DNA from: Isoetes taiwanensis
Taxonomy: Eukaryota > Streptophyta > Lycopodiopsida > Isoetales > Isoetaceae
Direction: 5' to 3'
Length of the DNA stretch: 64,000 nt
Assembly (NCBI GenBank): GCA_021234155.1
Contig: JAJEKV010000005.1
Coordinates: 10,472,572-10,536,571 of the forward strand
Shown piece after piece: positions 1-64,000 of this stretch. Made by a program: the position numbers and the translations under genes. Each line of letters begins with the position of its first letter. Within the stretch, counting starts at the first letter, position 1. A model generated the notes under the pieces. It was given only the letters and a program-made list of their open reading frames with translations. It had not been told where the DNA came from and searched no databases.

Positions 1-34
1 CAACATATCTGTAATAGTTTTTGAAGCCCAAACG

Positions 35-214
35 ATGGCAAATAGCAAGAGACTGCTTGTGATTATGCTAATGCTATGCTCGTTCTTTTTTCAACAAGTT
101 ATGATGAAAATATGTTATTCTTGCGAATCCCCTACGGGACTTCCACAAGTTCAATGTCCATGCCCTGCCAGTGGCTCTTCATACGAAGGAAAACCACCTC
201 CTCCTTCACCATGA
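35..214 (+). CDS. candidate small secreted peptide (59 aa)
   Basis: An ATG at 35 opens a 59-codon frame ending in TGA at 212-214. The protein starts with a basic stretch (MANSKR) and a hydrophobic core (about residues 7-22, LLVIMLMLCSFFFQQV), which fits a signal peptide. The short remainder has four cysteines (CYSC and CPCP) and ends in the proline-rich tail SYEGKPPPPSP. Frame after the stop stays open for 14 more codons and again encodes a Pro-Pro-Ser-Pro motif, so the annotated stop may truncate a longer proline-rich peptide. No known peptide-hormone family is recognised. It could be a chance frame or a decayed extensin-like or signalling peptide. No intron or promoter signal was identified. 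Confidence 0.4.
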   Translation: MANSKRLLVIMLMLCSFFFQQVMMKICYSCESPTGLPQVQCPCPASGSSYEGKPPPPSP

Positions 215-589
215 GTCCATGGCCCATTTTATATACCTCCTTCACCACTATTTAGATGACTTGCCTCTTCCACCAAAGTTATAATTTTATGATGTATCAA
301 TCTATATCATATTACAATATGGTTACCATCTCGATTGGTTTCATTACTTTGTTCCCTTTGCTCGTATAAATCTAAGGACTTTGTTCTGTATAATGTCATT
401 TGGAAATATCTTAATAAAATTGAAAATACAATAGCAACCGTGTATACATAAAATTCTCATGTAATATTTAGGAAGCAACAAGAATTTTATGCTTGTGGTT
501 ATGAAGAAGGATCAATTTCAAGGTGGCAATTGTATGAAATGTATGAGATCTCCTCCATGCTCTGGGATGAGAGCGGTTGTTCTACATGC

Positions 590-1020
590 CTAAATCTCCA
601 GAACATTCCCTTGCAATTATTGTTGTCCAACTCTATAGAAAGATTACTTTCAAGTTACTTAGCTCAATAGGTAGATTTCCTTCAAGCTGATTGTGATCGA
701 GATATAAATTTTGCAAAGTTTTGACTTTTCAACTTTGGCACATGTCAAGTTGAAAAAGTGACAGATGTCCATAATCTCTAATTCATAAGGTATAGGAGCA
801 CTTAGAAGATTACTATTTTGAATCAGTATTAAAAGACTAGTGCAGTTGCTAGATCCATCATGAGTTTCCCTTCTAGTTGAACTTAGATAAAAAAATTAAA
901 GTAATATGAAGTTCTATTCTAGGTTTTTGTAGTTCATAAGCTCGTGAGAGATGTTCCTTGTCAATCCAAACTAAGTTTTGAAGCTTGCCAGAGATATTGA
1001 TACGATGCAAGTGGGCCTCA
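590..1020 (-). pseudogene. LRR receptor-like protein relic
   Basis: Reading the minus strand in shifting frames gives at least three recognisable plant extracellular leucine-rich repeats. One near 640-725 contains LYLDHNQLEGNLPIELSNL, one near 780-867 contains NCTSLLILIQNSNLL followed by IPYELE, and one near 935-1010 contains GKLQNLVWID. The L-x-x-L-x-L-x-x-N-x-L-x-G-x-(I/L)-P pattern is that of LRR receptor kinases and receptor-like proteins. Stops and frameshifts separate the repeats and no kinase domain follows on this strand, so this is a decayed fragment rather than a working gene. Confidence 0.6.
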
Positions 1021-1387
1021 TTATTGTAGCGTTATACAACCTAGACTACACCAAGAGGGGGTTTCTAAGAACACGAGACAAAGTATACTTATGGGTTAAA
1101 GGCTTTATATTGAGTAACATAAATCGGATTATGGGAAGATAAGGTTGTTGCTACATTTTTATGCCATAGTTAATTTACATCTCGTATGCAATTTTTGGAT
1201 TGGGGTAAAAGTATGCTGGTGGGTATCAAAAGCATGTGCCCGGACGCATGCTTATAGCAGGGTTTTAGCCCGCTTAAAGCACCCCTGCTTTTGCTTAATT
1301 TGGGTGCTGGTGGGTGTAACTGCCCGTCATTTTTTTCACGCCCTTCATGTACTCACACGTCCACCTCACCAATGAACCGTTAGGAAA

Positions 1388-3671
1388 ATGATTATGGGAT
1401 TTTGGCTGGATTTTCGTGCGAGGGGTAGTACGTTGCAAATTCAATCGAGCCCAGAACTACTTCGATCTCATGGCCCGCGCAAATTCTCCCTCCAATTCAC
1501 TTATTCTCCCTCTCTCAGGAATTTCATGGCGCTCCCTGATACCGGCCTGGAGGCAATCACATGTTTAGCATTGGATTTTCGGCCTGATGAATTCCAATAC
1601 AGTGTTCCAGATTTGTTGGATGTCAATGCAACACAGGAAATATCGCGTGAAGATCCAGTTTTCTCTGCAATTTTCAAGAAATTGGACGCAGAGAGGAAGA
1701 GAGAATACAGATTACGGAATAAGATGAGAAAAGCAGCGGTTGAACGAGAAGATCTGGGCATGAGACGCAGGCAAGAAATAGCCAAGCTTGTAGTTGATTA
1801 CTTCAACAAGCTCACCAAAAAGCATTCACCCGAACTCAAGGCCGATGTGATGAAGAGGGTGGTTCATCACCACGAAATGGAAATCTCAGAACCTGGAATT
1901 TTGCCAAATCCAAAGGAGTGCAAGACAGCGGGGGTGCTGCTCAACAACTTGAAACAGACAATGGCAGCCACAAAGAGGCAAAGGAAACATGATATTTGGA
2001 GAGCCAGAACCTCGACACTGGTGATGGCTTCTTCCATAAAATCAAGATGCAATTCCACTATGGCAGGGCTGTTAGGTATATCTAATTCTTCCTCTCATGC
2101 CTGTGCTTCTTTATGCTTTTAAGTGCTTGTATCTGCTAAGTGATGCTGGCTGGGATATGTTCATTGATTAATGTGCAATATTTCTTATGATAGGTTCCAA
2201 AAGATAAACAATTGCAACTGCTGCATTAAGAAAATCGGAAGCCGTCCTTGGAAATGGTCCGTGGTCTTGCTTCCAAAGGAGGTTGAGGTGCGATTCTCTC
2301 ATCCCTGCTTGCAAGCAAAGCATAACAGAATTCTGGAAACAAAATAGCAGAGTCTCTCCTTGCAAAAAAGATGTTGTGAACACTGTTGGAGAGTCAGGCT
2401 TCCGAATTTCTTATCCCTTGCACCTTATGGAGGTCACACAGGTATAAGTTTCCATACAAAAGATCCTTGCTATTATTGCATAAATATTTCTAATCAAAGG
2501 CCACCATTCAGCTGCAGCTATTTTAACAATACAAAAAGGCACATCCTGAACACCCTGTTTGCTTAAAGGCTTTCGAGAAGTTGAAGCCTATTTATGTAAA
2601 GAAAGTATCAGAAAGGGAAACCTGCCGTTGCATATACCATATGAAGTTGGAGTATGCCAGGGTAGGCCTGAATGCTTTAAGGTCAGCGAAAATTGGATTT
2701 CATGGTGAAGAGTGCAAGTGCTGTTGCGAGGTCTGTGGACCTGGTGAGAAGTGTCTAGCCAGCCCACACATGTATGACTCAACCAGCGAGCTCTGGAGGG
2801 CTGTGGTTTGCAACAAAAGCGAGGGTGAAGAATGGTATAAACATGACTGCTTGATGCAGAAATGTCAGAAGTGTGGCATAAAAAGTCTTCCTATATGTCC
2901 AAGAGAAAGAGAGAATCACGAGTTCTTGCTTGAATGGAAAACGTTTGAAAAGGTAATACTCTCTTTATTGCATGCTGAAACATGCTGCTATGTGTTGTCA
3001 TCCGCTGAATACTGCTTTTGTGCTTTCAACTTGCGCTAATCTTCTGTTTTATGCTACAGACCTTGTTACAGATTCCAGTGGAGACAGAAGAAGCTGGTGG
3101 AGTTGCAGACTGCGTTACCAAGGAAGTGCCAGATGGCAACAGAAAGAAAAGATCCAATGCCACCAAGAAGGGAAACAAAAGTAAGAAATCCAAGGCAGCT
3201 GGTGGGACACAGTCTGAAGCTGCAGCACAAGACGAGAAGAAGGGAAACAAAAGTAAGAAATCCAAGGTAGCTGGTGGGACACAGTCTGAACCTGCAGCAC
3301 AAGACGAGACCTCAAATGGCAAGGGGAAAAAAAAGAAAGGACCAAAGCCAGTCCTTAGATTGTCCTACAAGAGAACGGCAGTGAAGGATTTCATTTCATA
3401 TCTGTGTTCCACATTGAAGATATTCGTGCCACACAATTACAGGGCTAGATGGCAGGCCATGCAATTCAGGAGTTGCCTGGACAATATCCAAGATGGCACC
3501 ATTGTTTCTGTAATTGATTTTGCAGAGAATTACAGCATAAAAATACAAAGGGAGGTTCAAAGCCAGCATTGGCACAATGACCAGATAACAATTCTCGTCC
3601 ACATCACTTATAGGATGGACAACAGCTCCAAAGGGGTGCACCTAATGTGCACGTATGGATCAAGAGTGTGA
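1388..3671 (+). pseudogene. transposase-like protein with Cys-rich and DFAENY regions, four exons, one nonsense codon
   Basis: Four exons can be followed: 1388-2075, 2194-2441, 2569-2952 and 3060-3671, with GT-AG introns between them. The start may be 1388 or the later in-frame ATG at 1526. Exon 1 is charged and helical. Exon 2 carries the FW-x5-SRVSP-x-KKD pattern (FWKQNSRVSPCKKD), exon 3 a cysteine-rich segment (CKCCCEVCG, later CQKCG and CPRE), and exon 4 a lysine-rich linker followed by VIDFAENYSIKIQ and HWHNDQITILVHITY. This arrangement matches uncharacterised transposase-like proteins scattered through animal, fungal and seed-free plant genomes; the Asp of DFAENY is plausibly the first catalytic residue of an RNase H-like fold (inference). 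In the exon 1-exon 2 frame a TAA falls at about 2205-2207. The protein ends about 30 residues after DFAENY, so later catalytic residues are absent. It is probably a dead or domesticated transposon gene. Confidence 0.6.
3165..3308 (+). repeat. two tandem 72-bp units inside exon 4
   Basis: Two head-to-tail copies (3165-3236 and 3237-3308) differ at very few positions. Each encodes 24 residues beginning KKGNKSKKSK and ending AQDE. The unit length is a multiple of three, so the frame is kept. The lysine-rich start of each unit resembles a nuclear localisation signal. Confidence 0.9.
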
Positions 3672-3698
3672 ACGTAAACGGTTTTTTTGGGGCTATAG

Positions 3699-3716
3699 TC
3701 GACCGTATACGGTCGA
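3699..3716. other. 18-bp perfect palindrome
   Basis: TCGACCGTATACGGTCGA is its own reverse complement. It lies 28 bases after the stop of the transposase-like gene, and the half-site CCATACGG recurs a few bases further on (3721-3728). It might be a binding site or an element end, but nothing else supports either reading. Confidence 0.5.
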
Positions 3717-3719
3717 AAG

Positions 3720-5039
3720 CCCATACGGTAACAGTGTTCATTTTCCAGAGCTCGAACGTGAAGGGAGCAATGGGGGGACGGAGAGATCCGTAGGTGGTCG
3801 ATTTGGGCCGTCTCATCTTATCTCTTTGGGTATTCGCATTTATTGTCTTGAGGTAAAATATGGAAGATTTATTTGTTACATGCTATGTTATCATTCACTG
3901 ATTTCCTCAACGCAGGTTTGCATTCAGATTTTGAGGCAGGTCTTGGAGGACGTTTCTCCATGAAGGACATTCTTGCACGATGAACTTGAGGTAATGCATT
4001 TGATGCTCTAAAGCACTTGAGGTAATGCATTTGATGCTTTGAAGCTGCAATCTATTCTATGATGAATATATCTATTTGATCCTTTGTTTATATCTCTTTT
4101 CTGGAGTTCTCTGAAGAACTTTGGGTTTTCTTTTCCATGTTTGCTCTGGCAAGCTTGCTAGGATAAATGTACTCCTAAGAATGTATGTTATTTTAAATGT
4201 TTGGTAATGTACTGGTGACTGTTTATGGTAACCGGATCTTTGCTTGATAAGCCAAAAGAGGTGTAATGGCATGCTTGTATGCTATTTAATCATTTGCTTG
4301 GATGGAATAATGCCATAAAAGCATATGGACTGATTAGTAGAGCAGAAAACAAAATATGGCCACTGCCAGAAAACAAAATATGGCACGGCGTTTGCATTTA
4401 GAAACGTGATGCTACATATGAGTATTTGCTTATGACAAGGTTGTTATCTTTCAGTGGAATATAGCAGAGATCCTTATGCCATATGATGGCTGGTGAAGGT
4501 GGACAGATGCTTGTAGCTAGTGTTAATGATGTTTACAATAATACTATATTATAGATATATAGTTAAGTGATGAGCTTCTAATCTTATATTACTAGTATAA
4601 CTTCAAGGCATAGTTTGGATGCCGAGCTGTAAGCCATAGGGCAGCCAATAAATAGTAGGCTTGCTCTCGTCTATACCGATAATGGAGGAATGGGCCTGCT
4701 TGATTATGAAGTTCTAGAATGTATGCCCTGATTTCTTAAGAATGGCATCATCATTTTGCTGATGTTTGTCTGATAACCTAGTATTATTCTAGATTTAGGT
4801 TGCATGTATGTGAAAATAAATGTGATCATATGAACGATTCATGGTTGGATTGCTGAGATACTGAAGAAGAATTTCGAGTTGAGGTAAGGTTCTAGTCCTG
4901 TTCTCTATTTCTGCCTGTTTTGATTCTGTAATTAAGGTGGAAAACTGATGCATTGAATAACGATTTAAACATTTGGAGTTTTAGAACATTCTATGTCTAA
5001 ATCTATAAGGACCTTGAATTTTGATATATGCATTTACAG
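3720..5039. other. no gene recognised
   Basis: This stretch holds AT-rich sequence with short frames only. A phrase similar to CTTGAGGTAATGCATTTGATGC occurs twice in tandem near 3985-4040. A possible short open segment (LHSDFEAGLGGRFSM, about 3920-3970) follows an acceptor-like CAG, but its identity is unknown. Confidence 0.4.
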
Positions 5040-5310
5040 GTTGACATGCTTAGCCGTGTACATTCAAGTTGAGCTAATTGGTTATTGTGCCGATGGAAAG
5101 CATAGACTTTTGGTATTTGAGAACATGGCAAATGGATCACTTCAGGAGCATTTGTATCCTGGAGGTATGTACTTTTTATATATTCTGGAGTTGAGGTATT
5201 TCTAGGCAGAAAATAAACTGTCTCTTTATGCAGATTGATCTGGCAATGTTTCGGCATTGGATTGGAACACGGGTAGAAGCATGAAAGGGTGGGCAAAAAA
5301 AGTGCCAGTA
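5040..5310 (+). pseudogene. PBS1-like receptor-like cytoplasmic kinase relic
   Basis: After an acceptor-like TTTACAG at about 5040 the sequence encodes VELIGYCADGKHRLLVFE and then MANGSLQEHLYPG. This is the beta4-beta5 and hinge region of RLCK-VII/PBS1-like serine/threonine kinases (family consensus: LIGYCADG, LLVYEYM, GSLEDHL). A GT at about 5165 and a CAG at 5231-5233 bound a short intron, after which ALDWNTG and WAKK match the following LDW-x-R-x3-A segment, with a stop and substitutions. No ATP-binding loop or catalytic HRD loop is present nearby. It is a two-exon fragment of a dead kinase copy. Confidence 0.65.
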
Positions 5311-5339
5311 TTTTACATTTACAAATTCAAAATGTAAGG

Positions 5340-5545
5340 AAATCCCCCTCCCCCCTCCCCCCCTCCCCAAATTATTATTCTTGGAATGAATCATTAATAG
5401 GGCAAATAATTTTGAACTCTCCTCCCGCTCTCTATTCAACCTCCCTCCCGCTCGAACCTCCATAGCCAAAAGCTTGACATCCATATTCGAACCTCCATAG
5501 CCAAGATCAGGACCTCCATAGCCAAAAGCTTGCATTTTCAGAGAG
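5340..5545. repeat. C-rich tract and short tandem repeats
   Basis: A polypyrimidine/C-rich tract occupies about 5340-5370. From about 5454 to 5540 the phrase ACCTCCATAGCCAA occurs three times, twice followed by AAGCTTG. The repeats sit just before the start codon of the coiled-coil gene and may be its 5' leader. Confidence 0.7.
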
Positions 5546-5567
5546 CTGAAGCACCAGGGAACAGAAC

Positions 5568-6690
5568 ATGACGAAGCAGCTTGGAACAAAGACATCTCCA
5601 AGGAAATCTCCTCGCAACAAACCTGTAAAGCCCATGCCAAGGTCTCCCACTAGAACTGTCGCCCGAAAACTCAAGAGTGGGTCTTCTTCAGATCGGGAGG
5701 TTTTGCCGCCCGAGTTTGACAAGGTAAGCATCAGGCAGCTTAGGAGCAACAATTTTGATAGCATGTTTCCAGGGCTAGTGCAAATAGTAGGATGTTTGGG
5801 GTTCTGAACCCCCTGCTGTTAGGGGTTATCAAGAGTGCAGGATTAAGCCTATTTGGATGGCAGATTGTTTTTCTGTGTATGAGCACGTTTTTTGTAGGAA
5901 GGACATTGCAAATCATCACATTCCATTGTATTTTGCCCGAGCATATGCACTTCATTACAAAGGAGTAAGCATTGATTGGGATGAGGTGAAAGCAAGTGCA
6001 AGTCTTCATTCAAAAGGCTCTCAAAAAGAATCTGACCTGACAGAATTAGCTACAGTAAAGTCTTCCAACGTTAAAGCTATTAAATGTATGCCTCAGGTAG
6101 AATTGGGGCAGCAGTTGGAAATGATGAAAAGGTGGAGGAAAAAAAGAGCATTAGATTCTGCCTCCATGCTCGATGAAATACAGACTTTAAAAGAGAAAAG
6201 GAAAAGAATGGAAATTGAACTGTTGAAGCATGAGAGTGATAAGAGCTTCTTGATAAGACTTGTGCAGAATAAAGATGCAAAAATATGTGAGCAGTTCAAC
6301 ATTATGGCAGGTTTAAAAGCAAGCGGAAAGTCAACTGATGTGCAAATGGCTTTGGCATCCCATTTAGAGGAGGAGAAATCAAGTTATATTGCTGACTTAG
6401 ATGCTCTAATGATTCCCATTGATTGTTTAAAGGATGATTTGCAAGAATTAGAAGCTGCCATTGAAAAATCAGCAAGGATATAGAAGTTAATTCCAACTGT
6501 GAGAATAGAATAAAGGAGATGACTAAGCATTTGGAAAGATCAGACCCAATAGGCCTGCATCCCGCTCCCATACTCGCAGGAAGACGGAGCGCTTCATCCT
6601 CACATATTACCAATACTTGCAGCAGCTGCAATGATTGCCTTGACTCGACCATGGTAATATCTTCACTTTGTGGTCATACATATTGTCTAT
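5568..6690 (+). pseudogene. coiled-coil protein with a RING-like C-terminus, frameshifted
   Basis: Exon 1 (5568-5723) starts at ATG and encodes a basic Ser/Pro-rich segment (SPRKSPRNKP), ending at a GTAAGC donor. A long second exon runs from about 5836 to past 6640; its acceptor is uncertain. It encodes FARAYALHYKG, then a long charged coiled coil (about residues 80-200). At 6464-6470 the frame breaks in a run of A: the frame in use stops at TAG 6481-6483, while the +1 frame continues smoothly (SKDIEVNSNCENRIKEM) into CSSCNDCLDSTM and LCGHTYCLFC. The spacing C-x2-C-x10-C-x-H-x2-C-x2-C matches the first six ligands of a C3HC4 RING, so an E3 ubiquitin ligase-like role is possible; the last cysteine pair is not clear. 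The single-base lesion is either a real mutation or an assembly error. Confidence 0.5.
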
Positions 6691-6929
6691 TTTGTCTTGT
6701 ATTCAGGGTTTCAACGACGAATACATGTGTACATGATTGTTCATGGTCTGAGGACCTGTGGCACTGCTTAGGAATCCCTTCTGAAGGTACATCTATTTCT
6801 ATTTTCATTACATAATTAGTTTGAGTGTACTTAGATGTAGTTAGTTTCCATCATGTACATAACTGCATTAGCATTTGATTTGGCGTGGTTTTGTCTTTAC
6901 TGCAAAGAGAAAATGTATTTGCTTCTGTT

Positions 6930-7195
6930 CTTTACATTTACATGTGCCACGAAGTGCTTTTCTGGAATTCCTTTAGAGGGTGTATTAATAGGGTGTATTG
7001 CATATGACTGTACTTTGCATTTACATGTGATCAGAAATGCATATGAATTTAGTATTTGACTTTCCTTTACATTCAATGTTGAATGATGTATTTGATAGGG
7101 TGTATTGATAAAATATTTTGTTCTTTACATTTTACATATGTTCTGAAATGCATTTGAATTTAGTATTTGGTTTTCCTTTACATTCTGATAGCTAT
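6930..7195. repeat. imperfect tandem repeat of about 110 bp
   Basis: The series TTTACATTTACATGTG, GGGTGTATTGATA, GAAATGCAT(A/T)TGAATTTAGTATTTG and CCTTTACATTC occurs twice in succession. No reading frame is preserved. The surrounding 6820-7640 stretch shows no other feature. Confidence 0.55.
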
Positions 7196-7659
7196 GCACA
7201 CTAATGTACTTCTATTTTGTCGTTACATTATCAGCAGAAAGTTTGCCTGTAGTAAAAACCTACTTGCATGTAATTAACATTTGTTCTGTTTTGATTTGCA
7301 TCTGATTGTTTTTTCTTCAGATTTTGCTTCTATCTACTCTACATAGAGAACAAACTTCTTTTCCAGTACCATGCATTCTGTAACTGATGATTTTTTAGCG
7401 ATCTTCTATTGTTCATTTCTTTTCTGGCACTCCTCGACCTTATTCCACAATGACAAATTGATAGATTTATCCAATGCACGGCTTTTGAGGTCTGTATTGG
7501 TTGCTCTTCATTTAGTTCTTCCTTTTCTTTTATTGGAAGTTGGAACATACAAGAAGCAATATAAAAAAAAAAAAGAGGTCCATTGCAGGATATTTTGTAA
7601 TATGCCAGCCGAAAATGGTTCTACATAAACAGAGGATCGGAAGCGAGATTGAGTATGGA

Positions 7660-8170
7660 ATGGATTATTTTTTTTGACACAAACGTTTTGCATTCTACAG
7701 AACTTGGAATACTCATCCTTCATAGCTTGTTGCCAATGTTTATGTTTAATCGCTTGTTTGTAATGCTGAGGATCATAATTTTCTTGAAAAACTGCCATTA
7801 AGGCATAATTGCAATAAAGAGTATAGTCGACTGGAGGAATAACTGCTAACCTTTGAGACCTTCGAAGCATTTGAGTAGTTTCAGTAGGAACTGTAATTGC
7901 TGCTACAAATGGTGGCAACTGATAGGCCTCATCCAAAAAAGTAGTATCTTCATCTAATATGATATTATCTAGAGATAAACAGGGAGATTCATCATCTTGA
8001 CCAACAAGAGGTACTTCTTCTTGATCATCAGGGAGCATTAGAAAAAAAAACATGAAGATGTAGAGTTGGTTGAGGATGCATCTGAAAATGCCTCATCTGA
8101 ATTTGTATGAGCAGATATAGTAGATGTAGATGGAGCAGAAATAGACTGATCTGTAAGCACAGTTACATGC
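7660..8170 (-). mobile_element. Ty1/Copia pol fragment
   Basis: On the minus strand the sequence encodes a Ser/Thr-rich linker (STSTISAHTNSDEAFSD), an acidic stretch, RRSQRLAVIPPVDY, and then YDPQHYKQAIKHKHW followed by AMKDEY. This is the junction between the Copia integrase C-terminus and the start of reverse transcriptase (family pattern RRS-x-R, EP-x-x-(Y/F)-x-x-A, W-x-x-AM-x-x-E). The frame shifts once near 8045 in a poly-T run. The RT catalytic core, RNase H and LTRs are missing, so only an internal scrap of an element remains. It is not part of the complete Copia element that starts at 9259. Confidence 0.8.
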
Positions 8171-8369
8171 TGAAATAGTTGCTGAAAAAGCTTTTGTGTA
8201 AAATCATATCACACTCACCCCAATTTTTGGTCCACAGTTGTTTTTATCTGTTGTTTTATGCTAAAAACAACACCAAAATGGCCCCAAAAGTCCAAATGGT
8301 TCGTTTATCCAGATTTGCACAAAGAGATGGTGGTTTTTTGGCAAAAAAATCCCGCCGTAGTTTTTCTGG

Positions 8370-8655
8370 TACCTTTTTGTTTTTTGGTCAACGTGTCCTT
8401 TTTTCACTATTGTTTTTGGCGAGCTTTTGTCAACGTGTTATTTTTTCTTGGCTATTGTTTTTTAACGAGCCACGTGTTGTTTGTCTTCCAAATAATACAT
8501 GGAGGTTTAAATATTAGTACTCGTGGAAAAGTGAGAAAAGACCGTTCTTTTTCCCTTTTCTATGTGTGTGTTTTCTTTTTTCTGCTTGTAATTTTTAGCG
8601 AAACCATGAGTTGTTTTGCTTCAGGTTTAGATATTACTACACGTGAAAAATGAAA
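8370..8655. repeat. degenerate tandem units with GTCAACGTGT and GGTTTA(A/G)ATATTA motifs
   Basis: GTCAACGTGT followed by a T-rich run and TATTGTTTTT occurs twice about 46 bp apart (8388 and 8429). A second pair, GGTTTAAATATTAGTACTCGTG and a similar version ending ACACGTG, occurs about 120 bp apart (8502 and 8624). The rest of 8180-9253 is AT-rich and no gene is recognised. Confidence 0.45.
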
Positions 8656-9253
8656 TTACAATGTCAAAGTAAGATGGTTTTATAAAAAAATACATGTTAT
8701 TTAACAAAATACCACATGTGTTACTTAAATTTAGTTATTGCTTTTAATGCTCCTAACTATTGTTTTTCTAAAATAAGGACATCTAGAAAATCATAATTAT
8801 AACATATAGAAAAATCTAAAGTGCTGTTTCTAATGTGTCTTTTAACCAATTAAATGTCGACAGGTGGCATATTTTTAAAATAAAAAAACGAAACAAGATC
8901 ATTAAAAAATGAAACAAAATCAACGATTTTTACCTGTTTTAGACTCGGCAGTGATGTTAACCTTCACGTTTATACCTGTTGTTACAAACCGTGCTTACAA
9001 ACCATGCTTCCAAATGAAGCAAAATGCAAAAGAAAGAAAAACATGAATGACTCTACCTGTTTTTGGGCTTGTAAGAAAATCAGCATCGACATCCAGGCTT
9101 GTAAGCACATCCCGATTGAAACATGGGACTAAGCAAGCAGAATATGGGTCTGTCCTTTTATCTCTACTTTGTCAAAACACTATTCTAACACTTGTTCCTA
9201 CAAAACAGAGACAGACCATTGAAAATATTATCATCTGCTAACTAAATTTTTAT

Positions 9254-9258
9254 TAACT
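9254..9258. repeat. target site duplication TAACT, left copy
   Basis: TAACT at 9254-9258 directly abuts the left LTR and matches TAACT at 14592-14596, directly after the right LTR. Five-base duplications are typical of Copia integrase. Confidence 0.9.
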
Positions 9259-9806
9259 TGTTAGTATTTGATTCAATTTTGAATTCAATATCAATCAAAG
9301 CTTTAGCTTGAATATATCCCTTTAAAATAACACGCCAATTGAATTCCAATGGTTCGTTCAACCTTAACTTTCAAAGGTTCAAGTATATTCAAAACACAAT
9401 ACAATCAAATATAATTGGCATCAATCAAACAACTTCTTTCTTTCTGCTTGTGAACTCCGCCGATCTCCTCCCAACTGTATATCATTCATATGATCCTTTC
9501 TTTTCTTAAATAGTCTAGATCCAGACGGTTAGCAGTCGGTTTTGGGTTTCGGTGCCGGATCGGTCGGGTTTTTCTTCCAGAAACACTTACGATATTTATC
9601 CCACATTCATGACTGCATAAATTGGCTTCTCGACCATTGGGATAACAATTTCAAATAACCTTAATGAAATAAAGATACCTTAGGTCATAAGATTTCTTAT
9701 TCATGCACCATAGCAATCCTTGACCTAATTTTTCTTCACAGTCTTGTATATGAGACTAACTGCTAATCTCACTTAACATATATGATAATCACTGTCAACA
9801 TTAACA
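9259..9806 (-). repeat. Copia LTR (element 3' LTR)
   Basis: This 548-bp LTR begins TG and ends CA when read on the plus strand. It is downstream of RNase H in the element's orientation, so it is the 3' LTR. It carries a 3-bp insertion (CTT in TTTTTCTTCCAG) relative to the other LTR. Confidence 0.95.
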
Positions 9807-9822
9807 TTCCTCCTTTATCATA
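9807..9822 (-). promoter_or_regulatory. polypurine tract
   Basis: Read on the minus strand, ATAAAGGAGGAA lies immediately upstream of the 3' LTR. This is the expected position and composition of the plus-strand primer. Confidence 0.8.
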
Positions 9823-9826
9823 TATG

Positions 9827-11430
9827 TCAATGATCAGAGAAGAACTTCAAACTGCAGTCCAAATGTTCAAACCATTTCTGAACTTTGTAAAACTTGCTTT
9901 CAGTTAGTGCTTTAGTGAACACATCAGCTAATTGATCTGAAGTGCTAATGTATTCCATCTGAATATATTTCCTGCTAGCCAGTTCCCCGATAAAATGCAT
10001 ATTCAATTCTATGTGCTTTGTTCTTTCATGGTCAACTGGATTTTTCACAATTGCCATACAACTTTGACTATCAGTTAAAATCTTTGTTGGCTCTGTTTGA
10101 ACACATCCAAGTTCTTCTAGCAATCTCATGAGCCATACCACTTCTTTAGATGCTAGAGATGCAGCTGAATATTCTGCCTGAGCAGAAGACATTGCCACTG
10201 CACTTTGCTTTTTTGTTCTCCAAGATATAGGTCCACCTGCTAGAAAAATGACATAACCAGTTGATTTTCTCATACTTAAGTCCCTTCCCCAGTCAGCATC
10301 ACTGTATGCTTCCAATTTTAAATTAGAATTGTTAAATTTGATTCCAAGATCTCTGGTCCCCTTTAAATATCTCAGAATCCTTTTTCCTGTCATCCAATGT
10401 GCTTTCTGGGATTATGACATCTCCTGCTAAGAATGTTTACTGCATATGCTATATCTGGGCGAGTATTGTTTGATAAATATAAAAGACAACCTATGAGAGC
10501 CCTGTATGGTATATCCTGCATTTCTTTTATTTCTGATTCATTCATCTCAATGTCAGCAATTAAATTGTGACCCGGTTCCACAGGCGTTTTGACAGTATTG
10601 GCATCTAATAAGTTGAACCTAGTCAGCATATTTTCTATATGCTTGCTCTGCTTTAGACATAGCTCCTGCTTGTTTCTGTTTCTTACCACTTCAATGCCTA
10701 GAAACTTCTGCAATTCTCCAAGATCTGTCATGTGAAAACGCCTCTTCAAAATGTCTTTGCAATAATTTAGAATATCAAGACAATTCGCACCCATAATGCA
10801 ATCATCTACATAAAGAGCTATAATGCAGAATTTTGAGTCAGCCCTATTCCCATCATTTCTAAGCTTCTCAAAATTTTGTTCTCTGAGGAAATTATCTATG
10901 CAAAGATACCATTCTCTAGGTGCTTGTTTGAGGCCATAAACAGCATGTTTCAGCTTCCATATTTTGTTGTTTTCAATTTCAATGCCAGCTGGTGATTTCA
11001 TGTAAATGTCTTCCTCTATTTTGGCATTCAAAAAAGCAGTTTTGACATCCATGTGATGCAATTCTAAATTCCAAGTTGTTCCCAAGTCCAATAGTAGTCT
11101 TACACTTGTAAGTTTAACAATTGGAGAGTTCTCCCTTTCTTTTGAAGCCTTTTGCTACTAATCTTGCCTTAAATTTCTGGCTGCCATCAGCACATGTTTT
11201 AATTTTAAAAATCCATTTGCTTCCAATTGCTGTTTTTCTCCTACCTCATAAGTTTTAGTAGTTTTGAATAAGTTTAATTCCTCCTCCATTGCAACCAGCC
11301 ATTTATCCTTTCCTTCACAATTTAATACATCTTCATATGTTTGAGGAGTCATTGTATCTTCAAGTATTGCCATAACTTGCTCGATTTCCTCCTCAATTTC
11401 CTCTTCTTCAATTCTGTCTAATCTTTTGCT
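9827..11430 (-). pseudogene. Copia reverse transcriptase and RNase H
   Basis: The minus strand encodes the RT start (AIGSKWIFKIKTCADG, ARLVAKGF), HMDVKTAFLNA, the catalytic box LYVDDCIMG, and the RNase H region (AYSDADWG, STGYVIFL, AEYSAAS, HIELNMHFI). The YVDD aspartates are intact. The frame is broken: a frameshift near 11240, a deletion and return to the first frame near 11110-11160, and a one-base shift near 10392 between the RT thumb and MTGKRILRYLKGT. Confidence 0.9.
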
Positions 11431-11643
11431 TCTTCCAGTATTATGCCTGCCATATGCATTTGTGTCAGTTCCAGCTTTTTCCAGAAGTTTCTCAGCTTGA
11501 GTCTTCCTCCTTTTGAGTGCTTACCTTAAGTGCTTCCATTCTCAATGTTGGTCTTGTCAAGCCTCTCAGTCTGAGCTTGATTTTGGCCACCATTTTGTTC
11601 CTCATCACTGTCATAGTCTGCTGTCTGTGTTGTTTGTTCAGAA

Positions 11644-13359
11644 TTATTTTTTTTTCTCCTTTGGTAAATCTATTTTGTAAATATTCCTGTCTTTGTATAC
11701 CACTTCCTCCTTAAAGAAAACATCTCTGCTAATTACTATAGACCTGTTTTCTGGAATGAAAATCCTGTACCCTTTTGACTCACTGTCATATCCTACCAAG
11801 TAACCAATTTGAGCTTTGTCATCCAATTTCTTCCTTAGTTCAGCAGGAACATGTACAAATGCTAAATATCCATATGTTTTTAACATGCTGAAGTCTAGTT
11901 TGCCTCTATTATTTGACCATAGGAGTTCAGGAACATTACCTTGGAGGCTTGCTGTAGGAAGATTGTTTTGAATCAGTATAGCAGCTTTGAGGGCTTCTTC
12001 CCAAAGATAATTTGGTAAGCCAGAGTGTTTGATCATGGATCTCACAGCATCCATTATTGTTCTATTTTTTCGTTCAGCAACTCCATTTTGATGTGGACTA
12101 TACCTGCATGTCATTTGCCTTTTAATGCCATTAGCAACACAATATAATTTGAATTTGGTTGAGAGGTATTCCCCTCCTCTATCAGATCTGACATATTTCA
12201 CCTTTTTCCCTGTTTCCCTTTCAACTTCATTAACATATTGTTTGAAAGCAGTCAGGGCTTGAGCTTTTCTTTCTAGACAATAAACTTTGCAGAACCTGCT
12301 GAAATCATCTATAAAAGATATAAAGTATCTCTTATTAGTTCTTCCCCTGATGTTCATTGGCCCACAAAAATCTGTGTGTATTAACGCTAATGGTCCATTT
12401 GATTTTTTTTTGCTTTTGAGAAATGAGAATCTATTCAATTTCCCAAGTAGACATCCTTCACAAATGAATTTTTCTGGATTGATTGCTTTACACTCCAGCC
12501 ATTCTTTCTTAATCATATAGTTATTACTGCAATGAGTATGTACCAATCTGTTATGCCAAATTTCTGTTTCTGAGATATGCAGATCATTAATGCGATGACA
12601 TTGCACATTGTCCATTTGGAACAAATTCCCAACACGTTTAACATAAAACTTTAATTCATTTCCAAGAAAAATGGTACATGCTTTTGAATCAAAAGTGATT
12701 CTGTAGCCTAGATCTACTAGCTGGCTGATTGATATGATATTTTTGAGAATACTTGGAACACACAACACATTTTCAATGTCCACAACTTGTCCTTGCAAAT
12801 CCATTAATTGCAACAGTCCTTTCCCTTCGATTTGCTGGAGTTCTTCATTGCCTACTTGGATATTTTTGGAATGTGTCCCTCCAAAGTTCTTGAGAAGATC
12901 AGTAGTTTGAACTACTGATCTTTCAGCTCCACTATCAACTACAAGTGCACTAGACTTGTGATTGGCTTCATTTTTATCAAGCATTGCAAATGCAAAATTT
13001 ACCTCATCTTCATCCTCCGATTCTTCCTTTTCTGATTCTTTTGTCACATATGTGCCTGCAGGTTTCTTTCCTCCTCGACCCCTATTATAATTTGATTTTC
13101 CTCCTTTGTTAGAACCCCCAGTCCCTCTTGTTTTGTTATAATCCTTTGGAGTTGGACACTTTGCAGCTATGTGCCCCTTTCCCCCACACGTGTAGCAATT
13201 GAATTCTTTGTTTAATTTAGGGCAATTGCTTTTATAATGGCCTGATTCTTGACAGTGAAAGCATGCCTCCTTTTCATTTCTTCTTTTACCAGCAAACAGT
13301 ATTTTTGATGCTTCAACATCTTCTCCTTTTATCATTTTCCTTTGCTCAACCTCTGTTCT
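11644..13359 (-). pseudogene. Copia CCHC knuckles, protease and integrase
   Basis: A 563-codon open stretch (13335 down to 11644) contains two zinc knuckles (about residues 25-38 and 47-60, CFHCQESGHYKSNC and CYTCGGKGHIAAKC), the protease site VVDSGA (about 132-137), the integrase zinc region (CEGCLLGK), and the core motifs HTDFCGP, YFISFIDD and SDRGGEY. The protease and integrase active residues seen look intact. It is joined in frame to gag through one TGA at 13357-13359. Downstream the frame ends at a stop next to a run of nine A at about 11645, after which the linker continues with further shifts. Confidence 0.93.
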
Positions 13360-14025
13360 TCAAATATTCTCTGCTTCTTCTCTAGTTTTGGCCATGTTTC
13401 TAATAAACATGGCCAGCTGTTCATTTTCCCCGATAGATCTAGCAATTGCAAGCACTTGATATCTTTCAGTCAGATTAACACCAGCTCCACTAAGGTCAGC
13501 CACTATATTGTCAAAAGTGTTGAAGAATTCAGAAACATCCTTATCTTCTCTTAGCTTAAGATTTCTCAGTTCATTTTCTAGTAGATCTATTTGAGATGAA
13601 CTCTTCTCTTCATAATGTTTAAGTAAAAACTTCCACATCTCTTTAGGACTCATGTTTCTCAATTTTAATCTAATAGTGGGACTAACCTTGCATGTGATGA
13701 TCCCTTGAGCCTCCTTTATCCTGGCATAAACGGATCTTCCACTGCTCACAGCAAGAGAAGTTCCCCCAGATGTTGTGCTGCCTGAGCTTCCAGAACCTGC
13801 AGCCACAGCATAAGATTGGGTAGCACCACCACCAGTAGCAGACCTTGCAGGTGTGCTACTTTCTGCACCAGTTTGAGCATAAGCTCCTTCATTTGGATCC
13901 ACTAGATCCCATAATTCTTCTACCTCTAGGATGTGTTTAACAGCATCCTTCCAAACTTGAAATCCAGGTCCCCCTTTGTAGACCTCTACCGTGCTTAGCA
14001 GATTTGCTCAAAATCTACTAGCCAT
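13360..14025 (-). pseudogene. Copia gag with early stop
   Basis: The ATG at 14025-14023 (minus) is the natural start, 21 bases after the LTR, and the encoded protein includes WKDAVKHILEVEELWDLV and LKHYEEKSSSQIDLLENEL, typical of Copia gag (UBN2-like). A TGA at 14010-14008 is the sixth codon, and another TGA at 13359-13357 separates gag from the zinc-knuckle region. Both are in the same frame as the following pol. The first stop would block translation from the natural start. Confidence 0.9.
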
Positions 14026-14030
14026 TATTC

Positions 14031-14046
14031 CTGCTCTGATACCAAA
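14031..14046 (-). promoter_or_regulatory. primer-binding site for initiator Met-tRNA
   Basis: Read on the minus strand, TTTGGTATCAGAGCAGG follows the 5' LTR directly. TGGTATCAGAGC is complementary to the 3' end of plant initiator tRNA-Met, the usual Copia primer. Confidence 0.92.
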
Positions 14047-14591
14047 TGTTAGTATTTGATTCAATTTTGAATTCAATATCAATCAAAGCTTTAGCTTGAA
14101 TATATCCCTTTAAAATAACAAGCCAATTGAATTCCAATGGTTCGTTCAACCTTAACTTTCAAAGGTTCAAGTATATTCAAAACACAATACAATCAAATAT
14201 AATTGGCATCGATCAAACAACTTCTTTCTTTCTGTTTGTGAACTCCGTCGATCTCCTCCCAACTGTATATCATTCATGTGATCCTTTCTTTTCTTAAATA
14301 GTCTAGATCCAGACGGTTAGCGGTCGGTTTCGGGTTTCGGTGCCGGATTGGTCGGGTTTTTCCAGAAACACTTACGATATTTATCCCACATTCATGACTG
14401 CATAAATCGGCTTCTCGACCATTGGGATAACAATTTCAAATAACTTTAATGAAATAAAGATACCTTAGGTCATAAGATTTCTTATACATGCACCATAGCA
14501 ATCCTTGACCTAATTTTTCTTCACAATCCTGTATATGAGACTAACTGCTAATCTCACTTAACATATATGATAATCACTGTCAACATTAACA
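14047..14591 (-). repeat. Copia LTR (element 5' LTR)
   Basis: This 545-bp LTR is adjacent to the primer-binding site, so it is the 5' LTR and holds the element's promoter. It matches the 9259-9806 copy nearly base for base. Confidence 0.95.
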
Positions 14592-14596
14592 TAACT
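14592..14596. repeat. target site duplication TAACT, right copy
   Basis: This is the partner of 9254-9258. Together they mark the insertion as a single event with no later rearrangement of its ends. Confidence 0.9.
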
Positions 14597-14609
14597 TACT
14601 TAATAAAAA

Positions 14610-14815
14610 TGCTTACCAATGTTTAAAGAATCTATGGCATCATCTGCACATCCTCTTCTATATATGTAAGCTGTTTAAACCTGAATCTGTAGCATTGTAT
14701 CAGCAAATAAAGATGCTTACCAAGATTTAAAGAATCTCTGACGTTCATCGGGACATTCTCTTCTGCATATGCAAGTTGTTTAAGCCTGAATCTGTAGCAC
14801 TATATCATCAAATAG
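14610..14815. repeat. tandem duplication, unit about 102 bp
   Basis: Two head-to-tail copies share GATGCTTACCAA, TTTAAAGAATCT, TTTAA(A/G)CCTGAATCTGTAGCA and ATCA(G/T)CAAATA. The copies begin near 14610 and 14712. No coding function is apparent. Confidence 0.8.
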
Positions 14816-14819
14816 AGAT

Positions 14820-15890
14820 GCGAAATGTCCTAGCAGGGATTCAAAATAGATATAAAACCTTTGCTTTCTTTTTCTTACGAGCAAAATGAATCTTTTAGGT
14901 ATGAGAGCACAACATACATAAAAACGAAATGTTGTAGGTCGGGTCTGTGGGTGGCAGTATGAGAAGTATTCCATTCGCCTTTTTAGCCTGCAAACAAATC
15001 CATGTTCAGTACATATCCCTGGCCTTATTTTCGATTAGGTCAAGGCTGATTCACTAACCATAGCTATCATCGCTCGAATGCATCGGCAATAGGAACGCAG
15101 TGCAACAAGATGATCAGAGACATGATTTGAAGAGGTTTTTGGAAAAGCCAAGCATAAATCTTCCTCGCCTTCCCATCGCCAGAGCTGGAGCAAAGTCATC
15201 ATCATCATCATCATCAAATCGAGCACACGCAAAGCCATAGCTGAAGCATACGGAAAGCCATAGCTGGAGAATAGGGCCATCGCCATGCCGTAGCAAAGCA
15301 GTGAAGGCGGGATACTGGGCAGGCGGGAAATAGCCAAACCAATAGGATGAGAGGACCTGGATCAAAATCAAGGCCATTCATCTCGGCCCATCTTGGCCTT
15401 TGGATGGAATGCACGTTTCTAAGAATTTATAAAAACAAGCATTCCCACAAATCTAATTAATTGTTTCTCATATCTCTAATGGTTTTTTTTAAGAAATCTT
15501 ACAAATTTTGAGCCATCCGATAAAATCAATGGTTCAATACATAGCGGTTTTGCCATCGTTCATGTGGCAACGACCAAGCTCTAGCACTATACCCTACTCT
15601 AGCACTACCCTGCGATCTGCAAAAGAAATCCGCTTTAGACTCTGGAGGCGCTTCGAACCGGCTGGAGCATCTTGCAGTAGCCTGCCCTGGAAGAGCACTC
15701 AAAGCAAACTGCCCCAAGCCAAAGCTTCCACTCCATAAGAATCGATCTGGGAGAGGGAAGCGATGGGCAAATTGGATCAGAGGAAACTGCAAGGACCCTA
15801 ACTCCAGCACTGCACCTTGCGATAAATCCAGTTCACCTTGCGATAAATCCAGTTCAGTAAGGCGGCCAGTTTGTATCTAGTAGTTGGAGC
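14820..15890. other. no gene recognised; ATC repeat and 21-bp tandem repeat
   Basis: The stretch includes an (ATC)n microsatellite of about six units at 15201-15219 and a perfect tandem pair of a 21-bp unit (CACCTTGCGATAAATCCAGTT) at 15813-15833 and 15834-15854. The short phrase GCCATAGCTG recurs around 15230-15265. Short frames here do not resemble known proteins. Confidence 0.5.
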
Positions 15891-15904
15891 ACGCTATGAA
15901 AGTG

Positions 15905-16100
15905 CAGAAGCTGCTGCCAGAATCAAACCCTGCAGCAGTCCGCTATACTAGATGCTCAAATCTGTGACTTAGAAAAGGGTCTCCAAGGCCGAGAATTTAT
16001 GTTCGAAGCATCTAATGTAGCCATAAGTAAGGCAGTGGTTAAAGTGATGAGTGCCTTCAATAGGCAGATAGTGCAGAGTGCAAATAGTTTCAATGCTTGA
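15905..16100 (+). other. possible terminal exon of an unrecognised coiled-coil protein
   Basis: An open segment of about 60 codons ends at TGA near 16098-16100. It encodes DAQICDLEKGLQGREFMFEA and SKAVVKVMSAFNRQIVQS, with a heptad-like distribution of hydrophobic residues. An acceptor-like CTGCCAG precedes it near 15920. No upstream exon or family could be identified, and it may be a gene fragment. Confidence 0.25.
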
Positions 16101-18430
16101 TTTAACCTATCTCATGGTAATTACGGTAATGTGAATGGAAGGAAAAGAAGGAAACCTATTGCTTTATACCCATGGTTGAACCATGTGAGATCTTTTCTTT
16201 TTGAACTTGAAATGGAATGTACCCTAGGGGGGAAGTTATGCTGGACCAATGATTGATCAACATGATGGAAAATTGCAAAAATGGAAGCTTCAATGATTCG
16301 GCAACTCGGTGAAGCCGAGTATAAACAAAGGCAGATAGAAGATTGATTAGATGGGGCAGTCGGAGTGCAGATTGAGACAAATTGAGATTGCTAAGGAACG
16401 GCCTGTCGGAGGCAGACAAACCAAGTCTAACATTGTTGTATTGGGCCGTGAATAGTGAATCAATTGAGACATCAAACTATCAAAAACTAGATACGTTCTA
16501 TAGAATGTAGATATTGGAAATTGTGAAGTATTGCCTCACTATTCCTTCAAGTCCCGTTTGAATTATAAAGTTCTTAGTTATTAAGAAAAGTTAGCTAACC
16601 AATCCTAATCAACTTTCTACAATCAGTTCAAGGAAGATGAAGTTACATTATCTGTGATACCATGATTAATATCTACATGATCTATGGAACCTCTATGGAG
16701 ATATTACATTCAAGGAAATATAAAGACACATAGTCCTTGAATAAAACCATATAGACCATAGTATTGTATCAGTTATAAATCTATAGTAGATGTTGGCATT
16801 GTTCATAGACAATAAAAATTTCCAGCCCTTAGTGGAAAAAGTAGAGCAAATAACAACCTCCTCAAACAAAAAGACCAACTCTCCAATGCATTATCTTGTT
16901 GAAAGATCATTGTCATGGGTGTTGGAAATGGACACAAATCTCTCTTGCCAAGCAGAATAAAGCGATTGCTTAAAATCCAATAGGATTTATCAGTTCAAAC
17001 CTACCTTGAAAAGGAATGTATTTTTTTGTGCATCTTGTGACCAATCTTTTACAATAGACGATGAATAAATTAATTTGTGCATCACATGCTTAATCTTTTG
17101 TGATAAACATAGAACTGGAGGCTTTAGAGAACCACATCTCAATCTTCCTACCAATTTATATTTATCTGTTCTGCCAGAGTAGTCTAATCTTCTTCCAAGA
17201 CCAAATGGCTAAGTGGATACCTTGAAGACATGGTTGACACATTCGAAAATGAGATGGAAAGATTTAAAAATGGGAGATGGGAAGAATAAGAGATCGCAAA
17301 GATGATTCAAAGCTAACTCGCAACATGATTGCCAACACAAGCAAGTTGTTCGAGCATTGTTTATTGCCACATCAAGGAATATGATTCAATATCTATATGA
17401 GCATGAGAATTTAAGGCTCACGAATGTCTTTTCCTCAATGCGAATTGTCATAAATCTAATACTAAACAATTCCTGGAACTTATATTAAGTCCAACTTTAT
17501 ATGGTTATCCTTGGCTGCTGCGATAAATCTCTTGTAGTAATCATCACCATAATAATCAACAATCTCATACAATCTCATGAAATTGGGATGAGGCAACATG
17601 AGTCCTATGACATGTAGTTCCAGAAGTTGCTAGCCTTGTCATTTACTTGCCATCTTCATTTATCCATTTGTACTGCCTTGTTTTTCACTTTACTGCCGTC
17701 CTACTAGACACATAAAAGAAAATGCTAACTCATTGGTGAGTTGTCCTCTTTGTCAGGAAGAAGGTTAAAGTTAGTTGTCATGTTTTGATACTTGGTGATG
17801 GTTTAACTATCACAAGGTTTGCATTTGCAGTCGTTGAATTTATACAATATACAAAACATGTAAAGAGAGAGTTTAAGAAAACATCACGTGATGAAATTCC
17901 ATGCTATTGCCAGTCACTAATTGACCAATGCAGGTCAAAGTAATAACAAACACAATGTAATATATCTATTGACTTCAAAGATTTAGTAAAAATGTGAGGT
18001 TTGAGGTAGCAAACTAGATACATATTTTTTTTGAATTGCAAATTGTACATAGGGACAATTATTGAACTAATTATATCTATTGCTTCGCATGCATCAAGGA
18101 CCAAGGACGTATATAGAAACATCCATTGATCCTTAGAAATACTTCAAATATATGAGAAAGCAAAACCATTGCAAAAACAAAGTTTACATACAATAATCAG
18201 TTGAAAATAGTCTAGTAAATATCCACAATGAGACTTGAACTGGCAAAGTAGCCCTCAAGAAAGGTAGAAAACTTTGTTAAAGATCATTGCATATCAAGGA
18301 AGCCCACAATCTAATTAAATTATAACAGATAAAAAAGACCTCCAAAATAAAAAGGAATGATCACGCGTGCCATACGAAGCAATAAACATAACATAAATAA
18401 TTATACATAATTAAAAGGGGGAGGGGAGTG
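16101..18430. other. no gene recognised
   Basis: This is AT-rich sequence with only short frames on both strands. Nothing resembles a known protein, RNA gene or transposon end. Confidence 0.4.
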
Positions 18431-18990
18431 GGTTCAAGAGAAAGAGAAAGAAAACTGTTGAGACGAAGAAGAAATGCCGATTTGAGAAGCTGAAGATGAC
18501 TCCTGCTATAAAAAATTAAACCAGAGGTCCAAAATTGCATGCAACATGCATGCATGCACGCAACATGCATGCACGCATGCCCCTTCTCTTGAGAATCTCG
18601 CTCCTATGGAGTGGATCGATTCGCATTCTCATGAGGGCTCGCATTATGCATCCAAACAGCCAATAAGAAGAGAACTATGTTTAACTTTTAAGAATCGCGA
18701 AAGACGAAATAGAATTGCCTCAATCCAGAGAACCAGGCCAGGATGGAAAGAGGAGAATGAAAAAATGTCAAGAATTGTCTATCCATGTGGGAAGAAGCCC
18801 CTCCCCTGCATGGTTCAAGAGGAAGAAAAAGAAAACTGTTGAGACGAAGAAGAAACGCCGATTTAAGAAGCTGAAGATGACTCCTGCTATAAAAACCTAA
18901 ACCAGAGGTCCAAAACTGCATGCAAAACATGCATGCATGCATGCGTCCTCCTGAGAATCTCAATCCTATGGAGTGGATCAATTCGCATCT
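18431..18990. repeat. direct duplication (18431-18632 and 18812-18990) with ATGC microsatellites
   Basis: Both copies run through AAAACTGTTGAGACGAAGAA, AAGCTGAAGATGACTCCTGC, ACCAGAGGTCCAAAA, a (CATG)n/(ATGC)n tract, and CTATGGAGTGGATC. They differ by scattered substitutions and by the length of the ATGC tract (18540-18580 and 18921-18943). About 180 bp of unrelated sequence separates them. Confidence 0.85.
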
Positions 18991-19065
18991 GCCAAACTGC
19001 CAATTTCTGTCTTATATTCCACTGCGCCTTTCTTACTCTCCTCAGCTGCCTTCCTCTATGATAGT

Positions 19066-19401
19066 TCAAAAATGAAGAGCTCTTCCCAGGATGTTTTTAT
19101 TATCCAAAACCATAACATGCTTGATATCCCTTGCATCATATAGCAAGTATAGGTTCTTGCCCATTTCCAATTGGCACTCAGATACATTGTTTGTGTGTAG
19201 CCTGAAGCGTGGCTTCTCCATGTCCTTCATACAATAACCTATTAAACCCTCAAAACAATAGAGCCTGGTATTCTTTAATGCCTTGCAAACAAGAACAACC
19301 CACAGAGACTTCTTACCTCCCCACCCAAACCTCCTCTTGATGGCCATATTGACAACTCCAGGAGACTTGAGAGCAAGCTTAAATACACATTGAAAGTGCA
19401 A
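19066..19401 (-). pseudogene. coding-like relic with a Rep-like Y-x-x-K motif
   Basis: A 111-codon open frame on the minus strand has plausible codon use and encodes KKSLWVVLVCKALKNTR, then CFEGLIGYCMKDMEKPRF, then a segment around ECQLEMGKNLYLLYD. The GYCMKD segment has the Y-x-x-K-D arrangement of motif III in HUH replication endonucleases, and the whole resembles, from memory of the pattern only, Rep-type transposon proteins of green plants. The HUH motif itself is not seen in this fragment. It is divergent from the mTERF gene 190 bp away and could simply be a chance frame. Confidence 0.28.
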
Positions 19402-19587
19402 CTGATCTAAATCACTGCCCTTTCAGCTGCAACAACACCTGAAATACAATCTTTCTCACAAATCTCGCAAATTAGGTTTTTTTTTTCCTCAAACATCCAG
19501 TAAAAACAAATAAAAGGCATTTTTAATGATCAATTTGAAATCTACATCCTTATTTGAGACTGTAAAGACCATTGTTGCATTGTGGCT

Positions 19588-20661
19588 ATGGCGGCCACCA
19601 GATCAGTGGTGCGTAATATTCTCCATCGCCTTTTGCATAATGTTGCAGCTTTGGAACCAAAGAAGACCCTTTTACCTGGCTTTAGCGACGAGTTCACAAC
19701 AAAATGGCAGGGCCGCCTTGCAGAAGATGGCAGTGATAATGTTCTCAAACATAGGGTTGCCATGTTTCTTGAGTTTGGATTAAATGAAAAGGATCTTGAG
19801 TCTGCAGTTGGGCGCTATCCTTCCCTTCTGAAACGAGATTTGGAACAGAAGCTGAAGGAGCTTGAGCTTCATTTAAACAAATTAGGGCTTGGAAAGGAGT
19901 TTATAGCACGCCTGTTGGTGAGCTCACCTCATTTCATTCCTCGGATCGATGCCATTCTTCTTAATCTGCGCCATGTTGCTGAGTTTTTATCAAGGTATGG
20001 CCTGGAAGATTGTATTCTTTCTAAAATGTTATCTACACAGCCACTGTCTGTCTTGTTTATTTCTGAGCATAATATTAAGCGCTTGGACGAGATTTTGCAA
20101 CAGTATAAGATAAGTGCCCAAGTTTTAGGTAAAATCCTTAAAGTAAGGCCATCATTTTTGTGTAGGTCTTATGACACCTTGGCTGCTCGTATAGAATTTA
20201 TGTCGAGCCTTGGCATTGATCAAAGCTCCAAATATTTTGTAACAGCATTAGCAACGTATTCATCATATGGAATTCTCACATTAGAAAAAAGGTTGGGCTA
20301 TTTATTGAGCCTAGGACTTCCACCTCAGAGTATTTATCACATTCTGCAGATATATCCTCAAATACTGTGCCTAAAAAATGAGTATGTTGTGGAGAAATTT
20401 AGATACCTCACAGAGGATATGAAGTATCCCTTGGATGAAATTCTCAAGGCTCCATTTTATTTGCTCTCTAGCTTGGAAAAAAAGGTAAAACCCCGCAACA
20501 GGGTTATATTATTTCTTCAATCAAAGGGACTTCTGAAGCGGCGGTATGCCCTAAACACCATTATATATATGTCCTCTGGACAATTTGTGACCAGGTTTGT
20601 AGCACTTCACCCTGATGCTGCAGCAGTGTATAAGGGTGATCTCCAGGCTAATCCTGAATAG
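19588..20661 (+). CDS. mitochondrial transcription termination factor (mTERF) family protein
   Basis: An uninterrupted single-exon frame of 357 residues starts at ATG 19588. The N-terminus (MAATRSVVRNILHRLLHNV) is Arg-rich, lacks acidic residues and can form an amphipathic helix, as expected of a mitochondrial or plastid targeting peptide. The rest is built of about eight mTERF repeats of roughly 30-36 residues with the leucine/proline signature, for example FLEFGLNEKDLESAVGRYP, LGLGKEFIARLLVSSP, LGLPPQSIYHILQIYPQIL. Plant mTERFs bind organellar nucleic acid and act in transcription, splicing or tRNA maturation. The specific paralogue cannot be named. Most plant mTERF genes are also intronless or nearly so, and the length is usual. 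It is the only clearly intact gene in the window. Confidence 0.9.
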   Translation: MAATRSVVRNILHRLLHNVAALEPKKTLLPGFSDEFTTKWQGRLAEDGSDNVLKHRVAMFLEFGLNEKDLESAVGRYPSLLKRDLEQKLKELELHLNKLGLGKEFIARLLVSSPHFIPRIDAILLNLRHVAEFLSRYGLEDCILSKMLSTQPLSVLFISEHNIKRLDEILQQYKISAQVLGKILKVRPSFLCRSYDTLAARIEFMSSLGIDQSSKYFVTALATYSSYGILTLEKRLGYLLSLGLPPQSIYHILQIYPQILCLKNEYVVEKFRYLTEDMKYPLDEILKAPFYLLSSLEKKVKPRNRVILFLQSKGLLKRRYALNTIIYMSSGQFVTRFVALHPDAAAVYKGDLQANPE

Positions 20662-22210
20662 TGCAGAATCTTAATTGTTGACAAATTTCTGACTATGAGA
20701 TGATAAAGAGCACAGAATCTTGTGGTCTGTTGGAAGCTCTCTCAAGGCTCTCTCAAGATTTGGTTCAGAAGTATGGAAAGGATTTCTTGAAATATTCATT
20801 CATTTAACTACACATCATTTAAGGATTGCATCAGCAAATATGGAAATATTATTTTCTGGAACTCATGAAAGCTCTTAAGAGAAGGATCTGTTTTATTTTC
20901 TTTATTCATAGCATAAGCTCAGAGAGAGGGTGCTGGTGCTGCAGAATTTGTTTGGAAGTTCTACATAAATTATCTTTTCTTCAACATGATACATCCTTCA
21001 ATATGTTTCCAAATACCCAGCTCTCAAAAATGGACAAGGCGTTGGAAAACTGGATGTGTTACCCAATGATGACACTTCGTGGCTTTGCATACAAAGGGTT
21101 CCCTTTCTATCTTTCTATGAAGAAATGAAAAAGTTAAATCCCAGCTTAAGAGCTAGATCGTTTACTAATTGACATATGAAAATTCCACCACTTGACTTGC
21201 CTATCCACAAAATATTAATGTCTATCGATTAAACATCCATAGAACATAACATAATATTTGACGTAAGAAAATTCCACCACTTGGATTGCCTATCCACAAA
21301 ATATTAATGTCCATTGATTAACAGGAATTTTGTCATTTCTGGAGGCAGGCAGTTGCAGATTGCATGCTGGTTGTCATCTTCATTTGTGGTGTGGACTTGC
21401 TTTTATATTGATTTGTGGTGTGGACTTGCTTTTATATTGATCTGGGTACGATGCTTCGATGACTCGTATCGGGTTTAGTGTCACCATGGATCTTCAGTGT
21501 AACCATCTCAAGCGAATGCGATGTATGCTCATCTGTAGTCGCTCCAATAGCAGTGCTCAATGCTGTAGAGTGCGACATGATGTCTGCCAACATGTGGTCG
21601 AGGAGTGACATGGAGATGAACTGTATTGTATATGAAACACTATGGTTTCGTATGATGCCCACAAAAGGAGCACGTATTCGAGGACTCATGATATTGAAAT
21701 TGCAACACACCGATACTTATTGTTATTGTTGGGGTCAATAAGTTTTTACAAGCTCTGTCTTGAAAATCGTCGATGGGTACCTTCCAGAAGTCATCGTTTG
21801 CTTTGTCACTTGGTCTGAGCAACACCCAATAACTAACACCACTATCTTAAAGGTTGCAGGGTTTGTTCCAAAGAGGAATGAAGATAAGATAAGATAAAGC
21901 CAGTAGTGCTATCCATAGCATCAAGGCACGCAGCTTCTGTGGTCAGAGATTGTTGGTGCTCATGTGCCCTGCAGCAGAAGCTCTGCCCGACAAGAACGGC
22001 AGAACCAGGGAGGAAAATCATGTCCTCCATTCCAAAACCGGTCTCGTGTGTTTCTGAAAACGCACCTTTGCAAAAAGCACAAATAAAGCCACAAATAACC
22101 ACTCCAAAGTAGAAACATTTCCCTTAAGCCAAGAAGGTTGCCAAATTATGTGAGGCATATGGTTTTTGTAAAGGTGGCCCGAAATATAGGGGTTAGGGTT
22201 GCGGTGAATA
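20662..22210. other. 3' flank of mTERF and unrecognised sequence with two tandem repeats
   Basis: The mTERF 3' untranslated region presumably starts here. At 21171-21232 and 21260-21322 a 60-bp segment with ATTCCACCACTTG and CCTATCCACAAAATATTAAT is repeated. At 21382-21410 and 21411-21439 a 29-bp unit (ATTTGTGGTGTGGACTTGC plus TTTTATATTG) is repeated perfectly in tandem. Frames around 21430-22110 on both strands match no known family. Confidence 0.5.
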
Positions 22211-22360
22211 TTTTTTGGGTTGCCTCTAAGGCGCAAACCCTCGTTTATGTGGGTTTATGGCATATCCTAGTATATGCCGGCATATGCCTAGGATATGCTG
22301 ATGACTGCTCCAAACTGGCTGTTGCCAGTAAACTGGCGGTGAGCCCTGTTGCCGCCCGAA
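22211..22360. repeat. left copy of diverged direct repeat flanking the PPR pseudogene
   Basis: The segment shares TTTTTTGG(G/A)TTGCC, CATGTGGGTTTATGGC-like text, ATGACTGCTCCAAACT and GTAAACTGGCGGT with 26441-26590, in the same orientation and at the same spacing. Identity is visibly around three quarters. Within it, 22260-22298 forms an imperfect hairpin (GCATATCCTAG paired with CTAGGATATGC). Confidence 0.75.
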
Positions 22361-22372
22361 CCCCCCTTCATC

Positions 22373-25282
22373 ATGCAAGTTCCATGGACTTTCATGACCA
22401 GAAATCAGGCTTATTACCTTCTTCAGGAGTGCAAAGATGTCCATTATACTAGACGAGTGCAATCTCTCATGGTTTATAATGGATTTGATTCAATTTCCGT
22501 TTTTGGGGACCATCTCATTCGGTTATTTACCTATTAGGAGCGTTTGTTTGAAGCAAATCAGACATTCAATGCTATTCATGCTCTAACTTCACATACATGG
22601 GCTACAATAATTTGTTCAAATGCCAAGCTTGGGCAGAGTCGGACAGCCCTTGAATTGCACAGTAGAGTGCAACTCTCAGGTTCAAAAAGTGATAAGCATA
22701 TCTATGTTGCTGTTATTAAAGCATGTACAATGACATGCTCTCTCCCACAAGGAAGGATTATACATAACCAGATCAATAAATGTGAATTACAATCAGAGGT
22801 CATTGTGTGCAGTGCCTTGCTCCATATGTATGCCACATGTAAATGTCTCCAGCAAGCATGCATTGTGTTTGAAAATCTGCACAATCGGGATTTTGAAACA
22901 CAATGATTGCAGCATATGCTGAACAAGGGGAGTGTCATCTAGCTGTAGAATGTTTCGAAAAGTTATAACAGGAAGGCATAAGGCCAAATGTCGTGTCTTG
23001 GAATGCTCTAATTTCATGATGTGTCCAAAATGGGGAAGACCATTTTGCTGTACATTTTTTTGAGAAGATGCAGCAGGAAGGTTACAAACCAAATGCAATC
23101 GGGCATTCTCAAGGTGTGTGCTAGAATAGAGGAAGGGAAGTTGATTCATGAACATATAATTAGAAGTGAACTGAATTCAGATGTGATGGTTGCTAGCTCC
23201 ATAGTTCATATGTATTGCATGTTCGGTAGTCTTCATGAAGCATTCACCATTTTTGACAAAGTACACAACCGAGATGTGGTGTCATGGGATGCCATTATTG
23301 CAGGATATGCCCAGCATGGAGAAGGGCAATTGGCCTTAAATTGCTTTTATAAAATGCATTTAGAAGACATGCATCCAAATGAAGTTACATTTGTTATGGT
23401 CTTGAAAGCTTGCACCAGCATAGCAGCAAAGAAGAGGGCAGGACAATCCATGGAAATATTATTAGAAGAGGATTAAGATGGAGTGATGCTATTGGAAGCA
23501 GCATGATTCAAATGTATGCCACATGCGGAAGCCTGGTGGAGGCATGTAATGTCTTTAGTCAGTTGTCTAATCAAGGTGTGGAGATGTGGAATGCAATGAT
23601 TACCAGCTTTGCTCAACATGGTGAAAGCTTATTGACTCTAAGTTATTTTGAGAAGATGCAACAGAATGGTATAAAACCTGACAAAACCACTTTTTCAAGC
23701 GTTCTGAACTCATACGCTATCTTGAGAATCCCCAAGGAAGGGAGGCTCATTCATGAGATGATACTTTAGAGAGAGCTCCAGTGTGATATGATTATAGGGA
23801 ATACCCTGCTTGATATGTATGCCAAATGTGGACATTTGAACTGTCATGTCTTTTACAATATGCCAATACGGGATGTAGTATCATGGGTTGCCATGATTGT
23901 TGGATACATACAGCATGGAGAATACATTTTAGCTCTAGAGTGTTTTGACCAAATGGAAGACAGTGGCATACAACCAAGTGTGGTCCTGTGGGATGGAATA
24001 ATCTCAGGTTATGCCCACGGCAAAGAGAGCCATATGGCTTTAGAATGGTTTCAAAAGCTGAAGGATGATGGATTTAGACCAAGTGAACTTACATTCTTGG
24101 GTGCCTTAAAAGCATGCAGCAACATGAAGGCAATAGAATGGGCAAGGTTTCTTCATGAGCAGATTATCGATACTGGCCTCTTATCTAATGTTGTTGTAGG
24201 TAGCACCTTCGTTGATATGTATACCAAATGCTATAGCCTTAAAGAAGCAAGTACTGTGTTTGTTTTCTTGCTGTTTAAAAATGTTGTTTCATGGACAACA
24301 ATGATTGTGGGATATGCTCAACATGGATATGGCTCTTTGGCACTTTGCTGTTTTGAACAGATGCAAGTAGAATGCATAAAACCAAACGAGTTCACATATT
24401 TGGGCACCTTGAAAGCATGTGGCAGTGAAGGAGATATAACACGGGGAAGGCTCATACATGAGCAAATCAAGCAAGCTAAACTACAAGGAGAAGTGGTGTT
24501 AGGCAATGCATTGATTGATATGTACATTAAATCTGGGAGTCTTCAGATGGCATCTAAAGCATTTGATGCACTGGAAGCTCAATACGAGATCTCGTGGAAT
24601 GCAATGATTGCAGGATACAGAAAATGTGTTGAAGCCTCGTTGGCCATAGAATGTTTTGAAAGAATGCAGGAAAAAGGAGTATATCCAGATGATTACTTTC
24701 TTGAGTGTATTAAAAGCGTGTGCTAACATAGGTGCCGTACACCAAGGAAGGCTCACACATGATAAGATCTTTTTGCATAGTTTCCCATCGGTCGGCCTAC
24801 AATATTGTGTCATGGTGCACAATGATTGCAGGGTAGCCCAGCATGGAGAAATCCTTCTAGCAATACAATGCTTTGATAAGATGCAATATGCAGGTGTAAT
24901 TCCAACTGCAATGCCATTTGCCTGTGTTGTTATTGCGTGCAGTCGTGTGGGTCTAGTTAATGAAGGATATTCGTATTTCAAATCTATGCTAGATTGTTAT
25001 GGCATCACACCAACTGTGAACCATTATGGTTGCATCCTCTTAGGTCGCTCAGGATATCTGAATGAGGCAGAGAATTTTCTGTCGACTGCTACCATGCAGA
25101 ATGATGTTGTTGGATGGACAAGCTTGCTTAATTCTTGTAGAATGCTTGTTGACACCACAATAGGACAATGCTGTTTTGATGAGCAAATTATATATTTAGA
25201 TACCCACTGGACTGCAGGATATGTTTTAATGTCAAATATTTACGCTGATTCTATGAAGCAAGGTTATAGCTTGAGTATTTGA
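22373..25282 (+). pseudogene. PLS-class pentatricopeptide repeat protein, multiply disrupted
   Basis: From ATG 22373 the sequence encodes a long series of P, L and S type PPR motifs, recognisable by repeats such as VGSTFVDMYTKC, VVSWTTMIVGYAQHG, ALCCFEQMQ, IKPNEFTYLGTLKACG. It ends in an E-type extension (YFKSMLDCYGITPTVNHYGC, GWTSLLNSCR, AGYVLMSNIYADS); no DYW deaminase domain follows. Plant proteins of this class are imported into mitochondria or plastids and direct RNA editing or processing. The frame is broken at least six times: TAG at 22535-22537, a shift near 22895, stops at about 22968 and 23018, a shift near 23100, another near 23440, TAG at 23767-23769 and a shift near 24700. It is an old single-exon pseudogene. 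Confidence 0.9.
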
Positions 25283-25479
25283 AAAGCCCCACATAAAATA
25301 CCCAGCACCTAGAACATGCACAAAGAACCAACAATGGTAGTGGACAATGTTCCAGTTATATTATAATTGAATAGAAAAATATCGGTTCATCTTATCACAT
25401 TCAAAGGCTTCATTTAGGATGCAGAGATTACATGATGCAGAAGAGCGTATGGGGATAAAAAAGTTTTAACACTTAAAGT

Positions 25480-26335
25480 GACTGCCAAGCACTATTATTA
25501 GCCCCAAACAACTTTGTAGGTTGGCTGTGTAGTTCAAATGGCCACTCAAGGCTTTCAGCTAGTCGTTTCATATCCGGGACAAACTTAAGGTCTTAACGCT
25601 CCTAAATTACCCTCCCTACCCCCTCCAAAATGGGGTAATTCTTTGTGTAGTTCAAATGCCAAATCAAGACCTTTAGCTAGGTTTGCCACGAACAAATATG
25701 CACTTCATTATATACACCAATTCAGGGAATAAATTACTAATCGTATATTTCTTATTAGCTAAAACAGCTTTAGCTAAACTTGCCAGAAACAAATCCCAAG
25801 GCTTTCTGTGGTTTAACTAAACAATAAACATTTTTTCTCTCATACTTTCTAGCGTTTAGTTAAACTAAACCGTAATTCATCCCAAAAATTTCCATGGTGC
25901 GGGCAAGGAAACTAAAATTATTATACCTTATTCCCAATTGTTTCCATTTACTTTACTCATTTTCTTAAACATGCTAAAAAAAAAGCCAATGGCTAAATGT
26001 AGGCCTTAAATTATTCCTTGGACACTAGGAAATAAATCTATTAATTGTGTATATCTCATTATCTTGAATTATTTTAGCCAAACTAGCTTGAAACTCATTC
26101 CAAAACCTTCTATGGTTTAGCTAAACGGCACAAATTTTCACTCTCTTACTTTCTAGAGTTTGGCTAAAGAGTCTGAAGGTTGGTGCGGCCGCGAAAAAAG
26201 TTAAGCTAAAATTATTATTTTTTCCTCCATTTTTGCCATTTACTTTAGCCAATATATTTTTAAAATGTGCTACAAAATCGCCAAACAGCTAAGTTTAGCC
26301 CTTAAATTATTTCATGCACCAACTATATTCGATTC
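25480..26335. repeat. AT-rich imperfect tandem repeat, period about 300 bp
   Basis: Segments beginning near 25640, 25780 and 26085 share TGGTTTA(A/G)CTAAAC, TACTTTCTAG(C/A)GTTT, TTTCCATTTACTTTA-like text and GCCTTAAATTATT. The motif TTTAGCTAAA and its complement recur throughout. No coding content is seen. Comparable motifs (GGCTAAA, TTTAGCCA) occur at 49550-50160. Confidence 0.55.
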
Positions 26336-26440
26336 AATGCAAGATACATGACACTTTTGTTTATTTATATACTAATTTCTAAGAGCTACGTTGTGTTGAA
26401 TCCAAAGTGAAAATTATCATTACACTATGTTGATTTGCTT

Positions 26441-26590
26441 TTTTTTGGATTGCCCCTAGGTGGGCAAGCCCTTGTCCATGTGGGTTTATGGCTATTTCAA
26501 GTATATGCTAGTATGTGCCAGAAATATGCCAATGACTGCTCCAAACTTGCTATAGGGTGTAAACTGGCGGTCGCGACTGTTCTTCGGCAT
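26441..26590. repeat. right copy of diverged direct repeat flanking the PPR pseudogene
   Basis: This is the partner of 22211-22360, about 4.2 kb away and on the other side of the PPR pseudogene. Both copies keep the order TTTTTTGG, GTGGGTTTATGGC, GACTGCTCCAAACT, GTAAACTGGCGGT. Confidence 0.75.
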
Positions 26591-27094
26591 CCATTTCGAA
26601 ACCGGCTAACCGGTGCTTAGCGACGGAGTTGCTACTCTTCTTCGCGTTCAGGAAAGAAGGATGCAACTGCCATGGCGAGAGCTCTTGCTATGAGGTACTA
26701 CGAAAATGCAGGCCATCTCCTCTAATGCATTCATCTGCAATACTGAATGCATTCATTTGCAATCTAATGCATTCATTTGCTCGTCACACAAAATAACTGC
26801 CCTCAAGTCTGCAAGCGATTCTGGCAGTAAGAAGGAGTGGGATTTTTCCAGAGTCGAGCATCAGTTCACTGAGACTAATATGCCAAGCATATTGGCTCCC
26901 GCAATGCTTTATCATACCTCCCATAGATGCAGTAGATCAAGTAAGTGTACTTTTCACCGGACCCTTTCCATGCTAAAAGAACTTAGAAAGGACAAAATCT
27001 AGGTTTTGTACTATATGTTGAAATCCCATGCTTTCTCAGCTTCTAGATAAGTGTGCGATAGAACTAGCGGATGCTTTTACTGTGGAAAAAGACG
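26591..27094. other. no gene recognised; short repeat of AATGCATTCAT
   Basis: AATGCATTCAT(C/T)TGC occurs three times between 26723 and 26782. An open frame to 27002 encodes WDFSRVEHQFTETNMPSI, which matches no family I know. Confidence 0.4.
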
Positions 27095-28200
27095 TTATTG
27101 TTGTTCGACTATACTGCCCTGTGACCTGTGGACTATCCTAACAGCGGCCGATTGGACGGGGAACTGGCATCTCATGATCTTGTGCCTCTCGTTTTTGCCT
27201 GCCTGGCATAACTTCGTCAACTTTTGGATTGGCGTCCATGTTGGCTCGATCCCGTGGGTGTAGAGGTGTTTCAGCCTATCTCGACAGTTTCTTCTTGTTG
27301 TGGGCTTCATGAATAATATCCAGAGTGCCTCTGTCTCACCCGCGCCCGCATGCCACTACAGGATGCCATTGGCACTGTTGACGAGGCCATCGGATAGGTC
27401 AATGTTGCTTGTCAGCTCAACGAGCATAGTCCGTTTCAGCTCTAGCTTGTCTCTCAACCCGTACGTCTTTCGAGAGTCTGTTGGTAGGCTGATGTTCTTC
27501 GGACAGCCACCCTCGTGTGTGTCTATAGACTGGACGAGGATGCCTTGCTCTGTTATTTCGAAGTACACTTTGTCATTGTGCTCGTCCTTATCTTTGTTCT
27601 TGTGGAAGACATGTGAAAGACGCGGATCGCGAGATGCTGGCCAGATGCAGGTGGAATTCACGAGGTGCATGTCATCTACCGTTTGCTCTGGTATCCTCAT
27701 ATGGGACAACGAGCGTGCAAAGGGAAGGTCGTCTCCTTGTCTCACGATCTCGGTCAGGTCATAGTACCTGAAATTTGATTTCCATGAGTGATACAGGTCT
27801 GGAAACTGGACGATGCCTAGCCGTTCGGCGTCATCAGCATCTGGGTTGCAAAAATTCCACTTGTCAAACATTGGCTTCAATTGATAAAAGTCCCCGGCTG
27901 CAATCACCGACGTGCCCCCAAACGGTATGGGCATCGCGGTGGCCTTATACCTGCAACTGAATCATGCAAATGGGTTAGTCACACGTGCTTGTTTCTCGTG
28001 CAGGCTTGCGAGCAGCAGGTGAGCTGGGATATGACTTACTTGTTGCATAATGCATCGATGTGGAAGAGGAGGCGAAGCCCGACCATTGAGATCTCATCTA
28101 TGACCAGCAATATCACCATCTCGTAGGCATTCCTTCCCGTTTGTAGCGTCTCAGACGTGGGCATCGTCATCTTGTTTCCAAACGCCACTCCAGTCTCACA
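27095..28200 (-). pseudogene. PIF1/Helitron-type helicase relic
   Basis: On the minus strand the order of motifs is that of a PIF1-family helicase: VIDEISMVGLRLLFHID (Walker B, near 28040-28100), an intron of about 75 bp, PFGGTSVIAAGDFYQLKPM (motif III), YDLTEIVRQGDDLPFA (motif IV), MLVELTSNIDLSDGLVN (motif V), a stop, and RCQFPVQSAAVRIVHRSQGS (motif VI, about 27110-27170). Sequence divergence is like that of the helicase part of plant Helitron RepHel. The Walker A motif and any HUH Rep domain are not visible, and the last motif is in a different frame, so it is a broken 3' portion. It is divergent from the OB-fold relic that follows. Confidence 0.8.
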
Positions 28201-28244
28201 CTGCATATGGCATCAAGCGCACAACAAGCGGGGACTCTATTCAC

Positions 28245-29506
28245 ATGAACAATCCAAAGTCAACAAAAATGTTCCAAAAATCAACTTGTTTGTTCGCTGC
28301 TCCTGGAAACGAGATACATCTCCTCGTTCTAATCCAATATAGGAACTTGCCACGACCAACATCCAATAGTCATAGGGCGTTGAATGTGGACATCGTGGAC
28401 GGGCATGCAATGCACATAATCACGGTAATTGCTGACGAGGAATATGGCGTGGAATTGCAAACCGTGTTGAGACCAGGCTTTTGGGTCTCCATACGTAATT
28501 TCGGTGTAAGGAAGAGAAATCCATTGTACGGGTTCGGAGATTGTGTGAACATCATAAAGATTCAAAGGAATACTGAAGTGACACTCATTGAAGGGCCTGG
28601 AGTTCTGCTCTTCTTATTGCCCATAGACAGTGCAAATACACGATCACTGTTAAGCCGACCCATGACTAACCCATACACATCAACCTGCTAGTTGCTATTG
28701 TCGGGGTCAAAGAACATACGATGTTCCCTTGTTTGCTAGTCGCAGAAGGGTGCGGCGAAAAGAATGGCGCAAAATTGAAGTTCTGGCCTGAACAGGCACA
28801 CGTGTTTGACAGGCTCAAATGCTTGTTTCTTTTAGGGCGTAAACCCATTGTCTTATTCAAGACCCTGAAGGCCAGTACGTTCCGTGGCCAGACTAGCTTA
28901 ATATCTACAGAAGCTACAATGGCATTCAAGGTTGTAGAGAAGCAGTGTCAACCTGGTTTCTGGATGAATTATAGTTCCCACAGACGATGACGTAGTGGCA
29001 ACACTCACAAATGAAGTCTTTGCAGCACACGTTCTACAAAATACCAATGTATATTTTCTACTACTAAAACGAAGCCAAAATTGTCCTCGCTTCTCACCTT
29101 CTTTCATACAGCTCTCCACTATCAAACATCCTTACATGTACAGATCTCAGGCACATTAAGATTAAATATAAATAGTGAAAACAAGGTCGTCGAGACGTGC
29201 AACGCGTAAAACAAGGTAGTGACGAACAGTCTCTACGACACGTGCAGGAATGACGATATGACAGAAGAGTTAACAATGTTCGGCGACATCGACATTGGAT
29301 TCAACACGCTACATGTCACAGTGGTAGAAGCATTGCTTGATAAATTTCTCGGTTATCCATTAGGAGGCGCATTAGCTACAATGAAGACAGATCCTCGATC
29401 ATTGCGCCAAAGCATACTGAAGAGCTGGAGTAAATGCACATTTGAGCTCAACAACAGACTCCAAACCATTGCCGTCGAGGATCTAGGCTTGAAACATGAT
29501 CCATAA
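28245..29506 (+). pseudogene. RPA-like OB-fold protein relic, probably Helitron-encoded
   Basis: Coding-like segments at 28245-28691, about 28700-28950, about 28965-29100 and 29215-29506 run on the plus strand with stops or shifts between them. The first contains GFWVSIRNFGVRKRNPLYGF, the second GCGEKNGAKLKFW, then ATMAFKVVEKQCQPGFW, the third LTNEVFAAHVLQNTNVYFLLL and the last ALLDKFLGYPLGGALATM. This alternation of beta-rich segments resembles replication protein A / telomere-binding OB folds. Plant Helitrons commonly carry an RPA-like gene next to the Rep-helicase, and the divergent helicase relic starts only about 45 bp away, so a shared Helitron origin is likely. A POT1-like host protein fragment is the alternative. 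Confidence 0.5.
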
Positions 29507-29629
29507 CTATAGAGCAACAAAAGACATCCCTTCACATTTTTAAGCAGCTTTACTTTGCTTGCAACGTCCATGTATTCCATGCTATTAAATTCTTAGCAAC
29601 CTTCTTCAATTTAAAATATCGAATTCTTA

Positions 29630-31440
29630 GGAGGCAGGGGTGCGGGCAATTGGCCAGGCAGGCTTTCGCCCAGCTCACTCCACGACCGACCATATCTTCA
29701 CTTTGAGAGTGTTGATGGAGGCAAGCCGGAATGCGCGACAGGACTTGTATTGCTGCTTTGTAGATTTTAAGACTGCATATGATACCGTCCCCAGAGACCT
29801 GCTGTGGCAGAGGTTGCAAGAATTGCGAGTTCCACAGGAGTTGCAGAATGTGGTGCACCAGCTTTATGATGGGATTTATGCTGCACTGCCTTATGAAGAT
29901 CGGCGAGTAGCTAGCACTATGGGAGTTAAGCAGGGCTGCCGTTGTCTCCAATGCTTTTGGGTTGTACATTGATAGCTTGGAGGCGTGGATGCGACACCAT
30001 GGGGGAGCCGGGGTGCAATTATCGATCACGACCTCGTGAGCCGGTTACTATATCACGGATGATGTAGGTTTGCTAGCCCACACGGCCAGCGGTATGCAAC
30101 GACATTTGGATGTCCTCGATGGGTTACGTAGGGCAAGCGGGAATGCGGTGAACTTGCACAAAACTAAGCTTCTCGCGATCTGTCCTCGCAACACCCTATC
30201 CGGGAGTTATATTACGAGGGGGGCGGGGAAGTGGAGATGGTGCGGAGCTTCAAGTATCGGGAATTGATTTCACTACTAACATCTTTGTGGGATGAGTGTG
30301 TGGAGAGGAGAGCGATGCAGTCTTGTTTGGAAGGCTCTATATGCGATTGCAAAAGCGCGTGTTGCGGATAGATCTCTGTGGATCGGGCGAGGAGAGCATA
30401 CATTTAGGGCTTTTAATTGGCCGGTCTTTGCTGCTATATGGGGTGGAGGTTTGGGGCCCAGCAGTTAGCAAAAACACGTGGGATAGGTTGGAAAGGGTGC
30501 AGAAAGCTTTCTTGACATATAGCTTGGGAGTGAAGGACACCGTACCGTATCAGATTTTGTTGTATGAGACGGGGTTCGCCTTTGACGATACGCTATCTTG
30601 TGAGGCATCTTACTTGCTTCCATAAGGTGGATGGGATGGATGAACATCGCTTGCCTCCACAGGCCGTGTTGTTAACGCAGGGCCCCCAGCGGCTGAAGAG
30701 GGTATGGCACGAGCACTGTAAGGGATGGTTTAGGAGGTGGTCTATGGATTACCAACAGATGGTGGCAGCGCGCATTCGATGTGCGAGAATGGGCAATTGG
30801 ATGTGGGCTATGCTGCCACTCTGTGGGATGCCTCTACTCTTGCAAAGCTTAAGACAGAGCACTATCACGCTCAGATTAATCCCGGCCTTGAGCATGGACC
30901 CCATCGGTACTTGAAAGCACACATCTCTGTGAAGAAACGGAGAGCTATTGCTGCCATAAGGACGGGTTCCCATTACCTCAGAATTGAAACAGGTCGCTGG
31001 GGGGTGAATGGCGGGCACGGGATCCCCAGGGAGGAGAGGATATGTTAGTGTTGTGAGATGCACGTGATAGAGGATGAGCACCATGCTCTCCAGCGGTGCC
31101 CAGCATATGCCCATGTCCGAGCAGTGCACACTGATCTTAGATGCTCTGACACACCGCTACATCAGTTACTCGGATCACCTATGGTGGCGCGACTGGGAGC
31201 TTACATCCTGCAGATTTCGGCCGTCAGACTTGCTCTTCAGGGGCATGGTATTTGAGAGCCTATTATTAGGGTTTTTCCTCCCAAGTGGGGGTTCTTTCAT
31301 CCCGGTAGTAGGGATCTACTGTACAGTTACATTGTTTGTTTTTGGTGTTGGGGTTTTTGGCTTTTTGCCTGTTCTCTGCATGTACCGTCTCATAGGCCTC
31401 TGGCCTCCGTGGACGTTAAAATAAACTTCCTTCCTTCCTT
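29630..31440 (+). mobile_element. 5'-truncated LINE (non-LTR retrotransposon), copy A
   Basis: The plus strand encodes RT motifs GQAGFRPAHSTTDHIFTLR and FVDFKTAYDTVPRDLLWQR, then a degenerate active-site region (TDDVGLLAHTA with the preceding residues changed), then the family's C-terminal region: YGVEVWGPAVSKNTWDRLE, IAAIRTGSHYLRIETGRW, and a Cys/His motif (CCEMHVIEDEHHALQRCP) interrupted by TAG at 31046-31048. Several frameshifts separate these blocks. The 3' end is CCTCCGTGGACGTTAAAA at about 31403-31420 followed by CTTCC repeats. No endonuclease is present, as expected of 5' truncation. It is related to copies at 45300-47345 and 54245-58400. Confidence 0.9.
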
Positions 31441-34240
31441 CATTCCCTGAACAAAATTGACATGCAAAACAATTCATAATTCTTAAGTTCTTTTGCCAAA
31501 AACCTCCCCTCCCCTCCCCCCCCCCCCCTTCCTATTCCTCTGTTTCGATTCTTCATAAATTGTTTCGTATGTTATCAAGTACTCCCATGTATATCATGCT
31601 ATTAACAAACTCATGGTATCAAGTACTCTATTGTCTAGAAGTAGCAATTTGAATTGATTGTCAAAACATAACTTTCAACTACGATTTAAGCCACTTCACA
31701 AAACATGTTACTTCCATTGTCTCCTCTATTACACTTCTCCTTATGCTTCTGCCATCATAGTTCTATACCGAGCACTAAACACCAATATGTTGCACTCAAA
31801 CCCCAAAGTCCATGTGTCCATCTGGATCCTAGTCCTAGAGGAGCTCAACATCTAAGGAGGAGTTAGCGATGCAAATGGGTACTATCACCTTCACAAAATG
31901 TCAATGTTTTAAAATAGCAATTTCGATTCAAATACTCTATTGTCTACAACTATGACTTAAGTCACTTCACTCTCCGGCCATGGAGGGCAACCCTCCGTGC
32001 GCAGCACCTTGTTTTTTTGGCATGGTCTGAGAAAAGGGCGGCTATGAGGAATTCGTAGCAGGCATGGTCCGACCAAGGCGGGCGACCAGATGTGGATGTC
32101 GTTGTGCTGGAGAAGATAGCGGACATGCTGGGTATTGAGATGTTGCTCCCTGTGGCTTGCCAAAAGAGGCGCCTCATCGGGCTCAGTTGGAACCGATTTG
32201 CTGACACAGGGGCTACGACATGAAGGTGCGAAGCTTGAGGTATTCGATTCCTGTCTCTCCATTGTGCGTTGCTTTGTTGTGGGTTTGTTGGTTCTGATTC
32301 GCAAATTTGGGCCCCTGTCGCCAGAGATCTTCTGGAAGTAGGATTTGAGGCTGTTGTGGTTTGGAGGAAGTTGATTCAGCTTGTTACCAACTGGGAGGGC
32401 TCACCGCGCCGAAGATTGCCTTATTGGGTGTTTTTCAACTAGCATTTTCTAGCTTTGTCTGTATTTATTAGTATTTTGGAACCAGCAGTTCGCAGTTTTG
32501 TGAGCAACACTGGGACTTGAGATGGGATTGCCAGTGTCAGAATTTTGCATGTCGCTTGCTTTCCAAGTAAAGAAATTCTTGTGCATATTCAAGAAGGAAT
32601 ATATGGGTGATTCCAGTTATGTGGCATGTGGATTGATTGAAGGCTTGTCAGTTGTGCTCTTTGATTGCTTGATTGTGGAACGATTTCTTTCCAAGTCTGT
32701 GTTCTCTATGCTGGAGATGGTAGAGACATATCAATCATTTGTTGCATCAACGAACTTTCTTGGAAAGTACATCGGTTGTGGAGCTGCTGTTCCAATTGCT
32801 ACTATATGGGTGGAGATATGGCTGCTAGAGGGGCGAGGCGAGCTGGAATTGTACAATTGGAATGGTTGAAAATCTAGCAGGTTGGGATGCTATGCTTTGT
32901 GCATATGGCCTCAGGGGCCATGGGAGCTCATGTGAATTCATTTCATGTCTTCTTAGGTGCTGGGTTTCTGTTCTGCAGGCTTCTTTGTGAATCTCCTTAC
33001 ATGTAATTTGAAGCTGCTGCATGTGATTTCATTTGTGCCTTGCGGTTCTGTGCATGTATGATGTGTTATGCTTGTAATGCCAATGCAACTTTCGTCCAAT
33101 CAATTTTCTGTATTTGTATTCTCTTTGTTGCGTATGTGTACGTGTATAAATATGAGTGAGCAATAAGGAGCAATAAGGATCTAATCAAGCTCCTCAAATA
33201 TGGCAAAACATACCATTTTTTATACAATACACTACCAAAATCCTAGTCCTAACCATTGCCAAAATACCCTCCCCCAATGCAAAACGAATTGGGCAAACTA
33301 TATCCTTCCAGTTTCTTTCAAGCGTGAGTTGGTGGGGTTACTATGGGTAGCAGGTGGTTTTGATTAATCTAAATCATGTTATAGTTTTTCTAATTCCAGT
33401 TTTTCAAGTTCAAGTCATGTTTTCTTTAAGTAAATGGATGAATTAGTGAATCATCACTTGAATATAAAATATACTTAAGCATAATGCATTTGCTTGGGGT
33501 GAGTATAGCACTAAAAAACCAGTTTCATTAATGGAATTAGCTTAGTTTTGTTGGTTAACTAGACAATATTAGATTATTCTTGGCCTAGATAAAGACCAAA
33601 ATGATAGGTGCAAGACTAGTAAATCAATGCCAATAAGCATTGCATTACCTTGCAAGCGAAGTTTGAAGCAACAAGTGTCTGGAGGTAACAATAGCAACAT
33701 CATGCTTCATTGAATATAATGTGTTTGGACCTGTCCATCTTTAGCCTTGTGCATCTTTGGCCTCTCGTCCATATCTCGTGCGACACTACATCAGCAATGG
33801 CAATAACAACGATAATAACAACCTATCACGAAGGATAGGGCAATCCATCCATCACACCAGATACATCAACAATAATACATCAACAAAGCTCCTACTCAGG
33901 CTCAGACTCATGGGGAAGTCGACTAACGGCTAGGGCCTCAAGATAGAACAGTCCGTGTTATGAAAATGACTTGGGATGGAAATGGACAATGGCTAGAGTT
34001 GACCACTCCATCCGCCCCTCCTGTGCATACTTTGCAGATGGGTTAAATCAAGCTCTAATGTGATTGTAATCTGCTGGAGATGCAGTCTCATGGTATCACC
34101 CAACAAGACTACTCCGGGTTGCATCTCCCCGGTCCGATGAGGTAGGAAGGGTTGCATCTCCCTTTCCCAGAGTGTAGTGGCTCCATGGGTGGCTAGAGGA
34201 TCATGGCAACAGACGACCTTACCCGACCGAAATCCCAAAA
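31441..34240. other. no gene recognised; C-rich tract and hairpin-bearing repeat
   Basis: A C-rich tract lies at 31506-31529. At 31982-32014 there is a 33-bp sequence shared with 58874-58906. Frames at 32135-32877 are moderately long and may be part of an old retroelement or gene, but no family is recognised. 33100-34000 is AT-rich and featureless. Confidence 0.4.
31982..32014. repeat. shared 33-bp double-hairpin sequence, copy 1
   Basis: The sequence starts GGAGGGCAACCCTCC (a 6-bp stem) and continues GTGCGCAGCAC (a 4-bp stem) and CTTGTTT. The same 33 bases with one change occur at 58874-58906. Adjacent hairpins before a T-rich run are reminiscent of Helitron 3' termini, but no CTRR end is fixed by a second boundary. 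Confidence 0.7.
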
Positions 34241-34529
34241 GCAAAAGCTAGGTCGATACCTGCAGCCCTTGAGAGTCAAGGTGATACCATTGACCCAGGA
34301 AGTGTCGGACTCATACTTGGCCCACACGATGTGACCAGCTATAAGCCTATTCCACTATGGGTACCCAGTGGCCAGGCTCAGCAGGGACCTCCCTCCATTT
34401 TGCCATTAACCTCGTTGTGTGGTGTTGAGTCACTCCATAGCTTCCGTAGCCTGGTGGGCTCTATGCGCAGACTGCATATAATAGGAATTAAGGGTCTAAA
34501 CTAGGAGCACCATCTAAATAATGCCTACT

Positions 34530-35122
34530 AGGCCTCAACTAACATCATATATCCATATAACATGATAAATAATGAGAATAACATCTAATCCTAATCACAT
34601 CTATCTTACAGTTAGGGTTCATTGATTAAAATTTATGAGCCGAACTGAGGGTTCTAGAATGGCCCTATTAGAGATACGAAATACTAACTCATCTGGATTT
34701 TGATAACCTACCAAGAAATCTACCCAAAATATGTGCTCGAAGGATCCCTCCCCCCCAATGGTGCCTCCATCGCCCAGCAGGTGTTTTGGGGTAGCTTCCA
34801 CTTTTCTTGATGCGCATATGCCCGTGGGGCTGCTGCACTATGCTGTACTGCAGCAGACGATCCTTGAAATGGAGCTACGAACGCGAACAAAGGTCAAGAA
34901 CTGCGGGAGCCCGAGAATGGTCCAGGTTTAGGGTTTTGGCCTTAGTAGGTTAGGGTTGACATGTCATGCCATGTGGCTCCAATGGGGTGCGTCCGTGTGG
35001 CGGGTCACCAAGTGGATGGAGCCACTGTTATATATAATGACTTAGCCGTACTTCCTTAGTGTATACAAGGGGATGGCCTAAAATATATGTATTTATACCC
35101 CATCTTCTTGGGGAATGTCACA
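34530..35122 (-). repeat. Gypsy 3' LTR remnant
   Basis: The part at 34530-34745 matches 39185-39400 in the same orientation. The inner edge at 35122 (minus-strand TGTGACATTCCCC) directly follows the polypurine tract. A TATAAATACATATAT box lies 30-50 bases inside on the minus strand, as expected of an LTR promoter. The outer edge is not determined and may reach about 34240. Confidence 0.65.
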
Positions 35123-35914
35123 TCATCCCCACAAAAGCATAATGTTGTCCTCGGCATTACGATAGGGTGAACGAACACGCATCAACCTTAACGACTGACA
35201 CAAACATAAAACATAGTCAAGAATGTAATACTTAGAATTTTATTATAACGATAAGCTTCCATTTATTTAATTATAACGATAAATTTAAAGAGTATATTTA
35301 CATACTTATACAAAATTGGATTAGCCCCAATAATTTCATCTTCATCACAACATAGTATCATAGTATCATAAGAACATACTTAGGAGTCGTAATTAAACAC
35401 AAAATTTATAACTCCTATTCTTCTCGTGATGCGCGCCCTCCCTTATGCTTCTCCTCTATCGGCCTGCAATACATAGCACATCACGTTAGTTTAGTTAACA
35501 ATTGGTTTTTAAGTGGACCACCCCCCTAATTACCTCCTTGAGCCAAACTACTAGCTCAAGATTACCCCTACATACCTGCCCTGAATCATAGCCCATTTAG
35601 ATTTAAGCATAGGGAACATCTAAGTTGGTCCCATCATCGCCCATGATTAGATGCCTATTACATGACCTCCGATCATGCGCACACGCAGCGCGTCATGGTT
35701 AGGGGACATTTAAGATGATCCCATCATCGCCATCGCATGCCTACTTCTATTGAGAAACTTCCACCTTGGACACTGGATTGTGCCACGTATCTGGGGTCAA
35801 GCATTGATAAATGTAATTAATCATGAAGGGAGACTTCTTCGATGACTCTTGCTTCGTATTATTGTACGCAAACTCAATTAGGTGGATGTAATCGGACCAT
35901 TTGGATTGCTTGTT

Positions 35915-36460
35915 CTAAACGTAGTTTCTCAACATGTTTTCCAAGATTCTATTGATACGCTCCATTTGCCTACCTGTCTGTGGATGATAACCATAACTCA
36001 TCCACAACTTAGTGTAGATCGTGTTGAAGAAGTCTTGCCAAAAGGCATTGATGAACTTCGGATCTCTATCGGAGACCGTCACCCTGGGCATTCTATGCAA
36101 TCTAGAAATCTTTTTGGTAAACAACAAGGTTGTGTCTATGGTACGACATGACAAGAAATGTGCCATCTTAGATAACTTGATCAAGGCATCAAAGCCCCTT
36201 GTGCTTGAAAGGCTCGTTATGAAATCCATGCTGACAACCTCCCACTTGACGTCTGGCACCATCAAAGGTTCCAGAGCTCCCGGGATTCAAAGTTATTCCG
36301 CCTTTGTCTGCTGATACAATGGGCACTTCTAGATGTACCTGATTATTAGCTTCTTCATGCCCGGCCAGAAATAGTTACTTCTATGCTTGAAGTAGGTCTT
36401 AATAAATCCTGCATGGCTGACAATAGGGCTATTACATATATCATTTAAGATTAGCTTCCT
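35915..36460 (-). pseudogene. Gypsy integrase
   Basis: The minus strand shows the zinc region (SHAGFIKTYFKHRSNYFWPGM then CPLYQQ), then WEVVSMDFITSL, LIKLSKMAHFLSC, VSDRDPKFINAFW and YGYHPQTGRQMERINRILE. These are the HHCC and core motifs of Ty3/Gypsy integrases, with both core Asp residues still visible. A stop falls between the zinc region and the core. Confidence 0.88.
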
Positions 36461-36826
36461 TACTCTTGATGCTTCAGGTTGTGGTATAAGAGGTTGCCTT
36501 CCTTTTTAAAATGTGTGAAGGTCTCTCTTTCCTTATCCGTCCTTGCGTTCTTGCAAAGACTAGCCCATACGTGCTTGAATTCCATGCTAGAGCGAATGGC
36601 CTCTACCTTCTTATCAAATTTGCTTGACAAGTTGGAGATGGCATTGCAATGTACTCGATTGTCTAAATGACTATCGAGGGAGCGCGCTGGCAACCACATT
36701 CGATTTGCCTGGCTTATATGCTATCTCAAACTCATGTTTCTTGAGAAATTCCATCCAACCCTTCTGCGTCGAGTTGAGAAGTGGTTGCATTTTAATATAC
36801 TGGAGACTCTGCTGATCCATATCCAT

Positions 36827-37063
36827 CTAGAATTTTCTGCTAAGCAAGTAGTGCCTCCATATGCAAAGAGCTCTTAGAACTGCTAGAAGCTCTTGGTTGT
36901 GCGTTGGATAGCATTGTTTGGCATCGTTCATCTTCTTAGAGTCGTAGGCCTCTACTCTTCCTTCTTGCATGAGGACTCTTCCCGCTACTATCTTGCTTGC
37001 GTCCGTTGCTACCAACTTGTCCTTGTTTGGGTTGGGTAGGGTTAGCATTGGTGTTGTAATCAA
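36827..37063 (-). pseudogene. Gypsy RNase H
   Basis: The segment encodes TLPNPNKDKLVATDASKIVA, then AYDSKKMNDAKQCYPTHNQE and LCIWRHYLLSRKF. This is the Ty3/Gypsy RNase H pattern (DAS, then Y-x-x-x-x-x-E-L-L-A, WRHYL). A linker segment with DNRVHCNAIS follows at 36460-36699. Confidence 0.88.
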
Positions 37064-37133
37064 GGCTTCCTTGAGATGTAGTCATGGCTTCCTTGACTTT
37101 CTTGTGCTTATTAAGGTCCGAAAAAGGAGCTAT

Positions 37134-37690
37134 TCACTTAACAAAGTCCTTGATGAATCCCTTATAATACTCCACAAGACTGAAGAAGGCCCTTGCTTTT
37201 GAGATATTTTTCGGTGCTGGCTCATCGTTTATAGCTTTGATCTTTACCGAATCATTGAAGATTCCATCCACTGACACCACGTGCCCCAAGTACTCAACCC
37301 CAGGTGTTACAAAATGGCACTTCGAAATCTTAGAGAAAAGACAGTGTCGCCTCGATTCTTCTAGAGCTCTTCTCATGTGCAGCACATGTGCTTCACTTGA
37401 CTTGTTGTAGATGAGAATGTGGTTGAATAAAATCACAACAAACTCGTTCAAGAAATCTCTGATAGAGCAGAAGACATGACTCTAATTTAATAGTTGCCAT
37501 ACCACAGTCCAAAGGCGGTGTTAAGGATGTTTTCCTCCTTTGTTCTTATCGGGTGATATCTGGATCTTTGGTCTAACTTGGAGAAGACTTTAGCTTCCTG
37601 GATCTGGTCCATCAAGACATCTGCCATTGATCTTTAATTTCCAGGATATTTATCGTCGTCCTGTTTGGCTGCCAATGCTTAACTCTGCCC
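37134..37690 (-). pseudogene. Gypsy reverse transcriptase with lost catalytic aspartates
   Basis: Readable blocks are FSKLDQRSRYHPIRTKEEN, LNTAFGLWYGN, FVVILFNHILIYNKS, HCLFSKISKCHF, VEYLGHVVSVDGIF and KARAFFSLVEYYKGFIKDF. Where Gypsy RTs have (F/Y)-x-D-D-I-L-(I/V)-(Y/F)-S this copy has LFNHILIYN, so both catalytic aspartates are gone. A stop precedes the catalytic block. Confidence 0.9.
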
Positions 37691-39184
37691 TGCTTATGGT
37701 GATGTCAAAGTTGACTGTTGTTCCTTTGATGTTGCGAATTGCTTCATCTTACCATATTACTGTCCTAGGTTAGACTTAAAAGTCTCATTCTTAAAGATGT
37801 CTGCCTGGGTTAAAGAATTATTTATATAAATCCTATGACTAAAAGATTCTGTCGACATGACATTTCCTTGGGTCAGACAAGACAATCTATTTAAATAATT
37901 ATGCATGGAAAACAAAGGAAAAATGTGAAGTGCCAGAAGAAATGTCTTTGCTAGTAAAACCTCCAATCTCTAGAACTAGAAGGATTTCATGATCTTTCGG
38001 CAAGGAGATATTGTCCAGATTCGTGTAGCTACTCGTAGAACTAGAGTTGATGAGGAATAAGATGATTGCATTCTGGTGCTGTTATCCTTTAGCAGTTTGG
38101 CCTTGATGGCTTGTAATTCTTCCTTATTCAAAGCATCTATGCTTGAAGTCTAGATCTGATACTGCCATCGGTCTGTATGTCTAAGATGGTTGCCCTTCCT
38201 AGGAGATATGTTCAGTCTCATATTGTGCTAGGCACATGCTCCTCCATTGTGTGGTAGGACTCATCGAAAGAGTCCGAGCTGCTGGGTTCTATATTTGGTC
38301 TTGGCCGCCAAGCCTTGGGGATTCGTTGTCTGCCATTACCGCGAGTTCTTTAACATTCAGATGCAAGCAGGGGCTTCTAACCTTCCTAACTACCTGTTTG
38401 ATCCTCCCAACAATTTGGCTTCTTTGATGGTGGCTCTTCAAGAGCTTTTGCCTCCATTGATGGTTGATTCTGTCTATTCTTAGCACCTTTGGGTCGATCT
38501 CGCGAATTGTTTGTTCGATGTGTTGCATGACAACTTCAAAGATTTGCTTAGAATTCGCCTTAGAAGGAAAAGGGAGAGGTTCATCTACAATTTGTAAACT
38601 TCTATAGAATAGGGATGCTTCATAGAATTTTTTTAGTGGTCAGTTTTCTTAAGAATCAATGTATTATAACTATGGGTTATTAATTAAAGCACTTTCTCTA
38701 TTTCTAAAAATTTCTCTATTTCTTTTGGGCCAATTATTGGTCATTTCGCGCCATTTTATTTCAAGCTTCCCCTTGAGCATTTTTTCATTCAATTTTCACT
38801 TGTAAGATGTAGCTCATGAACAACTTGAGCTCAAATTACTCAAATGTTTCTTTTGACTGTATTATTTCTAACCCCTAGTCTATAACATAATCTAAATTAT
38901 GACCCTGTTAATGGAAAAAAAAAATTCTCCCACTTTCCCTGGTTCAAGGCTGGAATTCCCATTCCAATCCTTTACTAGGCTAGTTAGCTACTATCTAGGG
39001 TCATGGCCAGTCTAATCTTGGTCAACCAAGATCATTGCAACATCTGGCGCATGGGCCCTCTGTCTATCTCACATCAGGCATGACTGGACAACGAGCAGAG
39101 GACACGGAGGTGTCTTGCCTGCCCATTGCATCATCTTAATGGCTACTAGGCCTCTACCCCCCTTCCCAATACAAGAGGTACAAA
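37691..39184. other. presumed Gypsy internal region, not recognisable
   Basis: This lies between the RT and the upstream LTR remnant, so it should hold protease and gag, but no zinc knuckle, DTG/DSG site or gag motif could be found. Short frames near 38230-38530 on both strands are not identifiable. Confidence 0.4.
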
Positions 39185-39400
39185 CATGAGATCAACTAAC
39201 TTCATATATCCATATAACATGATAAATAATGAAAATAACATCTAATCTTGATCACATGTATCTAACTTACAGCTAGGGTTTATTGATTAGGTTCATGAGC
39301 CAAACTAAAGGTTCTAGAATGTTTGTACTAGAGATACGAACTGCTAACTCATCTGGAATGCTAAGTTCCAGATGATCTACCAAGAAATCTACTTGAACAA
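39185..39400 (-). repeat. Gypsy 5' LTR remnant
   Basis: This is the partner of 34530-34745. It lacks the TGTGACATTC start found in the other LTR, so the outer part has been lost or has diverged beyond recognition. Confidence 0.6.
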
Positions 39401-39746
39401 CTCTTCGAACCCAAAATGGATATCCTTGAACGATCTTTTAATACTTCATGTGGAAATAGAGGAAACATTTTTACTCCAGTCTACAAGGTGACCCATTTCC
39501 TGCCTACAAGGTAGATCCATTCAAAATTGTCTTACAAAGATTTGAGAACTATACACAAGGATAAGGGTGAATTTTGATTGTGGATTTCTTGATAAAATGA
39601 GGTTTTGGTACATTGCTGCTGCAAACCACATATATGCATTATATGTTTATTGTACTCTATATGACAAATTACACTTGTACTATATGTCCAACCATTTTGT
39701 TTTGGAAGTTACTCCCGAAAGGTGCTATGATATAAAATAAATGTAT

Positions 39747-41220
39747 TCAACTTGGAGCGAATTGCGATATATAAACATGTTTTTGTCTCTCAGTATAGAT
39801 GTGTCCAGGATCATTGCATAATTCCAATGCTACAGTACCACTAGATTCTTGTCCTTCTCTTTTCAATTCACTTTGGCATAGTCGAAGATCCAAGTTCTTG
39901 AACAAGATTGTTTCCACTGTCCTCTTCATGATTACCTGCTGGTTTATAAGAGGTCATTGATGCATGTTTTATGTTGCATATTGTCATCCAATTTAGCCAA
40001 GCCGCCAACGTCTTGTAGCGTAGCTTTCTTACACTTGTCTCCTTCAAAGGTAATGTAGCAGGGATAGCACTGCAAGAATAATTTGTTGCAGCAATAAGGC
40101 AACTGAAATGGATAATATTCCCAACACATTTTATCAACCTAGGTTGACATGGATAAAGTAACGCCACTCTAATATGCATGAAGTAACTCTAACTGCCATC
40201 AATATTGGGATCAACAATTGCTTGGAAGGAGAAATTCATCTACTTGGATTGCAACATTTGTAAGTCTTCACACATTTAAGTGTGCAATTGATCCATGAAA
40301 TTGCAGGGAAATGTTACATTAATTTGAATATGTTCAATTTGAGAGACAATATCAGTCTATAACAAACAATTGCCATACAATTTAATATTTACCACTATTC
40401 ATGAAATAAGAATTATGAAGGTTACCTTCCTGCCAGTTCTAGCCGAACTTGTTTCCACAGAATTAAAGTACACAATTGTGAAGTGAAAGCAAGGATGCCC
40501 CTAATAGGCCCAGTCGATTAGATAACAAACAACACCAATGTGAAAATAAGGTGCTAGAACCTACAAGTATTCCCCAACATACCACTTTGATTAGACAGGT
40601 ACAATATATACTTCTAAGTTAGGAGTTGAACCTGAACTATCAAATTACTCTTATTTTAATCCATATTAGCTTAACACTTTATTGCTCAACGTGCGTGGAG
40701 TTTGACAATCTTTACAATTCACAGAACCCTCTCGGCGATATCCATTTTTCTTGCCATCTAGAAAAAACTAGAATTCACCATTCTCATTCATATAATCTAA
40801 AAGTGTTTAGAAGCTCCTTGCAGTCAAACAATGTGCACTCTTCTTCTACGCTAGTGACCATATTGTCCAGGTTTACGCAAATAATTGTTAGCTCCAGTGG
40901 TGAAGATCCATGAAGATGATCCTCTACAGGTATCCAGTTCCAATGATTTACCCTCCAGGTTGTTCTTCTTTGCTCAACAAAATAATTAAAATACAAAGTT
41001 TGCCTTGATATCCAATATTTGTTATGTAGCAACATCAAACTCTTTAGTATCATATCAATGAAAGATAGCTATATTCTTTTACCTGAAAAGAAGAGTATCG
41101 ATTGTAACTGCACATTATCTAGTTTCATTGCCACTGATATGTTCTTTCTTCCTCCGTTTGCTGAGAGGTAAACTATCCAAAATTTCACGAGATATTTGGT
41201 GTGACTCTCACTGAGGGTTC
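39747..41220 (-). other. coding-like segments of an unrecognised multi-exon gene or relic
   Basis: Several minus-strand stretches look like exons: around 41090-41210 (VKFWIVYLSANGGRKNISVAM, ending at a TTTTCAG|GTAAAAG donor), 40784-40990 (HLHGSSPLELTIICVNLDNM), 40700-40760, and 39944-40129 (PCYITFEGDKCKKATLQDVG). They are in different frames with plausible intron sequence between. I do not recognise the family. They may be remnants of one gene or chance frames. Confidence 0.22.
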
Positions 41221-41384
41221 ATTCTGAAATAGAGAAGAAAAATCATAAATTGGTAGGAATATCTTGCCAACACATCGTACGCCATCCCTTTCTGTCAGTG
41301 CCTTATAAATCTCTTTCCCAATTTGATCTTTGCATGCTGATAATATTTTAACTCGGGTGAAATAGAAGATGGGAAACTTTAGGG

Positions 41385-43033
41385 TGCACTAGGGCGGCGG
41401 CGGCGTCCGCCTGAGCAGAGAGAGTTCATACAGAGAGCTCGTGGGCTAGAAGAGCAGCAAGCAGGCTGCTTCTGTCTTGCCAAGGCCAGAGCAGATCAAG
41501 ATGTATTTTCCTTCCATTTCCATTGGAGTCTGCTATAGTAGCGATTAGGCTGGGGTATGGCCGCCATTCCAACTAACCCTCTTTAAACAGCAGGTTGTGA
41601 TTTGGTAAGGGTCCTATTTCGTGTATTTGCCATGAGTTTTTGGTTCTCAGACAGAGTTAAGCTAGCAAGTAACATGTGCTCATAGATCTGTGATGGCTTA
41701 GAATCTCTGAGCTCTAGTTTCGTCTGAGTCTTATCTTTTCGCTGTTGCTAGCGCATATAAACAGTAAGAGGCTTGATTTTTCAGATCTGATGCCGCACTC
41801 ACTGCGGTGGTGTCTGCACTCATTGCAGATTTGTGGTCTGCACTCATTGCAGATTTATGGTCTGCACTCATTGCAGTCCTGCTTGTAGTTGAATGAAATG
41901 GTATAGAAGCAGGTCTTCTGTGTTGCTTGCCTATTACTGTTTCTATGCTAGATGAACACCTTGAATATTTAGGCTATGTTCCTTTTGTATAGCTCTAGTT
42001 TGGTGGGATAAATTATGATTTCTTCTACAGCTTGGCAGTTTCAGTATCAGATTTGTCTTTGCATTTTCATTTGGCTGGTGCTCTTCCTACTCTTGCAATA
42101 GCAAATCAGCAGAGAATCCAATGGGTTTTGAATTTATTAAGCTGGCATTTGAAGCCTCTCTATTCTATGTGGATGAACTTTGTGAGAGTAATCGTTTGCG
42201 CAGGATTTACAAGAAAATATTTCGGTGGGGAACTTAATATTGGAAATCATGTTTCAGATGATGGTATCTAGGTGAGGATGCGGTGATGAATTTGGCACTT
42301 ACACTCTACATTGGAGTTAGATCATTAAGTGCAACTATTCTTTTAGAAGGATGTTCAGATAGGCCCGTGCACTCTTGTCCCAGCCAAGAGAAGCTTTATG
42401 TGGCATTTCTATAATCTATTGTCCCAAGAATGGCTACCTGCAGTATTAGGAGACAGGAGGCCCCTGATATATGCGCACATGGTTCTAGGGGAGACAAGGC
42501 CACTAGGGCTAGATGTTATGGGTCAGTTTTGGCACTTCGATTCTAGGGCAGTTTCGCTTGGAGTGATGGTTGGAGAAGAGGTAGAGCAAGGATCCCATAG
42601 TATCCGGCTGTCACCTGAAGCTGCTATTTTCGGGGAGAAGCTTCATCGGGATCATGGGTCAGAATTGATGGCTTGCAAAGGTTGTTCTGGTGCCACTAGT
42701 AATTGGAATTGTCTCATAGAATTTGGACTTTAAGTGCTACAACTTAGGGCCAGTTTTTTTTGAGGTTACTGGGGCGGGATGGTTACATAAGCAGTAGGAA
42801 ATTGAGGAATTATCTTCCATAGTACTTGGTTGTTGGGAAGAGGCTGCGGCTATTGCTATAGTACTTTTCGGAAAAGCAGTGGCCCCCCATAGTACTAATG
42901 AGCAAGGAAGAGGTTGAGAGATCTCCAATAGAGTACTGCAGTGGCTGGCTGTGTATCTTACTATGCTCTTCACTAATTGGGTGAATAAGGGCTTTGTACC
43001 AATTTTATATTAATAAAAATAAAAATCTTACCC

Positions 43034-43063
<30 letters not shown>
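41385..43063 (+). mobile_element. poly(A)-tailed retroposon, possibly L1-like
   Basis: The segment starts with a GC-rich leader (GGCGGCGGCGGCGTCCGCC at about 41394) unlike its flanks. It ends with TTTGTACCAATTTTATATTAATAAAA and a run of about 28 A at 43036-43063, the usual appearance of plant L1 3' ends. Frames at 42032-42271 and 42398-42733 encode nothing recognisable, and no RT is present. A clear target duplication was not found. It may be an internally deleted LINE, a SINE-like element or a retrocopied transcript. Confidence 0.5.
41792..41880. repeat. 24-bp tandem repeat
   Basis: TCTGCACTCATTGCAGATTT plus (G/A)TGG is present in two close copies, with partial copies on both sides (GCCGCACTCACTGCGG and TCTGCACTCATTGCAGTCC). 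Each unit contains a small inverted repeat (CTGCA and TGCAG). Confidence 0.8.
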
Positions 43064-43064
<1 letters not shown>

Positions 43065-45299
43065 CAAACAGCACTAGCCTTGACAAAAGCCATACTAGCC
43101 ACTTCTACATACCTTGGTCAATCCCTTGGTACTGTTATCTATCCGACCATGAGACCCTTTAGGTCAAAGACGGCACATCCAGTCCTTGATCTCAGGAGAA
43201 TTAACAAGAAAAACCAAACTTAAAAAGGTCCACCAACCTTTTACTTTTTCCAAACCATATTTGTCTTCAATACATGGACAACCTCACATTTAGATCATTA
43301 AATTTTAATTCCTTATTGAAGACACCTACTTCCATGAACATCAAATAACACTTAGTCATCTGATTTTTGTTCATTTTTAACAGCCCTTTGCAGGCATCTT
43401 GTTCATGAGCCATACTACCAAAACTTGTCCTTTCTGTGTCACTAAGTAACTGATCACCTTGTGTCAGAACACCCAGGATTAATTTGTGTCAAATCTTAGT
43501 GCAGTACTTAGCCATATGTAGTTCAACATATCACATATTAGTGTTTCAATAAAATACCCGCCCTTTCATTACTTAAGCATCAGATTACATCCTTTAACAG
43601 CAGCCTATTAAATGTAGTTGCAATTCCATGCATCAACCAAGTTAAACATAGATACCTTAGCATCATACTCTGCCCATATTTGCCATCCAAAATAGTTGTT
43701 GTTCATATGTTTAATCACTAGGGTCAGAAGCTACTAAATCATCTTAAAACATATCCAAAATTTCTTTTTCCTTTCAGCTGTACAAACTCAAGGTTTTCAG
43801 CATAAAATTTTCCTGATATAGCATGTCCTAGCAACTATTTGCTTAGTCAACATACCTTTGCTTCATAAAATCAAATAGAAATAGGTCTTTGCCTAAGTAA
43901 AACTTCCCAACTTAGCAGTCTATCTTCTGCTATCCATCTCCCATGCAGCTGAACTTGATCAAAACGACAAAAAGGAGACAGTAAGAGAAGAAACCCCGTA
44001 CCTGCAGCCAAACATGCACACGTTAGCAGTATTCCCGGTAACGATGCAAGGGCCAAAAGGTACATTGGTGTTTCTTGGCTTATCGCCTTTCACTGATTAT
44101 ACCCCTTTTGCCCTTGATCAAATAAAGCAGATAAAGAAATAGAACCAAATACTTAATCATAAACCAATGGTCATTATATATAATTCAAGTCATTCCTGTT
44201 ACATAACTATGCATTATACAACTGCATACATGCTGATCTCAGCCCTTACATGTTTTAAAACTAAAATATAGCATAATCCTCGATAGTAGATAATAAGAAA
44301 TGTCTATTAATTAATTTTGCATACACAGATTGAAGCTATGCCTCACCACTGGTTATGCATCATTATTACAGCCAAACAAATCTGCAACATACCTCTTTAT
44401 GCAAGCCCTCATAATTTAGGTTCAGCAAAAACAAACCTTGGCTTGTGTGCAAGAGCACAGTTCTACTGCCCACCTTAATTTAAACTGGGCAAAGCAAAGT
44501 TATATCTATCTAATGTACACGAAAAAAAAGATCCCTGCTAAGCCGCTTTGCGTTCTGCCCTTGACTTACAGCCACATCTACTTCAGTCCATATTTCTTTA
44601 GACTTGAATGAACAAACATTCATACCTGGTCATTTTGCATAAATTCGTCTTTCGTTTGTGTCTCAGGGACGTAGTGCTCCATATAGAAGGGCTCCCTTGA
44701 CGAAAATTTAGCTACTTGCCTTTATTAAAAGGTACAGCCAATGTAGCATATTGTTCTCCTGCATTATCGGCATAGCCTATTTTCAGTGTATCTTCCCCTG
44801 GCAACTAACCCACGACCACTGTCTTGCTCATCCATGTTCAAATCACTACTTCTAGAGCTAAGATGAATCCAGAGCAGGCGCTTAGAGCAGGCGCTTGTTT
44901 AGAAACGCCCCATCACAAAAACTAGAAGCTTCATTCTCTGATACACGAAACCTCTTTTGCAAAAGCCAAAATATGCTCTTCATGCCGTAAAAATCATTAA
45001 CATAAATGCTGGTGGCTCAAGCTTTCCTGGGAAAATGCACCAAGACCTTGCCACATTTACCAATGGTCCAATGGAGATCTAAGAATCCAAATCCGTCAAT
45101 GTGCCTTTATATTATTGGATCTTATTTTGAGGCCCACATTTTGGGCCACACGTTAAATCTTGCCTTGTTGGCATTCAACATCTTTCCTTGATCTAAAAAG
45201 GCATCATTGAACATACCTTTATGCTCTTTGTATTGGGGCAACGAACCCTATGTGTTGGGTTGCGAAGCAGGCATTTAACCTTCCCCAACTCCTCCTCTT
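43064..45299. other. no gene recognised; one possible signal-peptide exon
   Basis: Mostly AT-rich sequence. On the minus strand, ATG at 44065 starts MYLLALASLPGILLTCACLA, a signal-peptide-like segment that runs up to GCAG|GTACGG, which could be a first exon with a splice donor. No following exon was identified, so no gene is called. Confidence 0.3.
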
Positions 45300-47345
45300 T
45301 TAGCAACACCCTCGATGGTATGCAGGCCGAGTTACTCAAATGGGCAGGGCAGCCGCTTATGCCGGTCCTCACTACCTTGTTCAACAGAGCATTGCAGGAA
45401 GGTTTCCCCCGACAATGGACCATCAGCAGGGTTGTTCCCATTCACAAGGCGGGCGACCCACACTGTCCGGCCAATTACCGGACGATCATGGTCGGTTTCA
45501 AGATTTGCCAAACCGTTATCGGCATTCTCGGCAAAGAATTGACCCGGGGCGAGGAAAGCCAGATGTGCGAAGCCCCCCACAGTGTGCTTTAGACCCCGCC
45601 ACTCAACGATTGACCATATCTTTACACCGCAGTAATCGATTGAAGACGGCCGGAATCATCTGGCAGACTTGTATTGTCGCTTTGTGGACTTCGCTAAGGC
45701 TTTTGATACTGGTCCCCGAAAAGTCGTGGGCTAGATCAGGCCAACCGGGCTCCCGGCCGCCGTGCGTAATGCCATATACAAAGTTGTATGAGAGTTGTTT
45801 TGGCAGATGCGTACCGGACGGGCCAAGCATTCACCAAGAGTATCGGGTCCCGGGGGTTGCCCCCTCTCACCAACACTTTTTGGCCTCTACATTGATCAGT
45901 TAGAGCCCTGGCTTACTGAGCATAGGGGGGATGGCATACAACTTTTGCACCAGGTCATCCGCCACCATCTATGCGCGGACGATGTTGGCCTCGCCGCCCA
46001 CACCCCGAAGCTATGCGGGGTCTCACCGGATGCCCTAGACACATTTTTGTCGCTACGACACGCGTGAATCCGCCCAAGACCGGTGGTTCTCATATCCTCT
46101 TCCGCCACCCCATGCCTCCCCGTGACTCACATATCGGGGACGTACTTGTGGGCGTTACGCCCACCTACAAGTACCTAGGGGTGGAGTTCCCCTCCTCGCT
46201 TCTGGCGAGGCGGCTATCCGGCTGCGGGTGACTTACAGCCGAAAGCGCGCTTTATGCCATGCGTAACAACAAATCACCGGCGTGAGCTCTATGATTGGGG
46301 CCATCACTCACATCCGTTTTGAACCGGTCGAGCCCTCGCCCTTCAGACGGGTCGAGGTTTGGGGTCCGGCCATCTCTTTGGCGACTGGAATGAGTTGGAG
46401 CAGGTGCGTAAGGCATTTTGGCACGGGCACTTGGGGTGAAACCTTGTCCCCTATCGATTCTCGGCCGCAGAAAACCGGATTCTTGCCGCCGGTGGCAGCC
46501 CTTGATAGACACATCGTCTATTTTTCAAAAGCGGTTACTATGGGTGATGCTCGGCTCCCCACCGGGCTTACACCGTGGGCAATGGGTCCGCGCCGGCTCG
46601 GGGCTGTTGGAGGGCTAAAAGAGATCGGTGGTTCACCGGATGGGAACGCGAGAACCTGGATGCGTCGCGGTGGACCGGCGGCCCGATCGTGGACGACTGC
46701 GGGAGTACCTAGATGCTTGCTTCCTTGGCAAGCTCTGGGACCCCTCTAAGCGAGTCAAAATGGCCCATTACAAGGAGCACATCAACCCGTGTAGGCGGGC
46801 CCACGACTCTACCGCGTTCCCAAGCGCCCCGAAAAGCGCGAGACTCATTGCCTCCATTCGCACAGTGCCCACCATCTTCGCATCGAGGCAGGCGGCAGTG
46901 GATTGGGGAGCCCCCCGCCAGACGAGCTCTGTCAGTCTTTGTCAAGCGGGTGCCATTGAGGATGAGTCTCACACTTTCGAGTTGCCCGCGTTGGTCGATC
47001 CGTGCCAACACGCTCCTTTATAATGACCGCCAGGACTTGCCCTTACATTTGCCGATGAACACACCGCCCGGGGTCGTACATTCAGGAGGTCTTTGGACTG
47101 CGAGGTCACCTTTGCCCCCCGCTTCGGCCCTGCCGTGATTGGGCACTCTGGTGCGGTGCATGATCAGATATATTTGGGTGTTTTTGGCATTTTATATGTT
47201 AGGACAGTTTGTCAGCAGGCTGATTGCTGCCACGGTTTTTCCCTCGAAAACCCTTCGGGGCGGGGGTTGTTTAGTCCAGGCAGTAATCCGCCTGCTGCAT
47301 TTTTGTATTGGGTCCCATAGACCGATTGGTCTCCGTGGACGATAA
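45300..47345 (+). mobile_element. LINE relic, copy B, GC-rich
   Basis: The plus strand encodes GMQAELLKWAGQPLMPVLTT and RQWTISRVVPIHKAGD (RT blocks), then in other frames a degenerate FGLYIDQLEPWL, the active-site area CADDVGLAAHT, YKYLGVEF, EVWGPAISLA and IEDESHTF from the Cys/His tail. The 3' end is TTGGTCTCCGTGGACGATAAAAA at about 47326-47348 followed by CCTTCCTTCCTTCC. It is the same family as copies A and C but clearly richer in G+C. Numerous small frameshifts leave no long frame. Confidence 0.88.
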
Positions 47346-50300
47346 AAATACCTTCCTTCCTTCCTCCAATTCGAAATCCCCAGTAGCTCTAACCAGATAA
47401 TTTGCCGGTAAGTGTCATGCTCCAAAGGATTTTGAATCGAAACACAAAATTATTTGCCGGATTTTGAAGGAAATCCCACAATTTCCTACAATTTGTTTGC
47501 CGGCAAATAAAAATTCAAACCGGAAAATAAAGATGGGGACCGGAAATTTAGGAGACTAACTCCTAGTTTTTCGATGCCTGCCTCCAATTCCATTGTAAAT
47601 AATAACAATCACATGTTAAACTTGCATGCATGCACCCACATGTCAATCATGCATTAAAAGGGTCATGCAAAATGTTAAATAATGCAAGGGGAATACGTAA
47701 TTCCAAAAGATAACACTTTCAAGTAGTTCTTAGCATTAGAACATAGGTTTTGCCTACACATGGCAAACAAGCATTTATAAGACACTTTTACCTTGTAAAG
47801 GAATAAAGATTTTACTTCCGAAATAAGCCACAATGGCTAATTCTTCATCAGAAATACCCTTTGCATAAGCAATTGATTATTTACATTTATTAATGCATTA
47901 AAAAAAAAAAAATTACTTGGCCCCCTTTAACTTAAGGCTTGGGACATCCACCTCAGCCAATTTACCAATTCCTTTTGGTGAGATAATGGTATCTACGAAA
48001 CCAAATCCTCTTTCTCACAAATCTGACCTTGAATAATCTTCAAATAATGCATTACCTATTCTAAAAATGAAAAATTTTGAGTACACTGGTTATACTTTTA
48101 GTAGGAGCCATTGTAAATAAAGTCAGAAGAACTTCAAGGGGACGAAAAGAAGGCCTTTGAGAAATTTGCTCCTTTGCAATAGCATAGACATGGCTTACAA
48201 ATAATAGAAATTAAGAAAAGAATTAGAAAATCAATGAGACAAAGCAAACAAATTGGCGTGCAGCAATACAAGAAGCTTACAAAATTACTTTACAGTAATG
48301 ATTGGGAGAAGGAGCAAGTTTCTAGTTTGAGAAACTCCAAATCAGTATACCTAAACGACACAGAGAGGGAAACGTTTGAATATTCCCCAGTTTGATATAA
48401 GATTTTATACCTTTCGAAGAAGGGGCTCCTAAATTTCACACAATGGTATGGTCCATCAACCCAAAATGGGGCAAGTGACCATATGCCCCTATAGAAGCCC
48501 TTGACTCGTAATATGCATTAGAAACAAAGGGCTTAAATCCCTATTTGCCAAAGCAAAAGTTTTATGTGGAATTTTTGAATATTCATAAGGGGCTAAATGA
48601 GACTCCATATTTTCTCTAATGAACTGTCTCAAAAATCGTCTTGAGAGAAGAAAAGGATCCTTTCAAAACCAAAATATATTCAACTACCAGATTCATGTCC
48701 ATAAACCTTGTCGAGTTTCTGCTTGCAGATCAAAAAAAATGATGTCGAAAACACCAAGTCTTTACAACACCTTTCAAACCCAACCTTCTCAAGTCATAAA
48801 AATGGAAATCTCCCTAAGTTAGCAAGAATGGAAACCTCCCCAGGCTGTAGTCGAAAGTTGGGGACGTTTCCTATTCTTGGGAGCCTAACTCGATTTCGGC
48901 TTCAACTGACATAATTTAAACGTCTTGAATAGCAGGCCAAGATATTATGTTTTGCTTCAGGAACTTTGTGAAACGCTCATTGTACATGTGCATCACCAGA
49001 TGTACTTTATTGCTCTTTCTAGTTGTTTAGAGTTAAGGTTTACTTGTGTCTGCATGGGATTGGACAGGTTTTGCATGGTACATTATTTATCATTTTAATG
49101 AGTCAAGATGGAAACTTTGAAATCATTATGCAGGCATGACGAAATACTACAGGAACAATATAGAACCAATTTTAGGCATCATTGTAGCTGAACATATAAC
49201 AGGAGACATTGAAGAGGCTTCTACTAGCTGGCTTAAAAAGGAGAAAACAAAGGACTGCTAAGATGGCAAAAGGATTCTAGTACGCTTGCAGAAGAGGATT
49301 GCTGCAATGTAGAGGGAGGGAGTGTTATATGCATGTGACTGTAACCTGCCCTCTAGGATAGCAAGATTACTCTTAATTGAAGGTGTTTATCTTAGATTTA
49401 ATAAGCAACCAGAAGTGGACGTTAGCATACAAGGTTTTTAAAAAAACCAACTTCGGTTGACAAATTGGGACCCACATTTACAACCTAAGCAGTTTGAAAA
49501 TGAGATATGCTTGGTCTGACGGAAATGATGTTAAAGTCAGAGTATTAAAGAGTGGCTAAAATTCACCAAATGGCTATTTTTTAGACCTTTAGTCAAATTT
49601 TGTGGCTAAAGTTAATAAAGATCTTTTTTTAAGGAAAAAAATAATTTAGCCATTCCAAAAGGGGAAAAATTTTGGGCACCTAGAGTTTAGCCAAGATTGG
49701 CTGCATCATGGCATGCTAAATGGCATCATAAGCTCTAAGTAATAGTGTTTTATTCTTGCAATTGTTGACCTTAAAAGGGTTGTATGCACGAAGTTAGCCA
49801 TTTGTATGCATTTGTCTTTGACATAATTATGTGTGTTCCCTCAAATGGTATTGTTTGCTCCTTATGAATTGTATTTGAATCTTTGTTATTGTTTTGTAAT
49901 GGAAGCATATTGAATCCGTTGTCATTCATGTGGTAGTGAGTGCTCAGAAATTGAAGTTAAATAGTGGCACTTTAGCCACCAACCAAGAAAAATTCGCCAA
50001 TAAAAGAATTTCATATCATATAAATTTTACATGTTAGCCAAGTGGGAAGATAACTAAAGGGTTTTATTTTATCAAATTTCGCCTAATAAAAATCTATGAA
50101 CTTTTATTTTCAATAGGTTTAGCCAACCTTAATTCGAATAGAAAAACATATAGGACCCTTAAAATTTTTGGGACCCCTACATAGGAGAGTCAGAGCTCCA
50201 TTTTTTGAGCTTCCTTGATTTCCTGATGCACCCTCTGGTATAAAGTGGTTAATGTTGCCAAAAAACCAGGCTTCAAACTGCGCGATGGGGGCAGAAATTT

Positions 50301-50690
50301 CGATCGCCTCATTCTTTTTGCTCCATGGACAGTTTGATTCGCTCTAAAAACCAAGAACAAAAAAAGCCTAAGAACAGTTAGTTTTTGGGCTTCAAACTGT
50401 GCTGTTCTTCATGGTTGATATATGGCCATATTTGGCCATATTAACCACATCCGGCATTATGATTGGGTATAACAATTTTGTTTGTTGTTTGGCTTCTTCC
50501 AAATGATGGTATTTTGCCTAGTAAAGTTTTGAAAGCTTGGGCAAAAATATGGCAAAAAGGTCTAAAGGTATTGTCTAAGGTTAGAAGGAAGAAAGGAAGG
50601 AAGTATATTTTAGTGTCCGCAGAGATAAATAGCAGACTTGACTTTCTGAATAGAATAAAACATGGCATATTAAGAATCATGTTTTGTTGT
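47346..50690. other. no gene recognised; motif-rich AT sequence
   Basis: ATTTGCCGG and its complement recur at 47400-47560. A 60-bp segment at 49132-49190 is duplicated at 51274-51330. From 49550 to 50160 the motifs GGCTAAA and TTTAGCCA recur. Otherwise only short frames are present. Confidence 0.4.
49132..49190 (+). repeat. duplicated segment, copy 1
   Basis: GGCATGACGAAATACTACAG, GGAACAATA, CCAATTTTAGGCATCATTG is repeated with changes at 51274-51330. Both copies follow an acceptor-like TG(C/T)AG, so a duplicated exon is possible. Confidence 0.6.
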
Positions 50691-51240
50691 ACTGCAAGCA
50701 CGCAAGCACGGGAGTCCATGACCACCTTATCATATCTAGATGCCATGCTTTCTGCTGCAAGCATGGGAGTCCATGCCCACCTTATTATACCTAGACACCA
50801 GCCACTTCTGTTAATGAACGACATATTGAATATTTATGCGAAGTCTGGAATTGCCCCGGTATGCTTTTCATGTATTTGAACAAATGCTACATCACCATGT
50901 TTACTTGGGTATGGTGATGTGCACTCTGGTTTAGCACCAACAAGGTGACCTGTGCCAAAGTTTTCAGTGCATGCCATAAGAGATCTGTGTTGGGGCAGGT
51001 ATCCATTGTCATCTGCAGAAATCTGGAATTGTATGGAATGAATCTGGAATTGAAATTGATGAAATGCACTTATTATCATGTACATTTGAAGATGCATGCT
51101 ATGCATTTGATAGAATGGGCGAGTTTCAGGATATTCTCAGCATGGAAACAATTAGGGTACTATGCTGTTACCAATATGTAACAGCAGGTTTAGAGCCAGA
51201 GACTATCACATACATTATTCATCATTGTTTAACGATCTAA
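50690..51240 (+). pseudogene. pentatricopeptide repeat relic
   Basis: Shifting frames give VHAHLIIPRHQPLLLMNDIL followed by NIYAKSG, the typical L/S motif boundary of PLS-class PPR proteins, and later DACYAFDRMGEFQDI and GLEPETITYI. Spacing between the blocks fits successive PPR motifs. Stops and shifts are frequent. It is a short decayed piece, unrelated in position to the larger PPR pseudogene at 22373. Confidence 0.5.
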
Positions 51241-51273
51241 TAGAAAATGGATTTATAACTGAAATTATTTTGT

Positions 51274-51330
51274 AGGCATGAGGAATACTACAGGAACAAT
51301 AGCACCAATTCTAGGCATCATTGGAGTGAA
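51274..51330 (+). repeat. duplicated segment, copy 2
   Basis: This is the partner of 49132-49190, located just upstream of the dehydrogenase-like gene. Confidence 0.6.
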
Positions 51331-51544
51331 TCATTTTTTCCAGTGGTTAGAGTAACCTAACTATAAATGACAGTTTCGTGACTATTATATGTGCTGCAAG
51401 ATATCTAGTGCACACATCTGGTGCAAACTTTAATGCAAAGTTATGTTAGAGATGTGTGATGAAAACAGGGAAGAAAGTTCTTTGCATGGGAGGTTTCGTA
51501 TAATATAAAGACAATTCTTCATGTTAAGCAAGAGCATCTCGAAA

Positions 51545-51583
51545 ATGAAGGGTAAAGAAATGCTAAGATTGCCTGCGAAATGA
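51545..51583 (+). promoter_or_regulatory. upstream ORF created by a 35-bp tandem duplication
   Basis: ATGAAGGGTAAAGAAATGCT occurs at 51545 and again at 51580, 35 bp apart. The first copy opens a 12-codon frame whose TGA (51581-51583) overlaps the second ATG (51580-51582) as ATGA. If both are in the leader of the transcript, the first is an upstream ORF that could reduce translation from 51580. Confidence 0.6.
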
Positions 51584-53471
51584 AGGGTAAAGAAATGCTA
51601 AGAGCAATTCTTGTATTAACAATTCTGACCACTCTAAACAACCCAACTGGGAGCATCCCTACATCTAATTCTACCTCTAATTTTACATCTGATTCTGAGA
51701 AAATCGATATAGTTCCCGACACTTCTAGGTTTGGCATATGGCCAAATCATGGCGGGGGCTTGAAGAACCAAAGAAACGCAGCAGATGAATGGAAAATCAC
51801 ACCTTTTACAGTATCGAAGCTGGTCCTGAAGTGGAGATTCAATGCTGGGGGATGACATCTCTGCAACACCTTCCATTGACAAAAACATAGTCTACTTTCC
51901 GAGCTGGAACGGCTTCGTCTATGCGGTCGAATTCGAAGATGGGTCCTTGCTGTGGAAGGTATATCTGCCGGACCTAATTGCATCCACTAACCTAATCGTA
52001 TCCAGGGCCACACCCGTTGTTGCAGTGGGTATTAATGGACCTGCTATTTTGGTTGCATTGAACCGGCAACCTTGTATGGGTTTCTGAAGCCCTAGATCGG
52101 AGTTTAGGCGCTCAAATTACCCCATTCAACGGGTAAGCACATAACAAGGAATTTTTCAATGCTTCTATTTTTTTTTTAAATTAAATCGAATTGAGTTAAA
52201 TTATATTGAATTTTATAGTCCAAATTAAATTGAATCGAATCAACATTAAATTGAATTTCATAGTCCACGCACCCGCATCTAACTCCACATGACTTTGTAG
52301 TGCTTTCTATGTTGGCATCTCATCGTCCCAAGAACTCCTACCTGCTGCGGAATGTTGCACCTTTCAAGGAAGCCTTTCAGAAGATTGATCTAATAACGGG
52401 AAAAATAATCTGGCGTACTTCAATGTTGCCTGATAATTATGGAACAATGAATGGATATTCAGGAGCAGCAATCTGGGGCAGTAGCCCATTGATATAAAAA
52501 GAGGCCTAGTGTTCATAGCTACTGGAAATCTTTACAGGGCTCCACCTGAAATTCAAGCATGTGAAGATGTTCTTGCTAATATGACTAACAACACTAGTGT
52601 ACCATATACTTCGGATCCATGTCTTCCCTACAATGTTCATCAAAACTCAATTCTTGCACTCTACCTTGATACAGGAAAAATAAAATGGTCGAGAAGGCTA
52701 GGGGGATTTGATGTATGGACTCTCACTTGTCTCACAAATCCATCTCCAAATTGTCCATCTACTTTGGGCCCTGACTATGACTTTGGAGAGGAACCTATGT
52801 TATTGAGCATTTTCAAGCATACCATATCAAAAGAGATTGATATTCTTGTAGCAGGACAAAAAAGTGGAGTTGTATGGGCACTTGATAGAGATACAGGCGA
52901 TATTGTCCGGGATACAGTATGTTCCTATACATGTGAAAATAATTTCATTTCGTTCTTTAAGTATTTCAAAAAGTTATAATGTTTTATAATTGTCGTATAG
53001 GTGGCAGGGCCAGGAGGGGCTCCAGGTGGTGCAGTATGGGGTTCTGCAACAGATGGACATCGCATATACACAAATATAGCAAATGGCAATATGCAAAATT
53101 TTACATTACTTCCTTCAAGTTGCATAACAACTGGTGGTGGTTGGGTCGCTCTAGATGCATCTACAGGCCAAATTGAATGGTCTACTGCTAATCCAACTGG
53201 AGCCCCTGCTAATGGTCCTGTCACAATAGCAAATGGAGTCCTGTTTGTAGGGTCATTTGATATGTTAGGGCATGTTTATGCATTAGATGGAAAAACCAGA
53301 TCAATCTTATGGAGCTCAATTACAAAAGCAACTGTATATGGAGGATTTTCTGTAGTGCGTGGTTGTGCGTTCGTTGGATCGGGTTACAATTCTACTTTGA
53401 TTGGACAACTCATTGGAGGAACAAAAGGAAACTCACTATTTGCATATTGTCTACCTGCCAAGATAATTTGA
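51580..53471 (+). pseudogene. quinoprotein (PQQ) polyvinyl-alcohol dehydrogenase-like protein, frameshifted
   Basis: Three exons, 51580-52132, 52301-52916 and 53001-53471, have GT-AG introns in phases 2 and 0. The N-terminus (MLRAILVLTILTTL) looks like a signal peptide, followed by many potential N-glycosylation sites. The body matches plant polyvinyl-alcohol dehydrogenase-like proteins of the eight-bladed quinoprotein beta-propeller type: WPNHGGGLKNQR, SWNGFVYAVEFEDGSLLWK, GAAIWGSSP, FIATGNLY, HQNSILALYLDTGKIKW, SGVVWALDRDTG, TGGGWVALDASTG. Frameshifts interrupt it at the G run 51847-51851, near 52065, near 52385 and near 52495. Repeat content and splice sites are well preserved, so decay is recent, or some lesions are assembly errors. 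Substrate in plants is unknown. Confidence 0.88.
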
Positions 53472-53893
53472 TCTCTAAATGTATACAATCTTATTAAATG
53501 AAGGAATGTAAAAGGAATTTTACTTGATCTGTAAACTGGCCTATCAAATATATATGTTGGTAAAGATCTTCTCCTCATATTCAAAATTTTGTTATGGAGG
53601 AGTTAATTGTTCTTGATTATTATCGAGATACACAAATGAGAATGTGCATATCTCTCTCTTTTTCTTTTTCTTTTTTTTTTCTTTTTTTATTTTTTGTATT
53701 TGATCTCCTTCGTCTTCATTAAAGTAACTAATCAAAATTATCATACAAACATAGGTCCACAAACAATAAGGACTGTAGATTTGAGAATAGCAAATAGCAA
53801 ATAGCAAGAGACGTCCATATTGACCAATTGAAAAGAGAAATATAGGCATTATTTCGTTTTACAAAGTAGTGGACTGACCTTAGAACATAATAA
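53472..53893. other. 3' flank of the dehydrogenase-like gene
   Basis: It contains a long polypyrimidine tract at about 53650-53697 (T-rich with interspersed C) and otherwise nothing recognised. Confidence 0.5.
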
Positions 53894-54170
53894 TAAGAAT
53901 AGAATAGAATAGATTTTTTTATCATCCACGATGTGAGTATTATTAAATGGATTCTCTAATGTTACTATACAACCAAATTATCTTCTTTCCTTCTCTTTTT
54001 TTATTTTTTTCCTTTCATTTCATCTATATTCACATATAGATTTTGTCCACTTTTAGGGATCATCCATGATATTTGGTGGGTTTTTGCTATCCAATCCTAG
54101 TGTCCCATTCCCTAGGGGATGAGCCTTCGTGACTGTTGGATCTCCGTGGACAATAAAATTAAATATATTC
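53894..54170. mobile_element. two short LINE 3' ends in opposite orientation
   Basis: At 53894-53935 the minus strand carries the LINE 3' signature in degraded form (GTGGATGATAAAAAAA) followed by ATTCT repeats. At 54136-54160 the plus strand carries TGGATCTCCGTGGACAATAAAA, the same signature. Little LINE body lies between, so these are severely 5'-truncated copies or a SINE sharing the LINE tail. Confidence 0.6.
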
Positions 54171-54403
54171 GTGTTAATCTCACAGGGACCACAATGAAGT
54201 ATGAATCCATGACCTTGTCTTAGCTAAAGAATAGAATAGAATAGAATAGATTTTTTAACGTCCACGGAGACCAATAGGTCATGGGACCCATACAATGGAC
54301 TAGTACAATCATTACTACCAGGATTAAAAAACCCCTGCCTCGAAAGGTTTTCAAGGGAAAAACCTTTGCAGTAATGATGATACTAGACAATCAGAGATAA
54401 TGA

Positions 54404-55252
54404 CTACTGAGGGCTCAGTAATTGACGACGTTCATCTAGAACCTCAAGTATGTATAATGCCAAGTCATGCACAAATAGTGCTCTGAGAAGTTGTGGAAGC
54501 GTGGAATGGAATGCTAAGGTCAAAAAATGATTCCGGACTATCTCAAAAGTAGGGCAACTCAGAAGAGTATGGCTTTCATCTTCAATAACCTGTAACTGGC
54601 AACAGGCACATAGTCTCTCTTCTCGCGGCAATTGCGGCTGCTCCCATCTACCTGTCTCAATCCGTAGCCTGTGGGACCCCGTGCGAATTGATGCAATAGC
54701 TACAAGCTTGTTCCTGGACAATGAAGCAAGCAAATAAGCTTGGGGCCCTGGTGCCAAGGTGGGATTTATGTGTGCATGATAATGACCAGTTTTCACTTGG
54801 GCCAAGGTAACTGCATCCCATATCTTTTGAGAAAAACGACCATTGAGATATTGTTGCAAAAGCTCAGGATCAGAACTGGCAAGCATCAGGCAGTGCTCTG
54901 GTTGCACAGCCCAATGGGCAAACCATGTAGTGCAATGCTCTTTCCAACATCGTTTCAAACGCTGAGGAGATTCAGCCATGGCAAGTGCAAGAACAGGATA
55001 CCTATCATCATCCATGTGGTGCACCTTGCAGATATAACGGAGATGGCGCTTCATGGCAGAATGTTGAAGAGGCCAAAAACCTGTCTCTTGTAAAAGAATA
55101 GCATAGGGCACCGTTGTTTTAACTTCGAGGCTGTAAGTGAGAAAGGACTTTTGCACCCGCTCCAAGCTCTCCCAAGCACTAGCACTAATGGCAGGCCCCC
55201 ACACTTCAGAACCATATAGTAAAACCGGCTCTACCAAAGCCTCCGTGGCCAA
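54404..55252 (-). pseudogene. LINE ORF2 C-terminal region with Cys/His motif
   Basis: A 282-codon open stretch begins after RT with EPVLLYGSEVWGPAISA and continues through RVQKSFLTYSL, YHAHINPTLAPGPQAYL, IASIRTGSHRLRIETGRW and CACCQLQVIEDESHTLLSC. The last block has the spacing C-x2-C-x8-H-x4-C, a possible zinc-binding knuckle typical of ORF2 C-termini. It is preserved in relatives at 31040-31100 and, degraded, at 46920-46990. Confidence 0.85.
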
Positions 55253-55290
55253 TCATGAATTTCTGCACGAAAACAATTATTTTGCATTGC

Positions 55291-56510
55291 TTAGAGTGCT
55301 CTCCATCCAGCAGCCACCCGCTTGGTAATACACTGTTCCCAAAGTATGTTCTTACAGAATTCTACACCAAGATACTTGTAGCTATCTACAACTTCAACTT
55401 CGCAGCTATCATAGTGCATAGTGGGAACATTGTGACGAGAAGATTGAACTACCAAAAGCTTGGTCTTTTGGAGATTAACACGCAGACCAGTGTTCTCACA
55501 AAAACTGTGCAGAGCATGTAAATGTTGCTGCATACTAGCAGCGGTATGTGCCAGAAGCGAAACATCATCAGCATACATAAGTTGCCTAATGATATAGTGT
55601 GCCAAATGTGGACCTTCGCCGCCATGATTATCAAGCCATTCTTCCAATTGATCAATGTACAAGCCAAAGAGTGTAGGAGATAAAGGGCAACCCTGATATT
55701 GCTAGTGATTTGAGTACATGATGCTGGAAATTTAGCAAAAACCCTTTCATAGAGCCGATAAACTGCATTTTGAAGATCTTGTGGAACCCCAAGTGCCTGC
55801 AAGCGCTGCCAAAGAAGCTCGCGTGGTACTGTATCAAAAGCAGAAGTAAAATCCACAAAGCATATATGGAGGTCTTGTTTCAAACTTCGACTATGTTCAA
55901 TAAACATGCGCAATGTGAAAATATGGTCTATTGTAGAATGACATGGACGAAAGACTACCTGTCCTACATCACGTATACCAGTATGTTCTGCCCATGATGT
56001 CAACTGCTTCTCAGTAAGACTGGCTAAGAGCTTTGAAAATATGGAACTTACCATGATCATGCGATAATTAGAAGGGTCATTCTTATCACCTGCTTTGTAA
56101 ATTGGTACGACCTTACTGACAGCCCAAGTTTCTGGCAAGCCTTCTTGCAAAGCTTGATTTAAAAGAGTAGTGATGATTGGAAGCAATAGCGGACCCCCCC
56201 ATTTAAGCAATTCTGCTTGCAAACCTTGAAGATCAGGAGACTTGCCATTAGATAGATGCCGCAGTCCTTCTTTGACTTCCTCCTCTGTGAATTGAAGAAT
56301 ATCACCTACCAAAGGAGGCACATAATTAAGGACCCCAGGATGATCATATAAGTGGACCAATCGCTCATCCCATTGCTGCATAGAAATATCTCCAAGGGTA
56401 GGAGGTGGTCGATATAATATTTTGCGCCAGAAGGTCCGAGGTGCACGTAGCAGTAATTCAAACATTTGCTTTTGATGCTCAGCGACAAAGCGTGCCTTCT
56501 TGCGTTTCAA
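55291..56510 (-). pseudogene. LINE reverse transcriptase
   Basis: The order is LRHLSNGKSPDLQGLQAELL, WAVSKVVPIYKAGDKNDPSN, FRPCHSTIDHIFTLR, CFVDFTSAFDTVPRELLW, then a frameshift near 55700, then SPTLFGLYIDQLEEWL, LMYADDVSLLAHT and VVDSYKYLGVEF. The YADD active site is intact. The frameshift lies between the last conserved block of the fingers/palm and the YADD block, so no single product is made. Confidence 0.92.
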
Positions 56511-57021
56511 AACAGACTTATAATTCTGAATGGCATTATGTCACGTATCTGGCTCAACTATCGTTCGCAAGTGGTTTTTAAGCTGCTTGCAGTCTTCATC
56601 AAACCAGGCATTTCTAGGAAAGGATTTCCTACCAGCATGAGCAACACCAGAAGTGCGTGTACCAAAGCAAGAGACAGCAGAAGTAAGCAAAGCATCAGCA
56701 AATGCTGCATTATGCTCTTGAAGAGTTGGGTAATCCAAAATGCCTGCAAGCGTAGGAGCTAATGTCTGTGCATATTCAAAAGATCTAGAATAAGTTTAGC
56801 GAATGCGAGGGGCAGGAGTCTGGATAGCAATGGGTTGAAGAGGTGGAAGCTGCCACTTTAATGACAAATAAAGTGGATAGTGATCATATTTTATCTCCTA
56901 ATCTCTATGCCTTGTGCCAATTCGAAAATCTGAAATGAGATCCAAGGCTTGCACTTGGGAAATGACATAATCAACAACACTAGTACCACCACCCTGCCTA
57001 TCCTGTCTGCATGTAATACCT

Positions 57022-57690
57022 TTAGAGTGTGGCCATTGCTCTAAGCCAATTACAAAGTACCATCTCAAAGACTTCACACAACTGGATGAGCTCCCTTCCA
57101 AATGTTGAGACGGGTTTGTTAGCATCAGGTGATGAAAGTGGAAAGACTGTATTATTAGCAGACATCCATAAAGGGTCACGGACATCCTCAAGTATGAGTT
57201 GAGCATCTTGCATTTTAGCAGTGCGAGCATTGAAATCACCAAGAAGAATAACATGCCCCAACTGTTTGAATTGAGCAATGTCATCATACAGATCACCATA
57301 GGGATCACTGCGAGCGACATCATATTCATCATAAAAAGGTGATGATGTAGGTGGGAAGTAACAGGCAGCAACAAAAATGGTACTACTATTGTGGCAATGA
57401 AGTTTGATCCACATGTAGCGATTATATCTATCAGCTTTATGAAGCGTGATATATGGAGCAAGGGCATCCTTGAAATAGCAAGCAACTCCACCGCAACCTC
57501 GTTGCCCATGACATTCATTAAATAATGAAAAGAATTGATAGCCTCAGTAAAATGAGGTAGTTTGGTGAATGCTCCCACGCTTCCATGAGCGTAAGGATAT
57601 CCATATCTTTTCCAATGGGATTCAAGCCATCACCTTTACGCCAGGGAAAACCTCGACAATTCCAAGACACCAACCAAAGGCACATTTCCT
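57022..57690 (-). pseudogene. LINE APE-type endonuclease
   Basis: Readable blocks on the minus strand are LVSWNCRGF (start of the domain), TLMEAWEHS, IFVAACYFPPTSSPF and HVILLGDFNARTA. SWN and GDFNAR are hallmark motifs of apurinic-like endonucleases of LINEs. A further block with the terminal SDH motif is degraded. Two frame changes occur between these blocks. Confidence 0.85.
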
Positions 57691-57778
57691 AGGAAGGTAC
57701 ATTTGAGGTATGAGCAAAGGCGAATCAAGAGGCTGGAGCAATAGAGGCGGCAAATGGGCAGCAGAGAGTAAAACAACA

Positions 57779-58333
57779 TCAAGAAGCAGCAAAGAGATCA
57801 AGGCTACCATTAGCAACATCGTGGAGAGGAATGGCCTTGAGCGCAGAGGAAGATGTGGTGGGTGCGCGGAAGATGGAACAACACGAGGCGATTTGCGCGT
57901 TGGTGTGTGCATGGGAAATGAGAGAATGGACTTTAACACCAGCAGTATGAGTGGCCTTAGCATGATGAAAGGCGTCAGCAAAGGTTGCATGTGATGGTGT
58001 AAAAATACGTAGTTTTCCACGAATTAGTGCAGCCTTACCATCATTCTTTTGAATGTCCTGGACCTTTTGCAAATTCTGGCGTCTGGCTAACTGTTGGGAC
58101 TTAGTAATATCAAAATCCAGATAGAGAGATGTCCCTTTCAATTGCTTGACCTGCTTGAGGATATCCATTTTAGTACTCAAATTTTGCACTGTAAATTTCA
58201 CTATGCGCGGGTGGTGGGGCTGCAATGCTCCAATCCTATGTGCAGCAATGACAACAACTGGTGTTGTGAAGTCCAATTTAGCTAACACCAAAGTCTGTAC
58301 CTTCTGTTGCAAGTCCTGGCATGCCACGAACAA
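57779..58333 (-). pseudogene. LINE ORF1-like protein
   Basis: The region encodes VVVIAAHRIGALQPHHPRIV, KFTVQNLSTKMDILKQVKQL and KGTSLYLDFDITKSQQLARR, then a lysine-rich segment with ALIRGKLRIFTPS. This resembles the RNA-binding and C-terminal domain of L1-type ORF1 proteins (pattern R-x-G, P-R-P-I-x-V-x-F, L-K-G, D-x-x-x-x-x-x-x-R). It would coat the LINE RNA. The true start is not certain because the frame continues upstream of 58333 without a clear ATG. Confidence 0.65.
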
Positions 58334-58400
58334 AAATTGATTCTCATTTCCTTATCTTTTGTATTTTAAATAGAAATTGAATTGATAGAGAAAGATGCAA

Positions 58401-61262
58401 ACGAACATGTTGTTGAAAGGTTTTATAGCAAAGAAGCAAATCCTAAAATGGCATATAATCTCACACCCCTACTTATGCGGAGTAACGTTGCGCACACGTT
58501 TACGAGTCATATTTTATACCTGAATTTTACTAATACAATGGTGATACAAGTGGAACATCGTCCAAAAGATTGTTTATTGTATGTTGTGACTCGTTCGACA
58601 GTGTTATAGATGAACACCTATAGCTTAAACTATTGTGAGTATTGGGAAGTGATGTGATTGTGTCTACAAGACATAAAAACACGTACAGACATTTATACAA
58701 CATTAAATTACTCAGTTGCATACACAATTCAATCGAGGGGCACTTGTGGACGGGCTTGTACATGAATGTAGGGGATCTACAAACTGATTGTAAGAACATG
58801 GTAGGGGTCTACTTTAATTTAAATATAGATTGTATTTCACGGTTTGATTTAGCCATTTCACCCCGAAGAAATTGGAGGGCAACCCTCCGTGCGTAGCACC
58901 TTGTTTAGTGGTGCAATTACTCAAGGGTTATTTTGACAATGCCTTTGTAGCCCATCTCTACATCTGGAATTATGCATGGTGGGGATTCTATGTTTCGCGG
59001 TATGCTTATTCTTGGTCGTGGCTTAGCATGAAACTACGAAGTCTGTTGCATGTTTGATTCCTCTGAAGTATCTATATTCCCTTTGCTTCTAACCATTTGT
59101 TTTAGCAACTAGACATGAGCTGGTCATAACGAGTTTATTGCATGAAACTAACAAGTTTATTGCATGTTTGATTCCTCTGAGGTATCTATATTCCTTTCAT
59201 TTCTTACCATTTGTTAACTACTTTTTTTAGTACATTTCTAGAGATGGTGCTTTGTTTTGCAGAGTGTAGTCCCCTAAATTTAGATCTGATATTTAGAGAC
59301 AATTTGCTCTATTTGGTAGCGTAGTCCTAAGATAGGTTCTCAAACTTCCACACTAGACCACAATCAAGCAAGACATAAGAAGCTAGAAATAAACAACTAG
59401 GAATGAGTGGTGATGCCTCTGATTCATGGAAGATATACTCTTGCATGTGAAATCCTAGCAGATTAGGTCAGTTGACCTCTATTTACACTAGGAACTAAGT
59501 AGCAAACATCGCTTTTGCTACATAAACTGGTAAATCCATTTATTCATGCTAGACAGCTTGAGAATGTAGTGGTTTAAATAGGTTCACATCTGTATGACTT
59601 GCAGAGACGAATAGGCTTACACAAAATGAAATAACATATTATTTTTAGTTCTTTTTTCTATATATGGATGGTTATAAGGGCAAATGGAAAATACGGGTGC
59701 TTTGTTATATGATAACTCATTTTGAAATGTTAGCCCTTTCAAATATAGATTCAAATATAGACCTTGGACGTGTTTGACAACATTGGGTCAAGTTCAACAT
59801 TTCATAACATGCTCCCTTTCTTGGATCAAGTTGTCTAGACCTCTAATCTGATATGCAAAATGTTGATAACTTCAAAAATGTGCTATTCACTCTATTTTTT
59901 AAAGTGTATTCTTCTAACATGCAGGTCCCACAAGGCAAAGTTTGTTCTATCATATGTGGAAAAAAGCCTCATATTTGGGTATTGATGGAAAGGAAAATAC
60001 CTTAAGAATTATCTCTGGATACAAAAGGAAGCACGAGGTTGTAGCTCAATGATATGCTCTATATATCCACTTTTGGGCTCCTGTTTTAGAGGATTCACTA
60101 CATTGATGCATATCACATATCTATCTACTGTCACGTTTTCACATTTTTAAGTAAAATGAATCAATTGTATAACTTAATTAGATGTCAATCAAAGTTAAAA
60201 CTGTATTCTTAAAGTGCTGATAACCATAGAGGGACCAGAACCTCTGGCACCATTAATATGTAGTACTTTGCAAAGAACAAAGATTTTTGTACTTAATCAT
60301 CCTTCTGCTTTGTTTCTAATGTGTGTTTTTCTAACATGCAGGTGTCTTAAAGCAGGCTTTGTGTGCTATTGTTGGAGCGTAGATACATTACTGGTAATGT
60401 ATCACACATTCTATTGTTGCTTCTATTTCTATTGTTTGTAGCTTTAGTGTTCTAAATTTAGGTTTGTAGCTTTAGGGCTCTAAATTTAGATTGCTACAAT
60501 TGAGATTTCTAAACTGTGTATGATTTTAGAGGGGCATTTGTTAGGGGGGTTCGCAAAATAATTGGGTTTCATAGGATTTGTGATCGCTTAGTGAAACACG
60601 GAGGAGACATTTCTATAGTATATTACGGAATCTCCGACTACGATGATGTGGAATGAGCAAGGTTGGCCTTTTCAAGGTCTTTAACTTTTGAAGTACAATT
60701 TTGGAAGGGATAGACATCGATAGGGCATGAGACAGATCAATTTTGATATTTAATGCCCCCTTTCAACATACTGATATAGGAGATAATTATTGATGGTTTT
60801 TGCATATGATCAACATAGTGTTTGGTATGTCTGCTATAGTCTGCCGCTAGGATAAGGACAGAATGACACTTGGTTCGGTATATGGAATGGTGTCCTTCCA
60901 GAGACGAGGCAGTGACCTCTAAAGCACAGTGATACTATGAGAATGCAAAGATTTTATTGTCCTGGCCATTTTTTGCATGATATAATTGTGATTCATTTCT
61001 ATACGATGATATTATAGCCTGGCATTCGTTGAATTCCATAGTCATCTTTTTTCTGGACTTTTGTTATCATGTGCAAAGGAAACCTTTTTCTCAAGAAATT
61101 TGTGAGGCCATGGTAAAAGAAATTGAGCATTTTATGATGAGGCAGTTCTTTATACCTGTTGTTCACTCTTATATTGTTGTCATAACTACGAAAACAAACT
61201 GCTTTTTTCATTTTTATCTGCATGTTTGAACAATAAATGCTCCTTGTGAACTGTTATGATGC
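58401..61262. other. no gene recognised; local tandem repeats
   Basis: A 76-bp unit beginning GCATGAAACTA is repeated at 59026-59101 and 59140-59215. A 28-bp unit (GGTTTGTAGCTTTAG, then TCTAAATTTA) is repeated at 60435-60490. Otherwise AT-rich sequence with short frames. Confidence 0.5.
58874..58906. repeat. shared 33-bp double-hairpin sequence, copy 2
   Basis: This copy matches 31982-32014 except for T in GTGCGTAGCAC. It is followed by TAGTGG. Confidence 0.7.
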
Positions 61263-61946
61263 ACGTAATGATCGCCTGGAGCGAATTACTGCAATATTCT
61301 GTCACTTTTATAGAGTGTATTTCTTCCCCCTTTTTGCTTAGCGGCGCCGCTTCCCCTGTTTTCCGCCTTCCATACTCCATAGCCATCTTTCGGCCATCGC
61401 ATCCATCAGCAGGGTTTTTCTCAGCAGGGTTTTCATGAGCAGGGTGTTGGCGGCATCCATCGCCTGCATTTTTCATCAGCAGGGTTTTGATCGACGATTT
61501 TTGATGAGCAGCATAACCCTGTTCTTGCATTTTTCATTTGTGGCATCTTGCATTTTTCATTGCAGATCAAAACTGTGTAGATCTCGGGCTCTGATCATCA
61601 GCAGCAGGATTCCCCATAATTCGTCCGATACAAATGTGAGATTCGTGGCTGTTTTCGACCACCGCCTTGCTCTTCAGAAGGACACCGTCGTTTTGATGCC
61701 ATAGCTCTGCTTTCTCATCCACAAATCTGAAAATCCGAAGTTGAAGATTTTTTGATAAATCGTGGACCTTTTGGTCATCATTCCCAGTTGCAGCAAATTC
61801 CTCCTTTGTGGCCTCTGCAACGGGCTTGTCTCATCCGGGGATGGCAATGGAGTTCGGCTCCGCCATAGCCGTCGGAATAATTTTTTTGCCACGTGTATGC
61901 ACCTAATTTGTGCAGATATGTAATTCGCTCCAGGCGATCATTACGT
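61263..61946. mobile_element. candidate TIR element with 27-bp perfect inverted repeats
   Basis: The 27 bases at 61263-61289 (ACGTAATGATCG, CCTGGAGCG, AATTAC) are the exact reverse complement of 61920-61946. The enclosed 630 bp has no transposase and includes tandem CAGCAGGGTTTT and TTGCATTTTTCAT repeats. No matching target duplication is visible at the edges, so a non-autonomous DNA transposon with worn flanks or a foldback duplication are both possible. Confidence 0.6.
61400..61565. repeat. CAGCAGGGTTTT and TTGCATTTTTCAT tandem repeats
   Basis: (G/T)CAGCAGGGTTTT-like units occur at about 61407, 61420, 61436 and 61475. CTTGCATTTTTCATT occurs at about 61522 and 61546, with a variant CCTGCATTTTTCATC at 61463. 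Confidence 0.7.
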
Positions 61947-62531
61947 TTGTTAATTTCGGCGGCCGAATTCCGGCCGAAAATTTTCTACGGAGTCGCCAAA
62001 TTCGGGCGGCGCATCGCGCGTCCGCTGCCAGGCGCGCCCGGATGGCGGTGCGTCGCTGAACTTTATCCGGCGGAATTCCTCCCGTCCGGAAATTATCTAG
62101 TACATAATACTTATGCAGGGCCATACATTTGGTCAGGCCAGTGAGCTGCAATATTTCAATATGCCTTGCGTGAATGCATAGCCTTAAAGGAGCATGAATC
62201 GGCAACAAGCATGAATTCGCCAGCACCGTAGCAAACTGCAGGTCCAGCAAGCATCTTCACCCATCGATTCGGCAACGAGCTTTGGCAAACCAAGTCTCTA
62301 ATTCCACCGGGATTCCAGGCGTCATGCCCAAGTAACTCCCTGTCGGAGTAAACACCAAGTTACAGTTCGGATTCATTTTTGTTCTGCAGCAATGCCCCGA
62401 GGCCAGCAAAGACCCCCCATCCGCAATTTCGGCCATCGGTATCAGGTTTGGGGTTGCTTTGAATTATTTAGGACAGTTGTGTGCCCAGTTCTGCTTCACA
62501 TGCCATTCCCTTATCGTTAATTTCCGGCTGA

Positions 62532-62632
62532 CTAGCATAGAGCTTTGAATTGCTAGCATAGAGCTTAGAGTTTATACAGTCCAGTTCGGCTAGCATAGAG
62601 CTTTGTATCACTAGCATAGAGCTTAGAGTTTA
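62532..62632. repeat. nested tandem repeat of CTAGCATAGAGCTT
   Basis: CTAGCATAGAGCTT occurs four times (62532, 62553, 62590, 62611), alternating between TGAATTG/TGTATCA and AGAGTTTA endings. This shows a 21-bp unit that was duplicated and then duplicated again as a pair. The neighbouring 61947-62530 stretch is GC-rich at first (palindromic CGGCCGAATTCCGGCCG) and has no recognised gene. Confidence 0.85.
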
Positions 62633-62761
62633 GGTAGATTCTGCACCCAGCTTAAACACTGTCTGTTTGTTTAACAATTCACAACCCACTTGCAAGCCAA
62701 AGCCCCACTGCTCCAATATCTTATGGCTAACCATCGTTAACGCCGCCATAACTTCACTGGT

Positions 62762-63392
62762 GTGGAGCTTTTGCGTGTCACATGGCTTGAACATTTTTCG
62801 CTTCAAGAATTTGATCTCATAAACCAGCACGCCTCTCTTGAAGCACGGGCCCTTCTGCTCTTGCCCTCATCAGACCAGCATCTTCCTCTGGACACCTTGC
62901 AGAATGCATCTCTTGCAAGCCCGACGATTTCCTTGGACGGTAAGCTTTTGTTTCAGATACTGAATTTGCTCTACTCTGCCATCTTGTCGTCTCCCTCCTC
63001 TTGCCCAAAATTCTGCATTGATGCCCAAACCCAGACCCAAGAGAGCACATGCACTGACGATGGGATGTAAATAGAGGCCTATGGGACTGCAAATGTAGAG
63101 ATGACAGAAAACGATCATGATGGTACACATGAACATGAGCAGGATCACAGTCGCAGGCAGGATAAGGACCCTGGGAACGCGCAGGCAGCAGAATTCGCTC
63201 AGAGGGCAGTGGACAGAAGCTTGAATTTGCGCATTGTCAGTGTGCCAGAGCCAAATCCTGCCTTTGATACAGAACAGGCAGCTAACTTCTTTACAGATGT
63301 TATGCATATTCAGATATCCCAAGTTGTATCTGAGGCAATTTGTCACAACACGGATGAGCCGAAGCTGGACATGACCATTGCCTCAAGTTGCC
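62762..63392 (+). pseudogene. hypothetical protein, interrupted by a stop and by a MITE
   Basis: One reading frame runs from about 62762 to the MITE edge at 63392 with a single in-frame TAA at 63068-63070. It encodes a leucine-rich first half (LEHFSLQEFDLINQHASLEA, LLLLPSSDQHLPL) and a polar His/Asp/Glu-rich second half (ENDHDGTHEHEQDH, then AEFAQRAVDRSLNLRIVSV, TEQAANFFTDVMHIQ). I do not recognise the family. The frame has no certain start. The MITE insertion adds its own codons after 63392 and truncates any product. Coding-like sequence also resumes after the MITE (63833-63979). Confidence 0.35.
63384..63392. repeat. 9-bp target site duplication CAAGTTGCC, left copy
   Basis: CAAGTTGCC directly precedes the left inverted repeat and is repeated exactly at 63824-63832. 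Confidence 0.95.
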
Positions 63393-63823
63393 GGGCGCCC
63401 GTAAATCGAGTCCGGGATGTGGTGTTTCCGGACAATTTGCCTATGGTGTTTCTGGACGTCCAGAAACACCCAATGCTTCTGGAAGTGGTGTTTCTGGCCA
63501 AAAAGAGGTATTTCTGGCCAAAAACCAAGCGCGAAACTGCGCGGCGGAGCCAAAATCTTTGGTCGGATCCTTCTTGCAGCTCCCTGGACGGCTTGAAATG
63601 CTTCAAAAGCCCTTCCAATCGCTTTGTCTTCCTCTTTAACACTAGTTTGATGAAGAGAGGAAGTGATTTGAGCTCAGATAGAGCCGGATCAAGCAAAAAA
63701 TGACCTAAAACAGTTGATTCTGGGCTTAAAACTGTGAAGTGCACAGTGGCTGATAACGGTGGCCAGAAACACCACAAAAAAAGTCCGGAAACACCACATC
63801 CCGGACTCGATTTACGGGCGCCC
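63393..63823. mobile_element. Mutator-like MITE with 41-bp perfect TIRs
   Basis: The first 41 bases (63393-63433, starting GGGCGCCCGTAAATCGAG and ending TGTTTCCGGAC) are the exact reverse complement of the last 41 (63783-63823). A perfect 9-bp target duplication flanks them. Nine-base duplications and long TIRs are characteristic of Mutator-like elements. The 431-bp element has no transposase, so it must be mobilised in trans. Inside the TIRs the motif GTGTTTCTGG and its complement recur, including a palindrome of 26 bp near 63453-63478. The intact TIRs and duplication point to a recent insertion. Confidence 0.93.
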
Positions 63824-63832
63824 CAAGTTGCC
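63824..63832. repeat. 9-bp target site duplication CAAGTTGCC, right copy
   Basis: This is the exact partner of 63384-63392, directly after the right inverted repeat. Confidence 0.95.
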
Positions 63833-64000
63833 GAGCTTAGTGACTATAGTCCAAAACAAGTCTCGAGTTTCGCAGTAAAGGTGGCACAATCCTCCAACTG
63901 CGGAGCCTCTTTCTCAAGCAACGGTGCAAACCAACAAAGAGCTGGTCTGGTAAGGAGAGAACAGACCAAGGCGACCTAAGCTTGATCTGTCAAGTATCTA
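63833..64000 (+). other. coding-like sequence downstream of the MITE
   Basis: A frame open to 63979 encodes AELSDYSPKQVSSFAVKVAQ and SSNCGASFSSNGANQQRAGL. It may be the continuation of the interrupted hypothetical gene, although the two parts are not in one frame once the 440 inserted bases are set aside. Confidence 0.3.

What the first reader, a model, noticed from the sequence alone, without database searches (positions are those of the whole stretch)
63393..63823. Well-preserved Mutator-like MITE with 41-bp perfect TIRs and 9-bp target duplication
The two ends are exact reverse complements over 41 bases and are bracketed by identical CAAGTTGCC duplications. The element carries repeated GTGTTTCTGG motifs and a 26-bp palindrome inside the TIRs, which could be transposase binding sites. 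It has interrupted a coding-like frame. The family may be undescribed and its source autonomous element is not in the window.
Basis: partly seen in the sequence, partly recalled or inferred. Interest (0 to 1): 0.75.

Follow-up and report, generated by a model that had tools for sequence, protein, structure and literature searches.

The report
Quillwort Mutator MITE with shared motif
This is a young, short, non-coding jumping-gene copy (a MITE of the Mutator kind) in what appears to be a quillwort genome; it shares its ends with larger relatives that repeat the end motif in internal arrays, and in related families ends and arrays tend to carry the same family-specific motif, as if a protein of their own recognised it.

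Summary
Confirmed and extended. Window 63393-63823 is a 431-bp element with 41-bp perfect TIRs and a 9-bp CAAGTTGCC duplication. It is a multicopy MITE: 404 core and 185 TIR places. Of the 40 copies scored, 28 have exact 9-bp duplications, against 1 of 1560 mismatched flank pairs. One copy (not the window's) has empty-site paralogues. The assembly fits Isoetes taiwanensis. Seven 4.3-15 kb elements share the TIRs; the one scanned has a MULE transposase domain (E 5.2e-20). So: a MULE MITE, probably moved in trans.

The motif proved more interesting. Long-element loci hold 25-61 copies, largely 21-bp-spaced. Across eight motif types the array motif matches the element's own end better than chance (best of 40,320 pairings; a pre-specified replication was weak, 234 of 5,040). 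A convergent second gene has a C2H2-like finger and an Ulp1 cysteine box. This resembles Arabidopsis VANDAL/VANC anti-silencing, but in TIR-bearing MULEs of a lycophyte. Binding and anti-silencing are inferred. Not supported: palindrome inside the MITE's TIR; interruption of a gene.

The parts
63393..63823 (.). MULE-type MITE, whole element (431 bp)
   Evidence: the 40 scored genome matches cover almost the full length at 94-100% identity (40 of 1053 candidates scored)
63384..63392 (.). left target-site duplication CAAGTTGCC
63824..63832 (.). right target-site duplication CAAGTTGCC
63393..63433 (+). left 41-bp TIR
   Evidence: perfect over 41 bp
63783..63823 (-). right 41-bp TIR
63420..63434 (+). 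motif copy in left TIR, CCGG version (TGGTGTTTCCGGACA)
63444..63458 (+). motif copy (TGGTGTTTCTGGACG), left half of the palindrome
63457..63471 (-). motif copy, right half of the palindrome
63445..63470 (.). 26-bp perfect palindrome, just inside the left TIR
63486..63500 (+). exact array-type motif TGGTGTTTCTGGCCA
63506..63520 (+). motif copy, 2 mismatches
63760..63774 (-). exact array-type motif TGGTGTTTCTGGCCA
63782..63796 (-). motif copy in right TIR, CCGG version
63527..63757 (.). core with no convincing match in the seven long elements sharing the TIR; origin unknown
   Evidence: element positions 135-365

Best explanation
A young, non-autonomous Mutator-superfamily MITE. Shown: it shares TIRs and motif copies with long (4.3-15 kb) MULEs of the same genome, the one scanned having a MULE transposase domain, and family members duplicate 9 bp on insertion. 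Inferred: the MULE transposase binds the shared ends and moves the MITE in trans by cut-and-paste. The 14-15 bp motif (TGGTGTTTCTGGCCA here) in and beside the TIRs is most likely a recognition site for an element-encoded protein (the transposase or the second, zinc-finger/Ulp1 gene); the long elements repeat it in phased internal arrays, perhaps to load the protein and keep the element active or unsilenced, and motif and arrays have switched sequence together between MULE families.
For: MITE: 40 scored genome matches near full length (40 of 1053 candidates); 404 core and 185 TIR places, reversed controls 0; 28 of 40 exact 9-bp duplications against 1 of 1560 mismatched pairs; at L012 the junction with one duplication is spanned by 38 of 39 non-self places (40 of 639 candidates scored), 3 of 3 inspected without a gap there. 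Source: seven both-ended long elements; the MITE's first 84 bp are 91.7% identical in the three compared; duplications of at least 8/9 in 5 of 7; transposase-piece matches inside 5 of 7 (against the places); PF10551 in L042 (E 5.2e-20) and in one-ended L048 (E 5.2e-19). Motif: 25-61 sites in L040-L045, 27 in L048, arrays of period 21; array unit against own end, 7 of 200,000 and best of 40,320 pairings; end-matching unit positions more conserved than the rest in 8 of 10 arrays, nominal p<0.05 in 5 of 9 testable. Second gene: C-x4-C-x12-H-x4-H invariant in 8 of 8 aligned.
Against: No excision, transposition or binding was observed. No empty site for the window copy. The MITE core has no convincing match in the long elements, so simple internal deletion is not shown. 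Among 40 MITE copies motif columns vary as much as the core (1.0% against 1.0%; terminal non-motif columns 0.6%). A control window 150-250 bp inside the end matched the array unit as well as or better than the end itself in 5 of 10 loci, so the match is not confined to the TIR. The pre-specified replication was marginal (234 of 5,040), its clear hits lay in a motif type already seen, and 3 of 7 rows did not score highest in their own piece. In one search, 2 of 8 rows (L050, L073) are not highest. For the focal family itself the conservation test gives p 0.10. None of the seven both-ended elements showed a transposase frame as long as the 731 aa of L048.
Confidence: 0.85

Rival explanations
1. 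The arrays are ordinary satellite-like slippage products grown from the terminal sequence of each family, with no bound protein; the end/array match reflects common origin or gene conversion.
For: Arrays differ in copy number between copies of one family; tandem repeats evolve in concert by themselves; motif columns of the MITE are not specially conserved; no binding data.
Against: In the focal family TIR copies read GGAC where arrays mostly read GGCC, and often CCGG for CTGG, so the arrays are not recent copies of the TIR; end-matching unit positions are more conserved than the spacer in 8 of 10 arrays.
Confidence: 0.35
2. The element is a MITE of another superfamily with 8-10 bp duplications (hAT, P or other) rather than Mutator.
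For: TIR and duplication length alone do not prove a superfamily.
Against: A long element with the same TIR has a MULE domain, 72.2 bits against a cut-off of 27.6, and transposase-piece matches lie inside 5 of 7; the dominant duplication is 9 bp.
Confidence: 0.03
3. The motif serves transposase loading at ends and subterminal repeats, or the transposase itself does any unsilencing (as reported for MURA at TIRs of non-autonomous copies, passage in PMC10398659); orf2 has no such role.
For: Motif copies sit in the TIR and just inside it; the MITE, which has no orf2, keeps the TIR motif copies.
Against: Most copies lie about 0.5-4.5 kb from the nearer end, between the convergent genes and beyond orf2, not at the termini.
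Confidence: 0.4

Closest known systems
Mutator-like elements (MULEs) and MULE-derived MITEs of plants
   Same: 9-bp duplication, long TIR, MULE transposase domain in a long relative, short non-coding derivative
   Different: Host lineage; TIR sequence (a 21-letter text search found no paper; the listings of topic searches show none by title); core unrelated to the long elements read
Arabidopsis VANDAL / VANC anti-silencing MULEs (PMC5735166, PMC10398659; passages read)
   Same: Short motif repeated in tandem in non-coding DNA, differing between related families; a second gene beside the transposase
   Different: Perfect TIR stretches of 27-147 bp here, TIRs degenerate in VANDALs according to PMC10398659, although the survey PMC6446971 lists 46-174 bp TIRs for some of its VANDAL group; arrays match the end motif; no DUF1985 found in orf2; protein binding and methylation effect untested
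Kaonashi / Ulp1-carrying MULEs of angiosperms (review PMC13317346; passages read)
   Same: Ulp1-type cysteine box in a second MULE gene
   Different: Here with TIRs, with a C2H2-like finger upstream, in a lycophyte; only the cysteine-box exon was recognised, not a whole Ulp1 domain

Membership tests
Mutator superfamily MITE | 9-11 bp target-site duplication | tested here: met
   28 of 40 copies exact 9 bp, 30 of 40 at least 8 of 9; mismatched pairs 1 of 1560
Mutator superfamily MITE | Shared TIR with elements encoding a MULE transposase | tested here: met
Mutator superfamily MITE | Short, non-coding, multicopy and uniform | tested here: met
   431 bp; 404 core places; 0.2-3.6% from the majority sequence in the 40 scored copies
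Mutator superfamily MITE | Mobilisation in trans by the relative's transposase | not testable with these tools
   needs an excision assay
VANDAL/VANC-type anti-silencing | Family-specific short motif in non-coding tandem arrays | tested here: met
VANDAL/VANC-type anti-silencing | VANC homologue with DUF1985 | tested here: not met
   No DUF1985 match at E up to 1 in the 8 orf2 pieces of A1 or in 3 orf2 pieces; HMMER filters drop most weak matches, and only part of orf2 was scanned
VANDAL/VANC-type anti-silencing | Encoded protein binds the motif and removes methylation | not testable with these tools
   no binding or methylation data held
VANDAL/VANC-type anti-silencing | Absent or degenerate TIRs (given as a VANDAL feature in PMC10398659; the survey PMC6446971 lists TIRs for some group members) | tested here: not met
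   perfect TIR stretches of 27-147 bp in the seven long elements
Ulp1-carrying MULE (Kaonashi-like) | Peptidase C48 domain in a second gene | tested here: inconclusive
   PF02902 E 5.5e-6 over 35 residues in L041; cysteine box in 7 of 8 loci; the genome-wide PF02902 search (150 of 800 candidates scored) listed none of these copies

The most novel reading that the evidence does not exclude
TIR-bearing MULEs of a lycophyte carry a self-recognition system that works like VANDAL/VANC: a fast-diverging zinc-finger/Ulp1 protein and its motif arrays co-switch specificity with the motif at the element's own ends, coupling anti-silencing to transposition. MITEs ride on it by keeping the end motif. If so, such systems arose far from angiosperm VANDALs, either anciently or by convergence.
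Probability: 0.3. Interest if true: 0.8.

Novelty: new variant of a known kind. Interest (0 to 1): 0.56.

Why it matters
The MITE itself is a new member of a known kind. What its motif led to is more useful: related MULE families in one genome that tend to carry one family-specific motif both at the ends and in internal arrays. That would give a natural series for asking how a transposon's DNA recognition and possible escape from silencing evolve together, and whether VANC-like systems exist outside angiosperms and in MULEs with real TIRs.

Tried and rejected
Empty site for the window copy: joined flanks gave no place spanning the junction (41 matches, 40 of 151 candidates scored); left-flank similarity ends at 63314 or earlier. 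Empty site for L022: only four weak one-sided matches besides itself. Deletion origin of the core: no convincing match. Selection on motif columns within MITE copies: no difference from the core. Ulp1 genome-wide: did not list the family's copies. orf2 fold: mean pLDDT 46.6, 42-57 around the finger (strand-strand-helix, low confidence), so no fold search was made; PDB profile hit to an Sp1 finger E 0.73, not significant. L048 as a complete element: only one TIR in the sequence read. Rfam on the window: nothing. A first search for the Isoetes paper by terms found nothing; it was fetched by DOI. The other-superfamily idea was rejected on the MULE domain.

Selection effects. The 40 MITE copies are the 40 scored of 1053 candidates, hence likely the youngest. 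The list was cut at about 100 of 185 places, so more long TIR pairs may exist. For the 12 loci and for L050 only the transposase-side end was read; that end was recognised by eye from its resemblance to known ends after the arrays had been seen, with no partner end or duplication checked; L070 and L075 are the least certain. The 8 motif types were chosen one per visible type after looking. The period limit was widened from 30 to 60 after the first rule mis-picked L066; L073 stays mis-picked in both and was kept. From the first 14 loci 4 were dropped: L069 and L071 (end found, no array in the stretch read), L072 and L074 (no end found). One of 8 orf2 pieces fetched (L099) was left out of A1 because it contains a stop. 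In the replication note the range of earlier end positions was slightly wrong: L070 lies at about 1,890 bp, still within the stretch fetched.

Full report
What is there. The window holds a 431-bp element at 63393-63823 whose ends are exact reverse complements over 41 bp, between direct copies of CAAGTTGCC. The 26-bp palindrome is real but lies at 63445-63470, inside of rather than within the 41-bp TIR.

Host. The genome has 1,658,258,908 bases in 1110 contigs, one of them 17,402,236 long. The Isoetes taiwanensis paper (passages read) gives 1658.30 Mb, 204 scaffolds with N50 17.40 Mb and 909 unplaced contigs (PMC8566536). The match is close; identity is inferred, not stated by a tool. PPR and mTERF matches in the window fit a land plant.

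Copies. A whole-element search scored 40 of 1053 candidates, and these 40 match nearly end to end at 94-100%. The TIR 27-mer with up to 2 mismatches occurs 95+90 times and the core 31-mer with up to 3 mismatches 190+214 times; both reversed controls are 0. Of the 40 copies (window included) 28 have an exact 9-bp duplication and 30 at least 8 of 9; among 1560 mismatched flank pairs 1 is exact. The 40 lie 0.2-3.6% from their majority sequence.

Empty site. L012 sits in a LINE-like repeat. Its flanks joined with a single duplication are matched across the junction by 38 of 39 non-self places (40 of 639 candidates scored). In 3 of 3 inspected alignments there is no gap at the junction, and a 9-base gap appears if two duplications are kept. 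The window's own junction has no paralogue and L022 gave only weak one-sided matches.

Source elements. Seven inward-facing TIR pairs lie 4.3-15 kb apart (the list was cut, so there may be more). Five of seven have duplications of at least 8 of 9 bp. The MITE's first 84 bp are 91.7% identical to the first 84 bp of the three compared; its core is not convincingly found in any of the seven. L042 has a 533-aa frame with the MULE domain (E 5.2e-20), the only one of the seven scanned; matches to a 107-aa transposase piece fall inside five of the seven (L041, L042, L044, L045, L046). A one-ended copy, L048, has a 731-aa frame with the same domain. The transposase piece gave 150 scored matches of 1314 candidates, 52-100% identical. 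L046+L047 contains a copia-like frame inside. The MITE is therefore best read as a non-autonomous MULE derivative, presumably moved in trans (inferred).

The motif. Loci L040-L045 (element plus 200 bp of flank on each side) hold 25-61 sites within 3 mismatches of TGGTGTTTCTGGCCA, the commonest spacing being 21 bp, mostly on one strand except in L043 (22 and 17); one-ended L048 holds 27 (arrays). L046+L047 was not counted. The MITE holds seven. In relative L050 (90% identical over the transposase piece) the fifth base of the array motif is A in 50 of 57 sites; its inner end copy also reads GGTATTTC, its outer copy GGTCTTTT. Twelve more loci were then read. With L042 and L050 that makes 14; an end was recognised in 12 and both end and array in 10. 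For L050 and the twelve only one end was read, recognised by eye. Array motifs, from the TRF units: GGTGTTTCTGGCCA (focal), GGTATTTCTGGCCA (L050), GGTTAATCAGGACA (L065), GGTTAATGTGGCCA (L066, L067), GGTAAACCTGGACA (L068), GGTTCAAACATGACA (L070), GGTTTATCTGGACA (L073, L076) and GGCTATAACATGTCA (L075).

Test. Scoring the top TRF unit against 100 bp from the end, for one locus per motif type, own pairs are reached by 7 of 200,000 random pairings with periods up to 30; with periods up to 60 the observed pairing is the best of all 40,320, and of 5,040 with L050 left out. In 6 of 8 rows the own end scores highest; L050 and L073 do not. A control window 150-250 bp inside the end scored as high as the end or higher in 5 of 10 loci (L042, L066, L070, L073, L076): motif copies also lie further in, so this shows matching between terminal region and array, not a signal confined to the TIR. 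A replication written down before fetching used 8 new loci: 7 had arrays and 234 of 5,040 pairings reached the observed sum. Three of its loci carry the identical 15-mer TGGTTAATGTGGCCA in array and end, but belong to a type already seen; C997 scored 11 in its own piece, as it did in those of C908 and C996; C908, C1028 and C954 did not score highest in their own; no end was recognised in the pieces of C1028 and C954; C1044 had no array. So the replication is supportive but weak.

Binding site or satellite? Unit positions that match the end are more conserved across array copies than the remaining positions in 8 of 10 loci, nominal p<0.05 in five of nine testable (L050, L065, L068, L075, L076); the focal L042 gives p 0.10 and L070 0.06. 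The exceptions are L066, whose unit holds two motif copies, and L067, whose unit is nearly all motif. In the focal family TIR copies read GGAC where arrays mostly read GGCC. These speak for constraint, not proof. Within the 40 MITE copies motif columns vary as much as the core (1.0% each, 11 subfamily columns left out) and more than terminal non-motif columns (0.6%), so nothing shows selection there.

Second gene. Facing the transposase gene lies orf2. Scored matches number 97 (85 of 784 candidates). Its identity falls faster than that of the transposase piece in several shared loci (C1025: 79% transposase, 39% orf2; C997: 86% and 63%), but not in C1031 (95% and 95%), and a catalytic core was compared with a longer protein. 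In eight aligned pieces, seven of them 38-90% identical to the first, C-x4-C-x12-H-x4-H and a basic patch are invariant. The model is poor there. A cysteine box NG[SL]DCGV occurs in 7 of 8 loci and Pfam calls Peptidase C48 in L041 (E 5.5e-6).

Comparison. In Arabidopsis, VANC proteins bind short motifs that form tandem repeats in non-coding parts of their own VANDAL families, and motif and protein change together (PMC5735166, passages). VANDAL TIRs are called degenerate (PMC10398659, passages), though a survey lists 46-174 bp TIRs for some of its VANDAL group (PMC6446971, passages). Some VANC genes carry Ulp1 (review PMC13317346, passages). The quillwort elements share the layout but have long exact TIRs, tie the array motif to the ends, and show no DUF1985. 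I therefore say 'works possibly like', not 'is a VANDAL'. PMC6446971 has no hit for Isoetes, Selaginella or lycophyte in its held text; the two Isoetes genome papers have none for MULE or Mutator; supplements were not looked at. Text search 6 found no paper; of searches I saw the listings only (10 of 15, 8 of 8 and 7 of 7 rows), none of which names such a family by title. All this covers open-licence papers only.

TIR evolution. TIR position 12 (A or T) agrees between the two ends in 37 of 37 copies with comparable ends (3 skipped), while positions 27-28 differ between the ends in 12 of 37, and all four left-end combinations of 12 and 27 occur. The seven long elements also agree at position 12 (7 of 7). 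This suggests homogenisation between the ends or several sources.

Verdict. An ordinary MULE MITE as an object, correctly spotted; its motif opens onto a less ordinary pattern of family-specific matching between ends and arrays that deserves a blind survey and a binding test.

Noticed in passing
40 MITE copies (window and L001-L039): TIR position 12 is identical at both ends in 37 of 37 comparable copies although two alleles exist, while positions 27-28 differ between ends in 12 of 37.
   Followed up: partly
L013 and L029 (C1034:32.905 and 32.926 Mb): The same insertion lies in a duplicated block about 20.6 kb apart, 98% identical over 1101 bp.
   Followed up: no
L046+L047: The 15-kb TIR pair contains a copia-like gag-pol frame of 1030 aa plus a second frame, apparently a nested insertion into the MULE.
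   Followed up: no
L048:9184-9861: A further tandem array with another motif type (TGGCATGTTGGAGCC) lies beyond the MULE end; the same type occurs in L078.
   Followed up: no
window 63093-63314: Left flank of the MITE belongs to a repeated sequence (151 candidates, 40 scored) whose similarity ends at 63314 or earlier.
   Followed up: partly
window 10390-14004 (-), 55449-56537 (-): Copia-type gag/integrase/RT frames and a separate RVT_1 frame.
   Followed up: no
window 19558-20658 (+), 23770-24723 (+): mTERF and PPR frames, consistent with a land plant nuclear genome.
   Followed up: no
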